DNA of 59,203 nt, taken from assembly GCA_018241325.1 (NCBI GenBank), contig JAFEEB010000024.1, positions 1 to 59,203 on the forward strand. Reading direction: 5' to 3'. Below, one piece after another: positions 1 to 59,203 of the stretch. The notes under the pieces were generated by a model. That model had not been told where the DNA came from, searched no databases, and worked only from the letters and a program-made list of their open reading frames with translations. The position numbers and the translations under genes were made by a program. The stretch comes from Pseudomonadota bacterium. GTDB lineage: Bacteria > Pseudomonadota > Gammaproteobacteria > Burkholderiales > Burkholderiaceae_C. Within the stretch, counting starts at the first letter, position 1. Every line of letters begins with the position of its first letter.

Positions 1-1163
1 GCGGTCACCGCCTGGCAGATCGCCTCGTCGTTGACGTAGCGGTCGTTGGGGCAGTCCAGCGTCAGCTCGAAGCCGTCGGGGTAGCCGGCGTCGGCCAGCA
101 GCTTCTTGGCGGCATCGACGTCGAACTTGGAGGCGCGCGTGGCCAGCTGCTGCGTCCAGCCGTTGACCATGGGCGCGATCATGGTGCCGGTGGGCTTGCC
201 CAGGCCGCGCATCACGTTGCGCTCGATCGCGGCGATGTCCACCGCCTGGTACAGCGCCTGGCGCACGCGCTTGTCTTTCAGCGGGTTCTTGCCCTTGATG
301 TTGGAGCCCGCCAGCTCGTCGCGGAACTGGTCGAAGCCGAGATAGATGGTGCGGTTTTCCAGCCCATCGACGACCTTCAGGTTGGTGTCGCGCCGCATGC
401 GGTCGATGTCCTGCACCGGCGGGTCCTGCACCAGATCGACCTGGCCGGAGATCAGTGCGGCCGAGCGCGTGGCGGCCGACTTGATGGGCGTGAACACCAC
501 CTCGTCGATGTTGCCCTTGGGCTTGTCCCACCAGTTGGGGTTCTTCTTGAGCGTGAGCTTGGTGTCGGGCTGCCAGGACACCAGCACGAAGGGCCCCGTG
601 CCGTTGGCGTTGCGCGAGGCGTAGCTTTCTTCCTTGGCCTTGTAGTCCTGCGCCTTGACGGCGTTGTTCTTCTCGGACCAGGCCTTGTTCATGATGTAGG
701 AGCCCGTCAGCTCGCGCAGCACCACGGGGCTGGGACCCTTGAGGATCAGGTCCACCGTGTGGTCATCGACCTTCTTGGCCTCCTTGACGCTCTGCACGTA
801 GGCGCCCATGTTGGACGGCGGCGTCATGGCTCGGGTGATGGAGAACACCACGTCGTCGGCGGTGAAGGGCGCGCCGTCATGAAACTTGACACCCTGGCGC
901 AGTTCGAAGCGCAGCTGCGTGGGCGTGACGAAGGTCCACTTGGTGGCCAGCGCGGGCTCGACCTCGAACTTCTCGTTGTAGCGCACCAGCGTCTCATACA
1001 CCATCTGCTGGTAGGCCAGCGTGGTCTGGTGGTTCTGCCCGTGCGGGTCGAAGGTGAGGATGTCGTTGGCACCGCCGATGCGCAGCGTGGCGGCGCCCGC
1101 CGGTTGCAGCAGGGCGAAGGTGGCGGCGGCGATCAGGCCGAGCTTGAGGGCGGCGTGTTTCAT
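1..1163 (-). CDS. ABC transporter substrate-binding protein, peptide/oligopeptide type (C-terminus outside window)
   Basis: This is the N-terminal 387 residues of a periplasmic binding protein of the DppA/OppA/NikA family (SBP_bac_5), which captures peptides or similar ligands for an ABC importer. The ATG at 1161-1163 is followed by a typical signal peptide (MKHAALKLGLIAAATFALL, cleavage near PAGA-ATL). The mature start reads LRIGGANDILTFDPHGQNH, and later segments include VKFHDGAPFTADDVVFS and a DKRVRQALYQAVD stretch, all characteristic of the family. The gene runs off the left edge, so its permease and ATPase partners cannot be seen. A GGAGAC ribosome-binding site precedes the start on the minus strand. 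Substrate is not determinable from this fragment. Confidence 0.92.
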   Translation of the reverse strand, partial: MKHAALKLGLIAAATFALLQPAGAATLRIGGANDILTFDPHGQNHQTTLAYQQMVYETLVRYNEKFEVEPALATKWTFVTPTQLRFELRQGVKFHDGAPFTADDVVFSITRAMTPPSNMGAYVQSVKEAKKVDDHTVDLILKGPSPVVLRELTGSYIMNKAWSEKNNAVKAQDYKAKEESYASRNANGTGPFVLVSWQPDTKLTLKKNPNWWDKPKGNIDEVVFTPIKSAATRSAALISGQVDLVQDPPVQDIDRMRRDTNLKVVDGLENRTIYLGFDQFRDELAGSNIKGKNPLKDKRVRQALYQAVDIAAIERNVMRGLGKPTGTMIAPMVNGWTQQLATRASKFDVDAAKKLLADAGYPDGFELTLDCPNDRYVNDEAICQAVT

Positions 1164-1205
1164 GGGTCTCCTGGGTCGATGAATGGGGTGGAACAGCGGA
1201 TCGTA

Positions 1206-1238
1206 CACAAACAAAAGGCCGCCAAGAGGCGGCCTTTG
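1206..1238 (-). terminator. Rho-independent terminator of the rpmH-rnpA-yidD-yidC operon
   Basis: A perfect 10-bp stem (AAAGGCCGCC at 1214-1223 with GGCGGCCTTT at 1228-1237) has a 4-nt loop. On the minus strand it is followed by TTTTGTTTG. It lies 22 bp after the yidC stop codon and about 50 bp upstream of the ABC binding-protein gene, so it separates the two minus-strand units. Confidence 0.85.
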
Positions 1239-1259
1239 AGCGCTTGGGGTAAGCCCTGA

Positions 1260-2957
1260 TCAGGAGAACTTCGGCAGGTTGAACTGCGGCGGCACGCCCA
1301 TGCGCTTGTTGATGATCCACTGCTGGGCAATGGACAGCAGGTTGTTGGTGACGTAGTACAGCACCAGGCCGGCCGGGAACATGAAGAACATGACGCTGAA
1401 CACCAGCGGCATGATCCACATCATCTTGGCCTGCATGGGATCGGGCGGCGCGGGGTTGAGCGCCGTTTGCAGCAGCGTGGTCAGCGTCATGAACACGGGC
1501 AGGATGAAGTACGGGTCCTTGGCCGACAGGTCGTGCACCCAGCCGATCCAGGGCGCGCCGCGCATCTCCACCGACGACAGCAACACCCAGTACAGCGCGA
1601 TGAACACGGGGATCTGCACCACCATCGGCAGACAGCCGCCCAGCGGGTTGACCTTTTCCTCGCGGTAGATGCGCATCATCTCCATCTGCATCTGCTGCGG
1701 CTTGTCCTTCAGGCGCTCGCGCATGGCCGTGATCTTGGGGTTGAGCGCCTTCATCTTGGCCATGCTGCCGTAGGCCTTGGCGTTGAGCCAGTAGAAAGCG
1801 ATCTTCAGCAACAGCACCAGCGCCACGATGGACCAGCCCCAGTTGCCCAGCACCTTGTGGATCTGGTCGAGCAGCCAGTACAGCGGCTTGGCCGCGATGG
1901 TGACCCAGCCATAGTCCTTGACCAGCTCCAGCCCCGGCGTGATCGATTCCAGCATGGTCTCCACCTGCGGGCCCACGAACAGGCGCGTGTCCACGTTCAG
2001 GTGGGCGCCGGGCGCGATGGCGGCCAGCGGGGCGATCATGCCCGCGGCGTACAGGTTGGGGCCGATCTTGCGCGCGAAGTTGTCGTGCGGCGTGTCGGGC
2101 GCCAGCATCCAGGCGCTGGCAAAGTAGTGCTGCACCATGGCCACGTAGCCATCGGGCGCCTGCTTGACGAACTCGTCCTTGCCCTTGTCGATGTCGCTGA
2201 AGCTGACCTTCTGGTACTTCTTGGCCTCGGTGTAGAAGGCCGGGCCGGTGAAGGTGGAATAAAACGGCGTCTTGCTGCCGGGCTCGGCGCCGTGGCGCAC
2301 CAGCTGCACGTAAAGCTGCGGGTGCACCGGCTGCGCGCTGTCGTTGATGACCTCGTTGCGCACCCCGATCACGTAGGAGCCGCGGGTCAGGGTGTAGGTG
2401 CGCACCAGCTTGACGCCGCCCACCACGGGCGATGTGAACGTCACCACCAGCTGCTGCGCGCCGTCGGCCAGGGTCTTGTCGCCGCTGAAAGTCATCGGCG
2501 TCTTGTGGTTCGGAAAGCTGCCGCCGATCAGGCCCGACTGCGCCTGATACACGTCATTGCCCTGGCTGTCGAACAGCAGCACATGGCGGTCGGTCTGCGC
2601 GTCGTCGGGGTACTTCAGCAGCTCGCTTTCGATGACCGAGCCGCCCTCGGTGTCGAACACGAGCTTCAGCACGTCGGTGCTGACGGTGATGCGCTCGTGC
2701 GCCACCGCCGCGCCCTCGGACACGGGCGGGGCAGCGCCCGGCGCACCGGCCACCGGCACCGCGCCGGCCGCTGCGCCGGACGAGGCGGCCGCGGGCGGCA
2801 CCGCCGAGGCGCCCGCGCCCGGCTTGGCCGCCGCCGTCTGCGACGCACTGGGAAAGAACGTCGCCTTGTGGCCGTTGTGGACTTGCCACTGGTCCCACAG
2901 CATGACCAGCGAGAAGGCAAAAATCACCCAGAGAATGGTGCGGCGAATGTCGTTCAT
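1260..2957 (-). CDS. yidC: Membrane protein insertase YidC (565 aa)
   Basis: YidC inserts and folds inner-membrane proteins, alone or with SecYEG. The start MNDIRRTILWVIFAFSLVML gives the N-terminal transmembrane anchor. An Ala/Pro-rich linker follows (about residues 38-80), then the large periplasmic beta-domain typical of Gram-negative YidC. The conserved C-terminal 60KD_IMP core starts near residue 360 (LLDQIHKVLGNWGWSIVAL) with five hydrophobic helices and the KPQQMQMEMMRIYREEKVNP cytoplasmic hairpin. Length fits Gram-negative family members (about 550 aa). I chose the ATG at 2955-2957 because it matches the family N-terminus and overlaps the yidD stop by 4 nt (ATGA); an in-frame upstream extension to 3062 lies inside yidD and is not expected to be used. 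Confidence 0.97.
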   Translation of the reverse strand: MNDIRRTILWVIFAFSLVMLWDQWQVHNGHKATFFPSASQTAAAKPGAGASAVPPAAASSGAAAGAVPVAGAPGAAPPVSEGAAVAHERITVSTDVLKLVFDTEGGSVIESELLKYPDDAQTDRHVLLFDSQGNDVYQAQSGLIGGSFPNHKTPMTFSGDKTLADGAQQLVVTFTSPVVGGVKLVRTYTLTRGSYVIGVRNEVINDSAQPVHPQLYVQLVRHGAEPGSKTPFYSTFTGPAFYTEAKKYQKVSFSDIDKGKDEFVKQAPDGYVAMVQHYFASAWMLAPDTPHDNFARKIGPNLYAAGMIAPLAAIAPGAHLNVDTRLFVGPQVETMLESITPGLELVKDYGWVTIAAKPLYWLLDQIHKVLGNWGWSIVALVLLLKIAFYWLNAKAYGSMAKMKALNPKITAMRERLKDKPQQMQMEMMRIYREEKVNPLGGCLPMVVQIPVFIALYWVLLSSVEMRGAPWIGWVHDLSAKDPYFILPVFMTLTTLLQTALNPAPPDPMQAKMMWIMPLVFSVMFFMFPAGLVLYYVTNNLLSIAQQWIINKRMGVPPQFNLPKFS

Positions 2958-3241
2958 GACGGCTCGGAACGGTTGCCGGGCGGCTCGGGGCGCACGCCGG
3001 TCAGATGGGAAAACAGGCGCGGACGATCGGCCGGCACCGGGTCGCAGCCGCCAGCGCACCACGGGTGGCAGCGGCCCAGGCGGCGCAGCGTGAGATAGCT
3101 GCCCCAGGCCGCACCGTGCTGCTCCAGCGCCTGCAGCGCATAGCGCGAGCAGGTCGGCTCAAAACGGCAGGCCGAGCCCAGCCAAGGCGACAGCAGCAGG
3201 CGATAGCCCTTGACCAGCGCGATCAGCAGGCGCTGCATCAT
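2954..3241 (-). CDS. yidD: Membrane protein insertion efficiency factor YidD (95 aa)
   Basis: Small membrane-associated protein that helps YidC-dependent insertion. The sequence contains the family core LLSPWLGSACRFEPTCSRYA with its conserved cysteines, followed by RLGRCHPWCAGGCDPVP. It overlaps rnpA upstream (ATGA) and yidC downstream (ATGA), so the three genes are probably translationally coupled. Two adjacent ATG codons (3239-3241 and 3236-3238) are possible starts. The C-terminal tail after about residue 73 is poorly conserved in the family. Confidence 0.96.
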   Translation of the reverse strand: MMQRLLIALVKGYRLLLSPWLGSACRFEPTCSRYALQALEQHGAAWGSYLTLRRLGRCHPWCAGGCDPVPADRPRLFSHLTGVRPEPPGNRSEPS

Positions 3242-3660
3242 GACGGCTCCCGCGCCAGCAACTCGAGCAGCTCGGCGCGCACGGCCCCCCGCAAGGCCGG
3301 CGAGGTAGCACTGGGAAACTGGGCCAGCGAAAAAACGGCGTGCTGGCGCACCAGGCGCACGCCGGGCAGCGACGCCAGGCGCTCGGCGCCCACGGCGTAG
3401 ATCTGCCGGCGAATGGTGTTGCGCGTGACGGCGCGGCGCGCCCAGCGCTTGGGCACCATGGCGCCCAGCCAGGCCTGCCCGGGCGCGCCAAACAAGGCGG
3501 CCTCGGCGCCGTCGGTTGCCGGCACGGGCAAGCGATGCAAGGCGAAATGCGCCGTGCGCGCCACGGGCCGATGCGCCAGCAAGGCCTGGAACTGCGCCCG
3601 CGTGCGCAGGCGCTGCACCGCGCCACCCGAAGGCGACACCGCGGTCAGCCCGGCAGCCAT
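3238..3660 (-). CDS. rnpA: Ribonuclease P protein component RnpA (140 aa)
   Basis: Protein subunit of RNase P, which matures tRNA 5' ends. The family signature is visible: VPKRWARRAVTRNTIRRQIY corresponds to the RNR motif region, and the beginning reads VQRLRTRAQFQALL. The ATG at 3658-3660 gives MAAGLTAVSPSGGA before that core. A GTG at 3616-3618 would start exactly at the conserved VQRLRTRAQF and is a serious alternative (126 aa). It lies 20 bp downstream of rpmH and overlaps yidD, the usual order around the origin. Confidence 0.95.
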   Translation of the reverse strand: MAAGLTAVSPSGGAVQRLRTRAQFQALLAHRPVARTAHFALHRLPVPATDGAEAALFGAPGQAWLGAMVPKRWARRAVTRNTIRRQIYAVGAERLASLPGVRLVRQHAVFSLAQFPSATSPALRGAVRAELLELLAREPS

Positions 3661-3680
3661 GGGCCCTGGGCAGCCCAAAC

Positions 3681-3815
3681 TCAGACGGCCAGGCGCTTGC
3701 GTCCCTTGGCGCGGCGCGCGTTGATGACCGCGCGGCCGCCGCGCGTCTTCATGCGCACCAGAAAACCGTGCGTGCGCGCACGGCGCGTCTTGGAAGGCTG
3801 ATAAGTACGTTTCAT
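3681..3815 (-). CDS. rpmH: 50S ribosomal protein L34 (44 aa)
   Basis: The 44-residue product begins [20 protein letters not shown] and ends KGRKRLAV, the near-invariant L34 sequence. It is the first gene of the minus-strand rpmH-rnpA-yidD-yidC operon, diverging from dnaA across the putative origin. A GAGAGCG stretch upstream can act as ribosome-binding site. Confidence 0.99.
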
Positions 3816-4137
3816 GATCGCTCTCTCGACAATTTTTGGATGACCGGCAGCGCCGGGGCCGCGCGGGCCCCCAAGCGCACAAGCCAGCGCAAGATTCCCG
3901 CCCGGCACGCAGCGTGCCAGCGCGCAGCACCTGCCAGCCAACCAAGGAAAACCCGGCATTATCGCAAATATTTGTTGATCCGCCAATGGCTTGCGCTCGT
4001 GGGGCGAGGCCGGACCCCGACCCGGGGCGCCTCGGGATTGTGGACAAGTGCGCAGGTCCATACAATCGGTGCGGTTTGGAGGGTGCACTTGTCCACAATT
4101 CGCGGGCCGGTGCGCAACAATTTTTGACAAGCCTTTC
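3816..4137. other. Putative chromosomal origin (oriC) between rpmH and dnaA
   Basis: This 322-bp gene-free interval lies between divergent rpmH and dnaA, the usual oriC site in Burkholderiales. It contains an AT-rich stretch around 3958-3980 (a possible unwinding element, unusual in this GC-rich sequence). It also has two copies of a DnaA box, TTGTCCACA, one mismatch from the TTATCCACA consensus: one on the minus strand at 4039-4047 and one on the plus strand at 4089-4097. Gene orientation flips here, as expected at an origin. Only two clear boxes are seen, so the functional origin may extend further. Confidence 0.6.
4038..4098 (+). promoter_or_regulatory. Likely dnaA promoter embedded between two inverted DnaA boxes
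   Basis: TTGTGGACAA (4038-4047) and its exact inverted copy TTGTCCACAA (4089-4098) bracket a TACAAT -10-like hexamer at 4061-4066. TTGTGG at 4038-4043 lies 17 bp upstream of that hexamer and could serve as a weak -35. DnaA binding to the left box would therefore cover the -35, matching the known autorepression of dnaA in other bacteria; that regulation is inferred here. Confidence 0.5.
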
Positions 4138-5544
4138 GTGAAACCCGAACCCCATCTCAGCCTGTGGCCGGCCTGCCTGGACGTGCTGGCCCAGGAGCTG
4201 CCCGAGCAGCAGTTCAACACCTGGATCAAGCCGCTGTCCGCGCAAGCCAGCGCCGACGGCTCGCGGGTGACGCTGCTGATCGCCAATCGCTTCAAGCTGG
4301 ACTGGGTTCGCGCCCAGTACGCTGCACGCATGCTCGCCATCCTGGAGCAGCTCAATGGCCAGCCCGTGCAACTGGAGTTGGCGCTCGCTCCGCGTGCAAC
4401 GGCCACCAGCAAACAATTGCCGGGCATGGCTGATGTTCCGGGAGCGGCCCAGGCGCAGGCCCCGGCCCCGGCCCAGATGGAGCTGGCCGACGCCGGCGCG
4501 CGCGAGCCGGCCGAGTCGGCGCACCGCAGCCGGCTGAACAGCGCGCTGACGTTCGACGTGCTGGTGGAGGGCTCGGCCAACCGCATGGCGCGCGCCGCCG
4601 CCCTGCACGTGGCCGGGGCGCCCGGCAAGCTGTACAACCCGCTGTTCATCTACGGCGGCGTGGGCCTGGGCAAGACGCACCTGATGCACGCGGTGGGCAA
4701 CAAGCTGCTGGCCGACCGCCCCGACGCCAAGGTTCTCTACATCCATGCCGAGCAGTTTGTGTCGGATGTGGTCAAGGCGTATCAGCGCAAGACCTTCGAT
4801 GAGTTCAAGCAGCGCTACCACTCGCTCGATCTGCTGCTGATCGACGACGTGCAGTTCTTCGCCAACAAGGAGCGCACGCAAGAGGAATTCTTCAACGCCT
4901 TCGAGGCGCTGCTGGCCAAGAAGTCGCACATCGTGATGACCAGCGACACCTACCCCAAGGGCCTCACGGACATCCACGAGCGGCTGGTGTCGCGCTTCGA
5001 CGCGGGCCTGACGGTGGCCATCGAGCCGCCCGAGCTCGAAATGCGCGTGGCCATCCTGATCAACAAGGCGGGCGCCGAGGGCGCGCAGATGCCCGAGGAG
5101 GTGGCGTTTTTCGTCGCCAAGAACGTGCGCTCCAACGTGCGCGAGCTGGAGGGCGCGCTGCGCAAAATCTTGGCCTATTCGCGCTTCAACCAGCGCGAGG
5201 TGTCGATCCAGCTGGCGCGCGAGGCGCTGCGCGACTTGCTGTCCATTCAAAACCGCCAGATCAGCGTCGAGAGCATCCAGAAGACGGTGGCCGACTATTA
5301 CAAGATCAAGGTGGCCGACATGTACAGCAAGAAGCGCCCGGCCAGCATCGCCCGCCCGCGCCAGATCGCCATGTACCTGGCCAAGGAGCTGACGCAAAAG
5401 AGCCTGCCCGAGATCGGTGAGCTGTTTGGCGGGCGCGACCACACCACCGTGTTGCACGCCGTGCGCAAGATCGCCGGCGAGCGTCAGCAGCTGACCGAGT
5501 TGAACCAGCAGCTGCACCTGCTGGAACAGACCCTGAAAGGCTGA
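4138..5544 (+). CDS. dnaA: Chromosomal replication initiator DnaA (468 aa)
   Basis: AAA+ initiator that binds DnaA boxes and opens oriC. Domain I begins at [21 protein letters not shown] variable Ala/Pro linker (domain II, about residues 85-125) follows. Domain III carries Walker [17 protein letters not shown] and Walker [11 protein letters not shown]. The C-terminal domain IV has the DnaA signature [16 protein letters not shown] use the GTG at 4138-4140 because it sits just before the conserved N-terminus and after the promoter/box region; the upstream in-frame codons run through the putative origin. No strong Shine-Dalgarno is visible, so translation may be weak or the start slightly different. 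Confidence 0.96.
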
Positions 5545-5685
5545 CGCCGACCCCATCCGAGGAAGACGAAACCACATGCAAAAGCGGCGACAATACGGGG
5601 TTCATCAAAATAAGCGCTCGGCTGTGCCCGGCGCACACTTCGGCGACAACGACGCGCGGCGCGCGCGCATCATTCAGAGGAATAC

Positions 5686-6816
5686 ATGATCGTTCTGAAG
5701 ACCACCCAAGACAAGCTGCTGGCGGCGCTTCAGTCCGTGGCGGGCATCGTCGAGCGACGCCACACCCTGCCGGTGCTGGCCAACGTGCTGCTGCGCAAGA
5801 CGGGCCCCAGCATTCAGCTGACCACGAGTGATCTGGAGATTCAAATCCGCACCCAGGCCGAGCTGGGCGGCGACGCGGGCAGCTTTGCCACCACCGTGGG
5901 GGCGCGCAAGCTGATCGACATCCTGCGCACCCTGCCGCCCGACCAGACCGTCAGCCTGGAGGCGCAGCAGTCCAAGCTGATCCTCAAGGGCGGCAAGAGC
6001 AAGTTCACCTTGCAAACCCTGCCGGCCGAGGACTTTCCACTGGTGCAGGAGGCGCCCAGCTTCGGCCCCGCCTTCAGCGTGCCGCAAAAAACGCTCAAGG
6101 CCCTGCTGGGCCAGGTGGCCTTTGCCATGGCGGTGCACGACATCCGCTACTACCTCAACGGCATCCTGTTCGTGGCCGAGGGCAAGCAACTCAGCCTGGT
6201 GGCCACCGACGGCCACCGCCTGGCCTTTGCCCATGCCACGCTCGAAGTCGAGGTGCCCAAGCAGGAGGTCATCCTGCCGCGCAAGACGGTGATCGAGCTG
6301 CAACGCCTGCTGTCGGACGCCGACGTGCCCGAGGGCCAGGCCGCCCCCATGATCGAAATGCAGTTTGCCGCCAACCAGGCCAAGTTCAGCTTTGGCGGCA
6401 TGCAGTTCGTCACCAAGCTGGTCGAGGGCAAGTTCCCCGACTACAACCGCGTGATTCCCAAGAACCACCGCAACCACGTCACGCTGGGGCGCGCGCCGCT
6501 GTTGGCCAGCTTGCAGCGCACGGCGATTTTGACCAGCGAGAAGTTCAAGGGCGTGCGCCTGAACTTCGAGCCCGGCACGCTGCAAATCGCCTCCAACAAC
6601 GCCGAGCAGGAAGAGGCGGTGGACGAGCTGGACATCGACTACGGCGGCGACGCCATCGAGATCGGCTTCAACGTCACCTACCTGATCGACGCGCTGGCCA
6701 ACATGAGCAGCGAGGAAATGATCCGCGTGGAGCTGGCCGACGGCAACAGCTCGGCGCTGATCACGCTGCCGGGCAACGACAGTTTCAAATATGTCGTGAT
6801 GCCGATGCGAATCTGA
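5686..6816 (+). CDS. dnaN: DNA polymerase III beta sliding clamp (376 aa)
   Basis: Ring-shaped processivity clamp of the replicative polymerase. It starts MIVLKTTQDKLLAALQSVAG and ends NDSFKYVVMPMRI, the conserved C-terminus that forms part of the protein-binding cleft. Length is close to the usual 366-371 residues. It follows dnaA by 141 bp; the sequence GAGGAATAC lies just before the ATG. The gap holds a GACAAT hexamer near 5588 that may be part of its own promoter. An oriented repeat begins only a few bases after its stop codon. Confidence 0.98.
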   Translation: MIVLKTTQDKLLAALQSVAGIVERRHTLPVLANVLLRKTGPSIQLTTSDLEIQIRTQAELGGDAGSFATTVGARKLIDILRTLPPDQTVSLEAQQSKLILKGGKSKFTLQTLPAEDFPLVQEAPSFGPAFSVPQKTLKALLGQVAFAMAVHDIRYYLNGILFVAEGKQLSLVATDGHRLAFAHATLEVEVPKQEVILPRKTVIELQRLLSDADVPEGQAAPMIEMQFAANQAKFSFGGMQFVTKLVEGKFPDYNRVIPKNHRNHVTLGRAPLLASLQRTAILTSEKFKGVRLNFEPGTLQIASNNAEQEEAVDELDIDYGGDAIEIGFNVTYLIDALANMSSEEMIRVELADGNSSALITLPGNDSFKYVVMPMRI

Positions 6817-6820
6817 CATG

Positions 6821-6958
6821 AACCACCCCCAGTCTCCACTCGCTGCGCGATGTTTCGCCCACCCCCTTGGAGGGGGCATCGCCTGTGGGCGGGCCAAGCC
6901 CTTCCACGGCGATCGCTGGCTTGGCCTGCTCCGCGGCCTTTCGGCTCTTTGGGTTTCA
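6821..6958 (+). repeat. Oriented 3'-end repeat, copy A (after dnaN)
   Basis: The block begins 4 bp after the dnaN stop with CACCCCCAGTCTCC-type sequence. It contains a CCCCC TTGGAGGGGG stem-like core and ends near GGCTCTTTGGGTTTCA. Two further copies occur at 22006-22147 and 23845-24058, both inverted relative to this one and both immediately after the stop codons of minus-strand genes. All three therefore have the same orientation relative to the upstream gene. Confidence 0.8.
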
Positions 6959-7005
6959 CGCCCAGCAGGCCGTGCATGGCGCCATGGATGATTGAGACTT
7001 TGCAT

Positions 7006-7060
7006 TGCTATTATTTACAGAGCGTTTCGCCCAGCAAACCCGCCCGCTCCGGCGGGTTTT
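7006..7060 (+). promoter_or_regulatory. gyrB leader: extended -10 promoter followed by terminator-like hairpin
   Basis: TGCTATTAT at 7006-7014 fits an extended -10 element. Downstream, AAACCCGCC (7036-7044) and GGCGGGTTT (7051-7059) form a perfect 9-bp stem with a 6-nt loop, followed by T then GAGC. It can be read as the dnaN terminator. If the promoter at 7006 is used, the hairpin lies in the gyrB leader, 28 bp before the start codon, and could attenuate gyrB. Confidence 0.55.
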
Positions 7061-7072
7061 GAGCTTCAATAG

Positions 7073-9661
<2,589 letters not shown>

Positions 9662-9749
9662 CGCCGCACGCCCGCCGCGCCGGCGCCCTCATCCACCGGA
9701 ATGTGAAAATGTTCATCTGACCCCATTTTTTCCCATTTTTTCCACCAAT

Positions 9750-10508
9750 TCAAAACGAATCCAGCGGCACAAACGCCAGCGGCTGCGCGGTCGTGGCGTC
9801 CAGCAGCACTGTCCACACCACGCCCTTGCGGCCCTGAATGGGCAAAAAGCGCAGCGCGTCGATCGCGCGGCCCGACTGCGCAACGCCTTGCCGGATCGCG
9901 TCTGCCTGCTGCGGAAACCGCGCCAGCAACTGGCTGGCAGGCCGCGCGGCGGCGACGATGGCGGCGCGGCCAGCGTCATACGGTTGCCACAACTCCGGGT
10001 GCGCTGCGACCTCCACGCCACCCATCGCCTGCATGGTGTAGTCCGCCACTTCGCTGCCCACCAGCGGGCGCAGCGACAGCCAAGTGGGGCCACTCAAAGG
10101 CAATGCCTTGATCCCGACCGGCGTGCGGGCAAGAAACTGCGGCGGAATGTCGCCGGCATGCACCACCCGAAAGCGGTTGTACTCAAACACCGCATGCACC
10201 GGCCGTGACCCGTAAATGGTGTGCAGGCCATAGCCCAACGCCGCCAGTTGCAGCACGCCGATCACTGAAAAATCCAGCCACTTCTCGCGCCGCGACTTGC
10301 GCGGGTTGAACACCACCAGCGTCACCAGCGGGCCGATCACCACGTCCACCCCCGCCACCAGCAAGAACAGATCGCGCCCGCCCGAGAGGGCGCGAAAGGG
10401 TGGTGGGAACCAAAGCCAGAACACCAGCGCGGCAGCCAAGGCGGCCACCAGCACGCTGATGGAAAGGTGAATGGAAAAGGCGCGGGCCTTCGCTCGCCAA
10501 AGCTGCAT
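9750..10508 (-). CDS. TfpX/TfpZ-like type IV pilin accessory membrane protein (252 aa)
   Basis: The protein starts MQLWRAKARAFSIHLSISVL. It has three N-terminal hydrophobic segments (about residues 12-32, 43-63 and 80-98, including LFLLVAGVDVVIGPLVTLVV) and then a soluble domain. This layout and the FSIHLSIS...WFPPPF pattern match the TfpX/TfpZ pilin accessory family encoded next to pilin genes in Pseudomonas and Burkholderiales. In those systems the protein supports pilin stability or assembly. It is the last of three minus-strand genes after the pilin and the glycosyltransferase, 10 bp from the latter. The exact family branch (X or Z) is not resolved by eye. Confidence 0.8.
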   Translation of the reverse strand: MQLWRAKARAFSIHLSISVLVAALAAALVFWLWFPPPFRALSGGRDLFLLVAGVDVVIGPLVTLVVFNPRKSRREKWLDFSVIGVLQLAALGYGLHTIYGSRPVHAVFEYNRFRVVHAGDIPPQFLARTPVGIKALPLSGPTWLSLRPLVGSEVADYTMQAMGGVEVAAHPELWQPYDAGRAAIVAAARPASQLLARFPQQADAIRQGVAQSGRAIDALRFLPIQGRKGVVWTVLLDATTAQPLAFVPLDSF

Positions 10509-10518
10509 CACGGATTCC

Positions 10519-12279
10519 TCAACGCGGCGCGGCCGCCGCAGCACAGCGCGGGCCCAACACCCGCCCCTTGAACTCGGTCATGGGCAAGCCATGATCGCGC
10601 TGCCATTCTTGCCAGCCCTTGGCTTCAGCTTGGCAGCGCACAGCGCCAAAAACATCGCATAACAGTTGCTGCTGCCGCGCCGCCTCGTCCGGCTGGCCCG
10701 ACACTTCCAGCAGCGTTGCATATCGGCGCAGCAGCGTGGGCGACGGAAGCCGGCGGGCCACGCCGCCATACTCTTCAAGCACCTGCTGCGTCACGGGTTT
10801 GGAAACGTCGGCAGCAGTCAAGGCCAGCAATCCATGCAGGTGGTCCAGCAGCAGCAGATCAGGCACCTCCACCGCATGGCGAACCGCCCCGATGCGGGCG
10901 TTTTCAAACCGGATGTCGGTGTAGGTCGACGTCGCGCGGCCCACGTCCCACACGACGGCCGCCGAAAGCGCGCAAAGTGCCAGCCAACCCAAGCCGAACA
11001 CCCCTGGCCCCAAACGCAGCGCCCGGTGCACCGGGTCACGTGCGTCGATCACGCCCATCATCAAGCCCATCGGCAACAGGAAATAGGTGTAGGCCAGCGG
11101 GTATTCCAGCATCGCGTGCAGCAGCAGGCCCAGCACCGCCGCCATCCAATAGCCGCTGGCTGCGCTGCCCTGCGCCGACAGATGCCGCCAAACCCACCAA
11201 GCCAGCAAGGCCAGCAGGCTCAAGCCCAGCGGCCAACCCAGCCACACCACCCAATCCAGCGCCAACATGTGCGCATAGTTGAAGTAATAACGCAAGTCCG
11301 GGTGGCAAGCCGCTACGGCCTCTTGCGCCGTGGCCGACTGGAGCCAACCGTAGCCCGTCCAGGGCCGCTGCAACGCGGCGTCGAAGAAAGCGTGCCAGAC
11401 CTTCAGCCGCAAATCGCCACCAGCCTGCTCGAGCCCCACGTCCCTTGCCGACCAAGGCAGCAACAGGTGCTGATCCAGCCACGGCATCGCCAACCACCAA
11501 ACCGCGCCCAGGCCAAGCGCCCACAGCCCCCAGCGCCATTCGCCGCGCTGGCCCGCGCGCAGCCACAACCACACGCACCAGCCAGCCAGCAGGGCCAGCT
11601 GCAGCAGGCCGGTGCGCGACTGGGTGATGCACATGGCCAGCGTCAACACCGCCGCCGACAGCATCATCCCAAAAGCACCGATCTGCCGTTCATGCCGCAA
11701 CTGCATGCCGCAACACAGCGCCAAGAAGAACAGCGTATTGGTATGGTTTTGCTGGCCCAGGCTCGCGTAAGGGCGGCTGCCGCGCACAAGTTCTTGCGCA
11801 AAAACCACCAGCGGCTCGGTCCACAGCCATTGCATCAGGACGATGCCGGCAGAAATCAGTCCCGCGGACAATACCGTCAGCAGCAGCGCGGTGGTCCACC
11901 GCCCGCCCATGACGCTGCAGGCCAGTGCCTGTCCGGTCAACACCGCCATCGCGAACAATCCCAGATACAAGCTCACGATCCAGGCATCGCCGGCAAAGGG
12001 CAGCAGCCCGCCCATCCACTGGATCCATGCGGCTGCAACGCCGAACGAAACGAGAGAAGTCAACGGCCAAGCCAATTTCGATTGCGCAAGGACTTCGCCC
12101 GCACGTCCAAAATGCAACAACGCCATCATCAGCAGGCCGCACACCGCGGACGCTTCGTTCCAAATGGAAACCCAAGGGAAAGCCTTGTTGGGCAAAAGCC
12201 AAGCCACTCCGACCGCAAACAGGCCCACCAAACCTAACAGCTCGGTCAGGCGAGGCGAGGCGTGCGAATGGTCGGACAC
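10519..12279 (-). CDS. PglL/TfpO-type pilin O-oligosaccharyltransferase, Wzy_C superfamily (586 aa)
   Basis: Polytopic membrane protein with about ten or more hydrophobic helices, a Wzy_C core around YASLGQQNHTNTLFFLALCC, and a large periplasmic loop near residues 290-330 (TGYGWLQSATAQEA). The C-terminal region ending LLLDHLHGLLALTA followed by a soluble tail fits the Wzy_C_2 arrangement of PglL proteins. These enzymes transfer lipid-linked glycans to pilin serine or threonine. Its place directly between a pilin and TfpZ supports pilin as the substrate. The catalytic region assignment is by similarity only. It starts 131 bp downstream of the pilin stop, after a strong terminator, so it either has its own promoter or depends on read-through. 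Confidence 0.82.
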   Translation of the reverse strand: MSDHSHASPRLTELLGLVGLFAVGVAWLLPNKAFPWVSIWNEASAVCGLLMMALLHFGRAGEVLAQSKLAWPLTSLVSFGVAAAWIQWMGGLLPFAGDAWIVSLYLGLFAMAVLTGQALACSVMGGRWTTALLLTVLSAGLISAGIVLMQWLWTEPLVVFAQELVRGSRPYASLGQQNHTNTLFFLALCCGMQLRHERQIGAFGMMLSAAVLTLAMCITQSRTGLLQLALLAGWCVWLWLRAGQRGEWRWGLWALGLGAVWWLAMPWLDQHLLLPWSARDVGLEQAGGDLRLKVWHAFFDAALQRPWTGYGWLQSATAQEAVAACHPDLRYYFNYAHMLALDWVVWLGWPLGLSLLALLAWWVWRHLSAQGSAASGYWMAAVLGLLLHAMLEYPLAYTYFLLPMGLMMGVIDARDPVHRALRLGPGVFGLGWLALCALSAAVVWDVGRATSTYTDIRFENARIGAVRHAVEVPDLLLLDHLHGLLALTAADVSKPVTQQVLEEYGGVARRLPSPTLLRRYATLLEVSGQPDEAARQQQLLCDVFGAVRCQAEAKGWQEWQRDHGLPMTEFKGRVLGPRCAAAAAPR

Positions 12280-12360
12280 AAAAAAATTATTCTGTATTAG
12301 GGTTGATACAGCAATGCTTAGAGAGATTCCTAGCCGGCACGCTGAACCAACGAATGGTGC

Positions 12361-12388
12361 AAAAAAAAGCGGCGCCCATAGCGCCGCT
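12361..12388 (-). terminator. Terminator downstream of the pilin gene
   Basis: AGCGGCGC (12368-12375) pairs perfectly with GCGCCGCT (12381-12388) around a 5-nt loop, followed on the minus strand by seven or more T residues. It is 24 bp after the pilin stop. Incomplete termination would give abundant pilin mRNA and less glycosyltransferase mRNA. Confidence 0.92.
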
Positions 12389-12411
12389 ATCAGATGTCGC
12401 TGGCTTCCGAA

Positions 12412-12891
12412 TTAGCCGCGGCAAGAACCGGGCAGGAACTTCGTCGGCATTGGGGAGGCGGAACCAGGGCCGCAAACCCAGTGGTTGATGCCGGAACCCA
12501 CAGAAATGGCGGTGGTGCCAGCGTCGGCGTAAGGCGTCAACGTGATGGTTGTCGAGGCAGCGGTCTTCAAATCGGACGCGGCCGTAGTTGTCACGGTCAC
12601 CGCACCGGCAGCCGTAGTATCAACCTGCTTCACGTACTTGGTGCCGGAACCCGATGCAATTTCACAGCCCCACGCACCCGCCGCTGGAAGCGAAGAAACC
12701 GCGCTCTGAACCGTTTCAGTAATGCTGGTGCGGCAAGCCGAACCTGCCAGAATCGCTTCAGACACCTTGGCTCTGATCGTGTAGTCCTGATAAGCAGGTA
12801 GAGCGACAGCAGCCAGAATACCAATGATGGCCACCACGATCATCAATTCGATCAGGGTAAAGCCTTGTTGCAGTTTCTTCATCTGTTTCAT
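12412..12891 (-). CDS. pilA: Type IV major pilin (PilA/PilE family, 159 aa)
   Basis: Major subunit of the type IV pilus. The prepilin leader [10 protein letters not shown] is cleaved before [20 protein letters not shown], with the essential Glu at mature position 5. The C-terminal half is Thr/Ala/Ser-rich, has Cys pairs (GSACRTS with WGCEIAS; WVCGPGS with PGSCRG) that could form disulfides, and offers many O-glycosylation sites. Of three in-frame ATGs (12897, 12891, 12882) I use 12891, because GAAGGA ends 7 nt before it. A sigma-54-type promoter lies upstream and a strong terminator follows. Confidence 0.97.
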
Positions 12892-12980
12892 TTTCATTTC
12901 CTTCAAAAGTAAGGTTGAACCTTGGAGACCCTTGGAGACACTCCCTGAGCGGGTAGGTGCGTCGTCGCACGCCTTGTTTG

Positions 12981-12997
12981 TTGCAGGGGGCGTGCCA
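12981..12997 (-). promoter_or_regulatory. Sigma-54 (RpoN) promoter of the pilin gene
   Basis: Read on the minus strand this is TGGCACG-CCCC-CTGCA. It matches the -24/-12 consensus TGGCACG-N4-TTGCA at all but one position, with correct GG-to-GC spacing. It would start transcription near 12970, leaving an 80-nt leader before the pilin ATG. Many type IV major pilins are RpoN-dependent and activated by PilR, which is the inferred regulator here. Confidence 0.78.
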
Positions 12998-13167
12998 ACG
13001 CGCGGAGGGCCGGGTTTTCGTAACAAACCGCACAGTTCGGCGGCCCTGGGCGGCAGCCAGCGGGGCCGCACGCTCTGTTTGGCACGGCAGACGGTGTGCC
13101 AGCCGGTGTGCTGGCGCGGCAAAGGCTGTGCCACGGTTTCTTTTTGACACGGCCCGGGCTGCGCCAC

Positions 13168-13294
13168 CGGCCGACCGCAAGGCGGCTCCTTCACGGTGCT
13201 GCCGACCGCAGGGCGGCCCCTTCACGACGCTGCCGACCGCAGGGCGGCCATTCGCGGTGTCGCCGGCCGCAGGGCGGCACATTCAGCGCGCCGT
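13168..13294. repeat. Four tandem copies of a ~31-bp GC-rich unit
   Basis: Units of 30-32 bp begin at about 13169, 13201, 13232 and 13262. Each has the core CCGACCGCAGGGCGGC (or a one- or two-base variant) followed by a CCTTCACG-like segment. They lie 170-300 bp upstream of the pilin promoter and immediately before the next plus-strand gene. The core is an imperfect palindrome (GCCG-ACC-GCA-GGGCGGC). No coding function is evident. Confidence 0.85.
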
Positions 13295-13342
13295 CGGCCG
13301 TGCTGCTTCTAAAATCAGGCGCACCACACGAGGAGCGCAAGC

Positions 13343-13831
13343 ATGGACACCATCAGCCTGGATGCGGCGGAGGCGGTTACCGGCATCAGCCGCCGCACGC
13401 TGTGGCGGCGCGTGGCCGAGGGCGCCTTTGCCAGCGGCGACAAGGACGCGCGCGGGCGCACCACCCTGGCGCTGGACGGTGTGCTGGCCCTGATGCAGGG
13501 CAATACGGGCATGGCCCTGGGCGCCGACGAGGTGCGGGTGCTGCGGCAGGCCGACGCCGGCGACGCGCCCGCGCAGGCCGACATGGGCGCCATGCTGTAC
13601 GTGGCGGGCGCGCGCCAGCCGGCGCTGTACTGGCTGCACGCGGCCGCCGAGCAGGGCAGCGCCGAGGCCATGCAGTGGCTGGGCACCCACCACGCCGCGG
13701 CGGGCAACGCGCAGGACGACCACCAGGCGCTGATGTGGCTGGCCAAGGCGGCGGCGCTGGGCCACCCGCTGGCGCGGCGGCAGGTGGACGGGCTGCTGGG
13801 CGCCGCGGGGCTGGGCGCGGTGGGGCCTTAG
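13343..13831 (+). CDS. HTH-like N-terminus plus Sel1 repeats, small regulator-like protein (162 aa)
   Basis: The N-terminus DAAEAVTGISRRTLWRRVAE looks like a MerR/excisionase-type helix-turn-helix. The second half contains two Sel1-type repeats (YWLHAAAEQGSAEAMQWLG and LMWLAKAAALGHPLARRQ). Sel1 repeats usually mediate protein contacts. Together they suggest a DNA-binding adaptor, but no function is known to me. A TAAAAT -10 box at 13310-13315 and GAGGAGCG before the ATG support expression. The last 107 bp of coding sequence is duplicated at 14538-14644. Confidence 0.8.
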   Translation: MDTISLDAAEAVTGISRRTLWRRVAEGAFASGDKDARGRTTLALDGVLALMQGNTGMALGADEVRVLRQADAGDAPAQADMGAMLYVAGARQPALYWLHAAAEQGSAEAMQWLGTHHAAAGNAQDDHQALMWLAKAAALGHPLARRQVDGLLGAAGLGAVGP

Positions 13832-13832
13832 G

Positions 13833-13905
13833 CAGCTATCAATAGAGAAGCTGTTTGCGCTTGATGGGAGCGCGCTGGAGGCTCGTTTTCTTGATGAATT
13901 CAGCC
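13833..13905 (+). repeat. Dispersed 'GATAGCTGCTTGCGC' repeat, copy 1
   Basis: This is a diverged copy of a 60-65-bp family whose core reads about GATAGCTGCTTGCGCTTGATGG followed by GCGCT and a T-rich end near GATTTTG. It follows the Sel1 gene stop directly. Other copies are near 14655, 16612, 18299, 19258, 23150, 27499, 30097 and 35431. The rest of 13906-14127 shows no gene or clear signal. Confidence 0.65.
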
Positions 13906-14127
13906 TGGGGCGCGCTCCCTTGGCGCCGCCTGTCGGCAAGAACGGGCGGGCGGCGGCATGGCGCGATGCGCGGCAGCCGGATCGGGCGGCCGGCAGGGCA
14001 GCCACCCCACGGTGACGGATGGCCAAGGCAGCGATACCTGCGATACTGGGTGCCGCAAGCGGACGACGCCGGCCCAGGTTGCCATGGAAGCCTTGCCGGG
14101 CCTGCATGATGTGAAGGACACGCTGCC

Positions 14128-14418
14128 ATGTTGCTGGATGAGTTGCGCCAGATAAAGGACCCGATCGAAGCCGTGTGCCGGCTCCACGGCGCCGGGCACC
14201 CGCGCGTGTTCGGCTCGGTCGCGCGTGGCGAGGAGAGGCCGGACAGCGACATCGACTTTCTGGTGGACTTGCCCAGGGGCTATGACTGGGTTGCCCAGCG
14301 CATGCCGCTGCAGCGGCAATTGGCCGAAATCACCGGGCGCCGGCTGGACCTGGTGCCCGAACACGAGCTGAATCGCCACATCCGCGCCGCCGTGCTCGAG
14401 GAAGCGGTGGAGTTGTGA
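14128..14418 (+). CDS. mntA: MntA-type minimal nucleotidyltransferase antitoxin (96 aa)
   Basis: Pol-beta-superfamily nucleotidyltransferase with the active-site pattern FGSVARGEERPDSDIDFLVD (GS...DxD) and a third acidic region near RRLDLVPEHEL. Members paired with HEPN toxins (HepT) neutralise them by adding AMP residues. The stop overlaps the next start (GTGA), as in intact mntA-hepT pairs, but the partner here is broken after 36 codons. The gene may therefore be an orphan antitoxin. Confidence 0.85.
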   Translation: MLLDELRQIKDPIEAVCRLHGAGHPRVFGSVARGEERPDSDIDFLVDLPRGYDWVAQRMPLQRQLAEITGRRLDLVPEHELNRHIRAAVLEEAVEL

Positions 14419-14525
14419 GCAAGCAATGGCAGGCTTATGCGCGGCACGTGCTGGATGCGACCGAGAAGTTGCGCCGCATCGAGCAGCGTGGCGACCTGAC
14501 AGCAGACGACAGTGAGCAGGCGTAG
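14415..14525 (+). pseudogene. Truncated HepT (HEPN/DUF86) toxin remnant (36 codons)
   Basis: Starts at the GTG overlapping the mntA stop and reads VSKQWQAYARHVLDATEKLR, then RIEQRGDLTADDSEQA and a TAG. This resembles the first helix of DUF86/HepT proteins, normally about 110-140 aa. The catalytic Rx4-6H motif is absent. The break lies 12 bp before a duplicated piece of the Sel1 gene, so a rearrangement probably removed the rest. Confidence 0.6.
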
Positions 14526-14537
14526 AGCGTGCGTGGA

Positions 14538-14644
14538 GCAGGACGACCACCAGGCGCTGATGTGGCTGGCCAAGGCGGCGGCGCTGGGCCACCCGGTGGC
14601 GCGGCGGCAGGTGGACGGGCTGCTGGGCGCCGCGGGGCTGGGCG
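14538..14644 (+). repeat. 107-bp duplication of the 3' end of the Sel1 gene
   Basis: Identical to 13711-13817 except for one base (CCCGCT versus CCCGGT). It has no start or domain context of its own and is followed, like the original, by a copy of the dispersed repeat. The mntA/hepT remnant lies between the two copies. Confidence 0.93.
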
Positions 14645-14654
14645 GGCCGGGGCC

Positions 14655-14715
14655 AGAAAAACTATGGAATGGATAGCAGCTTGCGCCCGCTGAACGGGCG
14701 CCAGGGGCGGATTTG
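14655..14715 (+). repeat. Dispersed 'GATAGCTGCTTGCGC' repeat, copy 2
   Basis: Contains ATGGATAGCAGCTTGCGC, a GCTGAACGGGCGCC hairpin-like centre and GCGGATTTGG at its end. It follows the duplicated Sel1 tail just as copy 1 follows the original. The remaining bases to 14840 show no gene. Confidence 0.65.
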
Positions 14716-14853
14716 GCCCATGGTTTTGGCATCGACCCACCGGGCGGCGGTGCGGGCCGGATGGGCATGGGGCCGGTGCAACCCGGCGGCCTGGCGGCAA
14801 GGCCCACGCGATCGCCCCGCACCGGGGCGCGGGCAACGATGGAGCGATGAACG

Positions 14854-15978
14854 ATGAACATGCATGCAAACGATCGGGCGCGCGGCTGGTGCGGCCGCGG
14901 TGGGGTGCTGGCCTTGGCGGGGCTGGTGGCTTTGGCGGGCTGTGGCGGGGGCGGCTCGGACGGGCCGGGCACGCCGGCGCCGCCGGCGCCCCCCACGGCG
15001 CCGCCGACGACCCCGCCCACAAGCCCGCCGCCCACGCCCCCATCGGGCAGCGCCACCTACGGCAATCTGCAGGCCGCGTCGCTGGGCGCCGGCGCCAGCC
15101 TGAACGGGGCGCTGCCGTTTCCGGCCGACAACGCGTGGAACACGGACATCTCCAAGGCGCCGGTCGATCCGGATTCGGCGGCGCTGATCGCCAGCATCGG
15201 GCTCACGCGCGGGCTGCACCCGGACTTTGGCGCGGGGCTGTGGGAGGGCGCGCCCATCGGCATCCCGTACGTGGTGGTGGGCGCGGGGCAGCCCAAGGTC
15301 AAGATCACGTTCACCGACTACGGCGACGAGAGCGACCCGGGCCCCTACCCGGTGCCGCCCAATGCGCCGATCGAGGGGCAGCGCGCCGACGGCGGCGCAT
15401 TTGGCGGCGACCGCCACGTGCTGGTGATCGACCGCAGCGCCAACCGCCTGTACGAGCTGGGCAACGCGGTGCCGCAGGCCGATGGCAGCTGGCTGGCCAG
15501 CGGGGGCGCGGTGTTTCACCTGGACAGCAACACGGTGCGCCCGGGCGGGCGGCCGGGCTGGACCAGCGCGGACGCGGCGGGGCTGCCGATCTTTCCGGGC
15601 CTGGCGCGCTATGACGAGGCGGCGACGGGCGTGATTGCCCACGCGCTGCGCTTTACCGTCAGCCGCACGCGCCGCGCCTATGTGCCGCCGGCCACGCACT
15701 GGGCGTCCAGCGACACCAGCGCCAACCTGCCGCCCATGGGCATGCGGGTGCGTTTGAAGGCGGCCTACGCGATCCCGCCGGGCACCAGCACCGAGTCGCG
15801 CGCGATCTTGCAGGCGCTCAAGACCTACGGCATGCTGGTGGCCGATAACGGCTCCAGCTGGTACATCAGCGGCGCGCCGGACGCGCGCTGGAACAACGAC
15901 GCGCTGCTGCGCGAGCTGGGCGCCGTGAAGGGCGCCGATTTTGAGGTGGTGCGGATGCAGGGGCTGGTCAAGCCCTGA
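14854..15978 (+). CDS. Proline-rich lipoprotein of unknown function (374 aa)
   Basis: The signal sequence ends in the lipobox LVALAGC, giving a lipidated Cys near residue 30. A GGGG run and a flexible Pro/Thr linker (about residues 36-63) follow, then a roughly 300-residue exported domain (starting near PFPADNAWNTDISKAPVDPD). The domain has repeated Gly/Asp/Trp-containing segments such as ALRFTVSRTRRAYVPPATHW and ends ADFEVVRMQGLVKP. I do not recognise the domain as an enzyme family. GGAG precedes the ATG by 9 nt. It appears monocistronic. A surface-exposed or periplasmic role is inferred from the lipobox. Confidence 0.85.
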   Translation: MNMHANDRARGWCGRGGVLALAGLVALAGCGGGGSDGPGTPAPPAPPTAPPTTPPTSPPPTPPSGSATYGNLQAASLGAGASLNGALPFPADNAWNTDISKAPVDPDSAALIASIGLTRGLHPDFGAGLWEGAPIGIPYVVVGAGQPKVKITFTDYGDESDPGPYPVPPNAPIEGQRADGGAFGGDRHVLVIDRSANRLYELGNAVPQADGSWLASGGAVFHLDSNTVRPGGRPGWTSADAAGLPIFPGLARYDEAATGVIAHALRFTVSRTRRAYVPPATHWASSDTSANLPPMGMRVRLKAAYAIPPGTSTESRAILQALKTYGMLVADNGSSWYISGAPDARWNNDALLRELGAVKGADFEVVRMQGLVKP

Positions 15979-16136
15979 GCCAGGGATTGCGCGCGCAAGG
16001 CTGCGGCAAGCGGCTCGGGGCGCCTGTCGATCGGTCGGCGCTCGCGCGCTTCATCAGGGCGGTCCACGCAGGCGTTAGAGTCACGGCTTTGGCTGCGCGC
16101 GCTCCGCCGTTGGCCGTCACACCGCCCTTCGATCTC

Positions 16137-16607
16137 ATGCCCATCACCCAAGACAGCGCCGTCACCCTGGCCTACAAAATCACCGACGCCCACAGCGGCA
16201 AGCCGCTGGACGCGGGCACCACCGCCTATCTGCATGGCGGCTACGACAACCTGTTTGCCCAGGTCGAGGCGGCGCTGGCCGGGCTGGAGGTGGGGCAGTC
16301 GATCGACCTGCAACTGGCCGCCCAGGATGCCTTCGGCGCGCGCGACGAGGCGCTGGTGCGCGTCATCCCCAAGAGCGACTTCCCGCCCGGCGTCAAGGTG
16401 GGCGGCCAGTTGCAGGGCGCGGGGCCCAACGGGCCGCTGGCCTACAACGTGGTCAAGATCAAGGGGCCCGAGGTGCACCTGGACGGCAACCACCCGCTGG
16501 CGGGGCACGACCTGCGCTTTGTCGCCACGGTGAAGGCGGTGCGCGCGGCCACGGCCGAGGAGATCACGCATCGCCACGTGCACGGGGCGCATGGGCATCA
16601 TCATTGA
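16137..16607 (+). CDS. slyD: FKBP-type peptidyl-prolyl isomerase SlyD (156 aa)
   Basis: Cytoplasmic prolyl isomerase/chaperone. The N-terminal FKBP half (ITQDSAVTLAYKITDA), the inserted IF chaperone domain (about residues 70-125), and DLQLAAQDAFGARDEALVRV fit SlyD. The C-terminal His-rich tail HRHVHGAHGHHH is the metal-binding tail used in nickel handling. Start chosen at MPITQDSA, where family similarity begins; upstream in-frame codons are not conserved-looking. No strong ribosome-binding site is visible. Confidence 0.95.
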   Translation: MPITQDSAVTLAYKITDAHSGKPLDAGTTAYLHGGYDNLFAQVEAALAGLEVGQSIDLQLAAQDAFGARDEALVRVIPKSDFPPGVKVGGQLQGAGPNGPLAYNVVKIKGPEVHLDGNHPLAGHDLRFVATVKAVRAATAEEITHRHVHGAHGHHH

Positions 16608-16611
16608 TTAA

Positions 16612-16675
16612 CTATATTTTTGATAGCTGCTTGCGCTTGATGGACGGGCGCTGCGGCACGATTTTGCTTTAAGTT
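16612..16675 (+). repeat. Dispersed 'GATAGCTGCTTGCGC' repeat, copy 3
   Basis: TTTTTGATAGCTGCTTGCGC followed by TTGATGGACGGGCGCTGC and GATTTTGCTTTAAG. It starts 5 bp after the slyD stop and is one of the best-preserved copies. Confidence 0.8.
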
Positions 16676-16700
16676 GTCCGTCGCCGGACGACCCGCCGCC

Positions 16701-16770
16701 GGCCCTGTCTTGCAGACCGCGGAGCCGCCAGAGGCGACTCCTCTTCGGGTTGTCCGGACTCGCGCTGGCG
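16701..16770 (+). repeat. 70-bp perfect inverted repeat, left copy
   Basis: The 70 bp beginning GGCCCTGTCTTGCAGACC recurs exactly, in inverse orientation, at 19417-19486. The two copies flank the MFS, lipoprotein, DUF2007 and yaeQ genes. Confidence 0.95.
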
Positions 16771-16785
16771 AGTCCAGAGCCGCAG

Positions 16786-16821
16786 CCCTCACCCCAACCC
16801 TCTCCCAGAGGGAGAGGGGGC
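16786..16821 (+). repeat. Dispersed CCCTCACCCC...CTCTCCC/GGGAGAGGGG hairpin repeat
   Basis: CCCTCACCCCAACCCTCTCC followed by CAGAGGGAGAGGGGGC forms a CTCTCCC-AGA-GGGAGAG hairpin. The same family occurs at 32092-32130 (inside hsdM), 35296-35395 (two copies) and 42969-43010. It lies 16 bp before the TTG start of the MFS gene. Confidence 0.85.
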
Positions 16822-16837
16822 AAAAACCGGAACGCCC

Positions 16838-18082
16838 TTGAACGCCACCGACCCGCCGGACACCGACACCTCTGCCCCCCCGCCCATGCCCCTGCGCACG
16901 GCCTGGGCCATGCTGGGTGCGCTGGCTGGGGCCTTTGTGCTCAGCCAGGCGTTTCGCACGCTGGGGGCCATCATGGGGCCGCCGCTGGCCGACCAGTTGC
17001 AGCTGTCGCCGCAGCAGCTGGGGCTGTGGTCGGCGGCGTTTCACTTCTCGTTCGGGCTGGTGCAGCTGGTCATGGGCGTGTCGCTGGACTTGTGGGGCAT
17101 TCGGCGCACCATCTTGCTGGCGTTTCCGGCGGCGGCCGCGGGTGCGCTGCTGTCGGCGCAGGCGGGCAGCTACCCGGTGCTGCTGCTGGGGCAGCTGCTG
17201 ATCGGCACGGGCTGCGCGCCGGCGTTCCTGGTGTGCACGCTGTTCATCAGCCGGCACTTCGCGGCCGATCGCTTTACCGCCACCTCGGGGCTGGTGATGA
17301 GCATCGGCAGCCTGGGCGTGCTGGCCACGGCCACGCCGCTGGCCTGGCTGATCGAGGCCAGTTCCTGGCGCTGGGGTTTTGCCGCGCTGGCGCTGGGCTG
17401 CGTGCTGGCCTGGGCGGCCATGGCCTGGCTGGTGCACGAGCCGCCCGGCCCCCCCGCCGTGGCGGGCGAGCGGCCCACGGCCGGGGCCGCGCTGCGCGGG
17501 CTGTTCGGCCTGTTCAAACTGCCGCAGACGGCCGGCATGGTGGCCTATGCGGCCGTGGCCTACGCCGGCTTCATCACCCTGCGCGGGCTGTGGCTGGGGC
17601 CGCTGCTGGTGGAGCGCCACGGCTTCAGCCTGGTGCAAAGCGGCAACGTGGCGCTGGTGATGACGCTGGCCAGCATGGCCAGCCCCAGCGTGTTCGGCCG
17701 GCTGGACCCGGGCGGCGCACGCCGCACGCGCTGGATGCTGGTGCTGGCGCTGGTGGCCGCGCTGCTGGTGGGCGCGGCCGGCGTGGTGCCGATCGCGTGG
17801 GTGGACGTGGCTTTGGCCGTGACCTACGGCGCACTGTCGGGCTACGGCGTTTTGCAGTACGGCTACGTGCGCGACGCCTACCCCGAGGCGCTGCGCGGGC
17901 GCGCGCTGTCGCTGCTGACCATGGCGATGTTTTTGGGCGTGGCGCTGATGCAGTGGGCCAGCGGCGTGGCCGCCAGCTGGGCGCCCGCGCTGGGCGTGGC
18001 GCCCTTCACCGCCGCGCTGCTGACCATGTCGGCGCTGCTGCTGGCGGGGGCGGCGGCTTTCTGGCGGCTGCCGCGGGCGTAG
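16838..18082 (+). CDS. Major facilitator superfamily transporter (414 aa)
   Basis: Twelve predicted hydrophobic helices. The loop between helices 2 and 3 has an MFS motif A-like stretch (VSLDLWGIRRTILLAFPA). MFS_1-type secondary carriers exchange solutes across the inner membrane using ion gradients; the substrate cannot be told from sequence. The longest frame starts with TTG at 16838; an ATG at 16886 (MPLRTAWAMLG) gives a 398-aa protein starting right at helix 1 and may be the true start. The upstream region is made of repeats, so the promoter is unclear. Confidence 0.88.
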   Translation: MNATDPPDTDTSAPPPMPLRTAWAMLGALAGAFVLSQAFRTLGAIMGPPLADQLQLSPQQLGLWSAAFHFSFGLVQLVMGVSLDLWGIRRTILLAFPAAAAGALLSAQAGSYPVLLLGQLLIGTGCAPAFLVCTLFISRHFAADRFTATSGLVMSIGSLGVLATATPLAWLIEASSWRWGFAALALGCVLAWAAMAWLVHEPPGPPAVAGERPTAGAALRGLFGLFKLPQTAGMVAYAAVAYAGFITLRGLWLGPLLVERHGFSLVQSGNVALVMTLASMASPSVFGRLDPGGARRTRWMLVLALVAALLVGAAGVVPIAWVDVALAVTYGALSGYGVLQYGYVRDAYPEALRGRALSLLTMAMFLGVALMQWASGVAASWAPALGVAPFTAALLTMSALLLAGAAAFWRLPRA

Positions 18083-18122
18083 CGCTTTTGCCGCGTGCGG
18101 CCCGTGGGCGCATACTGTCCGC

Positions 18123-18290
18123 ATGAACCTCTTGCACATCCCCCTCCTTCGCGCGGCGCTGGCCGCCGCAGCCCTGGGCCTGCTGGGCGCGTGCACCGGC
18201 GCGCCGCGCGCACCCGACGGCGGCGCCACGACCTCGGGCGTGACGGTGTACGGCACGGTGGATGCGGGCGTCAGCCGCACCGACAAGTAG
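18123..18290 (+). CDS. Small putative lipoprotein (55 aa)
   Basis: The product reads MNLLHIPLLRAALAAAALGL followed by LGACTGAPRAPDGG and ends GTVDAGVSRTDK. A signal peptide with lipobox LLGAC predicts a lipidated Cys near residue 24, leaving about 30 exposed residues. It starts 40 bp after the MFS gene and is followed directly by a dispersed repeat. Function is unknown. Confidence 0.6.
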   Translation: MNLLHIPLLRAALAAAALGLLGACTGAPRAPDGGATTSGVTVYGTVDAGVSRTDK

Positions 18291-18298
18291 ATCTCGCC

Positions 18299-18361
18299 AA
18301 CTACTTTTTGATAGCTGCTTGCGCCCGATGGACACCGGCTGCAACCCATTTTGGCTTTGAT
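18299..18361 (+). repeat. Dispersed 'GATAGCTGCTTGCGC' repeat, copy 4
   Basis: ACTTTTTGATAGCTGCTTGC then GCCCGATGGACACCGGCTGC and CATTTTGGCTTTGATTT. It ends 15 bp before the GTG start of the next gene, so it may supply its leader. Confidence 0.8.
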
Positions 18362-18375
18362 TTGCCGGCGCCGCC

Positions 18376-18690
18376 GTGTTTCGCCTGACGCAAGCCCCCA
18401 ACGTCGCCATCGCCCAGGTGTGGGCCGATCTGCTGTGCGAGGCCGGCTACGCGGCCACGGTGGAGCGGCGCTACCTGAGCAGCATCGCCGGCGAGCTGCC
18501 GCCCGACCAGTGCCGCCCCGAGATCTGGCTGCGCCACGCCGAGCACGAGGCCGGAGCGCGCCAGCTGCTCGATGACCTGGCCCACCTGCCGCAGCGGCGC
18601 TGGCGCTGCGCGCACTGCGGCGAGCTGGTGGAAGGCGGCTTCGAGCAGTGCTGGAACTGCGGGGCGTGGATGCCGGCGTCCGCCCCGTGA
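18376..18690 (+). CDS. DUF2007-type protein with C-terminal zinc ribbon (104 aa)
   Basis: The N-terminal region (MFRLTQAPNVAIAQVWADLL through AARQLLDDL) resembles the DUF2007 putative signal-transducing fold. The C-terminus carries two CxxC pairs (WRCAHCGELVEGGFEQCWNC), a likely zinc ribbon. GTG start at 18376. Its stop codon directly abuts the stop of the convergent yaeQ gene. Confidence 0.8.
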   Translation: MFRLTQAPNVAIAQVWADLLCEAGYAATVERRYLSSIAGELPPDQCRPEIWLRHAEHEAGARQLLDDLAHLPQRRWRCAHCGELVEGGFEQCWNCGAWMPASAP

Positions 18691-19251
18691 TCACTTCCAG
18701 CGCAGCGGCTCCACGCTGACGCTGCCGCGCGTGCTGGACAGCGTCAGCACGCCCTCTTGCAGCGTGGCCTGCAGCTGCATGCTGCGCTCGGCCAGTTGCG
18801 TGAGCGCCTGCGCGTCAAGGGCGGGGATGCGCCAGACCTGCAGCTTGTCCAGCCGCGACAGCTTGCCCTCGATGCCGCGCCACCACACCTCGGCCTGGCT
18901 GGCAAACGGGTAGAGGATGACCTGGTCGGCCTTGCTGCAGGCCTTGGCCAGCGGCTTGTCCTCGGGCTGGCCCACTTCGATCCACAGGCGCGTGCGGCCG
19001 GTGAAGTCTTGCAGCAGCACGTCGGGCTCGTCGGGGCTGGACAGGCCCGCGCCAAAGCCGATGCGCGCGTCGCCGCCGCACAAATCCTGCACCTGGTGGG
19101 CGTTGAGCGCCAGCGCGGCCAGGCGCACCATCATGCGCTCGTCGGTCTCGCTGGGGTGGCGCGCCAGGGTGAGCTGCAGGTCGGTGTAGCAGCCGTGGTC
19201 GATGTCGGCCAGCTGCACGTCGGCCTTGAAGATGGTGGATTTGAGGGCCAT
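18691..19251 (-). CDS. yaeQ: YaeQ family protein (186 aa)
   Basis: Begins MALKSTIFKADVQLADIDHG and continues with YTDLQLTLARHPSETDERMM, the YaeQ signature; length matches the family (about 180 aa). YaeQ has a PD-(D/E)xK-like fold, and conserved acidic/Lys residues occur in LWIEVGQPEDKPLAKAC. Its biological role is not settled. It is convergent with the DUF2007 gene and apparently monocistronic. Confidence 0.93.
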   Translation of the reverse strand: MALKSTIFKADVQLADIDHGCYTDLQLTLARHPSETDERMMVRLAALALNAHQVQDLCGGDARIGFGAGLSSPDEPDVLLQDFTGRTRLWIEVGQPEDKPLAKACSKADQVILYPFASQAEVWWRGIEGKLSRLDKLQVWRIPALDAQALTQLAERSMQLQATLQEGVLTLSSTRGSVSVEPLRWK

Positions 19252-19257
19252 GGGTTT

Positions 19258-19322
19258 GCTTTGTTTTTGATAGCTGTTCGCGCTTTGTCACCAAGCGCTG
19301 GCGGTCAATTCGACTTGATTTT
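19258..19322 (+). repeat. Dispersed 'GATAGCTGCTTGCGC' repeat, copy 5
   Basis: TTTTTGATAGCTGTTCGCGC followed by TTTGTCACCAAGCGCTGGCG and TTCGACTTGATTTTATTG. It lies in the yaeQ upstream region, 7 bp from its start codon, so it overlaps the position of the yaeQ promoter or leader. Confidence 0.75.
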
Positions 19323-19416
19323 ATTGGTCGGTGGGCTGCCCCTCGCCCCTCCCGGGGGCAGCAGCGAGACGCTGCGCTCTTCAGGCTGTCCAGTTGCGCA
19401 CTGGCGCAACTGGAGC

Positions 19417-19486
19417 CGCCAGCGCGAGTCCGGACAACCCGAAGAGGAGTCGCCTCTGGCGGCTCCGCGGTCTGCAAGACAGGGCC
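19417..19486 (-). repeat. 70-bp perfect inverted repeat, right copy
   Basis: Exact inverse of 16701-16770. It lies between yaeQ and purB, 28 bp after the purB stop codon. Confidence 0.95.
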
Positions 19487-19514
19487 AGCGGCGTCAACGC
19501 GGGCACGCCGCTTG

Positions 19515-21618
<2,104 letters not shown>

Positions 21619-21693
21619 CCACTCACCCCCAGGCGGCGCGGCCTTTCGGCTCTTGGCGATGTTGCGCCCAAGCTGGCGCCGCCCCAAAACAAA

Positions 21694-21727
21694 CGCGCCG
21701 CTTTGGCCCGGGGGCAAAAGCGGCGCG
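21694..21727 (+). terminator. Terminator-like hairpin after the GST gene
   Basis: CGCGCCGCTTT (21694-21704) pairs perfectly with AAAGCGGCGCG (21717-21727). On the plus strand the T tail is poor, while on the minus strand TTTGTTTT follows, so it may work in both directions. Confidence 0.65.
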
Positions 21728-21789
21728 GTCAGAATAAAAATGCTGCCGGAGCGGCCTGAAGCGAAGGAGGAGGAGGGAGGGAGGAGGAA

Positions 21790-21936
21790 ATGCGCTTCAG
21801 GTTTTCGTCGGCATCAAGCCAGTTGGCTCGGCAGCTTCAAGGCAATTGGAGGAGTCAATTCACCCTTGCCTCGATAAGACGGCAACGATACTGCAAAGTT
21901 CCTGACCACCGGCTGACGGCACGTAAAAAAATGTGA
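21790..21936 (+). CDS. Possible small basic ORF with very strong Shine-Dalgarno (48 aa)
   Basis: ATG at 21790 is preceded by GGAGGGAGGGAGGAGGAA, an exceptionally strong purine run. The translation begins MRFRFSSASSQLARQLQGNW and is rich in Arg/Gln/Ser. I recognise no family, and it could be chance. The remaining stretch 21937-22005 shows nothing else. Confidence 0.22.
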   Translation: MRFRFSSASSQLARQLQGNWRSQFTLASIRRQRYCKVPDHRLTARKKM

Positions 21937-22005
21937 AGCGCGCGCGCCACGCAGCCGGCCCCAGGGCATTTCAGTTGGCCATGGCGCCGGGCACCACCCG
22001 CGGCG

Positions 22006-22147
22006 CATCAAGCCCAACGAGCCGAGAGGCCGCGCAGCAGGCCGTGTCCGCGATCGACGTGGCCGGGGTCTCCCCGGCCACGGGCGATGCCCCCTGCGAG
22101 GGGGTGGGCGAAACATCGCGCAGCGAGTGGAGACTGGGGGGTGTTCC
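22006..22147 (-). repeat. Oriented 3'-end repeat, copy B (after the FAD oxidoreductase)
   Basis: On the minus strand it starts a few bases after the stop of the 22151-23809 gene with CACCCCCCAGTCTCCACTCG and runs through the CCCCCTCGCAGGGGG core to GGCTCGTTGGGCTTGATG. It is a clear homologue of copies A and C in the same gene-relative orientation. Confidence 0.85.
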
Positions 22148-22150
22148 ACT

Positions 22151-23809
22151 TCACCCCAGTGCCGTCCCGGCGGCGTGCCCCAGCGTGAAGGCCTCCTCGA
22201 ACACCGAGTAGCCCGACCAGTCGGTGTGCGCAAAGGCCAGGCGCGGGGCATCGGCAAAGGCCAGCGCGAAGTCGGCCGATCGGGCCGATCGGCCTGATCG
22301 CGCGGGCTGCACGGACGCCCGCAAGGCGGCGACCTGGGCCAGGGTGCCCGGCGTCGGCACCGCCATGGCGTGGCCGTAGCGCACCAGGGCGATGTGCTCG
22401 GTCTTGGCGGCCAGGTCGGGGTGGGCGGCGGACAGCTCGGCGACGACGGCGTCGCGCCAGTGTGTCCAGGGCCGGGCCAGCAGTTGCGCGCGGCCGTCCG
22501 GCACGTCGCCCAGCGCGCGGTAGTAGGTCAGCACCGTGGGACCGGGCACGGGGCGCAGGCTCTGGTGCATGGCGTCCACGTAACCCAGGCCGGGCGCGCC
22601 GTAGAGCACGTTGTCCCAGCTGGGCGCGGCGCCGGGGCGGTCGTCCAGGGGCGCGCGCAGGCGCAGGTTGGCCACCAGCCAAGGGGCCGTGCGCAGGCGG
22701 GCGGCGCGCTGGCGCACGGCGGCGGGCAGCGGGTCGAGCACGCGCGCGGCCACCCACAGCGGCAGGGCGACGACGGCGCGCTGCGCCTGCCAGCGCTCCA
22801 GGCGGCCGCTGGCGGTGTCCAGCGCATCGACGGTGACGCCGTGGCGGGCGTGGGTGATGCGCCCGACCACGCGCGCGGCGTGCAGGCGATCGCCCAGGGG
22901 CGCGGCCAGGCGCGTGGCCAGCCAGGCGTTGCCCTCGGGCCAGGTGAGCGGGCCGGCGCCATCGTTCGCATCGTCGTCCGCGTCACCATCGGCGCCTTCG
23001 CCCGGTGCGCGAAAGCCGTGGCGGCTGGCAAAGTAGTGCAGGCCGGCCCAGGCCGACACGCGGGCCAGGCCGGCGCCGTAGTCGTCGCGGCAGCAGTAGT
23101 CCAGATACCAGCGCAGCTGCGGGTCGTCCAGGCCGTGCTGGGTCAGCCAAGACTCAAAATTGATAGCGTCTTGCGCAAGCTGCGTGGGCGCAAACGATGA
23201 TTTTTGTACTGGAATGGCGTAGTGCGCCGTCTGCCGCGCCTGCCGCACCCGCTGGGCGAAGCGGCGGTATTGCGCGAGCGTGCCCTCGCCCACGCCCTGC
23301 TGCGGCAGCAGGCCGTCTTGCCACTGGCCACCAAAGAACAGGCGCTCTTGCGGGCTGTGGCACAGGTGGCGCTCGTCGTACTGCCAGCGCCCAGCCACGC
23401 GCTGGCGCAGGCCCAGCTCTTCGAGCAAGTCCTGCACGGCGCGCGCATCGTCGCCGGGCAGCGGCAGATAGTGCGCGCCCAGCGGGCAGGCGATGCCGCC
23501 CAGCTGCATGGCGCGGCTGTTGCCGCCGGCGACGTCTTCCAGCTCCAGCAGCGCAAAGTCGTCGTGCCCGGCCAGGCGCAGCGCCCGCGCGGCGGCCAGG
23601 CCCGCGATGCCGCCGCCGGCGATCACCGTGTGGACGCGGCGCGTGACGTCGGGCGCCCGATCGGGCCAGGGCGCGCGCAGCAAGTGACCGCGCTCGGGGT
23701 GGGTGCCGGTGAAGCCGCCGTCGATGGCGTCCAGCGCCGCCCTCGTGCAGCCCGAAGCCAGCCAGCCGGCAAGCGGCGCGGCCAACAAGCAGCGTCGGCG
23801 CAGGGGCAT
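22151..23809 (-). CDS. Exported FAD-dependent oxidoreductase, flavin amine oxidase type (552 aa)
   Basis: The N-terminus MPLRRRCLLAAPLAGWLASG followed by Cys looks like a signal with lipobox LASGC. The Rossmann FAD motif is HTVIAGGGIAGLAAARALRL, followed by LLELEDVAGGNSRAMQLGG. The C-terminal FAD-contact region is LAFAHTDWSGYSVFEEAFTL. These fit NAD(P)-binding_8/amino-oxidase-type flavoproteins. It is the last gene of a minus-strand series after a membrane aminopropyltransferase, so a polyamine-related substrate is a reasonable but unproven inference. An 18-residue segment around VQKSSFAPTQLAQDAINF is encoded by a dispersed repeat. ATG chosen at 23807-23809. Confidence 0.85.
   Translation of the reverse strand: MPLRRRCLLAAPLAGWLASGCTRAALDAIDGGFTGTHPERGHLLRAPWPDRAPDVTRRVHTVIAGGGIAGLAAARALRLAGHDDFALLELEDVAGGNSRAMQLGGIACPLGAHYLPLPGDDARAVQDLLEELGLRQRVAGRWQYDERHLCHSPQERLFFGGQWQDGLLPQQGVGEGTLAQYRRFAQRVRQARQTAHYAIPVQKSSFAPTQLAQDAINFESWLTQHGLDDPQLRWYLDYCCRDDYGAGLARVSAWAGLHYFASRHGFRAPGEGADGDADDDANDGAGPLTWPEGNAWLATRLAAPLGDRLHAARVVGRITHARHGVTVDALDTASGRLERWQAQRAVVALPLWVAARVLDPLPAAVRQRAARLRTAPWLVANLRLRAPLDDRPGAAPSWDNVLYGAPGLGYVDAMHQSLRPVPGPTVLTYYRALGDVPDGRAQLLARPWTHWRDAVVAELSAAHPDLAAKTEHIALVRYGHAMAVPTPGTLAQVAALRASVQPARSGRSARSADFALAFADAPRLAFAHTDWSGYSVFEEAFTLGHAAGTALG
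23150..23216 (-). repeat. Dispersed 'GATAGC' repeat inside the FAD oxidoreductase gene, copy 6
   Basis: On the plus strand it reads CAAAATTGATAGCGTCTTGC, GCAAGCTGCGTGGGCGC and GATGATTTTTGTACTGG, a diverged family member. It is read in frame by the minus-strand gene and adds about 20 residues without a stop. Confidence 0.6.
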
Positions 23810-23844
23810 TTCAGTTATCCACAGCGCGGCGCGCGACCCACAGG

Positions 23845-24058
23845 CCATGAAACCCAAAGAGCCCGAGGGCCGCGGAGCAGGCCAGGCCAGCGATCGCCGT
23901 CGCCGGGGTCTCCCCGGTCACCAGCGATGCCCCCTGGAGGGGGCTGAGGTCTGCGGCTCCAGACCTGCCTGCGCAGGTCTGGACAGACCGAAGGGCCGCC
24001 GCCTCTGGCGGCGAGCACCAGGCGAAACATCGCGCAGCGAGTGGAGACTGGGGGTGTT
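23845..24058 (-). repeat. Oriented 3'-end repeat, copy C with internal extension (after speE-like gene)
   Basis: On the minus strand the repeat starts directly after the stop of the 24059-25597 gene (AACACCCCCAGTCTCCAC) and ends at GGCTCTTTGGGTTTCATG. Compared with copies A and B it has about 75 extra bp including an AGACCTGCGCAGGCAGGTCT palindrome-like segment. It fills nearly the whole gap to the FAD gene. Confidence 0.85.
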
Positions 24059-25596
<1,538 letters not shown>

Positions 25597-25597
<1 letters not shown>

Positions 25598-28500
25598 CAA
25601 AACCAGCTTTCCCCCAGCGCCTCAGCCTGCTGCAGCACAAGTTCCACGGCGCCGTCGGCATGATCCGGTGGGTACTTGTACTTGCGCAGAATGCGCTTGA
25701 CCATCAACCGCAGGCTGGCGCGCACGCTCTCGCGCTGGCTCCAGTCCACGGTGATGTTCTTGCGCAGGTTGTCGGTCAGTTCATGGGCGATTTTCTTCAG
25801 GGTCTCGTCGGTCAGTTCCTTGACCGCCGACTCGTTGTTGGCCAAGGCATCGTAGAAGCGCACCTCGTCATCGCTCAATCCCAGTTGCTCGCCCCGGCTG
25901 GCGGCTTCCTTGAACTTCCTGGCCATTTGCACCAGCTCTTCCATCACCTGCGCGGTCTCGATACTGCGGTTCTGGTAGCGAGCGATGACGCTGCCAAGCA
26001 GATCCGAGAACTTGCGTTGCTGAACCACGTTGGTGGCGAACTTGGATTTGATTTCGCCTTCCAGCAGGCGCTCCAGCAACTCCACCGCCAGGTTGCGTTC
26101 AGGCAGGTTTTTCACCTGCGCCAGGAACGCATCGTCCAGCAGACCAATGTTGGGTTTTTCCAGGCCCACGGCGTCGAAGATGTCGACGACACTCTCCGAC
26201 ACCACGGCCTGGCTGATGATGTGCCGAATGGCGAATTCGCGCTGCTCGTCGGTCTTCTTCTGGGCACTGGTGTCGCGCTTGGTCAGGATGACCTTGACCG
26301 CCTGCAGGAAGGCCACTTCCTCGCGAACGGCCTTGGCTTCGTCCAAGGTGCAGCAAAGGCTGAAGGCCTTGCCCATGGCCAGCGCAAAGTCGGCAAAGCG
26401 CTTCTTGCCGTCGCGTTTGCTGTCTTTGCCTTCGGATGGGATGCCGAGCACATGGTTGGCGGCCCCGGCCAGGGTCTTGTGGCCCCCGGTGAGAAAGTCC
26501 GAGTAGTCATAGCCGTGCAGCAAGGCGCGCAGCACGTCCAATTTTTCCAGCAGCAGCGACAAGGCCTCGTGGGCATCGACGGTGGGCTTGCCCCGGCCTT
26601 GGGCTGCGGTGTATTCCTTCATCGCGGCCTTGAGCTCGTTGCCGATGCCGATGTAGTCCACCACCAGGCCGCCCTGCTTGTCCTTGAACACGCGGTTGAC
26701 GCGGGCAATGGCCTGCATCAGGTTGTGCCCCTTCATGGGCTTGTCCACGTACATGGTGTGCACGCAGGGGGCGTCGAAGCCGGTGAGCCACATGTCGCGC
26801 ACGATGACCAGGCGCAAGGGGTCGGCCGGGTCTTTGAAGCGCTTTTCCAGGCGCTTCTTGACCTGGGCGCTGTAGAGGTGGGGGCGCAGCAAGGCTTTGT
26901 CGCTGGCGCTGCCGGTCATCACAATCTTGACGGCGCCTTTTTCCGGGTCGCTGTCGTGCCAGTCGGGGCGCAGCTGCACGATGGCGTTGTACAGGTGCAC
27001 GCAAATGTCCCGGCCCATGGCGACCACCATGGCTTTGCCCTCCTGCGCCTGGTTGCGCTCCTCGAAGTGCTGCACCAGGTCGGCGGCCACGCTGGCCACG
27101 CGCGGCGCGGCGCCCACCACCTTCTCCAGCGCCGCCCAGCGGCTCTTGAGCTGGGCCTGGACGCTCTCCTCCTCGTCCTCGGCCAGCTCGTCCACCTCCT
27201 CGTCCAGCAGGGACAGGTCTTCTTCCTTGAGCCGCAGCTTGGCCAGGCGGCTTTCGTAATAAATGGCGACCGTGGCCCCGTCTTCCTTGGCTTGCTGCAT
27301 GTCGTAGACCGAGATGTAGTCGCCAAACACGGCGCGGGTGTCGCGATCCTGGCTGCTGACCGGCGTTCCGGTGAAGGCGACGAACGTGGCGCGGGGCAGC
27401 GCGTCGCGCAGGTGCTGGGCGTAACCAACCTGGTAGCGGGTCTGATAGAGCGGCGGCTCAAACTCGGCATGCACGGCGCTGCTGCCCGCGTCGCTGGTCA
27501 CTATGCTTTTAGTAGCTGTCAGCGCTTGACCCATAAGCGCTGGAGTCTGATTTGGCGTCAAACCACCCGCCTTGCGCGTCTTGAGCCTGGCCTCAAAGCC
27601 GTACTGCGTGCGGTGGGCTTCGTCGGCAATGACCACGATGTTGCGGCGCTCGGAAAGCACCGGGAACATGTCCTCGTCCTCGCCCGGCATGAACTTCTGG
27701 ATGGTGGCGAAGACGATGCCGCCCGAGGGCCGATTGCTCAGCAGCTGGCGCAGTTCTTGCCGCGTGCTGGCCTGCACCGGCTGCTCACGCAGCAGGTCGG
27801 TGCCCAAGCTGAACACGCCGAACAGCTGGCCATCGAGGTCGTTGCGGTCGGTGATGACGACGATGGTGGGGTTCTCCATCGCCGGCTCCTGCATCACGCG
27901 GGCGGCGAAGCAGGTCATGGTGATGCTCTTGCCGCTGCCCTGGGTGTGCCAGACCACGCCGCCCTTGCCGCGCACGCTGGCGGCGCTGCCCTCGCGGGAC
28001 GCGGCCACCACCTGCGCGATGGCCGAACGCACCGCATGGAACTGGTGGTAGCCTGCAATCTTCTTGACCAGCGTGCCGTCATCCTCGAACAACACGAAGG
28101 AGCGCACGTAATCGAGCAGGGTCGGCGGCGCCAAGACCCCGCGCACCAGGGTTTCCAGTTCGTTGAACTGACCCAGCGGGTCGAGCTGCACCCCGTCGAT
28201 GGTGCGCCACTGCATGAAGCGCTCGGCATTGGCCGAGAGCGACCCCATCCGGGCCTCGGTGCCATCCGAGATGAGCAGCAACTCGTTGTACTGGAACACA
28301 TCCGGTATCTGCGCCTTGTAGGTCTGAATCTGGTCGTAGGCCTTCCAGATGTCGGCGGCCTCGTCCGCAGGGTTCTTCAGTTCCAGCAGCGCCAGCGGCA
28401 AGCCGTTGACGAACAGGATGATGTCCGGGCGGCGCGTGTGGTGCGGCCCTTTGATGGTGAACTGGTTGACCGCCCAGAACTCATTGCGTGAGGCGTCCTG

Positions 28501-28842
28501 CCAATCGACCAAACGGACAAAGTCACCGCGGGTTTCGCCGTCCTTCTGGTACTGCACCGGCACGCCGCCGACCAGCATTTTGTGGAACGTGCGGTTGGCC
28601 GACAGCAGGGACGGGGTGCCCAAATCCATCACCCGGTGCAGCGCGTCTTCGCGGGCTGCGGCTGGCACGTCAGGGTTCAGCCGCCCGATGGCTTCGCGCA
28701 GGCAAAACGGCAGCAGCACCTGGCGGTAGCTGACCCGCTGGGGGTTAGGGCCGTCGTGGGCGATGTCCGGGCCGGCAAGGACCGCGTAGCCCAGCTCGGC
28801 GAGCCAGCCCAGCGTTTCCTGTTCGAGTTGGTCTTCGGTCAT
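25597..28842 (-). CDS. hsdR: Type I restriction enzyme R subunit HsdR (1081 aa)
   Basis: Endonuclease/translocase subunit that cuts unmodified DNA after ATP-driven translocation. The N-terminal PD-(D/E)xK nuclease reads RPDIILFVNGLPLALLELKN (about residues 137-157). The SF2 motor has Walker A VWHTQGSGKSITMTCFAARV and the DEAD-like box IVVIADEAHRTQYGFEARLK. Motifs III (ATFVAFTGTPV) and VI (HNLMQAIARVNRVFKDKQGG) are intact. Length is normal. A roughly 20-residue segment near TPNQTPALMGQALTATKSIV is encoded by a dispersed repeat but keeps the frame. It lies 20 bp after the Fic gene. Confidence 0.96.
27499..27562 (+). repeat. Dispersed 'GATAGCTGCTTGCGC' repeat inside hsdR, copy 7
   Basis: TGCTTTTAGTAGCTGTCAGC then GCTTGACCCATAAGCGCTGG and AGTCTGATTTGGCGTCAAAC match the intergenic copies. 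It sits antisense within hsdR between motor motifs II and III and is translated through without a stop. Confidence 0.8.
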
Positions 28843-28862
28843 GGGCGGGCTCTCGACGGCGG

Positions 28863-30008
28863 TTACCGCTGCATCAGCTCGATGTAGCGCTGGTAGCTGT
28901 AGCTGCGGTTTTTCTTTTGGCCCGTCAGCTCGGTCACGATGCCCAGCTCGGCCAGCAGCTGCACCGCCGCATTCGCGGTCGGGAAGCTCGTCCCCAGCTT
29001 TTGCCGCACACGCTCCACGGTAAAGCGCGGCATCATCGGCAGCATCTCGAACAGGCGGTAACTGGCCGGGGTGGCCTTGGGCGCATTCAGAAGCTGTTTG
29101 CGGTCAGCAGCCACCCGGCTGGCGATGCCCACAATGCCGCGCTCGGCCTCGGTGGCCGCCGCTTCAACGCCTGCCAGAAAGAAGGCCACCCACCCCTCCC
29201 AGTCGCCGTGCGTGCGAATGGTGGAGAGGTGGCGGTAGTAGTCCATCTGGCGCTGCTTCAAATAGCCGCTCAGGTACATCAGCGGCTCGGGCAGCAGGCC
29301 CCAGTGCTCCAGCAGCGCTGCAATCAGCAGGCGCCCCATGCGGCCATTGCCGTCCAGAAACGGATGAATCGTCTCGAACTGCGCGTGCACCAGCGCAATC
29401 CGGACCAGCGGTGGCAGGCTGGGCTCCGGCGCGTGAATGAACCGCTCCATATCGCTCAGCAACGCCGCCACATGCTCGGGTGGCGGCGGCACAAACACCG
29501 CGTTGCCGGGCCGGGTGCCGCCGATCCAGTTTTGCGAACGGCGCAACTCACCGGGCTGCTTGCCCGCGCCGCGCACCCCGTCGAGCAGCAGGCGGTGCGC
29601 ATCGCACAGCAGGCGCACGCTGATGGGCAGGCCCGCCGGGTCGCGCAGCTTGTCTTGCACCAGCCGGAAGGCGCGCAGGTAGTTGGTGACCTCCTCCACA
29701 TCGTCGGTGTTGCTCACCGCCAGGCCGGCTTCGTCGTCAAACAGGTCGGTCAGCGTGGCCTGAGTGCCCTCGATCTGCGAGGTGAGCAGCGCCTCTTTGC
29801 GGATGGCGCTGTACAGCAGCCAGTCCACCGACGGCACCAGCCCCGCGACCCCGGCCAGGCGGGCCAGCGCCGTCTCTGCCGCGTGATGCGCTGCGGCAAA
29901 GGACTCGGGCACCAGCGGCGGGGCGGCGGGCGGCAACGGGTGCGGCACAAACGCCTTGACCGACTCGCCCAGCGTGGTGGAGGTGATGGTGGTGCCGGTG
30001 CTGCGCAT
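28863..30008 (-). CDS. Fic family AMPylase-like protein with N-terminal inhibitory helix (381 aa)
   Basis: The Fic core motif ETIHPFLDGNGRMGRLLIAA has the catalytic His and the full phosphate-binding loop, so AMP transfer to a Ser/Thr/Tyr hydroxyl is predicted. An N-terminal SQIEGT element matches the (S/T)xxxE(G/N) inhibitory helix, meaning activity is probably self-restrained. The C-terminus (RFTVERVRQKLGTSFPTANA) is a winged-helix-like domain. It sits between hsdS/VF530 and hsdR; Fic genes near type I restriction loci occur elsewhere but their role is unsettled. A perfect inverted repeat lies upstream. Confidence 0.92.
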   Translation of the reverse strand: MRSTGTTITSTTLGESVKAFVPHPLPPAAPPLVPESFAAAHHAAETALARLAGVAGLVPSVDWLLYSAIRKEALLTSQIEGTQATLTDLFDDEAGLAVSNTDDVEEVTNYLRAFRLVQDKLRDPAGLPISVRLLCDAHRLLLDGVRGAGKQPGELRRSQNWIGGTRPGNAVFVPPPPEHVAALLSDMERFIHAPEPSLPPLVRIALVHAQFETIHPFLDGNGRMGRLLIAALLEHWGLLPEPLMYLSGYLKQRQMDYYRHLSTIRTHGDWEGWVAFFLAGVEAAATEAERGIVGIASRVAADRKQLLNAPKATPASYRLFEMLPMMPRFTVERVRQKLGTSFPTANAAVQLLAELGIVTELTGQKKNRSYSYQRYIELMQR

Positions 30009-30012
30009 CGGT

Positions 30013-30090
30013 TGAAAGAATTCTTGAACAAGAAACCCAGTTATTAAAACATTCTTTAATTAAAAGAACCACTATGAAAGAATGTTTTCA
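30013..30090. promoter_or_regulatory. AT-rich operator region upstream of the Fic gene
   Basis: AAAACATTCTTT (30046-30057) and AAAGAATGTTTT (30077-30088) are perfect 12-bp inverted repeats 19 bp apart. A further AAGAATTCTT palindrome lies at about 30016-30025, between them and the start codon. The shared GAAAGAAT box occurs three times in 75 bp. This AT-rich patch is unlike its surroundings. It is a good candidate binding site for the Fic protein's own HTH domain or another regulator. Confidence 0.6.
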
Positions 30091-30096
30091 TGGTGA

Positions 30097-30155
30097 AAAT
30101 CGGGATAGAACCCTTACGCAGCAAGCGCGAACAGCTATTGAAACAGAAGCATTCA
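30097..30155 (-). repeat. Dispersed 'GATAGCTGCTTGCGC' repeat, copy 8
   Basis: On the minus strand: TTCAATAGCTGTTCGCGCTT, GCTGCGTAAGGGTTCTATCC and CGATTTTCACC. It fills part of the 243-bp gap between VF530 and Fic; the bases 30156-30252 show no gene or clear signal. Confidence 0.7.
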
Positions 30156-30252
30156 TGCGCCCGGCATGCCGCCCAAGGCGGCCTCGGTGGCGGGTGCCAT
30201 GGTGCGGTGCTGCGTTTTCAAGTTCACGCCCTCTGGAACTCAGCGGTAGCGG

Positions 30253-30525
30253 CTACGAATTTTGATGCGCTTGCCCGCGCCGCTGATCGCGCAGCATGAA
30301 CAGGTACAGCCCCTCCACCTTCTCGCGCGCCCAGGGCGTTTTGCGCAGGAACTTCAGGCTGGACGACACGCTGGGCTCGCTGGTGAAGCAACGCACCGGA
30401 ATGCGCCGGCCCAGCTCCTGCCAGCCGTAGTGCGCCACCAGCGCCGTGACGATGGCCTCCAGGGTCAGGCCATGCAGGGGGTTGCGTAGCTGGGCGGGCG
30501 CAACGGGCGGGGTCGGAGAGGTCAT
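30253..30525 (-). CDS. VF530 family (DUF2132) small DNA-binding-like protein (90 aa)
   Basis: The core [20 protein letters not shown] followed by [20 protein letters not shown] and [20 protein letters not shown] is the VF530 signature. The Vibrio homologue has a compact helical fold reported as DNA-binding; the cellular role is unknown. Its start overlaps the hsdS stop by 4 nt (ATGA), so it is translated with the restriction genes even though it is not a standard type I component. Confidence 0.9.
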
Positions 30526-31833
30526 GGCGTGGCCACTTCAAAGGAAGCCGCTTCGGGCAGGCGCAGCTGGCCGGAGATCAGGCGGGGGAGCAGGGTGTTG
30601 CGGAGGGTGGAGAGGGTTTGGGCTTGCTGTTCGTTCGCGGTCAAGCGTGCAAACAGCGCATCTGCAGTCGCCGTGAATGCATTCATCAGCTCGGGGCTGG
30701 GCACCAAGACTGGGATGGGCCGGAATGCCTTCTTGCTGATTTCCATAAAGGTCGATCCATTGGCCCGGCCCTTGATGCCGTCCATGTTTTGGCGGCACCA
30801 AAAATACATGTAGAGCGGTGGCAGCAAACCGCCCGGCAACATGGCGATGTAGCCCTGATTGATTGCTAACGGCACTTGGGCAAGTGCAAGGTAGCCGATG
30901 GGCGCACGCGATGACATCAAAAGCGTGCCAGGCGGCAGAAGGCCAGAGCCAATCTTTGCCAGCCCTTGATTGCTGACCTTTCGCTCTGTGTCGAGCAGCA
31001 CAGGTGCCGCAATGCCAGAGAGATCCTTGGGCGAAGTCCAGCAGTGCACAGGGGGTTCCCAGAATGCTTCGTTTTTGGTATCTGGCGTGGCACCGCCAAC
31101 CGCTTCAATGGCGTCGCCCACTGGCATCACCCGCCATCCCCTCGGTACCTCCCCCAACTCCGACGTTTCAAACCCATCGGGAAACAGCGCTGCGGTGGCC
31201 TCGGCCATGCCTTCGGGCGTGCGGCCTTCCATCTTGGCGCGCACGGGGTCGAAATCGACGAACCAGGACTTGAACAGGGCCTGGGCGATGGCTTCGAGGA
31301 TGGCGTTGGTTTCGCGCAGGAGGGTAATGCGGTCGTCGATAGATGCCAGGATTGCGGCAATCTCTCGCTGCTGATCGAGAGGCGGGAATGGCAATTCAAA
31401 ATTTGGAATATCGCGACATCGCAGGCTGTCAAAGACAGCTCCAACGTTGATGTACTTTCCGACTTCACTCCACCATTCCGCGCCTCTCACCAGCCATCGC
31501 AAATACTGCGGCAGAATTTTTGATCCATCTGAACGAAGGACAACAAGGTTTTGGCCGATGGCGCATTTCAAATTGGCCGGTACGTGAGCACTTTCACCGG
31601 AATTGCAGCGCCTGACAACAATCACGTCGTCAGCTTGTGGCGAGAGCTTCTTGGTCCATTCGATGTAATCACCCTCGGAAATTCTGCGAACGCCGTCCAA
31701 GACGATATGCCCATCTCGCAACTGCGGAATGGCGATATAGGGAATCCCTTCGTCGGCAGCTGCCGGGGTCCGATGGTCACAATCAATCAGAGCAACACCG
31801 GCAGCCTTGAGGGTCAGTTGCTTCCACCCTGCC

Positions 31834-31844
<11 letters not shown>
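30522..31844 (-). CDS. hsdS: Type I restriction specificity subunit HsdS (440 aa)
   Basis: DNA-recognition subunit shared by the methylase and the nuclease. Two target-recognition domains are each followed by a conserved helical spacer: [20 protein letters not shown] with [20 protein letters not shown] in the middle, and [10 protein letters not shown] with [20 protein letters not shown] near the C-terminus. The recognised sequence cannot be predicted by eye. It overlaps hsdM by 11 bp and VF530 by 4 bp. Confidence 0.95.
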
Positions 31845-33432
<1,588 letters not shown>

Positions 33433-33501
33433 GGCAAAAGAAAAACAGGCTGCCCCGGCGTGCCGGAGTGGCCCGTGTGCGTTGTCGCGACGGGTGGTGG
33501 C

Positions 33502-33717
33502 TCAGTGAATCGCCGCCGCCACGATGATGCTGACGCCCAGGCACATGGCGGCCACCACCAGGGCGAGCGCGCGGTTGTGCTTTTCGACGATTTCCAGCCA
33601 CAGGTCGTAGGGCGTGATTTTGTCGATGATGATGAAGCACAGCCAGAAGATGACCACGCCAAGCAGCGCGTAGACGATGGAGCCGACGAAGGCGGCGGGG
33701 TTGAGCCAATGGTCCAT
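33502..33717 (-). CDS. DUF350 (YjfL-like) small membrane protein (71 aa)
   Basis: Begins MDHWLNPAAFVGSIVYALLG with two hydrophobic helices (FVGSIVYALLGVVIFWLCFI and ALVVAAMCLGVSIIVAAAIH) separated by the polar DKITPYDLWLEIVEKHN. This is the DUF350 two-helix unit, here present once. The function is unknown; the family frequently lies with DUF4178, SPFH and spermidine-synthase genes (my recollection). It is 26 bp downstream of the DUF4178 gene. Confidence 0.85.
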   Translation of the reverse strand: MDHWLNPAAFVGSIVYALLGVVIFWLCFIIIDKITPYDLWLEIVEKHNRALALVVAAMCLGVSIIVAAAIH

Positions 33718-33743
33718 GATGAAAGCCTCCGGTCCGGGAATTG

Positions 33744-35246
33744 TCACTTGTGGCTGCCGCCGCTGGAATAGCCACCGAAGGAGCCGCCCGAGCTGCGCGC
33801 GTAGCCGCCGCTGCCGCCCGAGGGGCCCGAGCAGTTGCTCATGAGCGCCACGACGATGATCAGCACCACCAGGATCAGGATGACGGTGGCGCAGCCCATG
33901 CCCTTGGCGGCGACGAAGGGGCCGACGCTGGCGCGCTCGAAGGCGTCGGCCCGGGCGGCCAGGCCAAAGGCCTCGGCCACCATCTGTGCGGACAGCTTGC
34001 TGCCCACGGAGGTGGTGACCTCGTCCTGGCTGCGCTCGGTGGACAGCAGGTTGTTGCCGTTGGCGTAGTCGCGGTTGGTGGTTTTCTGGCCGCGCTGCAC
34101 GGGCCAGTAGAACTCGCCCAGCACTTCGGTGGTGGTGGCCTCGTAGCTCGATTGCAGCTGGTAGGTGCTGCCCAGGTAGGTGGCGCGTTTGCGGTCGGCG
34201 TCGAAGCGCGGCGCGCCGGTGGCGGTGTGCACCAGGCTCCAGCCGTCCTCGGCGTCCACCAGAAAGGCAAAGCCGCGCTCGCGGTTGTAGAGCAGGTATT
34301 CGCTCCAGGCAAAGCTCTCGTCGTCGCCCGGCTCGCGGCCCTGGCGCCGTTGATAGCCCACCACCTGCCAGCTGGCGCCCTGCAGCGTGGCCACTTTGCC
34401 CAGCGGGATCAGCGGCGTGGAATGGACGGACTGCTCGACCGCCTTGAGCTCGCCGCCCACACCGCTGGAGAGGTCGATCAGGCTGTGGCAACTGGGGCAG
34501 GTGCAGCTCTTGGAGCTGTCGAGCTGCACGCTGACGGGCGCGCCGCAGTGGGGGCAGTCGAACTGGCGAGCGCCCGAATCCTCGCGCGCCGACTCGTCCT
34601 TCAGGCCCTTCAGTTGCAAGTCCGCCAACTGGACGGCGCGGCCGCGCTCGACTTGCGGCGGCGCGTGGCCGTAGTCGATGGACCAAACCTCCCCGCTTTC
34701 GCTGCGCAGCTCGATCAGGTTGAAGGCTTGGCCCAGGGGCGGCAGCTTGGGCAGCTCGCCCTCGGCGGCGATCAGTTGCGCCGCGCCGCTGAAGGCCACC
34801 ACCCAGGACTGGCCTGCCACGTTGATGGTGCTGCCCACCTCCGGCTTGGCCCACTGGGGCGGTGCCAGCGTGCCGCCGTCGGCTTGCGTGAAGACGTAGC
34901 TGCCGTTGTCCTCGCCCAGCGTGGCGGTGCGCCCGTCATCCAGCGCGGCGACCCATTCGCTCCACACCCCCGCGTCGCTCTTGTACTGCAGGCGCCCGAC
35001 CAGGGTGAAGGGCTGCTCGCGCCCGTCCAGCGTGATGCGCCCGCTGGCCATCAATTGCAGCGGGCTGTGGTCGTCGAACAGCTCGGCCATGCGGCCGAGG
35101 CGTTTGAGTTGATCGCCACTGCGCACCACCGTGCTGCGGCAATACGCGCAGACGGCGTAGGGCGCGCTGGCGCTCAAAAACTCCACCGGCGCGCCGCAGG
35201 ACGGGCAGGGCGCGCGGTAGTGACGCTGCGGGGCGTCGGTGGCCAT
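33744..35246 (-). CDS. DUF4178 protein with two zinc ribbons and a C-terminal membrane helix (500 aa)
   Basis: Two similar halves, each with a zinc ribbon followed by a beta-rich DUF4178-like domain. The first ribbon is CPSCGAPVEFLSASAPYAVC then AYC. The second is CPHCGAPVSVQLDSSKSCTC then PSC. Near the end a transmembrane helix (ATVILILVVLIIVVALM) is followed by a Gly/Ser-rich tail. It probably faces the cytoplasm, anchored at the membrane, and may act with the neighbouring SPFH protein and DUF350. Biochemical role unknown. Confidence 0.88.
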   Translation of the reverse strand: MATDAPQRHYRAPCPSCGAPVEFLSASAPYAVCAYCRSTVVRSGDQLKRLGRMAELFDDHSPLQLMASGRITLDGREQPFTLVGRLQYKSDAGVWSEWVAALDDGRTATLGEDNGSYVFTQADGGTLAPPQWAKPEVGSTINVAGQSWVVAFSGAAQLIAAEGELPKLPPLGQAFNLIELRSESGEVWSIDYGHAPPQVERGRAVQLADLQLKGLKDESAREDSGARQFDCPHCGAPVSVQLDSSKSCTCPSCHSLIDLSSGVGGELKAVEQSVHSTPLIPLGKVATLQGASWQVVGYQRRQGREPGDDESFAWSEYLLYNRERGFAFLVDAEDGWSLVHTATGAPRFDADRKRATYLGSTYQLQSSYEATTTEVLGEFYWPVQRGQKTTNRDYANGNNLLSTERSQDEVTTSVGSKLSAQMVAEAFGLAARADAFERASVGPFVAAKGMGCATVILILVVLIIVVALMSNCSGPSGGSGGYARSSGGSFGGYSSGGSHK

Positions 35247-35295
35247 TTCAGCGCCGCTTCATGGTCAGCGGCATGCCGGTCCGATGGCGCAATGC

Positions 35296-35395
35296 GCCCT
35301 CACCCCAACCCCCTCCCAGAGGGAGAGGGGGCAAAACCCGGCAGGTCGATCGCCCTCGCCCCTTTGGGGAGAGGGAGGGGTGAGGGGCTTCGGCG
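35296..35395. repeat. Pair of CCCTC/GGGAG hairpin repeats
   Basis: One copy (CCCTCACCCCAACCCCCTCC with AGAGGGAGAGGGGGC) and a second, inverted-type copy (CCCTCGCCCCTTTGGGGAGA then GGGAGGGGTGAGGGG) lie about 10 bp apart. The pair can also fold into one long stem. It separates the SPFH and DUF4178 genes. Confidence 0.8.
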
Positions 35396-35430
35396 TCAGA
35401 CACATGATCAGCGTTCTCGTCTGTATCACC

Positions 35431-35467
35431 CATCAATCAAGCGCAAGCAGCTATTGTTTTTATAGTT
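35431..35467 (-). repeat. Dispersed 'GATAGCTGCTTGCGC' repeat, copy 9
   Basis: On the minus strand, directly after the SPFH stop: ACTATAAAAACAATAGCTGC then TTGCGCTTGATTGATG. Only about the first 40 bp of the family are clear. Confidence 0.7.
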
Positions 35468-36517
35468 TCAAACGAGCTTTTTGAGCAACTCGGCCTTCTT
35501 GGCGTTGAACTCGTCGTCGGTCAGGATGCCCTTGGTCTTGAGCTCGCCCAGCTTCTCCAGCGTGGCCATCACGTCCTCGGGCTTGACGCCCACCGGCGCG
35601 GCCGCGGCAGGCCCGGCCGCCGGTGCGCCGCCCTGCAGCGCCGACTGCATGTTCTGCGCCAGGATTTGCCCCATGGCCACGCCCGCGCCCATGCCCAGGC
35701 CCGCGCCGGCCAGGCCGCCGCCATCGCCGCCCGCACCCACGCCCTCGGCCATCTTCGGGATGGCCTGCGCGGTCTGGTACTGCATGAACTTGCCCATGTC
35801 GCCGCCGACCATGCCCATGCCGATCTTCTGGTCCAGCACCTTTTGCAGCTCGTCGGGCAGCGAGATGCTTTGCACCGTGGTGGCTTCCAGCTTCAGGCCA
35901 TAGGCCTCCATGGCCGGGCCCAGGGCGCCGGCCAGCGCCTGCGCGAAGGCCTGCTGGTTGGCCGCCAGGTCCAGAAAGGGCACACCGCTTTGCGCGATGC
36001 CGGTGGCGATGTTCTGCATGATCAGGCCGCGCAGCTGGCCTTCCAGGTCGGCCACGTTGTAGCTGGCTTGCGTGCCGGAGATCTCGGTGTAGAACTTCTT
36101 GGGGTCGGCGATGCGCCAGGCGTAGTTGCCGAAGGCGCGCAGCCGCACCGCGCCGAACTCCTTGTCGCGGATGGTGATGGGCTGGGGCGTGCCCCACTTC
36201 TGGTCGATCTGCTGGCGCGTGCTGAAGAAATACACGTCGCTCTTGAAGGGCGACTCGAACAGCTTGTCCCAGTTCTTGAGGTAGGTCAGCACCGGCAGCG
36301 TCTGCGTGCTCAAGCGGTGCGTGCCGGGGCCGAACACGTCGGCCACCTGGCCCTCGTTGACGAACAGGGCCATCTGCGACTCGCGCACCACCAGCTGGCC
36401 GCCGGTCTGGATCTCCATGTCCTGCATCGGAAAGCGCCAGGCCAGCGTGCCGTCGCCGGTCTCGGTCCATTGCAGGATGTCGATGAACTGCTTCTTGATG
36501 AAATCCATCAGTGCCAT
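35468..36517 (-). CDS. SPFH/virion-core-like protein with C-terminal SHOCT domain (349 aa)
   Basis: The N-terminal half (MALMDFIKKQFIDILQWTET; LVVRESQMALFVNEGQVADV) belongs to the SPFH/Band-7 'virion core protein' type, which forms membrane-associated oligomers. After a coiled region comes a Gly/Ala-rich low-complexity stretch (about residues 250-300). The C-terminus is a SHOCT motif (MATLEKLGELKTKGILTDDE). SHOCT domains often end proteins that oligomerise. GGAGGGG precedes the ATG at 36515-36517. First gene of the minus-strand locus and divergent from maeB. Confidence 0.92.
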   Translation of the reverse strand: MALMDFIKKQFIDILQWTETGDGTLAWRFPMQDMEIQTGGQLVVRESQMALFVNEGQVADVFGPGTHRLSTQTLPVLTYLKNWDKLFESPFKSDVYFFSTRQQIDQKWGTPQPITIRDKEFGAVRLRAFGNYAWRIADPKKFYTEISGTQASYNVADLEGQLRGLIMQNIATGIAQSGVPFLDLAANQQAFAQALAGALGPAMEAYGLKLEATTVQSISLPDELQKVLDQKIGMGMVGGDMGKFMQYQTAQAIPKMAEGVGAGGDGGGLAGAGLGMGAGVAMGQILAQNMQSALQGGAPAAGPAAAAPVGVKPEDVMATLEKLGELKTKGILTDDEFNAKKAELLKKLV

Positions 36518-36589
36518 GGCGGCCCCTCCGTTGGGTGAAATGTGGGCGCATGATACGGGCAGCGCGCGCACCCGTACAGGCTGGTTTCC

Positions 36590-36595
36590 TACAAT
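36590..36595 (+). promoter_or_regulatory. Probable -10 box of maeB
   Basis: TACAAT lies 54 bp before the maeB start, in the divergent region with the SPFH gene. The same hexamer appears before dnaA. No convincing -35 is visible at the expected distance. Confidence 0.4.
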
Positions 36596-36643
36596 CGCGG
36601 CGCCCATCCACCATCGACCCGAGCGGTGCCCGAGGAAATGCCC

Positions 36644-38944
<2,301 letters not shown>

Positions 38945-38955
38945 AAACCGGGCCT

Positions 38956-38990
38956 TGCGAAATTAGTGAGCGCACACTAATTTCGCATTT
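38956..38990 (+). terminator. Terminator after maeB
   Basis: TGCGAAATTAGTG (38956-38968) pairs perfectly with CACTAATTTCGCA (38975-38987) around a 6-nt loop, followed by TTTTG. The stem is unusually AT-rich for this genome, as for strong intrinsic terminators. It lies 11 bp after the stop codon. Confidence 0.88.
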
Positions 38991-39108
38991 TGCCCCGCAC
39001 GAGCCCTTGCAGGAGCATGGGCAAGTGCTTGATTTTTCTCGCCCATTGCGTCACACTACGCCCTTGGAATTTTGGGGTTTACCCGGGGTTCTTGAGAGGT
39101 GTTTTTTC

Positions 39109-39519
39109 ATGTTGCGAACAGCGGCATCGCATGTTGCCCGATCGCTCCTGGTTTTGTCGCTGTGTGCAACCCCTTGGGTCGGCACGGGCGTGGCCCAGGC
39201 GCGCAGCGGGTTCTGGGGGGCGCAGTCCACCACCATCGCGGTGGTCGAATTGCCTCGCCAGGGCCAGCAAACCTGGCGCCTGATTCATCAAGGCGGGCCG
39301 TTCCCGCATGACAAGGATGGCGTGGTTTTCGGCAATCGCGAACGCCAGTTGCCCGCCATGCGGCGCGGCTACTACCGTGAATACACCGTCGAAACCCCTG
39401 GTGCGCGCAATCGGGGCGCCCGTCGCATCGTCTGCGGCGGCGCCGAGCGCACGCAACCCGACGCCTGTTATTACACAAGCGACCATTATTCGAGCTTCAA
39501 AAGGATCGTCGAACAATGA
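39109..39519 (+). CDS. Secreted guanyl-specific ribonuclease, barnase/RNase Sa family (136 aa)
   Basis: A signal peptide (MLRTAASHVARSLLVLSLCA, cleavage near AQA-RSG) precedes an N1/T1-type RNase. GGPFPHDKDGVVFGNRERQL and GYYREYTVETPGARNRGARR closely follow RNase Sa. The catalytic Glu (YYREYTV), Arg (GARRI) and His (TSDHYSSF) are all present. The enzyme cleaves RNA 3' to guanosine; secreted forms serve in nutrition or competition. Its stop overlaps the start of a barstar gene, giving the producer an inhibitor. I start at the ATG at 39109, which begins the signal peptide; the longer frame upstream crosses the terminator. Confidence 0.93.
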   Translation: MLRTAASHVARSLLVLSLCATPWVGTGVAQARSGFWGAQSTTIAVVELPRQGQQTWRLIHQGGPFPHDKDGVVFGNRERQLPAMRRGYYREYTVETPGARNRGARRIVCGGAERTQPDACYYTSDHYSSFKRIVEQ

Positions 39520-40019
39520 AAGCGCATGAGCAGTTTCAACCGGTACAGCTGGCTGTGCCGGATCGGTCAATGACTTCAGAAAGAGCAGCGGAGATGGATA
39601 AGCCACTTCGTCAACCAGGGGATGTTCCCCTGAAAAACGTGCGCGCCAACATCGTGCAATCGATTCGCGCCTACCACGCGAACGACCTGCAGGAGGCCGC
39701 CACCGAGCTGGGCCAGCACTTCCTGTACGCCAACCTGGCGCAGGCGCAGACCAAGCAGGACGTGCTCGACCAGCTGGCCGCGCAGTTCAGCCTGCCGGCG
39801 CACTTCGGCAAGAATTTCGACGCGCTGTACGACTGCATGACGGACCCGCTGCACAAGGCGGGCTCGCAGCCAGGGTTCGTCGTCGTGCTCGAGCACATCC
39901 CGGCCACGGCCAAGTTCGACAAGGAAGCGCGCGAGCAGTTGCTCGACATCTTCCGCGACGCGGCCGACTACTGGAGCGATCGCAAGATCCCGTTCCGGTG
40001 CTTCTATTCTTTTCGGTAG
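39516..40019 (+). CDS. Barstar family ribonuclease inhibitor (167 aa)
   Basis: The core LPAHFGKNFDALYDCMTDPL is the barstar signature (helix with Asp residues that block the RNase active site). EHIPATAKFDKEAREQLLDI and the end KIPFRCFYSFR also fit. About 55 N-terminal residues precede the barstar fold; a later ATG near 39594 would give a shorter protein. It overlaps the RNase gene by 4 nt (ATGA), so toxin and inhibitor are co-translated. It lacks a signal peptide, as expected for a cytoplasmic protector. Confidence 0.93.
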   Translation: MKAHEQFQPVQLAVPDRSMTSERAAEMDKPLRQPGDVPLKNVRANIVQSIRAYHANDLQEAATELGQHFLYANLAQAQTKQDVLDQLAAQFSLPAHFGKNFDALYDCMTDPLHKAGSQPGFVVVLEHIPATAKFDKEAREQLLDIFRDAADYWSDRKIPFRCFYSFR

Positions 40020-40198
40020 CCCGTTCTGCACCCACCAGCCAAGCAGAACGGGCGAATGAGGCAAACACCGATGCGGCCGACGACACGGGCATCGAGGCGG
40101 GCGAAAAAATGCCCACCGACAAGCTCGTGGACATCTCCCCGTTGGCGCTGCGCATGAGCAGCCCCTTCAACGCCGGGTACTGGCTGAGCGCCGCCTGA
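39998..40198 (+). CDS. Possible small ORF after barstar (66 aa), unrecognised
   Basis: An open frame starting with GTG inside the barstar 3' end continues to 40198, 30 bp before a terminator. The second half (KLVDISPLALRMSSPFNAGY) looks more protein-like than the first. No family is recognised and no clear ribosome-binding site is seen, so this may be non-coding trailer. Confidence 0.25.
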   Translation: MLLFFSVARSAPTSQAERANEANTDAADDTGIEAGEKMPTDKLVDISPLALRMSSPFNAGYWLSAA

Positions 40199-40228
40199 AG
40201 CGCGCGCCCGCAGCACCCGTCCGCCACC

Positions 40229-40258
40229 AAAAGCCCGTCCTCGCCGGCGGGCTTTTTT
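40229..40258 (+). terminator. Terminator of the RNase-barstar operon
   Basis: AAAAGCCCG (40229-40237) pairs with CGGGCTTTT (40248-40256), followed by more T residues. This ends the plus-strand unit before glcD. Confidence 0.88.
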
Positions 40259-40336
40259 GCGCCCATCGCCCTTGGGCCCATCGGCGCCCCGTGGGCCGAT
40301 ATAGTGTCGTCATCATCGTTTTGCCTTGGCCGTCCC

Positions 40337-41848
40337 ATGCAAGAGCCCTCCGCCCCCACGCCCCGCACCACCGCCGACGGGCCCACGCACGCGCAATGGC
40401 AAGCCCTGGTGGTGCAGGCGCTGCAAGCCGTGTTGCCGCCCGAGGGCCTGCTGTGGACCGGCGAGCAGACCACCCCGTATGAGTGCGACGGGCTGACGGC
40501 CTATCGCCAGCGCCCGCTGGCCGTTGCCCTGCCGGCCACGCCGGCCCAGGTGCAGGCCGTGCTGCAAACCTGCCACCGGCTTGGCGTGCCGGTGGTGGCG
40601 CGCGGCGCGGGCACGGGACTGTCGGGCGGGGCGCTGCCGCACGAGCGCGGGGTGACGCTGTCGCTGGCGCGCTTCAACCAGATCGTCAAGATCGACCCGC
40701 TGGCGCGCACCGCGCGCGTGCAGTGCGGCGTGCGCAACCTGGCCATCAGCGAAGCCGCCGCCGCGCACGGCCTGTACTACGCGCCCGACCCGAGCAGCCA
40801 GATCGCCTGCACCATCGGCGGCAACGTGGCCGAGAACTCCGGCGGCGTGCATTGCCTGAAGTACGGCCTGACGCTGCACAACGTGCTGGCGGTCAAGGGC
40901 TTTACCGTCGAAGGCGAGCCCGTCGAGTTTGGCGGCGAGGCGCTGGACGCGCCGGGCTACGACCTGCTGGCCGTGGTCACCGGCAGCGAGGGCATGCTGG
41001 CGGTGACCACCGAAGTGACGGTGCGCCTGTTGCCCAAGCCGCAACTGGCGCGCTGCATCATGGCCAGCTTTGCCGACGTGCGCGCGGCGGGCGAGGCGGT
41101 GGCCGCCGTCATCGCCGCCGGCATCATCCCGGCGGGACTGGAGATGATGGACAAGCCCATGACCGCCGCCGTCGAGGACTTCGTGCACGCCGGCTACGAC
41201 TTGAACGCGGCGGCGATTTTGCTGTGCGAGAGCGACGGCACCCCCGAGGAGGTGGCCGAGGAGATCGCGCGCATGTCCGAGGTGCTGACGCAAGCGGGCG
41301 CCACCCAGATCGCCGTGAGCCAGACCGAGGCCGAGCGCCTGAAGTTCTGGAGCGGGCGCAAGAACGCCTTTCCGGCCAGCGGGCGCATCAGCCCCGACTA
41401 CATGTGCATGGACTCGACCATTCCGCGCAAGCGCCTGGCCGACATCCTGCTGGCCATCGCCGAGATGGAAAAAAAGTACGACCTGCGCTGCTGCAACGTG
41501 TTCCACGCCGGCGACGGCAACCTGCACCCGCTGATCCTGTTCGACGCCAACGACCCCGACCAGCTGCACCGCTGCGAGCTGTTCGGCGCCGACATCCTGG
41601 AGACCAGCGTGGCCATGGGCGGCACCATCACGGGCGAGCACGGCGTGGGGGTGGAAAAGCTGAGCAGCATGTGCGTGCAGTTCACCGCCGCCGAGAACGC
41701 GCAGATGATGGCGCTCAAGCACGCCTTCGACCCGGGCGAGCTGCTCAACCCCGGCAAGCTGATCCCGACGCTGGCGCGCTGCGCCGAGTACGGCAAGCAG
41801 GTGTTCAAGGGCGGACGCCTGCCGTTTCCCGAGCTGGAACGCTTTTGA
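40337..41848 (+). CDS. glcD: FAD-linked 2-hydroxyacid oxidase, glycolate oxidase subunit GlcD-like (503 aa)
   Basis: FAD-binding_4 and FAD-oxidase_C protein. The FAD site reads VPVVARGAGTGLSGGALP and CTIGGNVAENSGGVHCLKYG. The C-terminal signature is GDGNLHPLILFDANDPDQLH, and GEHGVGVEKLS holds a conserved His. These are typical of GlcD, which oxidises glycolate (related enzymes use D-lactate). The usual partners GlcE and GlcF are not adjacent. Its stop overlaps lrgA (TGATG), linking it to a putative transporter. TATAGT at 40300-40305 is a possible -10 box. Confidence 0.9.
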   Translation: MQEPSAPTPRTTADGPTHAQWQALVVQALQAVLPPEGLLWTGEQTTPYECDGLTAYRQRPLAVALPATPAQVQAVLQTCHRLGVPVVARGAGTGLSGGALPHERGVTLSLARFNQIVKIDPLARTARVQCGVRNLAISEAAAAHGLYYAPDPSSQIACTIGGNVAENSGGVHCLKYGLTLHNVLAVKGFTVEGEPVEFGGEALDAPGYDLLAVVTGSEGMLAVTTEVTVRLLPKPQLARCIMASFADVRAAGEAVAAVIAAGIIPAGLEMMDKPMTAAVEDFVHAGYDLNAAAILLCESDGTPEEVAEEIARMSEVLTQAGATQIAVSQTEAERLKFWSGRKNAFPASGRISPDYMCMDSTIPRKRLADILLAIAEMEKKYDLRCCNVFHAGDGNLHPLILFDANDPDQLHRCELFGADILETSVAMGGTITGEHGVGVEKLSSMCVQFTAAENAQMMALKHAFDPGELLNPGKLIPTLARCAEYGKQVFKGGRLPFPELERF

Positions 41849-42228
41849 TGACCGACCACGGTCTGGAAGGCCTCAAGGGCATGGCCTGGCTGCTGGTGCT
41901 GCAATCGCTGGGCGAGCTGCTGGCCCACGCGCTCGTGCTGCCGTTTCCGGGGCCCGTGATCGGCATGGTGCTGCTGCTGCCGCTGCTGCGCGTGCCAGGC
42001 ATCCACCGCCAGGTGGCCGCCTGCGCCGGGTTTCTGTTGCGCCATCTGTCGCTGCTGTTCGTGCCGGTGGCCGTGGGCGTCATGGCCCATCTGGGCCTGC
42101 TGGCCACCTACGGCGTGCGCATTCTGGTGGTGATCACCCTCTCGACCTGGGCCGGCCTGGCCGCGACGGCCTGGACCTTGCGGGCCGTGCGCGAGCGATC
42201 CGCGCCTGGCGACAACAAGGGGCCGTGA
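41848..42228 (+). CDS. lrgA: CidA/LrgA family membrane protein (126 aa)
   Basis: Four hydrophobic helices with the family pattern LPFPGPVIGMVLLLPLLRVP and LSLLFVPVAVGVMAHLGLL. It pairs with LrgB as a holin-like or, as shown for some homologues (plant PLGG1 fusion, Bacillus pyruvate system), a small organic-acid transporter. It starts at the ATG overlapping the glcD stop and ends overlapping the lrgB start, so all three genes are coupled. Confidence 0.92.
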   Translation: MTDHGLEGLKGMAWLLVLQSLGELLAHALVLPFPGPVIGMVLLLPLLRVPGIHRQVAACAGFLLRHLSLLFVPVAVGVMAHLGLLATYGVRILVVITLSTWAGLAATAWTLRAVRERSAPGDNKGP

Positions 42229-42959
42229 TGCCGGACTTTGTCGCGCTGTGGGTTTACCTGGCCTCCAAGCCGCTGTTCGGCTTGACCGCCACGCTGTCGG
42301 TCTATGTGCTGGCGATGAGCGCGTATCGCCGCGTCGGCCAGGCCCCCTGGGCCAATCCGGTGCTGTGGAGCATGCTGGTGCTGGCCACGGCGCTGGTGCT
42401 GACCGGCGTCGACTACGGAACCTATTTTGCGGGCGCCCAGTTCATTCACTTTCTGCTCGGGCCGGCGGTGGTGGCCCTGGGCTGGCCGCTGTATGAGCGC
42501 CTGGGCGAGTTGCGCCAGCACTGGCATCGCATCCTGCTGGCCGCGCTGGTGGGCGGCACCATCGCGGCGGTCACCGCGGTCGGGCTGGGCGCACTGTTCG
42601 GGCTGCCGCGCGAGGTCCTGCTGTCACTGGCGCCCAAGTCGGTGACGGCGCCGGTGGCCATGGGCATTGCCGAAAAAATCGGCGGCATTCCGGCGTTGGC
42701 CGCGTTTTTTGCCGTGCCCACCGGCGTCATCGGCGCGCTCAGCGCCCGTGTGCTCTACACCCGCATGGGCTTTGGCACCAACGAGGACGATTGGCGCGTG
42801 CGCGGCTTCGGCCTGGGCACGGCATCGCACGGCATCGGCGCGGCGCACGCGCTGCAGGTCCACCCCAGCGCCGGCGCCTATGCGGGCCTGGCGCTGGGCT
42901 TGCAGGTGTTGCTGGCATCGGTGCTGATGCCGCTGGTGTTTCGCTGGCTGCCCATTTAG
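42228..42959 (+). CDS. lrgB: LrgB family membrane protein (243 aa)
   Basis: Multi-helix protein with the LrgB core LAPKSVTAPVAMGIAEKIGG and FGLGTASHGIGAAHALQ. It is the presumed pore- or carrier-forming partner of LrgA. The ATG at 42228 shares its A with the lrgA stop codon; a GTG one codon upstream is an alternative start. Genomic coupling to glcD favours transport of glycolate, lactate or the corresponding keto acids over a lysis role, by inference. Confidence 0.93.
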   Translation: MPDFVALWVYLASKPLFGLTATLSVYVLAMSAYRRVGQAPWANPVLWSMLVLATALVLTGVDYGTYFAGAQFIHFLLGPAVVALGWPLYERLGELRQHWHRILLAALVGGTIAAVTAVGLGALFGLPREVLLSLAPKSVTAPVAMGIAEKIGGIPALAAFFAVPTGVIGALSARVLYTRMGFGTNEDDWRVRGFGLGTASHGIGAAHALQVHPSAGAYAGLALGLQVLLASVLMPLVFRWLPI

Positions 42960-42968
42960 GGCCGCGCT

Positions 42969-43010
42969 GGCCCTCACCCCGACGCTCTCCCAGGCGGAGA
43001 GGGGGCAAGG
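42969..43010. repeat. CCCTCACCCC/GGAGAGGGG hairpin repeat between lrgB and cutA
   Basis: CCCTCACCCCGACGCTCTCC followed by CAGGCGGAGAGGGGGC. It lies between the convergent genes lrgB and cutA, where it may terminate transcription from both sides. Confidence 0.8.
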
Positions 43011-43014
43011 TCGT

Positions 43015-43371
43015 TCAGAGCAAACCGCCGATGGGCACCCGATCGCCGGCGCCGCCCGAATTCTCCGCGACCCACGCGGCATACACCGGGTCGGCCGCCA
43101 CGGTGGCGATGGCGTGAATGGCCGGCAGCTCATACGGATGGCGCGCGCGGATGGCAGCCTCCACCTGCGCGTACTGGCTGGACAGGGTCTTGAACAGCAC
43201 GCGAAACTCGCCGTCCTCGAACATCTCACCGCGCCAGCGGTAGATGCTCTCGATGGGTTCGATCTGCGCGCAGGCGGCCAGTTGCAGGTGCACGATGGCG
43301 CGCGCCAAGGCCTGCGCCTCTTCACGCGTGCCGACGGTGGTGACCACCAGCCAGGGTAGCGGCGCAGGCAT
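43015..43371 (-). CDS. cutA: Divalent-cation tolerance protein CutA (118 aa)
   Basis: Trimeric cytoplasmic CutA1 protein. Visible signatures: LVVTTVGTREEAQALARAIV, LAACAQIEPIESIYRWRGEM, and RARHPYELPAIHAIAT. Implicated in copper tolerance in E. coli, with unclear mechanism. Start at ATG 43369-43371. Confidence 0.95.
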   Translation of the reverse strand: MPAPLPWLVVTTVGTREEAQALARAIVHLQLAACAQIEPIESIYRWRGEMFEDGEFRVLFKTLSSQYAQVEAAIRARHPYELPAIHAIATVAADPVYAAWVAENSGGAGDRVPIGGLL

Positions 43372-43375
43372 CAAG

Positions 43376-43455
43376 CGCCCCCACGCTCCACGGCTTCGCC
43401 CGTTGCGCTGCCCCCCAAGGGGGCCTTCGCGCCTTCGGGCGGCCGTGCGGCGCTC
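43376..43455 (-). repeat. GC-rich intergenic repeat downstream of the class V aminotransferase
   Basis: On the minus strand GGCCGCCCGAAGGCGCGAAG then GCCCCCTTGGGGGGCAGCGC and AGCCGTGGAGCGTGGGGGC. It contains the perfect palindrome CCCCCTTGGGGG-like core. It resembles the 3'-end repeats A-C in base composition and position (11 bp after a stop codon) but is not clearly the same sequence. Confidence 0.6.
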
Positions 43456-43465
43456 ATGGTGCGGC

Positions 43466-44626
43466 TCAGGCGGCGGCGGTGGCGCGCGCCGGGTAGCCCA
43501 TGCGGTCCAGCGCCGCGGCCAGCTGGCCGACGCTGCGCTCGACGTGGGCCCATTTGTCGAGCCCGAACAGGCCCAGGCGAAAGGTGGAAAAGCCCGCCGG
43601 CTCGTCGCACATCAGGGGCACGCCGGCAGCGCTTTGAACGCCCTGGGCGATGAACGCCTTGCCGTTTTGCACCTCGGGGTCGGTGGTGTAGCTGACCACC
43701 ACGCCCGGGGCCTCGAAGCCCGCTGCGGCCACGCTGGGAAAGCCGCGATCGGCGAGCAGCGCGCGCACCTGGCGGCCCAGCTCAAACTGTTGCGCGCGCA
43801 CGGTGGCAAAGCCGCGCTCCTTCGTCTCGCGCATGGTGTCGCGCAGGTCAACGAGTGCCATGGTGGGCATGGTGGCGTGGTAGGCGTGGCTGCCGGTCTC
43901 ATACGACTGCATGATCTGGTGCCACTTTTTCAGGTCCATCGAGAAGCTGCTGCTCGTCGTGCCCTCCAGCGCCTTCACCGCCCGCGCCGACAGACCGATC
44001 ATGGCGCAGGCGGGCGCGCTGCTCCAGCCCTTTTGCGGCGCGCTGATGAGCGCGTCCACGCCCAAAGCGCGCATGTCCACCCACACCGCGCCCGAGGCCA
44101 CGCAGTCCAGCACGAACAGCCCACCCACCGCATGCACGGCCTCGCCGATGCGCTGGAGCTGCTCGTCGGGCATCAGGATGCCACTGGCCGTTTCCACGTG
44201 GGGCACGAACACGACGCCGGGCTTGCCCTGCGCGATGGCGGCCACGATCTCGTCGATCGGCGCCGGCGCCCAAGGGGCCTGCGGGCCATCGCCCGTGCGG
44301 CGCGCTTTCAGCACCGTGATGCGATCGCCCGTGGTGATGCCACCCGCTTCCAGGATCTGGCTCCAGCGGTAGCTGAAGTAGCCGTTGCGCACGATCAGCA
44401 CTTTTTGCCCGCCGGCGAACTGGCGCGCCACCGCCTCCATGCCGAAGGTGCCGCTGCCGGGCACCAGCGCGGTGGCGTCGGCGCCGTACACCTCTTTCAG
44501 CATGGCGCTGATGTCCTTGATGACGCCTTGGAAGCGCCGGGACATGTGGTTGAGCGCGCGGTCGGTGTACACCACCGAGAATTCGAGCAGACCGTCGGGG
44601 TCGATGTGGGGCAGCAAGCCGGGCAT
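43466..44626 (-). CDS. Class V aminotransferase, serine-pyruvate/alanine-glyoxylate type (386 aa)
   Basis: Fold-type I PLP enzyme. The PLP Lys is in ALISAPQKGWSSAPACAMIG; other conserved segments are VPGSGTFGMEAVARQFAGGQ and FVLDCVASGAVWVDMRALGV. Related enzymes convert glyoxylate, pyruvate or 2-aminoethylphosphonate with amino donors. Exact substrate not determined, but glyoxylate would fit the neighbouring glycolate oxidase. AGGAGAG precedes the ATG at 44624-44626. Confidence 0.88.
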   Translation of the reverse strand: MPGLLPHIDPDGLLEFSVVYTDRALNHMSRRFQGVIKDISAMLKEVYGADATALVPGSGTFGMEAVARQFAGGQKVLIVRNGYFSYRWSQILEAGGITTGDRITVLKARRTGDGPQAPWAPAPIDEIVAAIAQGKPGVVFVPHVETASGILMPDEQLQRIGEAVHAVGGLFVLDCVASGAVWVDMRALGVDALISAPQKGWSSAPACAMIGLSARAVKALEGTTSSSFSMDLKKWHQIMQSYETGSHAYHATMPTMALVDLRDTMRETKERGFATVRAQQFELGRQVRALLADRGFPSVAAAGFEAPGVVVSYTTDPEVQNGKAFIAQGVQSAAGVPLMCDEPAGFSTFRLGLFGLDKWAHVERSVGQLAAALDRMGYPARATAAA

Positions 44627-44721
44627 GAAATCTCTCCTGGGTAAGCCCCGGCGCGCTGTGCGCGCGCGGGACAAGCGGTCCAGCTTATCACGCAGACCAT
44701 CGCCCCGTTACATTAGCGCCC

Positions 44722-45405
44722 ATGGAAATCCCGCTCCTGCTCGGCGCCTTTGGCAAGAGCCTGCTGTTTGCCGTGGCCACGGTGCTGCCCATCGTCAACC
44801 CGCTGGCCACGGCGCCGATGTTCACCACGCTGACGCATGGGGTGGACGAACCCACCCGCGCCGATCTGTCGCGCCGCATCGGCCGGCACGTGGCCATGCT
44901 GCTGATCGGCGCCACGCTGGTGGGCTCCTACGTGCTGGATTTTTTCGGCATCTCGCTGCCCATCGTGCGCGTGGCCGGCGGCCTGGTAGTGGCTTCGATG
45001 GCGTGGCGCATGCTGAACGCCCAGCAGGCGGCCGAAGGCGACCCCGACCAGATGGCGCAGTCGGTGACCGCCAGCAACGTGCGCATCCGCGCCTTTTACC
45101 CGCTCACCTTTCCGCTCACCTGCGGCCCCGGTTCCATCGCGGTGGCCATCACCGTGGGCGCCAGCCTGCACACGCCCAAGGTGGCCGAGTCGCTGGTCAC
45201 CTTTGCCGGCGGCATGCTGGGCATGGTGCTGATCGGCGTGCTGGTGGCACTGACCTACCGCTACGCCACGCGCATGCTGCGCCCGCTGGGCGAGATGGGG
45301 CAGATCGTTTTCATGCGCCTGATGGCCTTCATCTTGCTCAGCATTGGGGTGCAGATTGTGTGGGATGGGGTGAGCGCTCTGATCGGCCCTTTGCTCGGCC
45401 GCTGA
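44722..45405 (+). CDS. MarC family integral membrane protein (227 aa)
   Basis: Six predicted helices and conserved segments VLPIVNPLATAPMFTTLTHG and FYPLTFPLTCGPGSIAVAIT match MarC/YchE-type proteins. The family was named from the mar locus but does not itself give multiple-antibiotic resistance in E. coli; the true function is unknown. Divergent from the aminotransferase; TACATT near 44709 may be a -10 element for a leader-poor transcript. Confidence 0.92.
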   Translation: MEIPLLLGAFGKSLLFAVATVLPIVNPLATAPMFTTLTHGVDEPTRADLSRRIGRHVAMLLIGATLVGSYVLDFFGISLPIVRVAGGLVVASMAWRMLNAQQAAEGDPDQMAQSVTASNVRIRAFYPLTFPLTCGPGSIAVAITVGASLHTPKVAESLVTFAGGMLGMVLIGVLVALTYRYATRMLRPLGEMGQIVFMRLMAFILLSIGVQIVWDGVSALIGPLLGR

Positions 45406-45435
45406 AACGCCTGCCCCATCACCGGACGATCGACC

Positions 45436-47934
45436 TCAGCTGGGGACGTAAGTCGGATTGGGCTTGGCGTCGAACTGCAAGGACGTCACCGCCTTGGCCT
45501 TCACCAACCAGTACGACCCTCCATCGGCCACGCTGGCGCCGGTGACGCCGGTGGGCTTCAGGTAACGGTTCTTTGGCAGCAGCCACACCATTTCGGCCAG
45601 GCTCACCGGATGGCTTGCCGCAACGCGGGTCGCTCCGTTGGTCAGCGGCGTCTGGCTCCAGCTGACCTGGTTGCGGGTGGCCAGAAAGTCCGCCAGCCGC
45701 TGGATGGTGTACCACTTGAACTTGCTGGCGCCCTTGCTGTTGCCATAGGCGATGAACTGCTTGAGCACGTCCAGCCAGTCGTAGGCCCCCGGGGGATGGG
45801 CGTACACCATGCGGGCGGTGTTCTGCGCAATGTCGAAGTCGATCAGCTGCTGGTACCAGGCGCTGACATCGGCCTTGGGCACGTTGAAGTCCTGCCACTC
45901 CTCATACGTGGCGTAGTTGCCGAAAGGTGTCACCGGGCTGACCCACAGCTTGGGGGTTTCGAGCATGTTGTCGCGGTACTGGCGGGTGACGCCCAGCCCG
46001 GTGTGCCCGGCGAAGTACGCCCCCACCACGCCCTGGCTTTCAAGCCAGCTCATAGCCCAGGTTGGGTTGTTGCCCTCGGGCGCGGAGTAGTCGCGGCTCG
46101 GATGGCCCAGCACCGTGTCCACGGAGGTTCGATTCCAGATCAAGTACGGCAGGAACGTGGCCTCGTTGGTCTCGCTCGCGTTCAAGCCGTAGTAGTCGTG
46201 ATCCCAGCCGCCGTGCGAGCCGACGGCATGCCCCAACTTGTCCATGCGGCGCAGGAAGGCCTGTGCGGTCGGGTTGTGGTCCAGATTGAAGCCCAGGCCG
46301 TCGCCGATGGTGACCGTGTCCGGGCCTGCCGTGATGTGCATGGAGAAGTTTTTCGTCTTGAAGATGCCCGCCTTCTCGAGCGCCAGCATCGGCGCCTGCG
46401 CTTCCATGGCGTCCAGATGCCAGTTCAGCGTGATCCCCGGCACCGCATTGGGCATGCCCGACAGCCGCATGCCGTTGAGCACGTTCTTGACGAAGTAATT
46501 CAGGAAGCCATGCATGGGCAGCGCATCGGTGCGGCCCTTGAGATAGCCCAGCGGCAGGTTCACGAACATGACCTTGCCCGCGCCATAGCTGCTGACGCCG
46601 GCCACCAGACCGAAGTTGGGCGATGTGGCCAGCGTGGTGCCGGCGTACGTTCCCTCCGTCTGGTAGGTCGGGTAGATGAGGTAGCCCAGGAGATAGCCGC
46701 TGTAGGCCTCCAACTGGTCAACCACAGCTGCCTTCGCCGCGACCCCGGACTGGGTCTGCACGTCGCTGGATGCATCGGCGGTGGTGCTGGCCGAATCATC
46801 CGACGAAACCACGAGCGGCTGGGTGGCGGTCGGGCGAGGCAGGAGGGTCGTCGTGGTTGGATGGACCGGAGCCTTGAATGCGCTGCCGAAGTTGATCGAT
46901 ACCGTCCGCGGCGTTGACGGAGGGAGTCCGGGCGCGCGGATGACGGAATAACTGGGGAGCATCTGGAACTGCTGCGGGTCGAACCCATGCACGCCGCCCG
47001 GGTCGGCAATGCTGGGCGCCAGGTACAGCGCCTGTCCCGGCGCAACGCCGGCTGCGTCCAAAATGGGCACATTGGTGCCTGCTGCCTTCGCCTTAAAAAG
47101 CGTATCGAGAATGGAGGGCGGCGGCGTCGGCGTCGCCACGGCAGGGGGCGGATAGGGCTCCGATTTGCCCGGTGGAACCAGCAGCTCGCGCAGCGTGCTG
47201 GTCATGGCGACCACGGGACCGAGGCCGGTGGTCTGGTCGCGGTACTTGTCGTAGAGGACGTAATCGACCCCCGCCAGGTCGCTCAGACGCGACTTGGGAA
47301 TGGGATAGACGGGCTGGTTGTTGGCATTGAGCGTGAGCGCCGCGAAGTCAAACGTCAGGAACGTCTTGCCGCCCGCGTTGGTGTAGGCCCGCACCGCGGC
47401 CACGATGTCGTCGGTGGCGATCGAGTGGACCATGTCGGGCAGCACCAGGCCGGCGTAGGCCAGTGCGCCGGTGGTGCCGAGCGCCAGAAACTGCGAATCG
47501 GTGATGGGCATGATGCGCGTGCCGACTTCGGACGCGGCATCGACCCAGGCCGTAATGCCCGCATCGGTGAGCGAGGCGTTGTCCGGGACCAGCAGCAGCA
47601 GCATGCCGCTGTCGGCGGCGCCCACGATCGGCGTCGCCAGGGCAGGGGCAGGCGGGGTCAGGAGCCCCTGGATTTGCGTCAATAGGTCCTTGCTCATTGG
47701 CACCGTGCCGCTGCTGCCAGCGACCGGCGCGGATGTCGGGACCGGGGTCACCGCGGACACCTGCGGCAGGACCTCGCTCTGGGTCGGCGCCACGGCCAGG
47801 GGCGCCGAGTCGCCCCCGCCGCAGGCGCTCAGCGCCGCGGCCACCAGCAGCACCGCCAGCTTGCACGCGCCGGCGGCCGTCCCGATGTCGCGCCGCATCC
47901 CTCGGCGCTCGATGTGATTTGTTGACGTTCTCAT
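45436..47934 (-). CDS. Large lipoprotein with polysaccharide-deacetylase-like C-terminal domain (832 aa)
   Basis: A signal peptide with lipobox LSAC (Cys near residue 38) is followed by a Pro/Ser linker. Next comes an N-terminal domain that may be a glutamine-amidotransferase-like or sugar-binding fold (IVGAADSGMLLLLVPDNASL; LVLPDMVHSI). From about residue 510 a NodB-like domain appears: GITLNWHLDAM supplies an Asp, HAVGSHGGWDHDYYG resembles the metal-binding HxxxH motif, and ARMVYAHPPGAYDW a later motif. It would remove acetyl groups from an exported N-acetyl-hexosamine polymer. Last gene of the polysaccharide operon, 75 bp after the membrane gene. Confidence 0.78.
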   Translation of the reverse strand: MRTSTNHIERRGMRRDIGTAAGACKLAVLLVAAALSACGGGDSAPLAVAPTQSEVLPQVSAVTPVPTSAPVAGSSGTVPMSKDLLTQIQGLLTPPAPALATPIVGAADSGMLLLLVPDNASLTDAGITAWVDAASEVGTRIMPITDSQFLALGTTGALAYAGLVLPDMVHSIATDDIVAAVRAYTNAGGKTFLTFDFAALTLNANNQPVYPIPKSRLSDLAGVDYVLYDKYRDQTTGLGPVVAMTSTLRELLVPPGKSEPYPPPAVATPTPPPSILDTLFKAKAAGTNVPILDAAGVAPGQALYLAPSIADPGGVHGFDPQQFQMLPSYSVIRAPGLPPSTPRTVSINFGSAFKAPVHPTTTTLLPRPTATQPLVVSSDDSASTTADASSDVQTQSGVAAKAAVVDQLEAYSGYLLGYLIYPTYQTEGTYAGTTLATSPNFGLVAGVSSYGAGKVMFVNLPLGYLKGRTDALPMHGFLNYFVKNVLNGMRLSGMPNAVPGITLNWHLDAMEAQAPMLALEKAGIFKTKNFSMHITAGPDTVTIGDGLGFNLDHNPTAQAFLRRMDKLGHAVGSHGGWDHDYYGLNASETNEATFLPYLIWNRTSVDTVLGHPSRDYSAPEGNNPTWAMSWLESQGVVGAYFAGHTGLGVTRQYRDNMLETPKLWVSPVTPFGNYATYEEWQDFNVPKADVSAWYQQLIDFDIAQNTARMVYAHPPGAYDWLDVLKQFIAYGNSKGASKFKWYTIQRLADFLATRNQVSWSQTPLTNGATRVAASHPVSLAEMVWLLPKNRYLKPTGVTGASVADGGSYWLVKAKAVTSLQFDAKPNPTYVPS

Positions 47935-48009
47935 CGCTGTCTCCAATCGCCTTTGATGACCAAAAATGGCCTTCCCGACCAGCCCATGTACGAAAAACAC
48001 CCCGAGGAA

Positions 48010-48816
48010 TTACCCGGTGGCCAGCGCGTCACGACGCCTTGGCGCCCCTCGTCGCTCGGAAATGCGCGCACGGCTGGCGAAGTACGCGTAGATCCCGAGT
48101 TGTGCAATGACTGGCGGCAAGAACGTCGCCAGCATGTAGATCGGCAGCATCACCAAGGTGCTGGTGTGGGCCACCAGCCAGGCCAACGTGCCCACATGCA
48201 GCGGTACGCTGACGATGACGAACAGCAGCGCAACCCACGTCGCCACCAGTTTTTCAAGCACGCCCAGCGGAAAGATGTACAGCACCAGCGCGTGCAGCAG
48301 CGGCACCAGAAACAGGTAGATGGCACCGATCCGCATCAGGTCATTGAAGTACCCGGACACGTCGGTGTGCATCAAGGACGGAAACCACAGATAGGCCACG
48401 GCGCTCATCGCGCACAGCACGGCGACTGCGCGAACGAAGTAGATCCAGGGCAAATGACGGCGCGGCACCAGAAACGAAACCAGAAACACCAGCGCCAGCA
48501 TGACCAGCGACGCCAGCGCCTGCCACGCCGTTGGCGCGGCGGCGTTGAGCTGCAGGCCCACGACGCGCCAGCCGTGGCCCCACAGGCTCACGTGGTCTTG
48601 CGCGACCGCGGCCGTCGAGCCAATGCCGAGCCTGGGCCAGGCCCAGGTGAGCACCGCCTGCCAGGCGTCCTGGATGGGGTCGTACAGCAACGCCAGCACG
48701 ACCCAGTTGAGCAGCAGCAGGGCCCCCACCGTCAGGGTCTGCCCCAGACTCCAGTGGTAGGAACGCAGACCACGGTGCTGGCGGGTGGTTGCCGCCGAGT
48801 GAATGAGGGCGCTCAT
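48010..48816 (-). CDS. Six-helix inner-membrane protein of the polysaccharide operon (268 aa)
   Basis: Hydrophobic segments include TLTVGALLLLNWVVLALLY, LASLVMLALVFLVSFLVPRR, AIYLFLVPLLHALVLYIF and LVATWVALLFVIVSVPLHVG. It resembles Yip1-type proteins in layout, but I cannot assign a family. Start at ATG 48814-48816, 4 bp after the YaiO-like gene; an upstream in-frame extension overlaps that gene. Position suggests a role in polymer export or modification. Confidence 0.75.
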   Translation of the reverse strand: MSALIHSAATTRQHRGLRSYHWSLGQTLTVGALLLLNWVVLALLYDPIQDAWQAVLTWAWPRLGIGSTAAVAQDHVSLWGHGWRVVGLQLNAAAPTAWQALASLVMLALVFLVSFLVPRRHLPWIYFVRAVAVLCAMSAVAYLWFPSLMHTDVSGYFNDLMRIGAIYLFLVPLLHALVLYIFPLGVLEKLVATWVALLFVIVSVPLHVGTLAWLVAHTSTLVMLPIYMLATFLPPVIAQLGIYAYFASRARISERRGAPRRRDALATG

Positions 48817-48820
48817 GATG

Positions 48821-49726
48821 TCAAAAATCCATGAAAAGGCCACCGCTCACCCCGGCGCGGTGGTAGTAGGGGTTGTGATAAAGCTGGACGCCCAGCACGT
48901 AACCCCAGTCGCGCCCAACCCATTGGCGCCACTGAACGGTGGCCTCGGTCGATCGGAACTGCGTGTTCGTCGGAAACGACTGGCCCGCGACGACGGGCAG
49001 ATAGCCTTCCTGGCCATGGTCCAGCTTCAGCGAGAGCCAGTGCTTCTTGTCCGCACCCATGGTGACCGCGCCATACACCCGCGTGCTCCAGACGGAACCC
49101 GGATTGGAGCGATTGCCGCTCACGCCGCCTTCCGCAATGAACCCTTGCGGCGCGTAGTAAATGGCCGACGCCCGGATCATGTTGTCGTGGTGGATGCCAT
49201 CGCCGCTGGATGCGTGCATGAGGGCGATGCCCGTGATCCAGCGACGCTCCGCACCCCATTTGCGGTAGAGCGCGGCATCGACGCGGAAACGGTTCTGGAA
49301 CGTCGCCGCACCCGATGACGCCCCGATGGAGGCGTACCAGTCGGGCGACAAATCCTGCACCAGCGTCAGGCCGCCGACGGCGCCGCTCTCGCCGAAGTGC
49401 CGCTCACGGGCCACGCTGCCGTACAGCGTGGACCCCGGGCGCATCGTCACGTGGCCGCGCACGTATTGGTCCACCCAGTTGTTGTAGCCGTCGCTCAGGT
49501 CTGAATACCCCAGACCTGCTTCGATCTGGCCCTGCGCGGGCGGGCTCGGCGCCGCGCCGGCGGCCGGGCTCTGCGCCGGCATGGTGGCCGGTGCGGCGGG
49601 CTGCAGCGGTTGGGGCGCGTTGTCGCGGTTGCCGGTCTGCGCCTGTGCGCCCGCGGCCACGCCCAGCGTCACTGTCACCACGACGGCCACGCAAGCCCAG
49701 CACGACGCGTGCGTGCGGTTGGTCAT
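48821..49726 (-). CDS. YaiO-like outer-membrane beta-barrel protein (301 aa)
   Basis: Signal peptide ending GAQAQ-TGN, then a Pro/Ala linker (about residues 35-70). A series of alternating beta-strands follows (QIEAGLGYSDLSDGYNNWVD; VYGAVTMGADKKHWLSLKLD) and ends in a terminal Phe (GGLFMDF), the outer-membrane insertion signal. This fits YaiO-type barrels that act as export pores in synthase-dependent polysaccharide systems. GGAGTG precedes the ATG. Confidence 0.82.
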   Translation of the reverse strand: MTNRTHASCWACVAVVVTVTLGVAAGAQAQTGNRDNAPQPLQPAAPATMPAQSPAAGAAPSPPAQGQIEAGLGYSDLSDGYNNWVDQYVRGHVTMRPGSTLYGSVARERHFGESGAVGGLTLVQDLSPDWYASIGASSGAATFQNRFRVDAALYRKWGAERRWITGIALMHASSGDGIHHDNMIRASAIYYAPQGFIAEGGVSGNRSNPGSVWSTRVYGAVTMGADKKHWLSLKLDHGQEGYLPVVAGQSFPTNTQFRSTEATVQWRQWVGRDWGYVLGVQLYHNPYYHRAGVSGGLFMDF

Positions 49727-49739
49727 GTTTCACTCCTTC

Positions 49740-50729
49740 TTAAGCGTTCGCCCGAAGGCGCTCGGATGGCGGGTTGAGGCTCAGACGCCTCGAGCAACTG
49801 ATGGCGATGCCCTGGCGCGCCAGCGCGGCGTCGGCCGATGCGTCCAGCACCGTCCAGCCCAGTTTGTCACCCGCCTGCCGCACCGACTGGCGCCAGCACG
49901 CCGCCTCGGCGGGCGCCACCGAGTGGATGTTCCAAGCCACGATGCCCCAGGCAAACGGGTCGCGATGACGCCCGATCCACAGATCGCTGTATTGCGCGAG
50001 CCAGTTGGCGATGTCCGCGCCACGCTCCGAATCCGAGAGGATGCCGCTGCTCCACAAATAGGTTCGTGCCAGCGCGTGGGGGTAAAACGCCTCGGGCTCG
50101 ATGGCGGGTATGGCGGGCTGCCACGCGATGAGCCCGCGAAAGCGCTTGCGGATCGCGCTGGCCAGTGCCGTGGCCTGCGGCCCGCGCTTTTGCGCCCGCA
50201 GCGCGTCGTACACCTCGAGGTTGTCCATGAGGTAGTACACCGGCGTCGCCGCGAACACCCGGTACAAGCCATTGCCCGGGTCGTACAACGAGTCCAGCAT
50301 GCCGGAGGCCGCGCGCTCGGCCACCCGCGCCTGCGCGTTCTGGCGCGCATCGAGCCAACTGCGGCTCTGCACCAGGCTCAGCAGATGGAGGGTGGTTGCC
50401 GCCGTCGCGTCGTCCGCGTCAGCGGCCATGCAAGCGCGCCACGCGCCGGTGCGCGCCCCACAGAAACGGTCAAACCCGCCGTCCGCCCGTTGCCTCGGCA
50501 GGAGCCAATCGAGCCAGGCCAAGGTCTGCGGGCGAACATCCACGCCGGCATCCACGGCGATTATGAGGGCCTTGTTGGCAAAGTACGGGTCAACCAGGTC
50601 CTGGCCGACCTGCGTCACCAAAGCGCCGTCGGCGGTCTGAAACGCCTTTAGTTCGGCCAGCGCCGCCGCAGCGCCGTGGCCGGCCATGCCCACGCACAGC
50701 GCCGCCAGGGTGAAGGCCCACGGTTTCAT
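49740..50729 (-). CDS. Exported alpha/alpha-toroid protein, glycosidase-like (329 aa)
   Basis: Signal peptide (MKPWAFTLAALCVGMAGHGA), then repeating helical hairpins typical of six-hairpin glycosidases or lyases: LAWLDWLLPRQRADGGFDRF, GMLDSLYDPGNGLYRVFAAT, and YPHALARTYLWSSGILSD. Such proteins (GH8-like) often trim the product in polysaccharide operons. No catalytic residues can be assigned confidently. The start overlaps the preceding stop (TGATG). Confidence 0.72.
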   Translation of the reverse strand: MKPWAFTLAALCVGMAGHGAAAALAELKAFQTADGALVTQVGQDLVDPYFANKALIIAVDAGVDVRPQTLAWLDWLLPRQRADGGFDRFCGARTGAWRACMAADADDATAATTLHLLSLVQSRSWLDARQNAQARVAERAASGMLDSLYDPGNGLYRVFAATPVYYLMDNLEVYDALRAQKRGPQATALASAIRKRFRGLIAWQPAIPAIEPEAFYPHALARTYLWSSGILSDSERGADIANWLAQYSDLWIGRHRDPFAWGIVAWNIHSVAPAEAACWRQSVRQAGDKLGWTVLDASADAALARQGIAISCSRRLSLNPPSERLRANA

Positions 50730-51670
50730 CACGCACCTTCAATCTCGCAGCCCGCCACGGACGCCAGCGCGCCAAACACGGCCACGCCGGGGCCAAGCAC
50801 CAGCTGCCAACCCGACACGCTGCACTGCGCGTCGGACGAGCCGGCGATCGTGCCGGGACCCAGGGTGACGGTGTGACTGGCCGAAATCGGCCCCAGAACG
50901 TGATTGCGGCCCGCGCACCGGATGCTGCCGTCCGCAAAGATGGCGCCCATCACCGAGGCCCCCGCGGCCAGGTCCACGTCGCCGTGCGCCTTGATGTGAC
51001 CGACCACGCGCGCGCCGTCGTGCAGGACCAGATTGCCGTCCACCACCAGGCTGCCTTCCAGCACCTGCCCTGCCGCCAGCTCGAGGTTTCCGTCGTGGCG
51101 CTGGGGCAGGCGCGCCAGCGGGATGGTCTCGCCGCCCTGGGGTGCCGGCGGTGCCGCGAGCAAGGGCGCCGTGACGATGCAGGGCGCCGCGACCCGGAAG
51201 GCGTGCGACCCCGCAGCCAGCACGACCAGCGATTGCGCGCTGGTGCGCCCACTGAGGGTGACGGCGCCGCGCGTGATGACAGAGTCCGCATGGGCCAGGT
51301 GCGTCACCTGGCTGCCTTCTTCCAGCTGCAGCACCCGCTCGGCGATCACCATGTCGGCCACGGCGTCGCGCTCCAGCGTGACCGAGCCGTCGGTTCGCAC
51401 GGCCGGCAGATGCGTTCCGCCGGGCACTTGGAAATGATCGGTCATCCACCACGACGATGCATCGGGCAGGGACGCCAAGGCCGGCAGCTTGGGGGCCAGC
51501 AGCTTGATGCGGTAATCGGTGTCGCCGTTGTCATGGTGGTCGATGGCGATGGGCTGGGCATCGCGGCCCAGCTTGAGCTCCATCAGGCCCGGCAGCAGCG
51601 GCAACGTGAATACCATGGCCGTGAGGATGACCCACGCCACGCCCCACAAAAGGTCGTCCGATCCGGTCAT
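50729..51670 (-). CDS. Membrane-anchored beta-helix (bactofilin/polymer-forming type) protein (313 aa)
   Basis: One N-terminal helix (WGVAWVILTAMVFTLPLLPG), an intermediate domain, then repeated short beta-strands. Examples are LELAAGQVLEGSLVVDGNLV, LHDGARVVGHIKAHGDVDLA and AGASVMGAIFADGSIRCAGR. These are the right-handed or bactofilin-like solenoid of polymer-forming cytoskeletal proteins. It may scaffold the synthase at a fixed place in the envelope. Overlaps the GT2 gene by 4 nt (ATGA). Confidence 0.78.
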   Translation of the reverse strand: MTGSDDLLWGVAWVILTAMVFTLPLLPGLMELKLGRDAQPIAIDHHDNGDTDYRIKLLAPKLPALASLPDASSWWMTDHFQVPGGTHLPAVRTDGSVTLERDAVADMVIAERVLQLEEGSQVTHLAHADSVITRGAVTLSGRTSAQSLVVLAAGSHAFRVAAPCIVTAPLLAAPPAPQGGETIPLARLPQRHDGNLELAAGQVLEGSLVVDGNLVLHDGARVVGHIKAHGDVDLAAGASVMGAIFADGSIRCAGRNHVLGPISASHTVTLGPGTIAGSSDAQCSVSGWQLVLGPGVAVFGALASVAGCEIEGA

Positions 51671-53319
51671 GGAGCGTCTCCCTTGGCTGGCGCGCCTTGC
51701 GGGGAAGGCGCGCGGTAGCGCGCGGTCTTGTCCCACTTGAATTCACGCCGAAAGACGGGGTCCACCAGCAGGCCGTCAATGCTGGCCTTGGTGATGGCCA
51801 TCAAGCTGACGAGAAACCCGGAAAACATGAGCGGGAGCAAGCGGATCCGCTGCTGGTGCCCGTCCAGGTGCACGGCCGCCGCGACCTGCACGAAAGCCGC
51901 GAAGTTGCCGGCCGTGGTCAAGCACGTCATGAGCAGCAGAAACCAGAACTCCCAGGGGATCATGCCGGCGGTGAAACTGGTGCCGACCAGCGCGACGATC
52001 GCCGAGAGAATCCAGCCCAGCAGCAGGACGGGCGACATGAAGAAAACCCCCAGCAAGGCCAAGCCGTCCAGGCGCTGCGTCCAGCTCAGGTGGCGACCGA
52101 AAAAGACGCGCGATGCGTATCGAACCATGACCTGGTTGTGCCCCTTGGCCCAACGGCTGATCTGCCGAAACCGCACTTCCCAGACCTGCGGCACTTCCTC
52201 GTAGCACTCGGCATGATTGAGGTAGGCGGTATGCCAGCCGCGCAGCAGCAGGCGGTAAGTCAGGTCGGTGTCCTCGGCGAGCATGTCCACGTTCCAGCCA
52301 CCCACCGAGGCCAGGGCGCTGAGCCGCACGCCGCCCACGGTGCCCCCGTATTGCGGCACGGCGCCCAGGCTGTAGCGCGCTTGCTGGTCGACCTGGTACC
52401 CGGCCGAACGCTCCAGATCGAGCAGCCGCGTCAGGAAGTTGACGGCCGCGTTCTGCGGCACCACCCGGCCCATGACGGCCCCGACCTCGGGATCGAAAAA
52501 GGGCGCGACCAGTTGCTTGATGAGCTGGCGGTTGGGAAGGTAGTCGGCGTCGAAAACAAGAATCAGCTCGGCCAGGTTTTCGCTGGTCACGATGGCGGTG
52601 GCCTCCTGCAACACGCGCACCTTGTCCAGCGCCGCCTGTTCATCGGCCGTCTGCTCCGCGCCGGCTTCGGCATGCGCATCGGCGTGATGCCGCCCGGCGA
52701 AGTGGTGCTCGCGCGCGATGTCGGTCGCGTCCTTGAGCGCGGCGGCCTTGCCCGGCTTGCCTTCGACCCGATGAAAAGGATGCAGCCGGTCGGGGTACAT
52801 GGCCGCAAAACGGTCGATGATGGTGCGCGTGCCGTCGGTGGAGCGATCGTTGACGGGCATGAGCAACAGTCGGTCGGTCGGGTAATCGCAGTCCAGCAGC
52901 GACTGGATGCAGCCTTCGATCACGGCCTCTTCGTTGTGCGCGGCAATCAGCACCACCACGCGCGGCCAGTTCGCCGCTTCGATATTGGCGTGCAGGGGCG
53001 CCTGCCGGCCGAACATCCGGGTCAGCGTGAACCAGTAGTGACGCGCCGAATAAATGAGCAACAGGCACGCGATGACCAGCAGGATCAGCCTGAAGACCGC
53101 CAATACGGCATGCGACGCGGCGTCCGAGACCAGCGGCTCCGCGGCTTGCGCGACGCCCGCGGTCAGGGAACCGGCCAACAGCAGCAAGGTCCACGCACCC
53201 CATCTGCGCAGGCGCAAGGACACGAACGGCATCAAAGCCGCGGGATGCGCTGGCGCGTGGCCGCTGCCGCCCGCTGGCTGGCGCAGTCCCGTGTCCCGGG
53301 TGTCTGAGAATGCCTTCAT
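51667..53319 (-). CDS. Processive family 2 glycosyltransferase, membrane polysaccharide synthase (550 aa)
   Basis: Polymerises sugars from nucleotide donors while exporting the chain. After two N-terminal helices the GT-A domain shows VVVLIAAHNEEAVIEGCIQS, PVNDRSTDGT, the metal-binding FDADYLPN, the catalytic AEDTDLTYRLLLRG and QISRW (QxxRW). Four C-terminal helices follow. Layout resembles PgaC, BcsA and hyaluronan synthases. A His/Ala-rich insert near residues 205-235 is unusual. WecB upstream suggests UDP-ManNAc or UDP-GlcNAc as donor. GGAGG precedes the ATG; it overlaps wecB by 4 nt. Confidence 0.92.
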   Translation of the reverse strand: MKAFSDTRDTGLRQPAGGSGHAPAHPAALMPFVSLRLRRWGAWTLLLLAGSLTAGVAQAAEPLVSDAASHAVLAVFRLILLVIACLLLIYSARHYWFTLTRMFGRQAPLHANIEAANWPRVVVLIAAHNEEAVIEGCIQSLLDCDYPTDRLLLMPVNDRSTDGTRTIIDRFAAMYPDRLHPFHRVEGKPGKAAALKDATDIAREHHFAGRHHADAHAEAGAEQTADEQAALDKVRVLQEATAIVTSENLAELILVFDADYLPNRQLIKQLVAPFFDPEVGAVMGRVVPQNAAVNFLTRLLDLERSAGYQVDQQARYSLGAVPQYGGTVGGVRLSALASVGGWNVDMLAEDTDLTYRLLLRGWHTAYLNHAECYEEVPQVWEVRFRQISRWAKGHNQVMVRYASRVFFGRHLSWTQRLDGLALLGVFFMSPVLLLGWILSAIVALVGTSFTAGMIPWEFWFLLLMTCLTTAGNFAAFVQVAAAVHLDGHQQRIRLLPLMFSGFLVSLMAITKASIDGLLVDPVFRREFKWDKTARYRAPSPQGAPAKGDAP

Positions 53320-54485
53320 GCTGCGACCCTCCTGAGTTCGACAGGCTGGAGGTCGGCGCCAGGCGCGGGCTGGCACAGGCCAGCGCGCAGATGCGCGGCG
53401 ATTTGCCGGGACGCCGAACCGTCGCCGAATGGGTTCTTGTCGACCTGCATGCGTGCGTAGGCGCGCTCGTCGTGCATGAGCTCGTGCACGTGGCGCACGA
53501 TGGCCGCGCGATCGGTACCGACGAGCGCGGCGCAACCCGCGTCCAGCACCTCGGGACGCTCGGTCTCATCGCGCAGCACCAGGACAGGCACCTTGTACGT
53601 GGGCGCCTCTTCCTGCAAGCCCCCCGAATCGGTGAGAACCAGCCAAGCATCGGCCAGCGCTTGCTGCATGCCCAGGTAGTCGAGCGGCGCCACCAGCTGG
53701 ACGTTGGCCAGCTTGCCCAGCAGGCGATGCACCGGCTCCTGCACGACGGGATTGAGGTGCACCGGGAACAACACCGGCAAGGACGGGTAGGCGCGCGCGA
53801 TGTCGGCGATGGCCGCGCAGGCGTGCTCGATGTCGGCACCCCAGTTCTCGCGCCGATGGATCGTGACCAGCAAGTGCCCGCGGCCAGCCGTGCGGCGCGC
53901 GATGCGGTAGCGCGCCGCCACCCACTGCTGGGCGTCGATCACCGTGTTGCCGGTGACCCGGATGTTCGGGTGCGCCAGGCCTTCGCTGCGCAACACCCGG
54001 GCCGCGCGAGCCGTGGGCGCGAAGTGAAAGCGCGCAATGCGCCCGATCATCTGGCGCAAGCCTTCTTCGGGGAAGGGGCGTCCCAGGTTGTGGGTGCGCA
54101 GGCCGGCTTCGACGTGCGCCACCGGCACCCGTTCGTAAAACCCGGCAAGCGCCCCCAGAAACGCGCTTTCCGTGTCGCCCTGCACGATCACGGCCGCCCA
54201 GGCGCGCTGTTGCAGCACGGCGTGAAGCTGCTCGCGGCAGCCCGTGCTGAAGTCGATCAGCGAGCTGCCGCGCCGCTGCAACTCGTGCTCGGGCTGGATG
54301 CCGAAGCAGTCGAGCATCTGGCGGGCCATGTCCCCGTGCTGGCCCGTGTGCAGCCACTCGGGCGCAGCCCAGCCGCAATCGCGCAGCGCGTGGTAGACGG
54401 GGGCCAGCTTGATGATTTCCGGGCGCGTGCCGCAAACCAGCAACAGCGGCAGGCCAGCCCGTGGCGCGGTGACGGGGCGGTCCAT
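53316..54485 (-). CDS. wecB: UDP-N-acetylglucosamine 2-epimerase, non-hydrolysing (389 aa)
   Basis: Interconverts UDP-GlcNAc and UDP-ManNAc. Family segments: LLLVCGTRPEIIKLAPVYHA, AAVIVQGDTESAFLGALAGF, VAHVEAGLRTHNLGRPFPEE, VTIHRRENWG, and LVLTDSGGLQEEAPTYKVPV (UDP-binding). Start at ATG 54485 gives a normal length (about 375-390 aa); a longer TTG start at 54560 is possible. First gene of the polysaccharide operon. The 300 bp upstream are AT-rich and contain two inverted repeats. Confidence 0.95.
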   Translation of the reverse strand: MDRPVTAPRAGLPLLLVCGTRPEIIKLAPVYHALRDCGWAAPEWLHTGQHGDMARQMLDCFGIQPEHELQRRGSSLIDFSTGCREQLHAVLQQRAWAAVIVQGDTESAFLGALAGFYERVPVAHVEAGLRTHNLGRPFPEEGLRQMIGRIARFHFAPTARAARVLRSEGLAHPNIRVTGNTVIDAQQWVAARYRIARRTAGRGHLLVTIHRRENWGADIEHACAAIADIARAYPSLPVLFPVHLNPVVQEPVHRLLGKLANVQLVAPLDYLGMQQALADAWLVLTDSGGLQEEAPTYKVPVLVLRDETERPEVLDAGCAALVGTDRAAIVRHVHELMHDERAYARMQVDKNPFGDGSASRQIAAHLRAGLCQPAPGADLQPVELRRVAA

Positions 54486-54560
54486 CACAGGACTCCGAAC
54501 GATGCGCACCGCTTGCGCAAGAGCCCGCGGGTCGCGGTGACGCTCGCTCGCTGATACCAA

Positions 54561-54893
54561 CCCTGGAAAGTCCCTGACATTTTTGTTACCTCACCCCATT
54601 TCCCGGCGGCATCCGCGATGTCCCAAAGGAAACGAAGGGTCAATGTAGTCCTTCAAGGAATTGTTTGCAACACTTGCGGGTAAAAAATCACAAATCCGTG
54701 ATAGATGAGCTGGCGGGCGAATCGCATTTGTGTTAGTTCCATAGATATTTCGAATGGAACCACGGCACGGCTTCGATGCAGGCTTGACAGCGCAGCGGAT
54801 TGCGCGGTCAGCGTGCGTCGGATGGCGGCCATGTCGGCCATGTCGGCCTACATGCCGCGACGACGGCGCGCGCGCCGGTTGCGCGCCCTTCCG
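54561..54893. promoter_or_regulatory. AT-rich regulatory region upstream of the polysaccharide operon
   Basis: No supported gene. GTTCCAT (54736-54742) and ATGGAAC (54754-54760) form a perfect inverted repeat 11 bp apart. ATCAC-N6-GTGAT lies at 54689-54704. Both are candidate operators for regulators of the minus-strand operon. The lower GC content resembles a promoter region. Confidence 0.45.
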
Positions 54894-55211
54894 CTACAGA
54901 TCGTCGAAATCGGCCCACTGCGAAGACGGTCCGGCCGGCCCGCTGTCCTCGCCCGCGGACTGCTCGGGCAAGTCCACGACGAAGACGATCTCGCCCCCAA
55001 AGCGGCCCACACCCAGCGAGCTCATCAGCGCTTGTTCGTGCGCCCGATCCGTCAGGCGCAGAAAGCAGATGGCTTGTTGCACCCCTTCGTGCACCGAGGT
55101 GAGGATGTCGAGTCGTTGAATCGGGCCGAACTGCGCGCAAATCTGGCGCACGGCGGAACGCAAATCGGCCACGTCGGCGCACTGGCTCAGCGCCTGGAGT
55201 GTTGTTGTCAT
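54894..55211 (-). CDS. Small RRM-like protein (105 aa)
   Basis: The core FGPIQRLDILTSVHEGVQQA followed by ICFLRLTDRAHEQALMSSLG and GGEIVFVVDL has the beta-alpha-beta-beta-alpha-beta rhythm of an RNA-recognition motif, although no aromatic RNP motif is clear. The C-terminus (SQWADFDDL) is acidic. It may bind RNA or a protein partner; function unknown. Start at ATG 55209-55211 with GGGGAGA upstream. It is divergent from the GGDEF-EAL gene. Confidence 0.7.
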   Translation of the reverse strand: MTTTLQALSQCADVADLRSAVRQICAQFGPIQRLDILTSVHEGVQQAICFLRLTDRAHEQALMSSLGVGRFGGEIVFVVDLPEQSAGEDSGPAGPSSQWADFDDL

Positions 55212-55368
55212 CCCTGATCTCCCCACGCCACCGGATTCTTGGGGTGACGCGCTTGGCTTTCAAACCGCCAGCGTGTTGGTGGGGTCCATGCATCGACCGT
55301 CCCAATGCGCCGCGTGACACACGTGATCGCGAACGTGTGAAGGCGTCACAATAAACCAAAATGGCGAG

Positions 55369-58300
55369 ATGCGCGCATCGCTTCGTCCAGCCGCGGGCCA
55401 CACGCCTCATCCGATCGTGAACAAATCACTCGAACTCATGCCGGGTTCATCCTCGGCGGCGCCGCCGCGAGACGCGATGCCGGCCGATGCGTCGCCGCCC
55501 CCCATCCGCGATGCAGCGCTCGATGACATCGCCCAACTGGCGGCCGAGCTGACGGGCCTGGAAGCGGCGGCGCTGTGGCTGGCGTCTGGCGCGGACGCGG
55601 ACGCGCCGCCGCGCTGGGGCGCCTTTGGCGTGCCCATTCAAGCGTCGCAACTGCCCGCGCTGGCCCCATTGGCACAGCCGGGCGCCGCGGCGGCCGCGCC
55701 GCTGCTGGACCAACGCCCGGTGCGGCAATCGGTGGCCGCGCCGCTGCGCGACGCGAGTGGTGCGGCCGTCGGCCAGTTGATCGCCCTGGGTTTCGAAGCG
55801 GACGCGGCACGCGCCGATGCGCCGCAGCGGTTGGAGCGCCTGGCGCGGGCGCTGGGTGCCGGCGCCCTGCCGGCGCAACAGGCCACCACCACGGCGTCAC
55901 CGGCCGACGCGCCGCACGCGGCCGGCCCCTTGCAGGCGCGCCTGCACGGCACCTTGCGGGCGCTGCAAATGGGCAGCTGGGTTTACGCCGCGGAGCCGCG
56001 GCACCTGGACCTCAGCAGCGATGCCGCCCAGATCCTGGGCATCGACGAGCCGCCCGCGCAGCTGGATGCACTGCTGCAGCGCTTTGCGCCCGACGCAGCC
56101 CGGTCCCTGCGCCACGCCTTCGTGGCCTGCCTGCGCGATGGCCGGCCGATCGACGTCGAGGTGCCGCTCGATGGCGCCGAGGCCACGCGCCGATGGCTGC
56201 GCTTCATCGGCGAGGCGGCCATCGATGCCTGCGGCGGCGCGACGCGCGAGATCCACGGCGCGGTGCAGGACGTGACCACGCGCAAGCAGGCGCAGGAGGA
56301 AACCGTTCGTCTGGCGATGCGGCTGACCACGACGCTGGCCAGCATCACCGAGGCCTTTGTCGCGCTGGACCGTGCGGGCCAGTTCATGTATGTCAACCGC
56401 GCCAGCGAGCAGCTGCTGGGTTCGGACACGGGCACCTTGCTGGGCCAGCCGATTCACCGCTGGCTGGCGGGCCAGAGCGAGGGCCTGCTGCGCCAGGAGC
56501 TCGAAGGCGCGCTGGCACAGAACCGGCGCGCCGTGTTCGAGGACTTCTACCCCGCGCTGGGCAAATGGCTGGAGCTGCGCGCCCACCCCTATGCCGAGGG
56601 CCTGGCGGTGTACCTGCACGACGTCACCGCGCGGCGCCACACGCAGGAGCAGCTGATGCTGCTGCAGACCGGCATCGCGCGCCTGAACGACGTGGTGCTG
56701 ATCGTCGAGGTGCTGGACCAGCAGCCGGCCGGCGCGCTCATCGCCTTCGTCAACGACGCCTTCGAGCGCCTGACGGGCTTCACGCGCGGCGAGGTCATCG
56801 GGCGCGACCTGGCGCTGCTGGAGCACGGCGTGGGCACGGCCCTGCTCGATGAGCTCGCGCGCGGCCTGGTCCATCCGATCGGCGCGCCGCTGCGCCGGCG
56901 CGAAATGCTGCTGCGTCACCGCGATGGCGCCAGCCACTGGATCGACCTGGACGTGGTGCCCGTGCGCGGCAAGCACGAGCGCATCACGCACTGGGTGGCG
57001 GTGGGGCGCGACGTGACCCAGCGCAAGCAGGCCGACGCCAAGATCCACCACCTGGCCTTCTATGACGCGCTGACCGACTTGCCCAACCGCCAGTTGCTGA
57101 TCGAACGTCTGCAGTCCGCCCTGACCGTCAGCGAGCAAAGCCGCCAGGAGGGCGCGCTGATGTTCATCGACCTGGACAACTTCAAGGTGCTCAACGACAC
57201 CCTGGGGCATTCGCGCGGCGACCTGCTGCTGCGCCGCATCGCCGAACGGCTGACCGGCTGCGTGCGCCGCACCGACACGGTGGCGCGCATCGGCGGCGAC
57301 GAGTTCGTGGTGCTGCTGCAGGACCTGGGACGCGAGCGCAGGGGCGCCGTCGACAAGGCGCTGACGGTGGCCAGCAAGGTGCTGGCGCGCATGCGCGAGC
57401 CGTTCGACCTGGACGGCTACCAGCACTACAGCACCGTCAGCATCGGCGTAGCCCAGTTCAGCGCCGCGCACGAGGGTGTGAGCGAGTTGCTCAAGCAGGC
57501 CGACATGGCCATGTACCAGGCCAAGAACCTGGGGCGCAACACGGTGGCCTTCTTCGACCCCGCGCTGCAGGCCGCGCTGAGCGCCAGCGCGGCGCTGGGC
57601 GCCGATCTGCGCGCGGCACTCCAGGCGGGCGACCAGTTTCTGCTGTACTACCAGCCGCAGTTCGATCGCGCCCGCCGCGTGGTGGGGGTGGAAGCGCTGC
57701 TGCGCTGGAAGCACCCCGTGCGGGGTCTGATCGGGCCCAATGAATTCATCCCGATCGCCGAAGACACCGGGCTGATCCTGCCGCTGGACCACTGGGTCAT
57801 GCAGCAGGCGTGCCAGCGGCTGGCTGCGTGGGCAGGGCGGCCCGATACGCGCGAACTCGGCATCGCCGTCAACGTCAGCGCCCGGTGGTTTCGCCACCCG
57901 GAGTTCGTCGATCAGGTCATGGCCGCCATCGTCGCGCAGGGCGTGTCGCCCCGGCTGCTCAAGCTGGAGCTGACCGAAAGCCTGCTGGCCGACCGCGCCG
58001 AGATCACCCTGGCCAAGATGGACACGCTCAAGCGCGCCGGCGTGACGCTGGCGCTGGACGACTTCGGCACCGGCTATTCGTCGCTGGCCTACCTCAAGCG
58101 ACTGCCGCTGGACCAGCTCAAGATCGACAAGGGTTTTGTCGATGACGTACTGACCGATCCCAGCGACGCGGCCATCTCCAGCGCCATCATCGATCTGGCG
58201 CACAGCCTGAAGCTGTCGGTGATTGCCGAAGGCGTGGAGACCGAAGCCCAGTACCGCTTTCTGGCCGATCGCGGCTGCGAGCTGTTTCAGGGCTTTTTGC

Positions 58301-58392
58301 TGGCGCGGCCGGCGCCGCTGGACGAAGTGGAGCGCTTCATCGAGCGGCAGGCCGCTGACGCGAATCGGCCAGGCGCCGCGGCATCGGGCTGA
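55369..58392 (+). CDS. PAS-GGDEF-EAL cyclic-di-GMP signalling protein (1007 aa)
   Basis: Order of domains: GAF-like region (about 50-165), three PAS/PAC units (about 195-305, 315-420 and 430-550; each ends DVT(T/A/Q)R), GGDEF (about 555-715) and EAL (about 735-990). GGDEF is intact (ARIGGDEFVVLLQ) with an inhibitory RxxD site (RRTD) five residues before it. EAL has VEALLRWKHP and LDDFGTGYSSLAYLKRLPLD, so both synthesis and breakdown of c-di-GMP are possible. No membrane helices: cytoplasmic sensor. The ATG at 55438 (MPGSSSAAPP) is an alternative start. Its position near the polysaccharide operon suggests control of that pathway. Confidence 0.95.
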   Translation: MRASLRPAAGHTPHPIVNKSLELMPGSSSAAPPRDAMPADASPPPIRDAALDDIAQLAAELTGLEAAALWLASGADADAPPRWGAFGVPIQASQLPALAPLAQPGAAAAAPLLDQRPVRQSVAAPLRDASGAAVGQLIALGFEADAARADAPQRLERLARALGAGALPAQQATTTASPADAPHAAGPLQARLHGTLRALQMGSWVYAAEPRHLDLSSDAAQILGIDEPPAQLDALLQRFAPDAARSLRHAFVACLRDGRPIDVEVPLDGAEATRRWLRFIGEAAIDACGGATREIHGAVQDVTTRKQAQEETVRLAMRLTTTLASITEAFVALDRAGQFMYVNRASEQLLGSDTGTLLGQPIHRWLAGQSEGLLRQELEGALAQNRRAVFEDFYPALGKWLELRAHPYAEGLAVYLHDVTARRHTQEQLMLLQTGIARLNDVVLIVEVLDQQPAGALIAFVNDAFERLTGFTRGEVIGRDLALLEHGVGTALLDELARGLVHPIGAPLRRREMLLRHRDGASHWIDLDVVPVRGKHERITHWVAVGRDVTQRKQADAKIHHLAFYDALTDLPNRQLLIERLQSALTVSEQSRQEGALMFIDLDNFKVLNDTLGHSRGDLLLRRIAERLTGCVRRTDTVARIGGDEFVVLLQDLGRERRGAVDKALTVASKVLARMREPFDLDGYQHYSTVSIGVAQFSAAHEGVSELLKQADMAMYQAKNLGRNTVAFFDPALQAALSASAALGADLRAALQAGDQFLLYYQPQFDRARRVVGVEALLRWKHPVRGLIGPNEFIPIAEDTGLILPLDHWVMQQACQRLAAWAGRPDTRELGIAVNVSARWFRHPEFVDQVMAAIVAQGVSPRLLKLELTESLLADRAEITLAKMDTLKRAGVTLALDDFGTGYSSLAYLKRLPLDQLKIDKGFVDDVLTDPSDAAISSAIIDLAHSLKLSVIAEGVETEAQYRFLADRGCELFQGFLLARPAPLDEVERFIERQAADANRPGAAASG

Positions 58393-58474
58393 GGGGACTG
58401 GGCCGCGACGTGACCGCCACGGTCACGGTGCGCGATCACGATGCGGCCCCGCCAGTCCCCGCCGTGTCCACCTC

Positions 58475-58589
58475 GTCATCGCGAGCGTGAAGCACGTGGC
58501 GATCCAGCGGAAGCGGCCAAGGATGGGCCGCTTGGTGATGGACACGCCGCTGCTGGATTGCCGCGCCGGCTGCGCCGCCTCGCAATGAC
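58475..58589. repeat. Inverted-repeat element 1 (115 bp, non-coding)
   Basis: Left arm GTCATCGCGAGCGTGAAGCA, ending near GGCGATCCAG. Right arm starts CTGGATTGCCGCGCCGGCTG and ends CGCAATGAC, the imperfect inverse of the left. About 40 bp of unique centre (GGCCAAGGATGGGCCG) lie between. First of a tandem array with short spacers of about 15 bp. Confidence 0.92.
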
Positions 58590-58604
58590 AGGGGCATAGA
58601 AGCC

Positions 58605-58718
58605 GTCATCGCGAGCCCGAAGGGCGTGGCGATCCAGTGGCGCGGCCATGGATGGGCCGCTTGGTGACGGCCACGCCGCTGCTGGATTGCCGCGTCGGCT
58701 GCGCCGCCTCGCAATGAC
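58605..58718. repeat. Inverted-repeat element 2 (114 bp, non-coding)
   Basis: Same structure as element 1, about 90 percent identical by eye (GTCATCGCGAGCCCGAAGGG to CGCAATGAC). The centre again contains GGATGGGCCGCTTGGTGA. Confidence 0.92.
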
Positions 58719-58734
58719 GGGGAACATGGAAGCC

Positions 58735-59128
58735 GTCATCGCGAGCCCGAAGGGCGTGGCGAGCCAGGGCGTCACCCGATGTCGTCGAACAGATCCCGCC
58801 ACGCTGGGTTCATGGCCTCGATCAGCGCGATCTTGCGCGCACGCGAGCCGGCCTTGAGCTGCTTTTCGCGCCCGATGGCGCTTTCCATGGTGTCGTGGGC
58901 TTCATACCAGACCAAATCGTGAACCTGGTACTTGCGGGTGAATCCTTCGAGCACATCGTTCTTGTGCTGCCACACCCGGCCCGGCAAGTTGCTGGTCACG
59001 CCGACATAAAGCGTGCCATTGCGAGCGCTGGCGAGGATGTAGACGCAAGGGTGCTTCATGGACCCATGGTGCCATGGCGAATACGCCGCTGCTGGATTGC
59101 CGCGCCGGCTGCGCCGCCTTGCAATGAC
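58735..59128. mobile_element. Inverted-repeat element 3 carrying a GIY-YIG gene (394 bp)
   Basis: The same left arm (58735-58767) and right arm (59082-59128, ending GCAATGAC) as elements 1 and 2, but the 40-bp centre is replaced by a GIY-YIG nuclease gene. The gene's stop codon lies 4 bp from the left arm and its start 22 bp from the right arm. The flanking spacers (GGAACATGGAAGCC) match on both sides. This is the structure expected of a small autonomous mobile element. Confidence 0.7.
58772..59059 (-). CDS. GIY-YIG nuclease family protein (95 aa)
   Basis: Single-domain GIY-YIG protein. CVYILASARNGTLYVGVTSN contains the GIY/YIG pair as VYI and YVG. The catalytic Arg and Glu regions are GRVWQHKNDV and YEAHDTMESAIGREKQLKAG. 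It ends with MNPAWRDLFDDIG. Members (YhbQ/UPF0213-like) are putative single-strand or repair nucleases, mostly uncharacterised. The gene is entirely enclosed by the inverted repeats of element 3. It is the only gene of the array. Confidence 0.93.
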   Translation of the reverse strand: MKHPCVYILASARNGTLYVGVTSNLPGRVWQHKNDVLEGFTRKYQVHDLVWYEAHDTMESAIGREKQLKAGSRARKIALIEAMNPAWRDLFDDIG

Positions 59129-59145
59129 GAGGGAACATGGAAGCC

Positions 59146-59203
59146 GTCATCGCGAGCCCGCAGGGCGTGGCGATCCAAGGGGGGGTGGTCAAGGATGGGA
59201 CGG
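59146..59203. repeat. Inverted-repeat element 4, left arm (cut by window end)
   Basis: GTCATCGCGAGCCCGCAGGG then CGTGGCGATCCA followed by AAGGATGGGA, matching the left arm and centre of the short elements 1 and 2. The right arm lies beyond the window. Confidence 0.85.

Follow-up and report, generated by a model that had tools for sequence, protein, structure and literature searches.

A small GIY-YIG nuclease gene within a pair of CGTC-tagged REP hairpins, and its possible role as partner of these repeats

The repeat array at the end of the window

The window, that is the whole stretch of 59,203 nucleotides analysed here (contig JAFEEB010000024.1 of the Pseudomonadota assembly GCA_018241325.1), ends in a tandem array of hairpin pairs, one of which holds a small nuclease gene. 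The features of the array are as follows.

58475..58589, no strand: element 1, short non-coding REP pair of 115 bp (direct reading, repeat search and REP finder)
58475-58505 (+) and 58555-58589 (-): left and right hairpins of element 1, heads outward
58605..58718, no strand: element 2, short non-coding REP pair of 114 bp (direct reading, repeat search and REP finder)
58605-58635 (+) and 58684-58718 (-): hairpins of element 2
58735..59128, no strand: element 3, 394 bp, REP pair around the GIY-YIG gene (direct reading and repeat search)
58735-58765 (+): left hairpin of element 3, one stem base changed, placed by analogy with element 2
58772..59059 (-): GIY-YIG nuclease gene, 95 aa, complete (Pfam PF01541, E 1.1e-14)
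59094-59128 (-): right hairpin of element 3 (REP finder)
59146..59203, no strand: element 4, left hairpin at 59146-59176 (+), then the start of a short-type interior, ending at the scaffold gap

The initial annotation described four tandem elements with spacers of 15-17 bp, and these are seen both by direct reading and by repeat search, with spacers of 15, 16 and 17 bp and a tandem period of 129 for elements 1 and 2. Its length of about 115 bp for non-coding elements is right for elements 1 and 2. The two ends of element 4 that can be read resemble those of the short type, and the sequence between them is broken by a gap: a run of N goes from 59204 to 59345 on the contig, directly past the window end, and beyond it lie a right arm and then one further left arm at 59414. 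Element 3 does enclose a complete GIY-YIG gene, but its arms are not the same as those of its neighbours, since both carry substitutions (GGCGAGCC in place of GGCGATCC on the left, GCAAG in place of GCGAG on the right). Because of these slight changes in both arms, this copy may be ageing. The gaps of 4 and 22 bp between gene and arms become 6 bp to the left hairpin and 23 bp to the first base common to the right arms, the right hairpin itself being 34 bp away. When folded, the left-type arms are simple hairpins; a single right arm folded with its inner bases takes a different fold, and the right arms still pass the palindrome finder. An open reading frame of 1007 aa at 55369-58392 adjoins the array, and its translation contains what we take to be GGDEF- and EAL-like motifs.

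The only Pfam match of the window protein is PF01541. Its motif is of the Gly type (K-A-G-S-R), and the residues invariant in the alignment are retained, including Y7, Y18, G20, R28, H32, E65, K66 and N84. The AlphaFold2 model has a mean pLDDT of 93.8, and its best fold matches in the PDB are the GIY-YIG proteins UPF0213, Slx1 (a cutter of branched DNA) and the UvrC N-domain, with a best E of 1.9e-3 and none at or below 0.001. By sequence and by fold, the closest solved relatives are the UPF0213 structures 1zg2 and 1ywl, presumably YhbQ-like, and the likeness is distant (the fold match to 1zg2 shows 26% identity). A tblastn search of 50,697 phage records at E 1e-5 gave no match, PHROGs gave no family for the protein, PADLOC matched no known defence family, Rfam at gathering scores found no structured RNA, and no similar DNA was matched in E. 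coli.

What kind of repeat are the arms? In the window and near the related genes described below, they have a common head GTCAT and a common tail ATCC(A) with differing stems. For this reading we used a REP finder blind to the stem sequence, which asks for GTC, then a palindrome of 5 bp or more starting with AT, then CC. All seven complete arms of the window (four left, three right) read [CT]GTCAT at the head, and six of the seven pass the finder for the AT-paired stem start and the CC tail; the left arm of element 3 was missed by the strict finder, one base off. The window stems consist of 5 bp, an interruption, and then a variable inner part. The CGTC-tagged REP superfamily was defined by Di Nocera, De Gregorio and Rocco in 2013 (PMC3733652). 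According to that survey, it spans several phyla, includes the Neisseria dRS3 as CGTC-1, and has a head CGTC or TGTC (CCTC being admitted as well), a stem opening with AT, a tail that is mostly CCA, and common dimers. The window arms are alike in head, AT stem start and tail, but the stems described there have 8-9 bp around a loop of 4-5, whereas those of the window are longer and interrupted. Judged by their sequence, the window arms therefore fit the superfamily save for the interrupted stems. The initial annotation also saw the relation of a full element to its MITE or REPIN derivatives; the arms do not look like typical MITE ends, being hairpins with a tag of the kind known from REP/REPIN systems.

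Nuclease genes, REPs and stem types across genomes

In the genome of the window, 26 exact GTCATYGCGAG words lie at about seven places, against 2 for the reversed-pattern control, and both stand-alone GIY-YIG genes are at such places (crude chance for both 4e-6). The second gene (contig C84, L040 3142-3432) lies in a type I restriction operon between hsdM, whose stop overlaps the start of the gene, and hsdS; it is not enclosed, because its REP pairs are solely downstream. In the genus of the window, all 8 stand-alone genes like that of the window have a REP within 400 bp, a count that omits L042 (one REP-like word, no REP) and three other odd PF01541 matches in G002, G014 and G027.

Does the association hold beyond the genus? 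A protein-only search of genome contigs gave at least 584 relatives, from which the best 80 were retained; Pseudomonadota account for most of these, and the REP-bearing ones carry eight other phylum labels besides. A REP within 400 bp is present in 69 of these best 80 and absent in 11, and the density of REPs, 8.0 per kb at 0-50 bp, is down to 0.11-0.17 per kb beyond 400 bp. The supposition that the system is general is thus borne out across many bacterial groups, and the genes are not mostly without arms, which would have spoken against it. Chance or composition as the cause was rejected, since five control finders with changed tags gave 0-1 of the 80 loci. A general effect of GIY-YIG genes was likewise rejected: no REP was found at 22 UvrC-like control loci, chosen by long open frames, or at 21 PF01541 loci of 16 REP-bearing genomes that lack the gene.

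The arrangement of gene and REP is close and varied. REPs lie upstream of the gene in 55 of the 80 loci. A 3' REP is present in 52, where it stands exactly 2 bp from the stop codon in 12 and 2-3 bp in 17, and the median gap between gene and REP is 11 bp on the 3' side and 31 bp on the 5' side. The nearest REPs are on both sides in 38/80 (heads outward 16, inward 11, other two-sided 11), on one side only in 31/80, and on neither in 11/80. It had been asked whether the genes are enclosed more often than chance: the association goes well beyond the controls (69/80 against 0-1/80), but strict enclosure with heads outward is found in a minority, 16/80 by CDS coordinates or 18/80 by match coordinates.

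We then asked how often the REPs occur without the gene in a host-family sample of 200 genomes, each at least 90% complete. A REP population was called at 5 or more hits of the CC pattern or 10 or more of the GC pattern, thresholds that were set after seeing the counts, and the GC pattern also matches coding sequence. By these thresholds, 24/200 genomes have a REP population and 10/200 a strong gene match, with both in 8; the population is thus present in 8/10 gene-bearing and 16/190 gene-less genomes (p 5e-7). The other side of the same table is that 16 of the 24 REP-bearing genomes have no stand-alone gene of this family, and the 21 PF01541 matches in them belong to different proteins, most of them long. 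In the host family the arms are therefore mostly in genomes lacking the nuclease, which the initial annotation had named as a sign against its proposal. This suggests that the REPs outlive the gene and perhaps spread without it, or that another agent moves them. Among 12 genes at family level, no REP was found for L156 and for L157, which is near a contig end. One member of the family (G181) has an orphan REP population, with 347 hits of the GC-type pattern and no stand-alone GIY-YIG gene found.

Is the protein matched to the stem of its REP? A table of 107 genes was made from the 80 relatives, 7 genes of the genus, 8 of the family and 12 of the plasmid collection (18 Gly-type, 86 Trp-type, 3 other); L067 and L157 are left out of it, as are three loci of the family that were present under other ids. 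Among the Gly-type genes (K-x-G-S/P-R) with a REP within 400 bp, 17/17 are without an arm of 8 bp, and the stems are mostly GCGAG in 16/17, the seventeenth having GCGAG in one of its two REPs. Among the Trp-type genes (K-x-W-x-R) with a REP within 400 bp, 71/73 have an arm of at least 8 bp and 0/73 have mostly GCGAG stems. On the sequences compared, the protein motif thus predicts the kind of stem of the partner REP. The rule in its first form, Trp with CC stems and Gly with GC stems, had 74 concordant, 0 opposite and 2 mixed cases among 87 genes, with 11/87 lacking a REP or a readable motif; it was abandoned on account of two family-level genes, L175 and L158, which combine a Trp motif with continuous ATTGCGG stems. 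The replacement, interrupted versus continuous stem, was set after these exceptions were seen, which makes the rule in its present form partly a fit to these genes.

The matching is seen at several levels. Gly-type genes occur in Chlorobiota and in alpha-, beta- and gammaproteobacteria by record titles, both protein types are present in the genus of the window, each with its own stem, and genome G052 has two genes, each adjoining its own REP subfamily. For Trp-type genes of different host classes, protein and stem distances are correlated with r 0.25 over 741 pairs, a value reached in 2 of 2000 permutations. The tree of the proteins, built from 84 rows and 96 columns with the incomplete L115, L136 and L140 omitted, is poorly resolved, 52 of its 81 inner branches being open, and stem type needs 2 changes on it against 13.9 in shuffles; the motif rule may therefore rest on few independent events. 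In the array at L158 895-1488 (G147), stems of the types ATGCCGGG and ATTGCGGG alternate in opposite orientations.

Empty sites in close strains had been suggested as a check, and gene-bearing as well as empty units indeed differ in presence between relatives in Azospirillum and Shinella. In Azospirillum lipoferum 4B, REPs, the gene and further REPs lie between sufB and sufC, and no unit is at this place in A. ramasamyi, A. oryzae and B510 (95-97% identical there) or in A. argentinense (90%). Counted with one pattern on one replicon per strain, the 4B replicon has 10 REP-pattern hits, 9 of them of REP form, and those of the four relatives have 0, 0, 0 and 0. Two further REP pairs of 4B are missing at the same sites in 3 and 2 aligned relatives. 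In Shinella, WSC3 and HZN7 carry a gene-bearing unit in an amidohydrolase neighbourhood, and S. sumterensis and H4-D48 are without it; replicon hits, counted in the same way, are 10 and 8 in the unit-bearing strains against 2 in S. sumterensis, 1 in PSBB067, and 0 and 0. PSBB067, counted here as unit-less, has a homologue on another replicon. In S. sumterensis, where the gene-bearing unit is missing from the place compared, a second site holds a REP pair, as is partly the case in S. oryzae. The junctions in both genera are not clean, short intergenic stretches being replaced. No target duplication was visible by eye at three Azospirillum and two Shinella aligned sites, where a short one could be hidden because the flanks have diverged.

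Candidate mechanism and its alternatives

Which known systems are like this one? In RAYT/REP systems (REPtron, REPIN), the gene of a small enzyme likewise adjoins or occupies an inverted pair of tagged hairpins, and pairs at other places are empty. As in a REPtron, tagged REPs flank the enzyme gene here (69/80 with a REP within 400 bp, 38/80 on both sides), but the window enzyme is a hydrolytic GIY-YIG protein and not an HUH/Y1 tyrosine transposase, the tag is GTCAT and not GTAG, and the REPs are often without an enzyme gene. Because PF01541 is its only Pfam match, the window system is not filed as RAYT. It also differs from classical IS and MITE elements, which have terminal inverted repeats with target-site duplication, in that no such duplication was visible by eye at the aligned Azospirillum and Shinella sites, where a short one could be hidden. 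Closer in enzyme is Ssn, which a study by Chenal et al. (Nature Communications, 2025) is said to describe as a family of site-specific single-stranded GIY-YIG nucleases with thousands of homologues, reportedly cutting ssDNA at a high-copy repeat of Neisseria meningitidis and affecting transformation. As here, a GIY-YIG protein would there be the partner of a high-copy repeat. A homologue in N. gonorrhoeae, presumably Ssn itself, lies among CGTC-1-type repeats and shares 62% identity with the window protein, a likeness to be expected if the latter belongs to that family. Since this homologue and the reported Ssn work point the same way, the pairing of nuclease and repeat is probably already known and in print. 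The emphasis of the Ssn work is reportedly on ssDNA cleavage and transformation, in contrast to the enclosure in REP pairs, the empty sites and the motif-to-stem rule described here. Possible novelties are the link across the CGTC superfamily, the motif rule, the enclosed unit with its empty companions, the empty sites and the reading as a mobile unit; in titles and abstract openings among the matches listed, no tie of GIY-YIG to MITE, REPIN, dRS3 or palindromic repeats was evident.

How might the pair work? The reading that we favour, with modest confidence, is that CGTC REPs and the small GIY-YIG nuclease are a matched pair in which nicking and copying spread REPIN-like units. The single-domain nuclease would recognise the REP by its head GTCAT, its stem and its tail ATCCA, most likely in single-stranded or folded form, and would place a nick in its head or close by, after which REP pairs would be copied, as REPIN-like units, to other places by repair or template switching. 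The gene-holding copy would be the full unit and the short copies its empty companions, so that the whole would work like RAYT/REP with a hydrolytic nuclease replacing the tyrosine transposase. The association, the matching of protein and stem, and the presence and absence of units between relatives are observed directly; the single-strand cleavage, reported for Ssn, is inferred here, as are the nick site and the role of cleavage in driving the spread. More tentatively, the GIY-YIG family may be the missing mobiliser of CGTC REPs, nicking cognate ssDNA hairpins with the stem read by the motif, and spreading REPINs together with its own gene. Counted against the matched pair are the 16/24 REP genomes without the gene, the 11/80 genes and 5/12 plasmid-collection homologues without a REP, the REP pair of S. 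sumterensis, the homologue of PSBB067 on another replicon, the strict enclosure of 16/80 and the unclean junctions.

Could the gene instead be a homing-type selfish nuclease that settles in pre-existing REPs, while something else makes and spreads them? GIY-YIG domains occur in homing endonucleases, REPs without the gene are common (16/24 REP-bearing genomes) and genes without a nearby REP less so (11/80), and S. sumterensis has a REP pair while the gene-bearing unit is absent at the compared site. We nevertheless regard this as unlikely. The four Azospirillum relatives without the unit also have 0 pattern hits against 10 (one pattern, one replicon each), so that REPs are not evidently first in that genus. 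A homing gene would interrupt its own recognition site and leave the target intact at empty sites; the REP finder gave no REP at the gene-less sites of B510, S. sumterensis and H4-D48, which would bear on homing only if the REP is the site recognised. It is also conceivable, if quite unlikely, that the nuclease serves the host by limiting or shaping ssDNA uptake and recombination, with REPs retained as its sites and neither partner actively moving. The Neisseria Ssn is said to modulate natural transformation through its repeats, and the N. gonorrhoeae homologue lies in a repeat array, its chromosome giving 120 pattern hits of which some overlap; against such a role, units vary between close relatives at unrelated places, the suf operon and the amidohydrolase neighbourhood, and the second copy in the genome of the window lies between hsdM and hsdS.

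Two other explanations fare much worse. That the hairpins are terminators beside many small genes, and the link incidental, accords with the REPs standing 2-3 bp past the stop codon in 17/52 loci with a 3' REP. It becomes very improbable in view of the REPs upstream of the gene (55/80), the match of stem type to protein motif, and the zero REPs at the control genes, which are UvrC-like, other PF01541 and Y1_Tnp genes. Extremely improbable, in our judgement, is that the REPs are moved by RAYT-type (Y1) transposases, with the GIY-YIG gene carried along. Y1_Tnp matches do occur in the genome of the window and in 25/25 tested genomes, with or without the nuclease gene, but a CGTC REP is near none of 31 Y1_Tnp loci (30 of 56 matches and the own one), with one REP in 100 kb, and RAYT as the mobiliser was rejected on this count. 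The 2013 survey likewise reports no pairing of CGTC REPs with Y1 and no dedicated transposase for them, and leaves their mover open (PMC3733652); GIY-YIG has 0 occurrences in its main text.

To return to the matched pair, the data tie one nuclease family to CGTC REPs in many bacterial groups, with a motif that predicts the stem kind, and they suggest that these REPs, which reach hundreds of pattern hits in some genomes (up to 347), may owe their spread to this family as their long-sought partner. With close strain pairs that have and lack the unit, and proteins of about 95 aa each with a predicted hairpin, the question is directly testable. If a plain nuclease can spread repeats, the range of known mobile-DNA mechanisms would be wider, and the matched nuclease-REP pairs would provide candidates, ready at hand, for cutting ssDNA at specific sites.

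Homologues in the plasmid collection

Of 34 plasmid-collection records with homologues, 12 were read, and 5/12 are without a REP in the 5.3-kb stretch; these five are 45-55% identical to the window protein, and others equally divergent have REPs. Three records filed as plasmids (NZ_CP119140.1, NZ_CP119142.1 and NZ_AP026896.1) are chromosome-sized, from N. gonorrhoeae or Aeromonas caviae. A divergent homologue without REP on a Planktothrix agardhii plasmid (L204) lies, by annotation, between an MmeI-type restriction gene and the DISARM gene drmA. On a plasmid of Photobacterium sp. GJ3 (L208 2965-5133), seven REP pairs are arrayed downstream of the homologue, and on one of Rhizobium sp. CIAT894 (L205 2440-3375) a gene-bearing REP pair is followed by two empty tandem pairs, as in the window.
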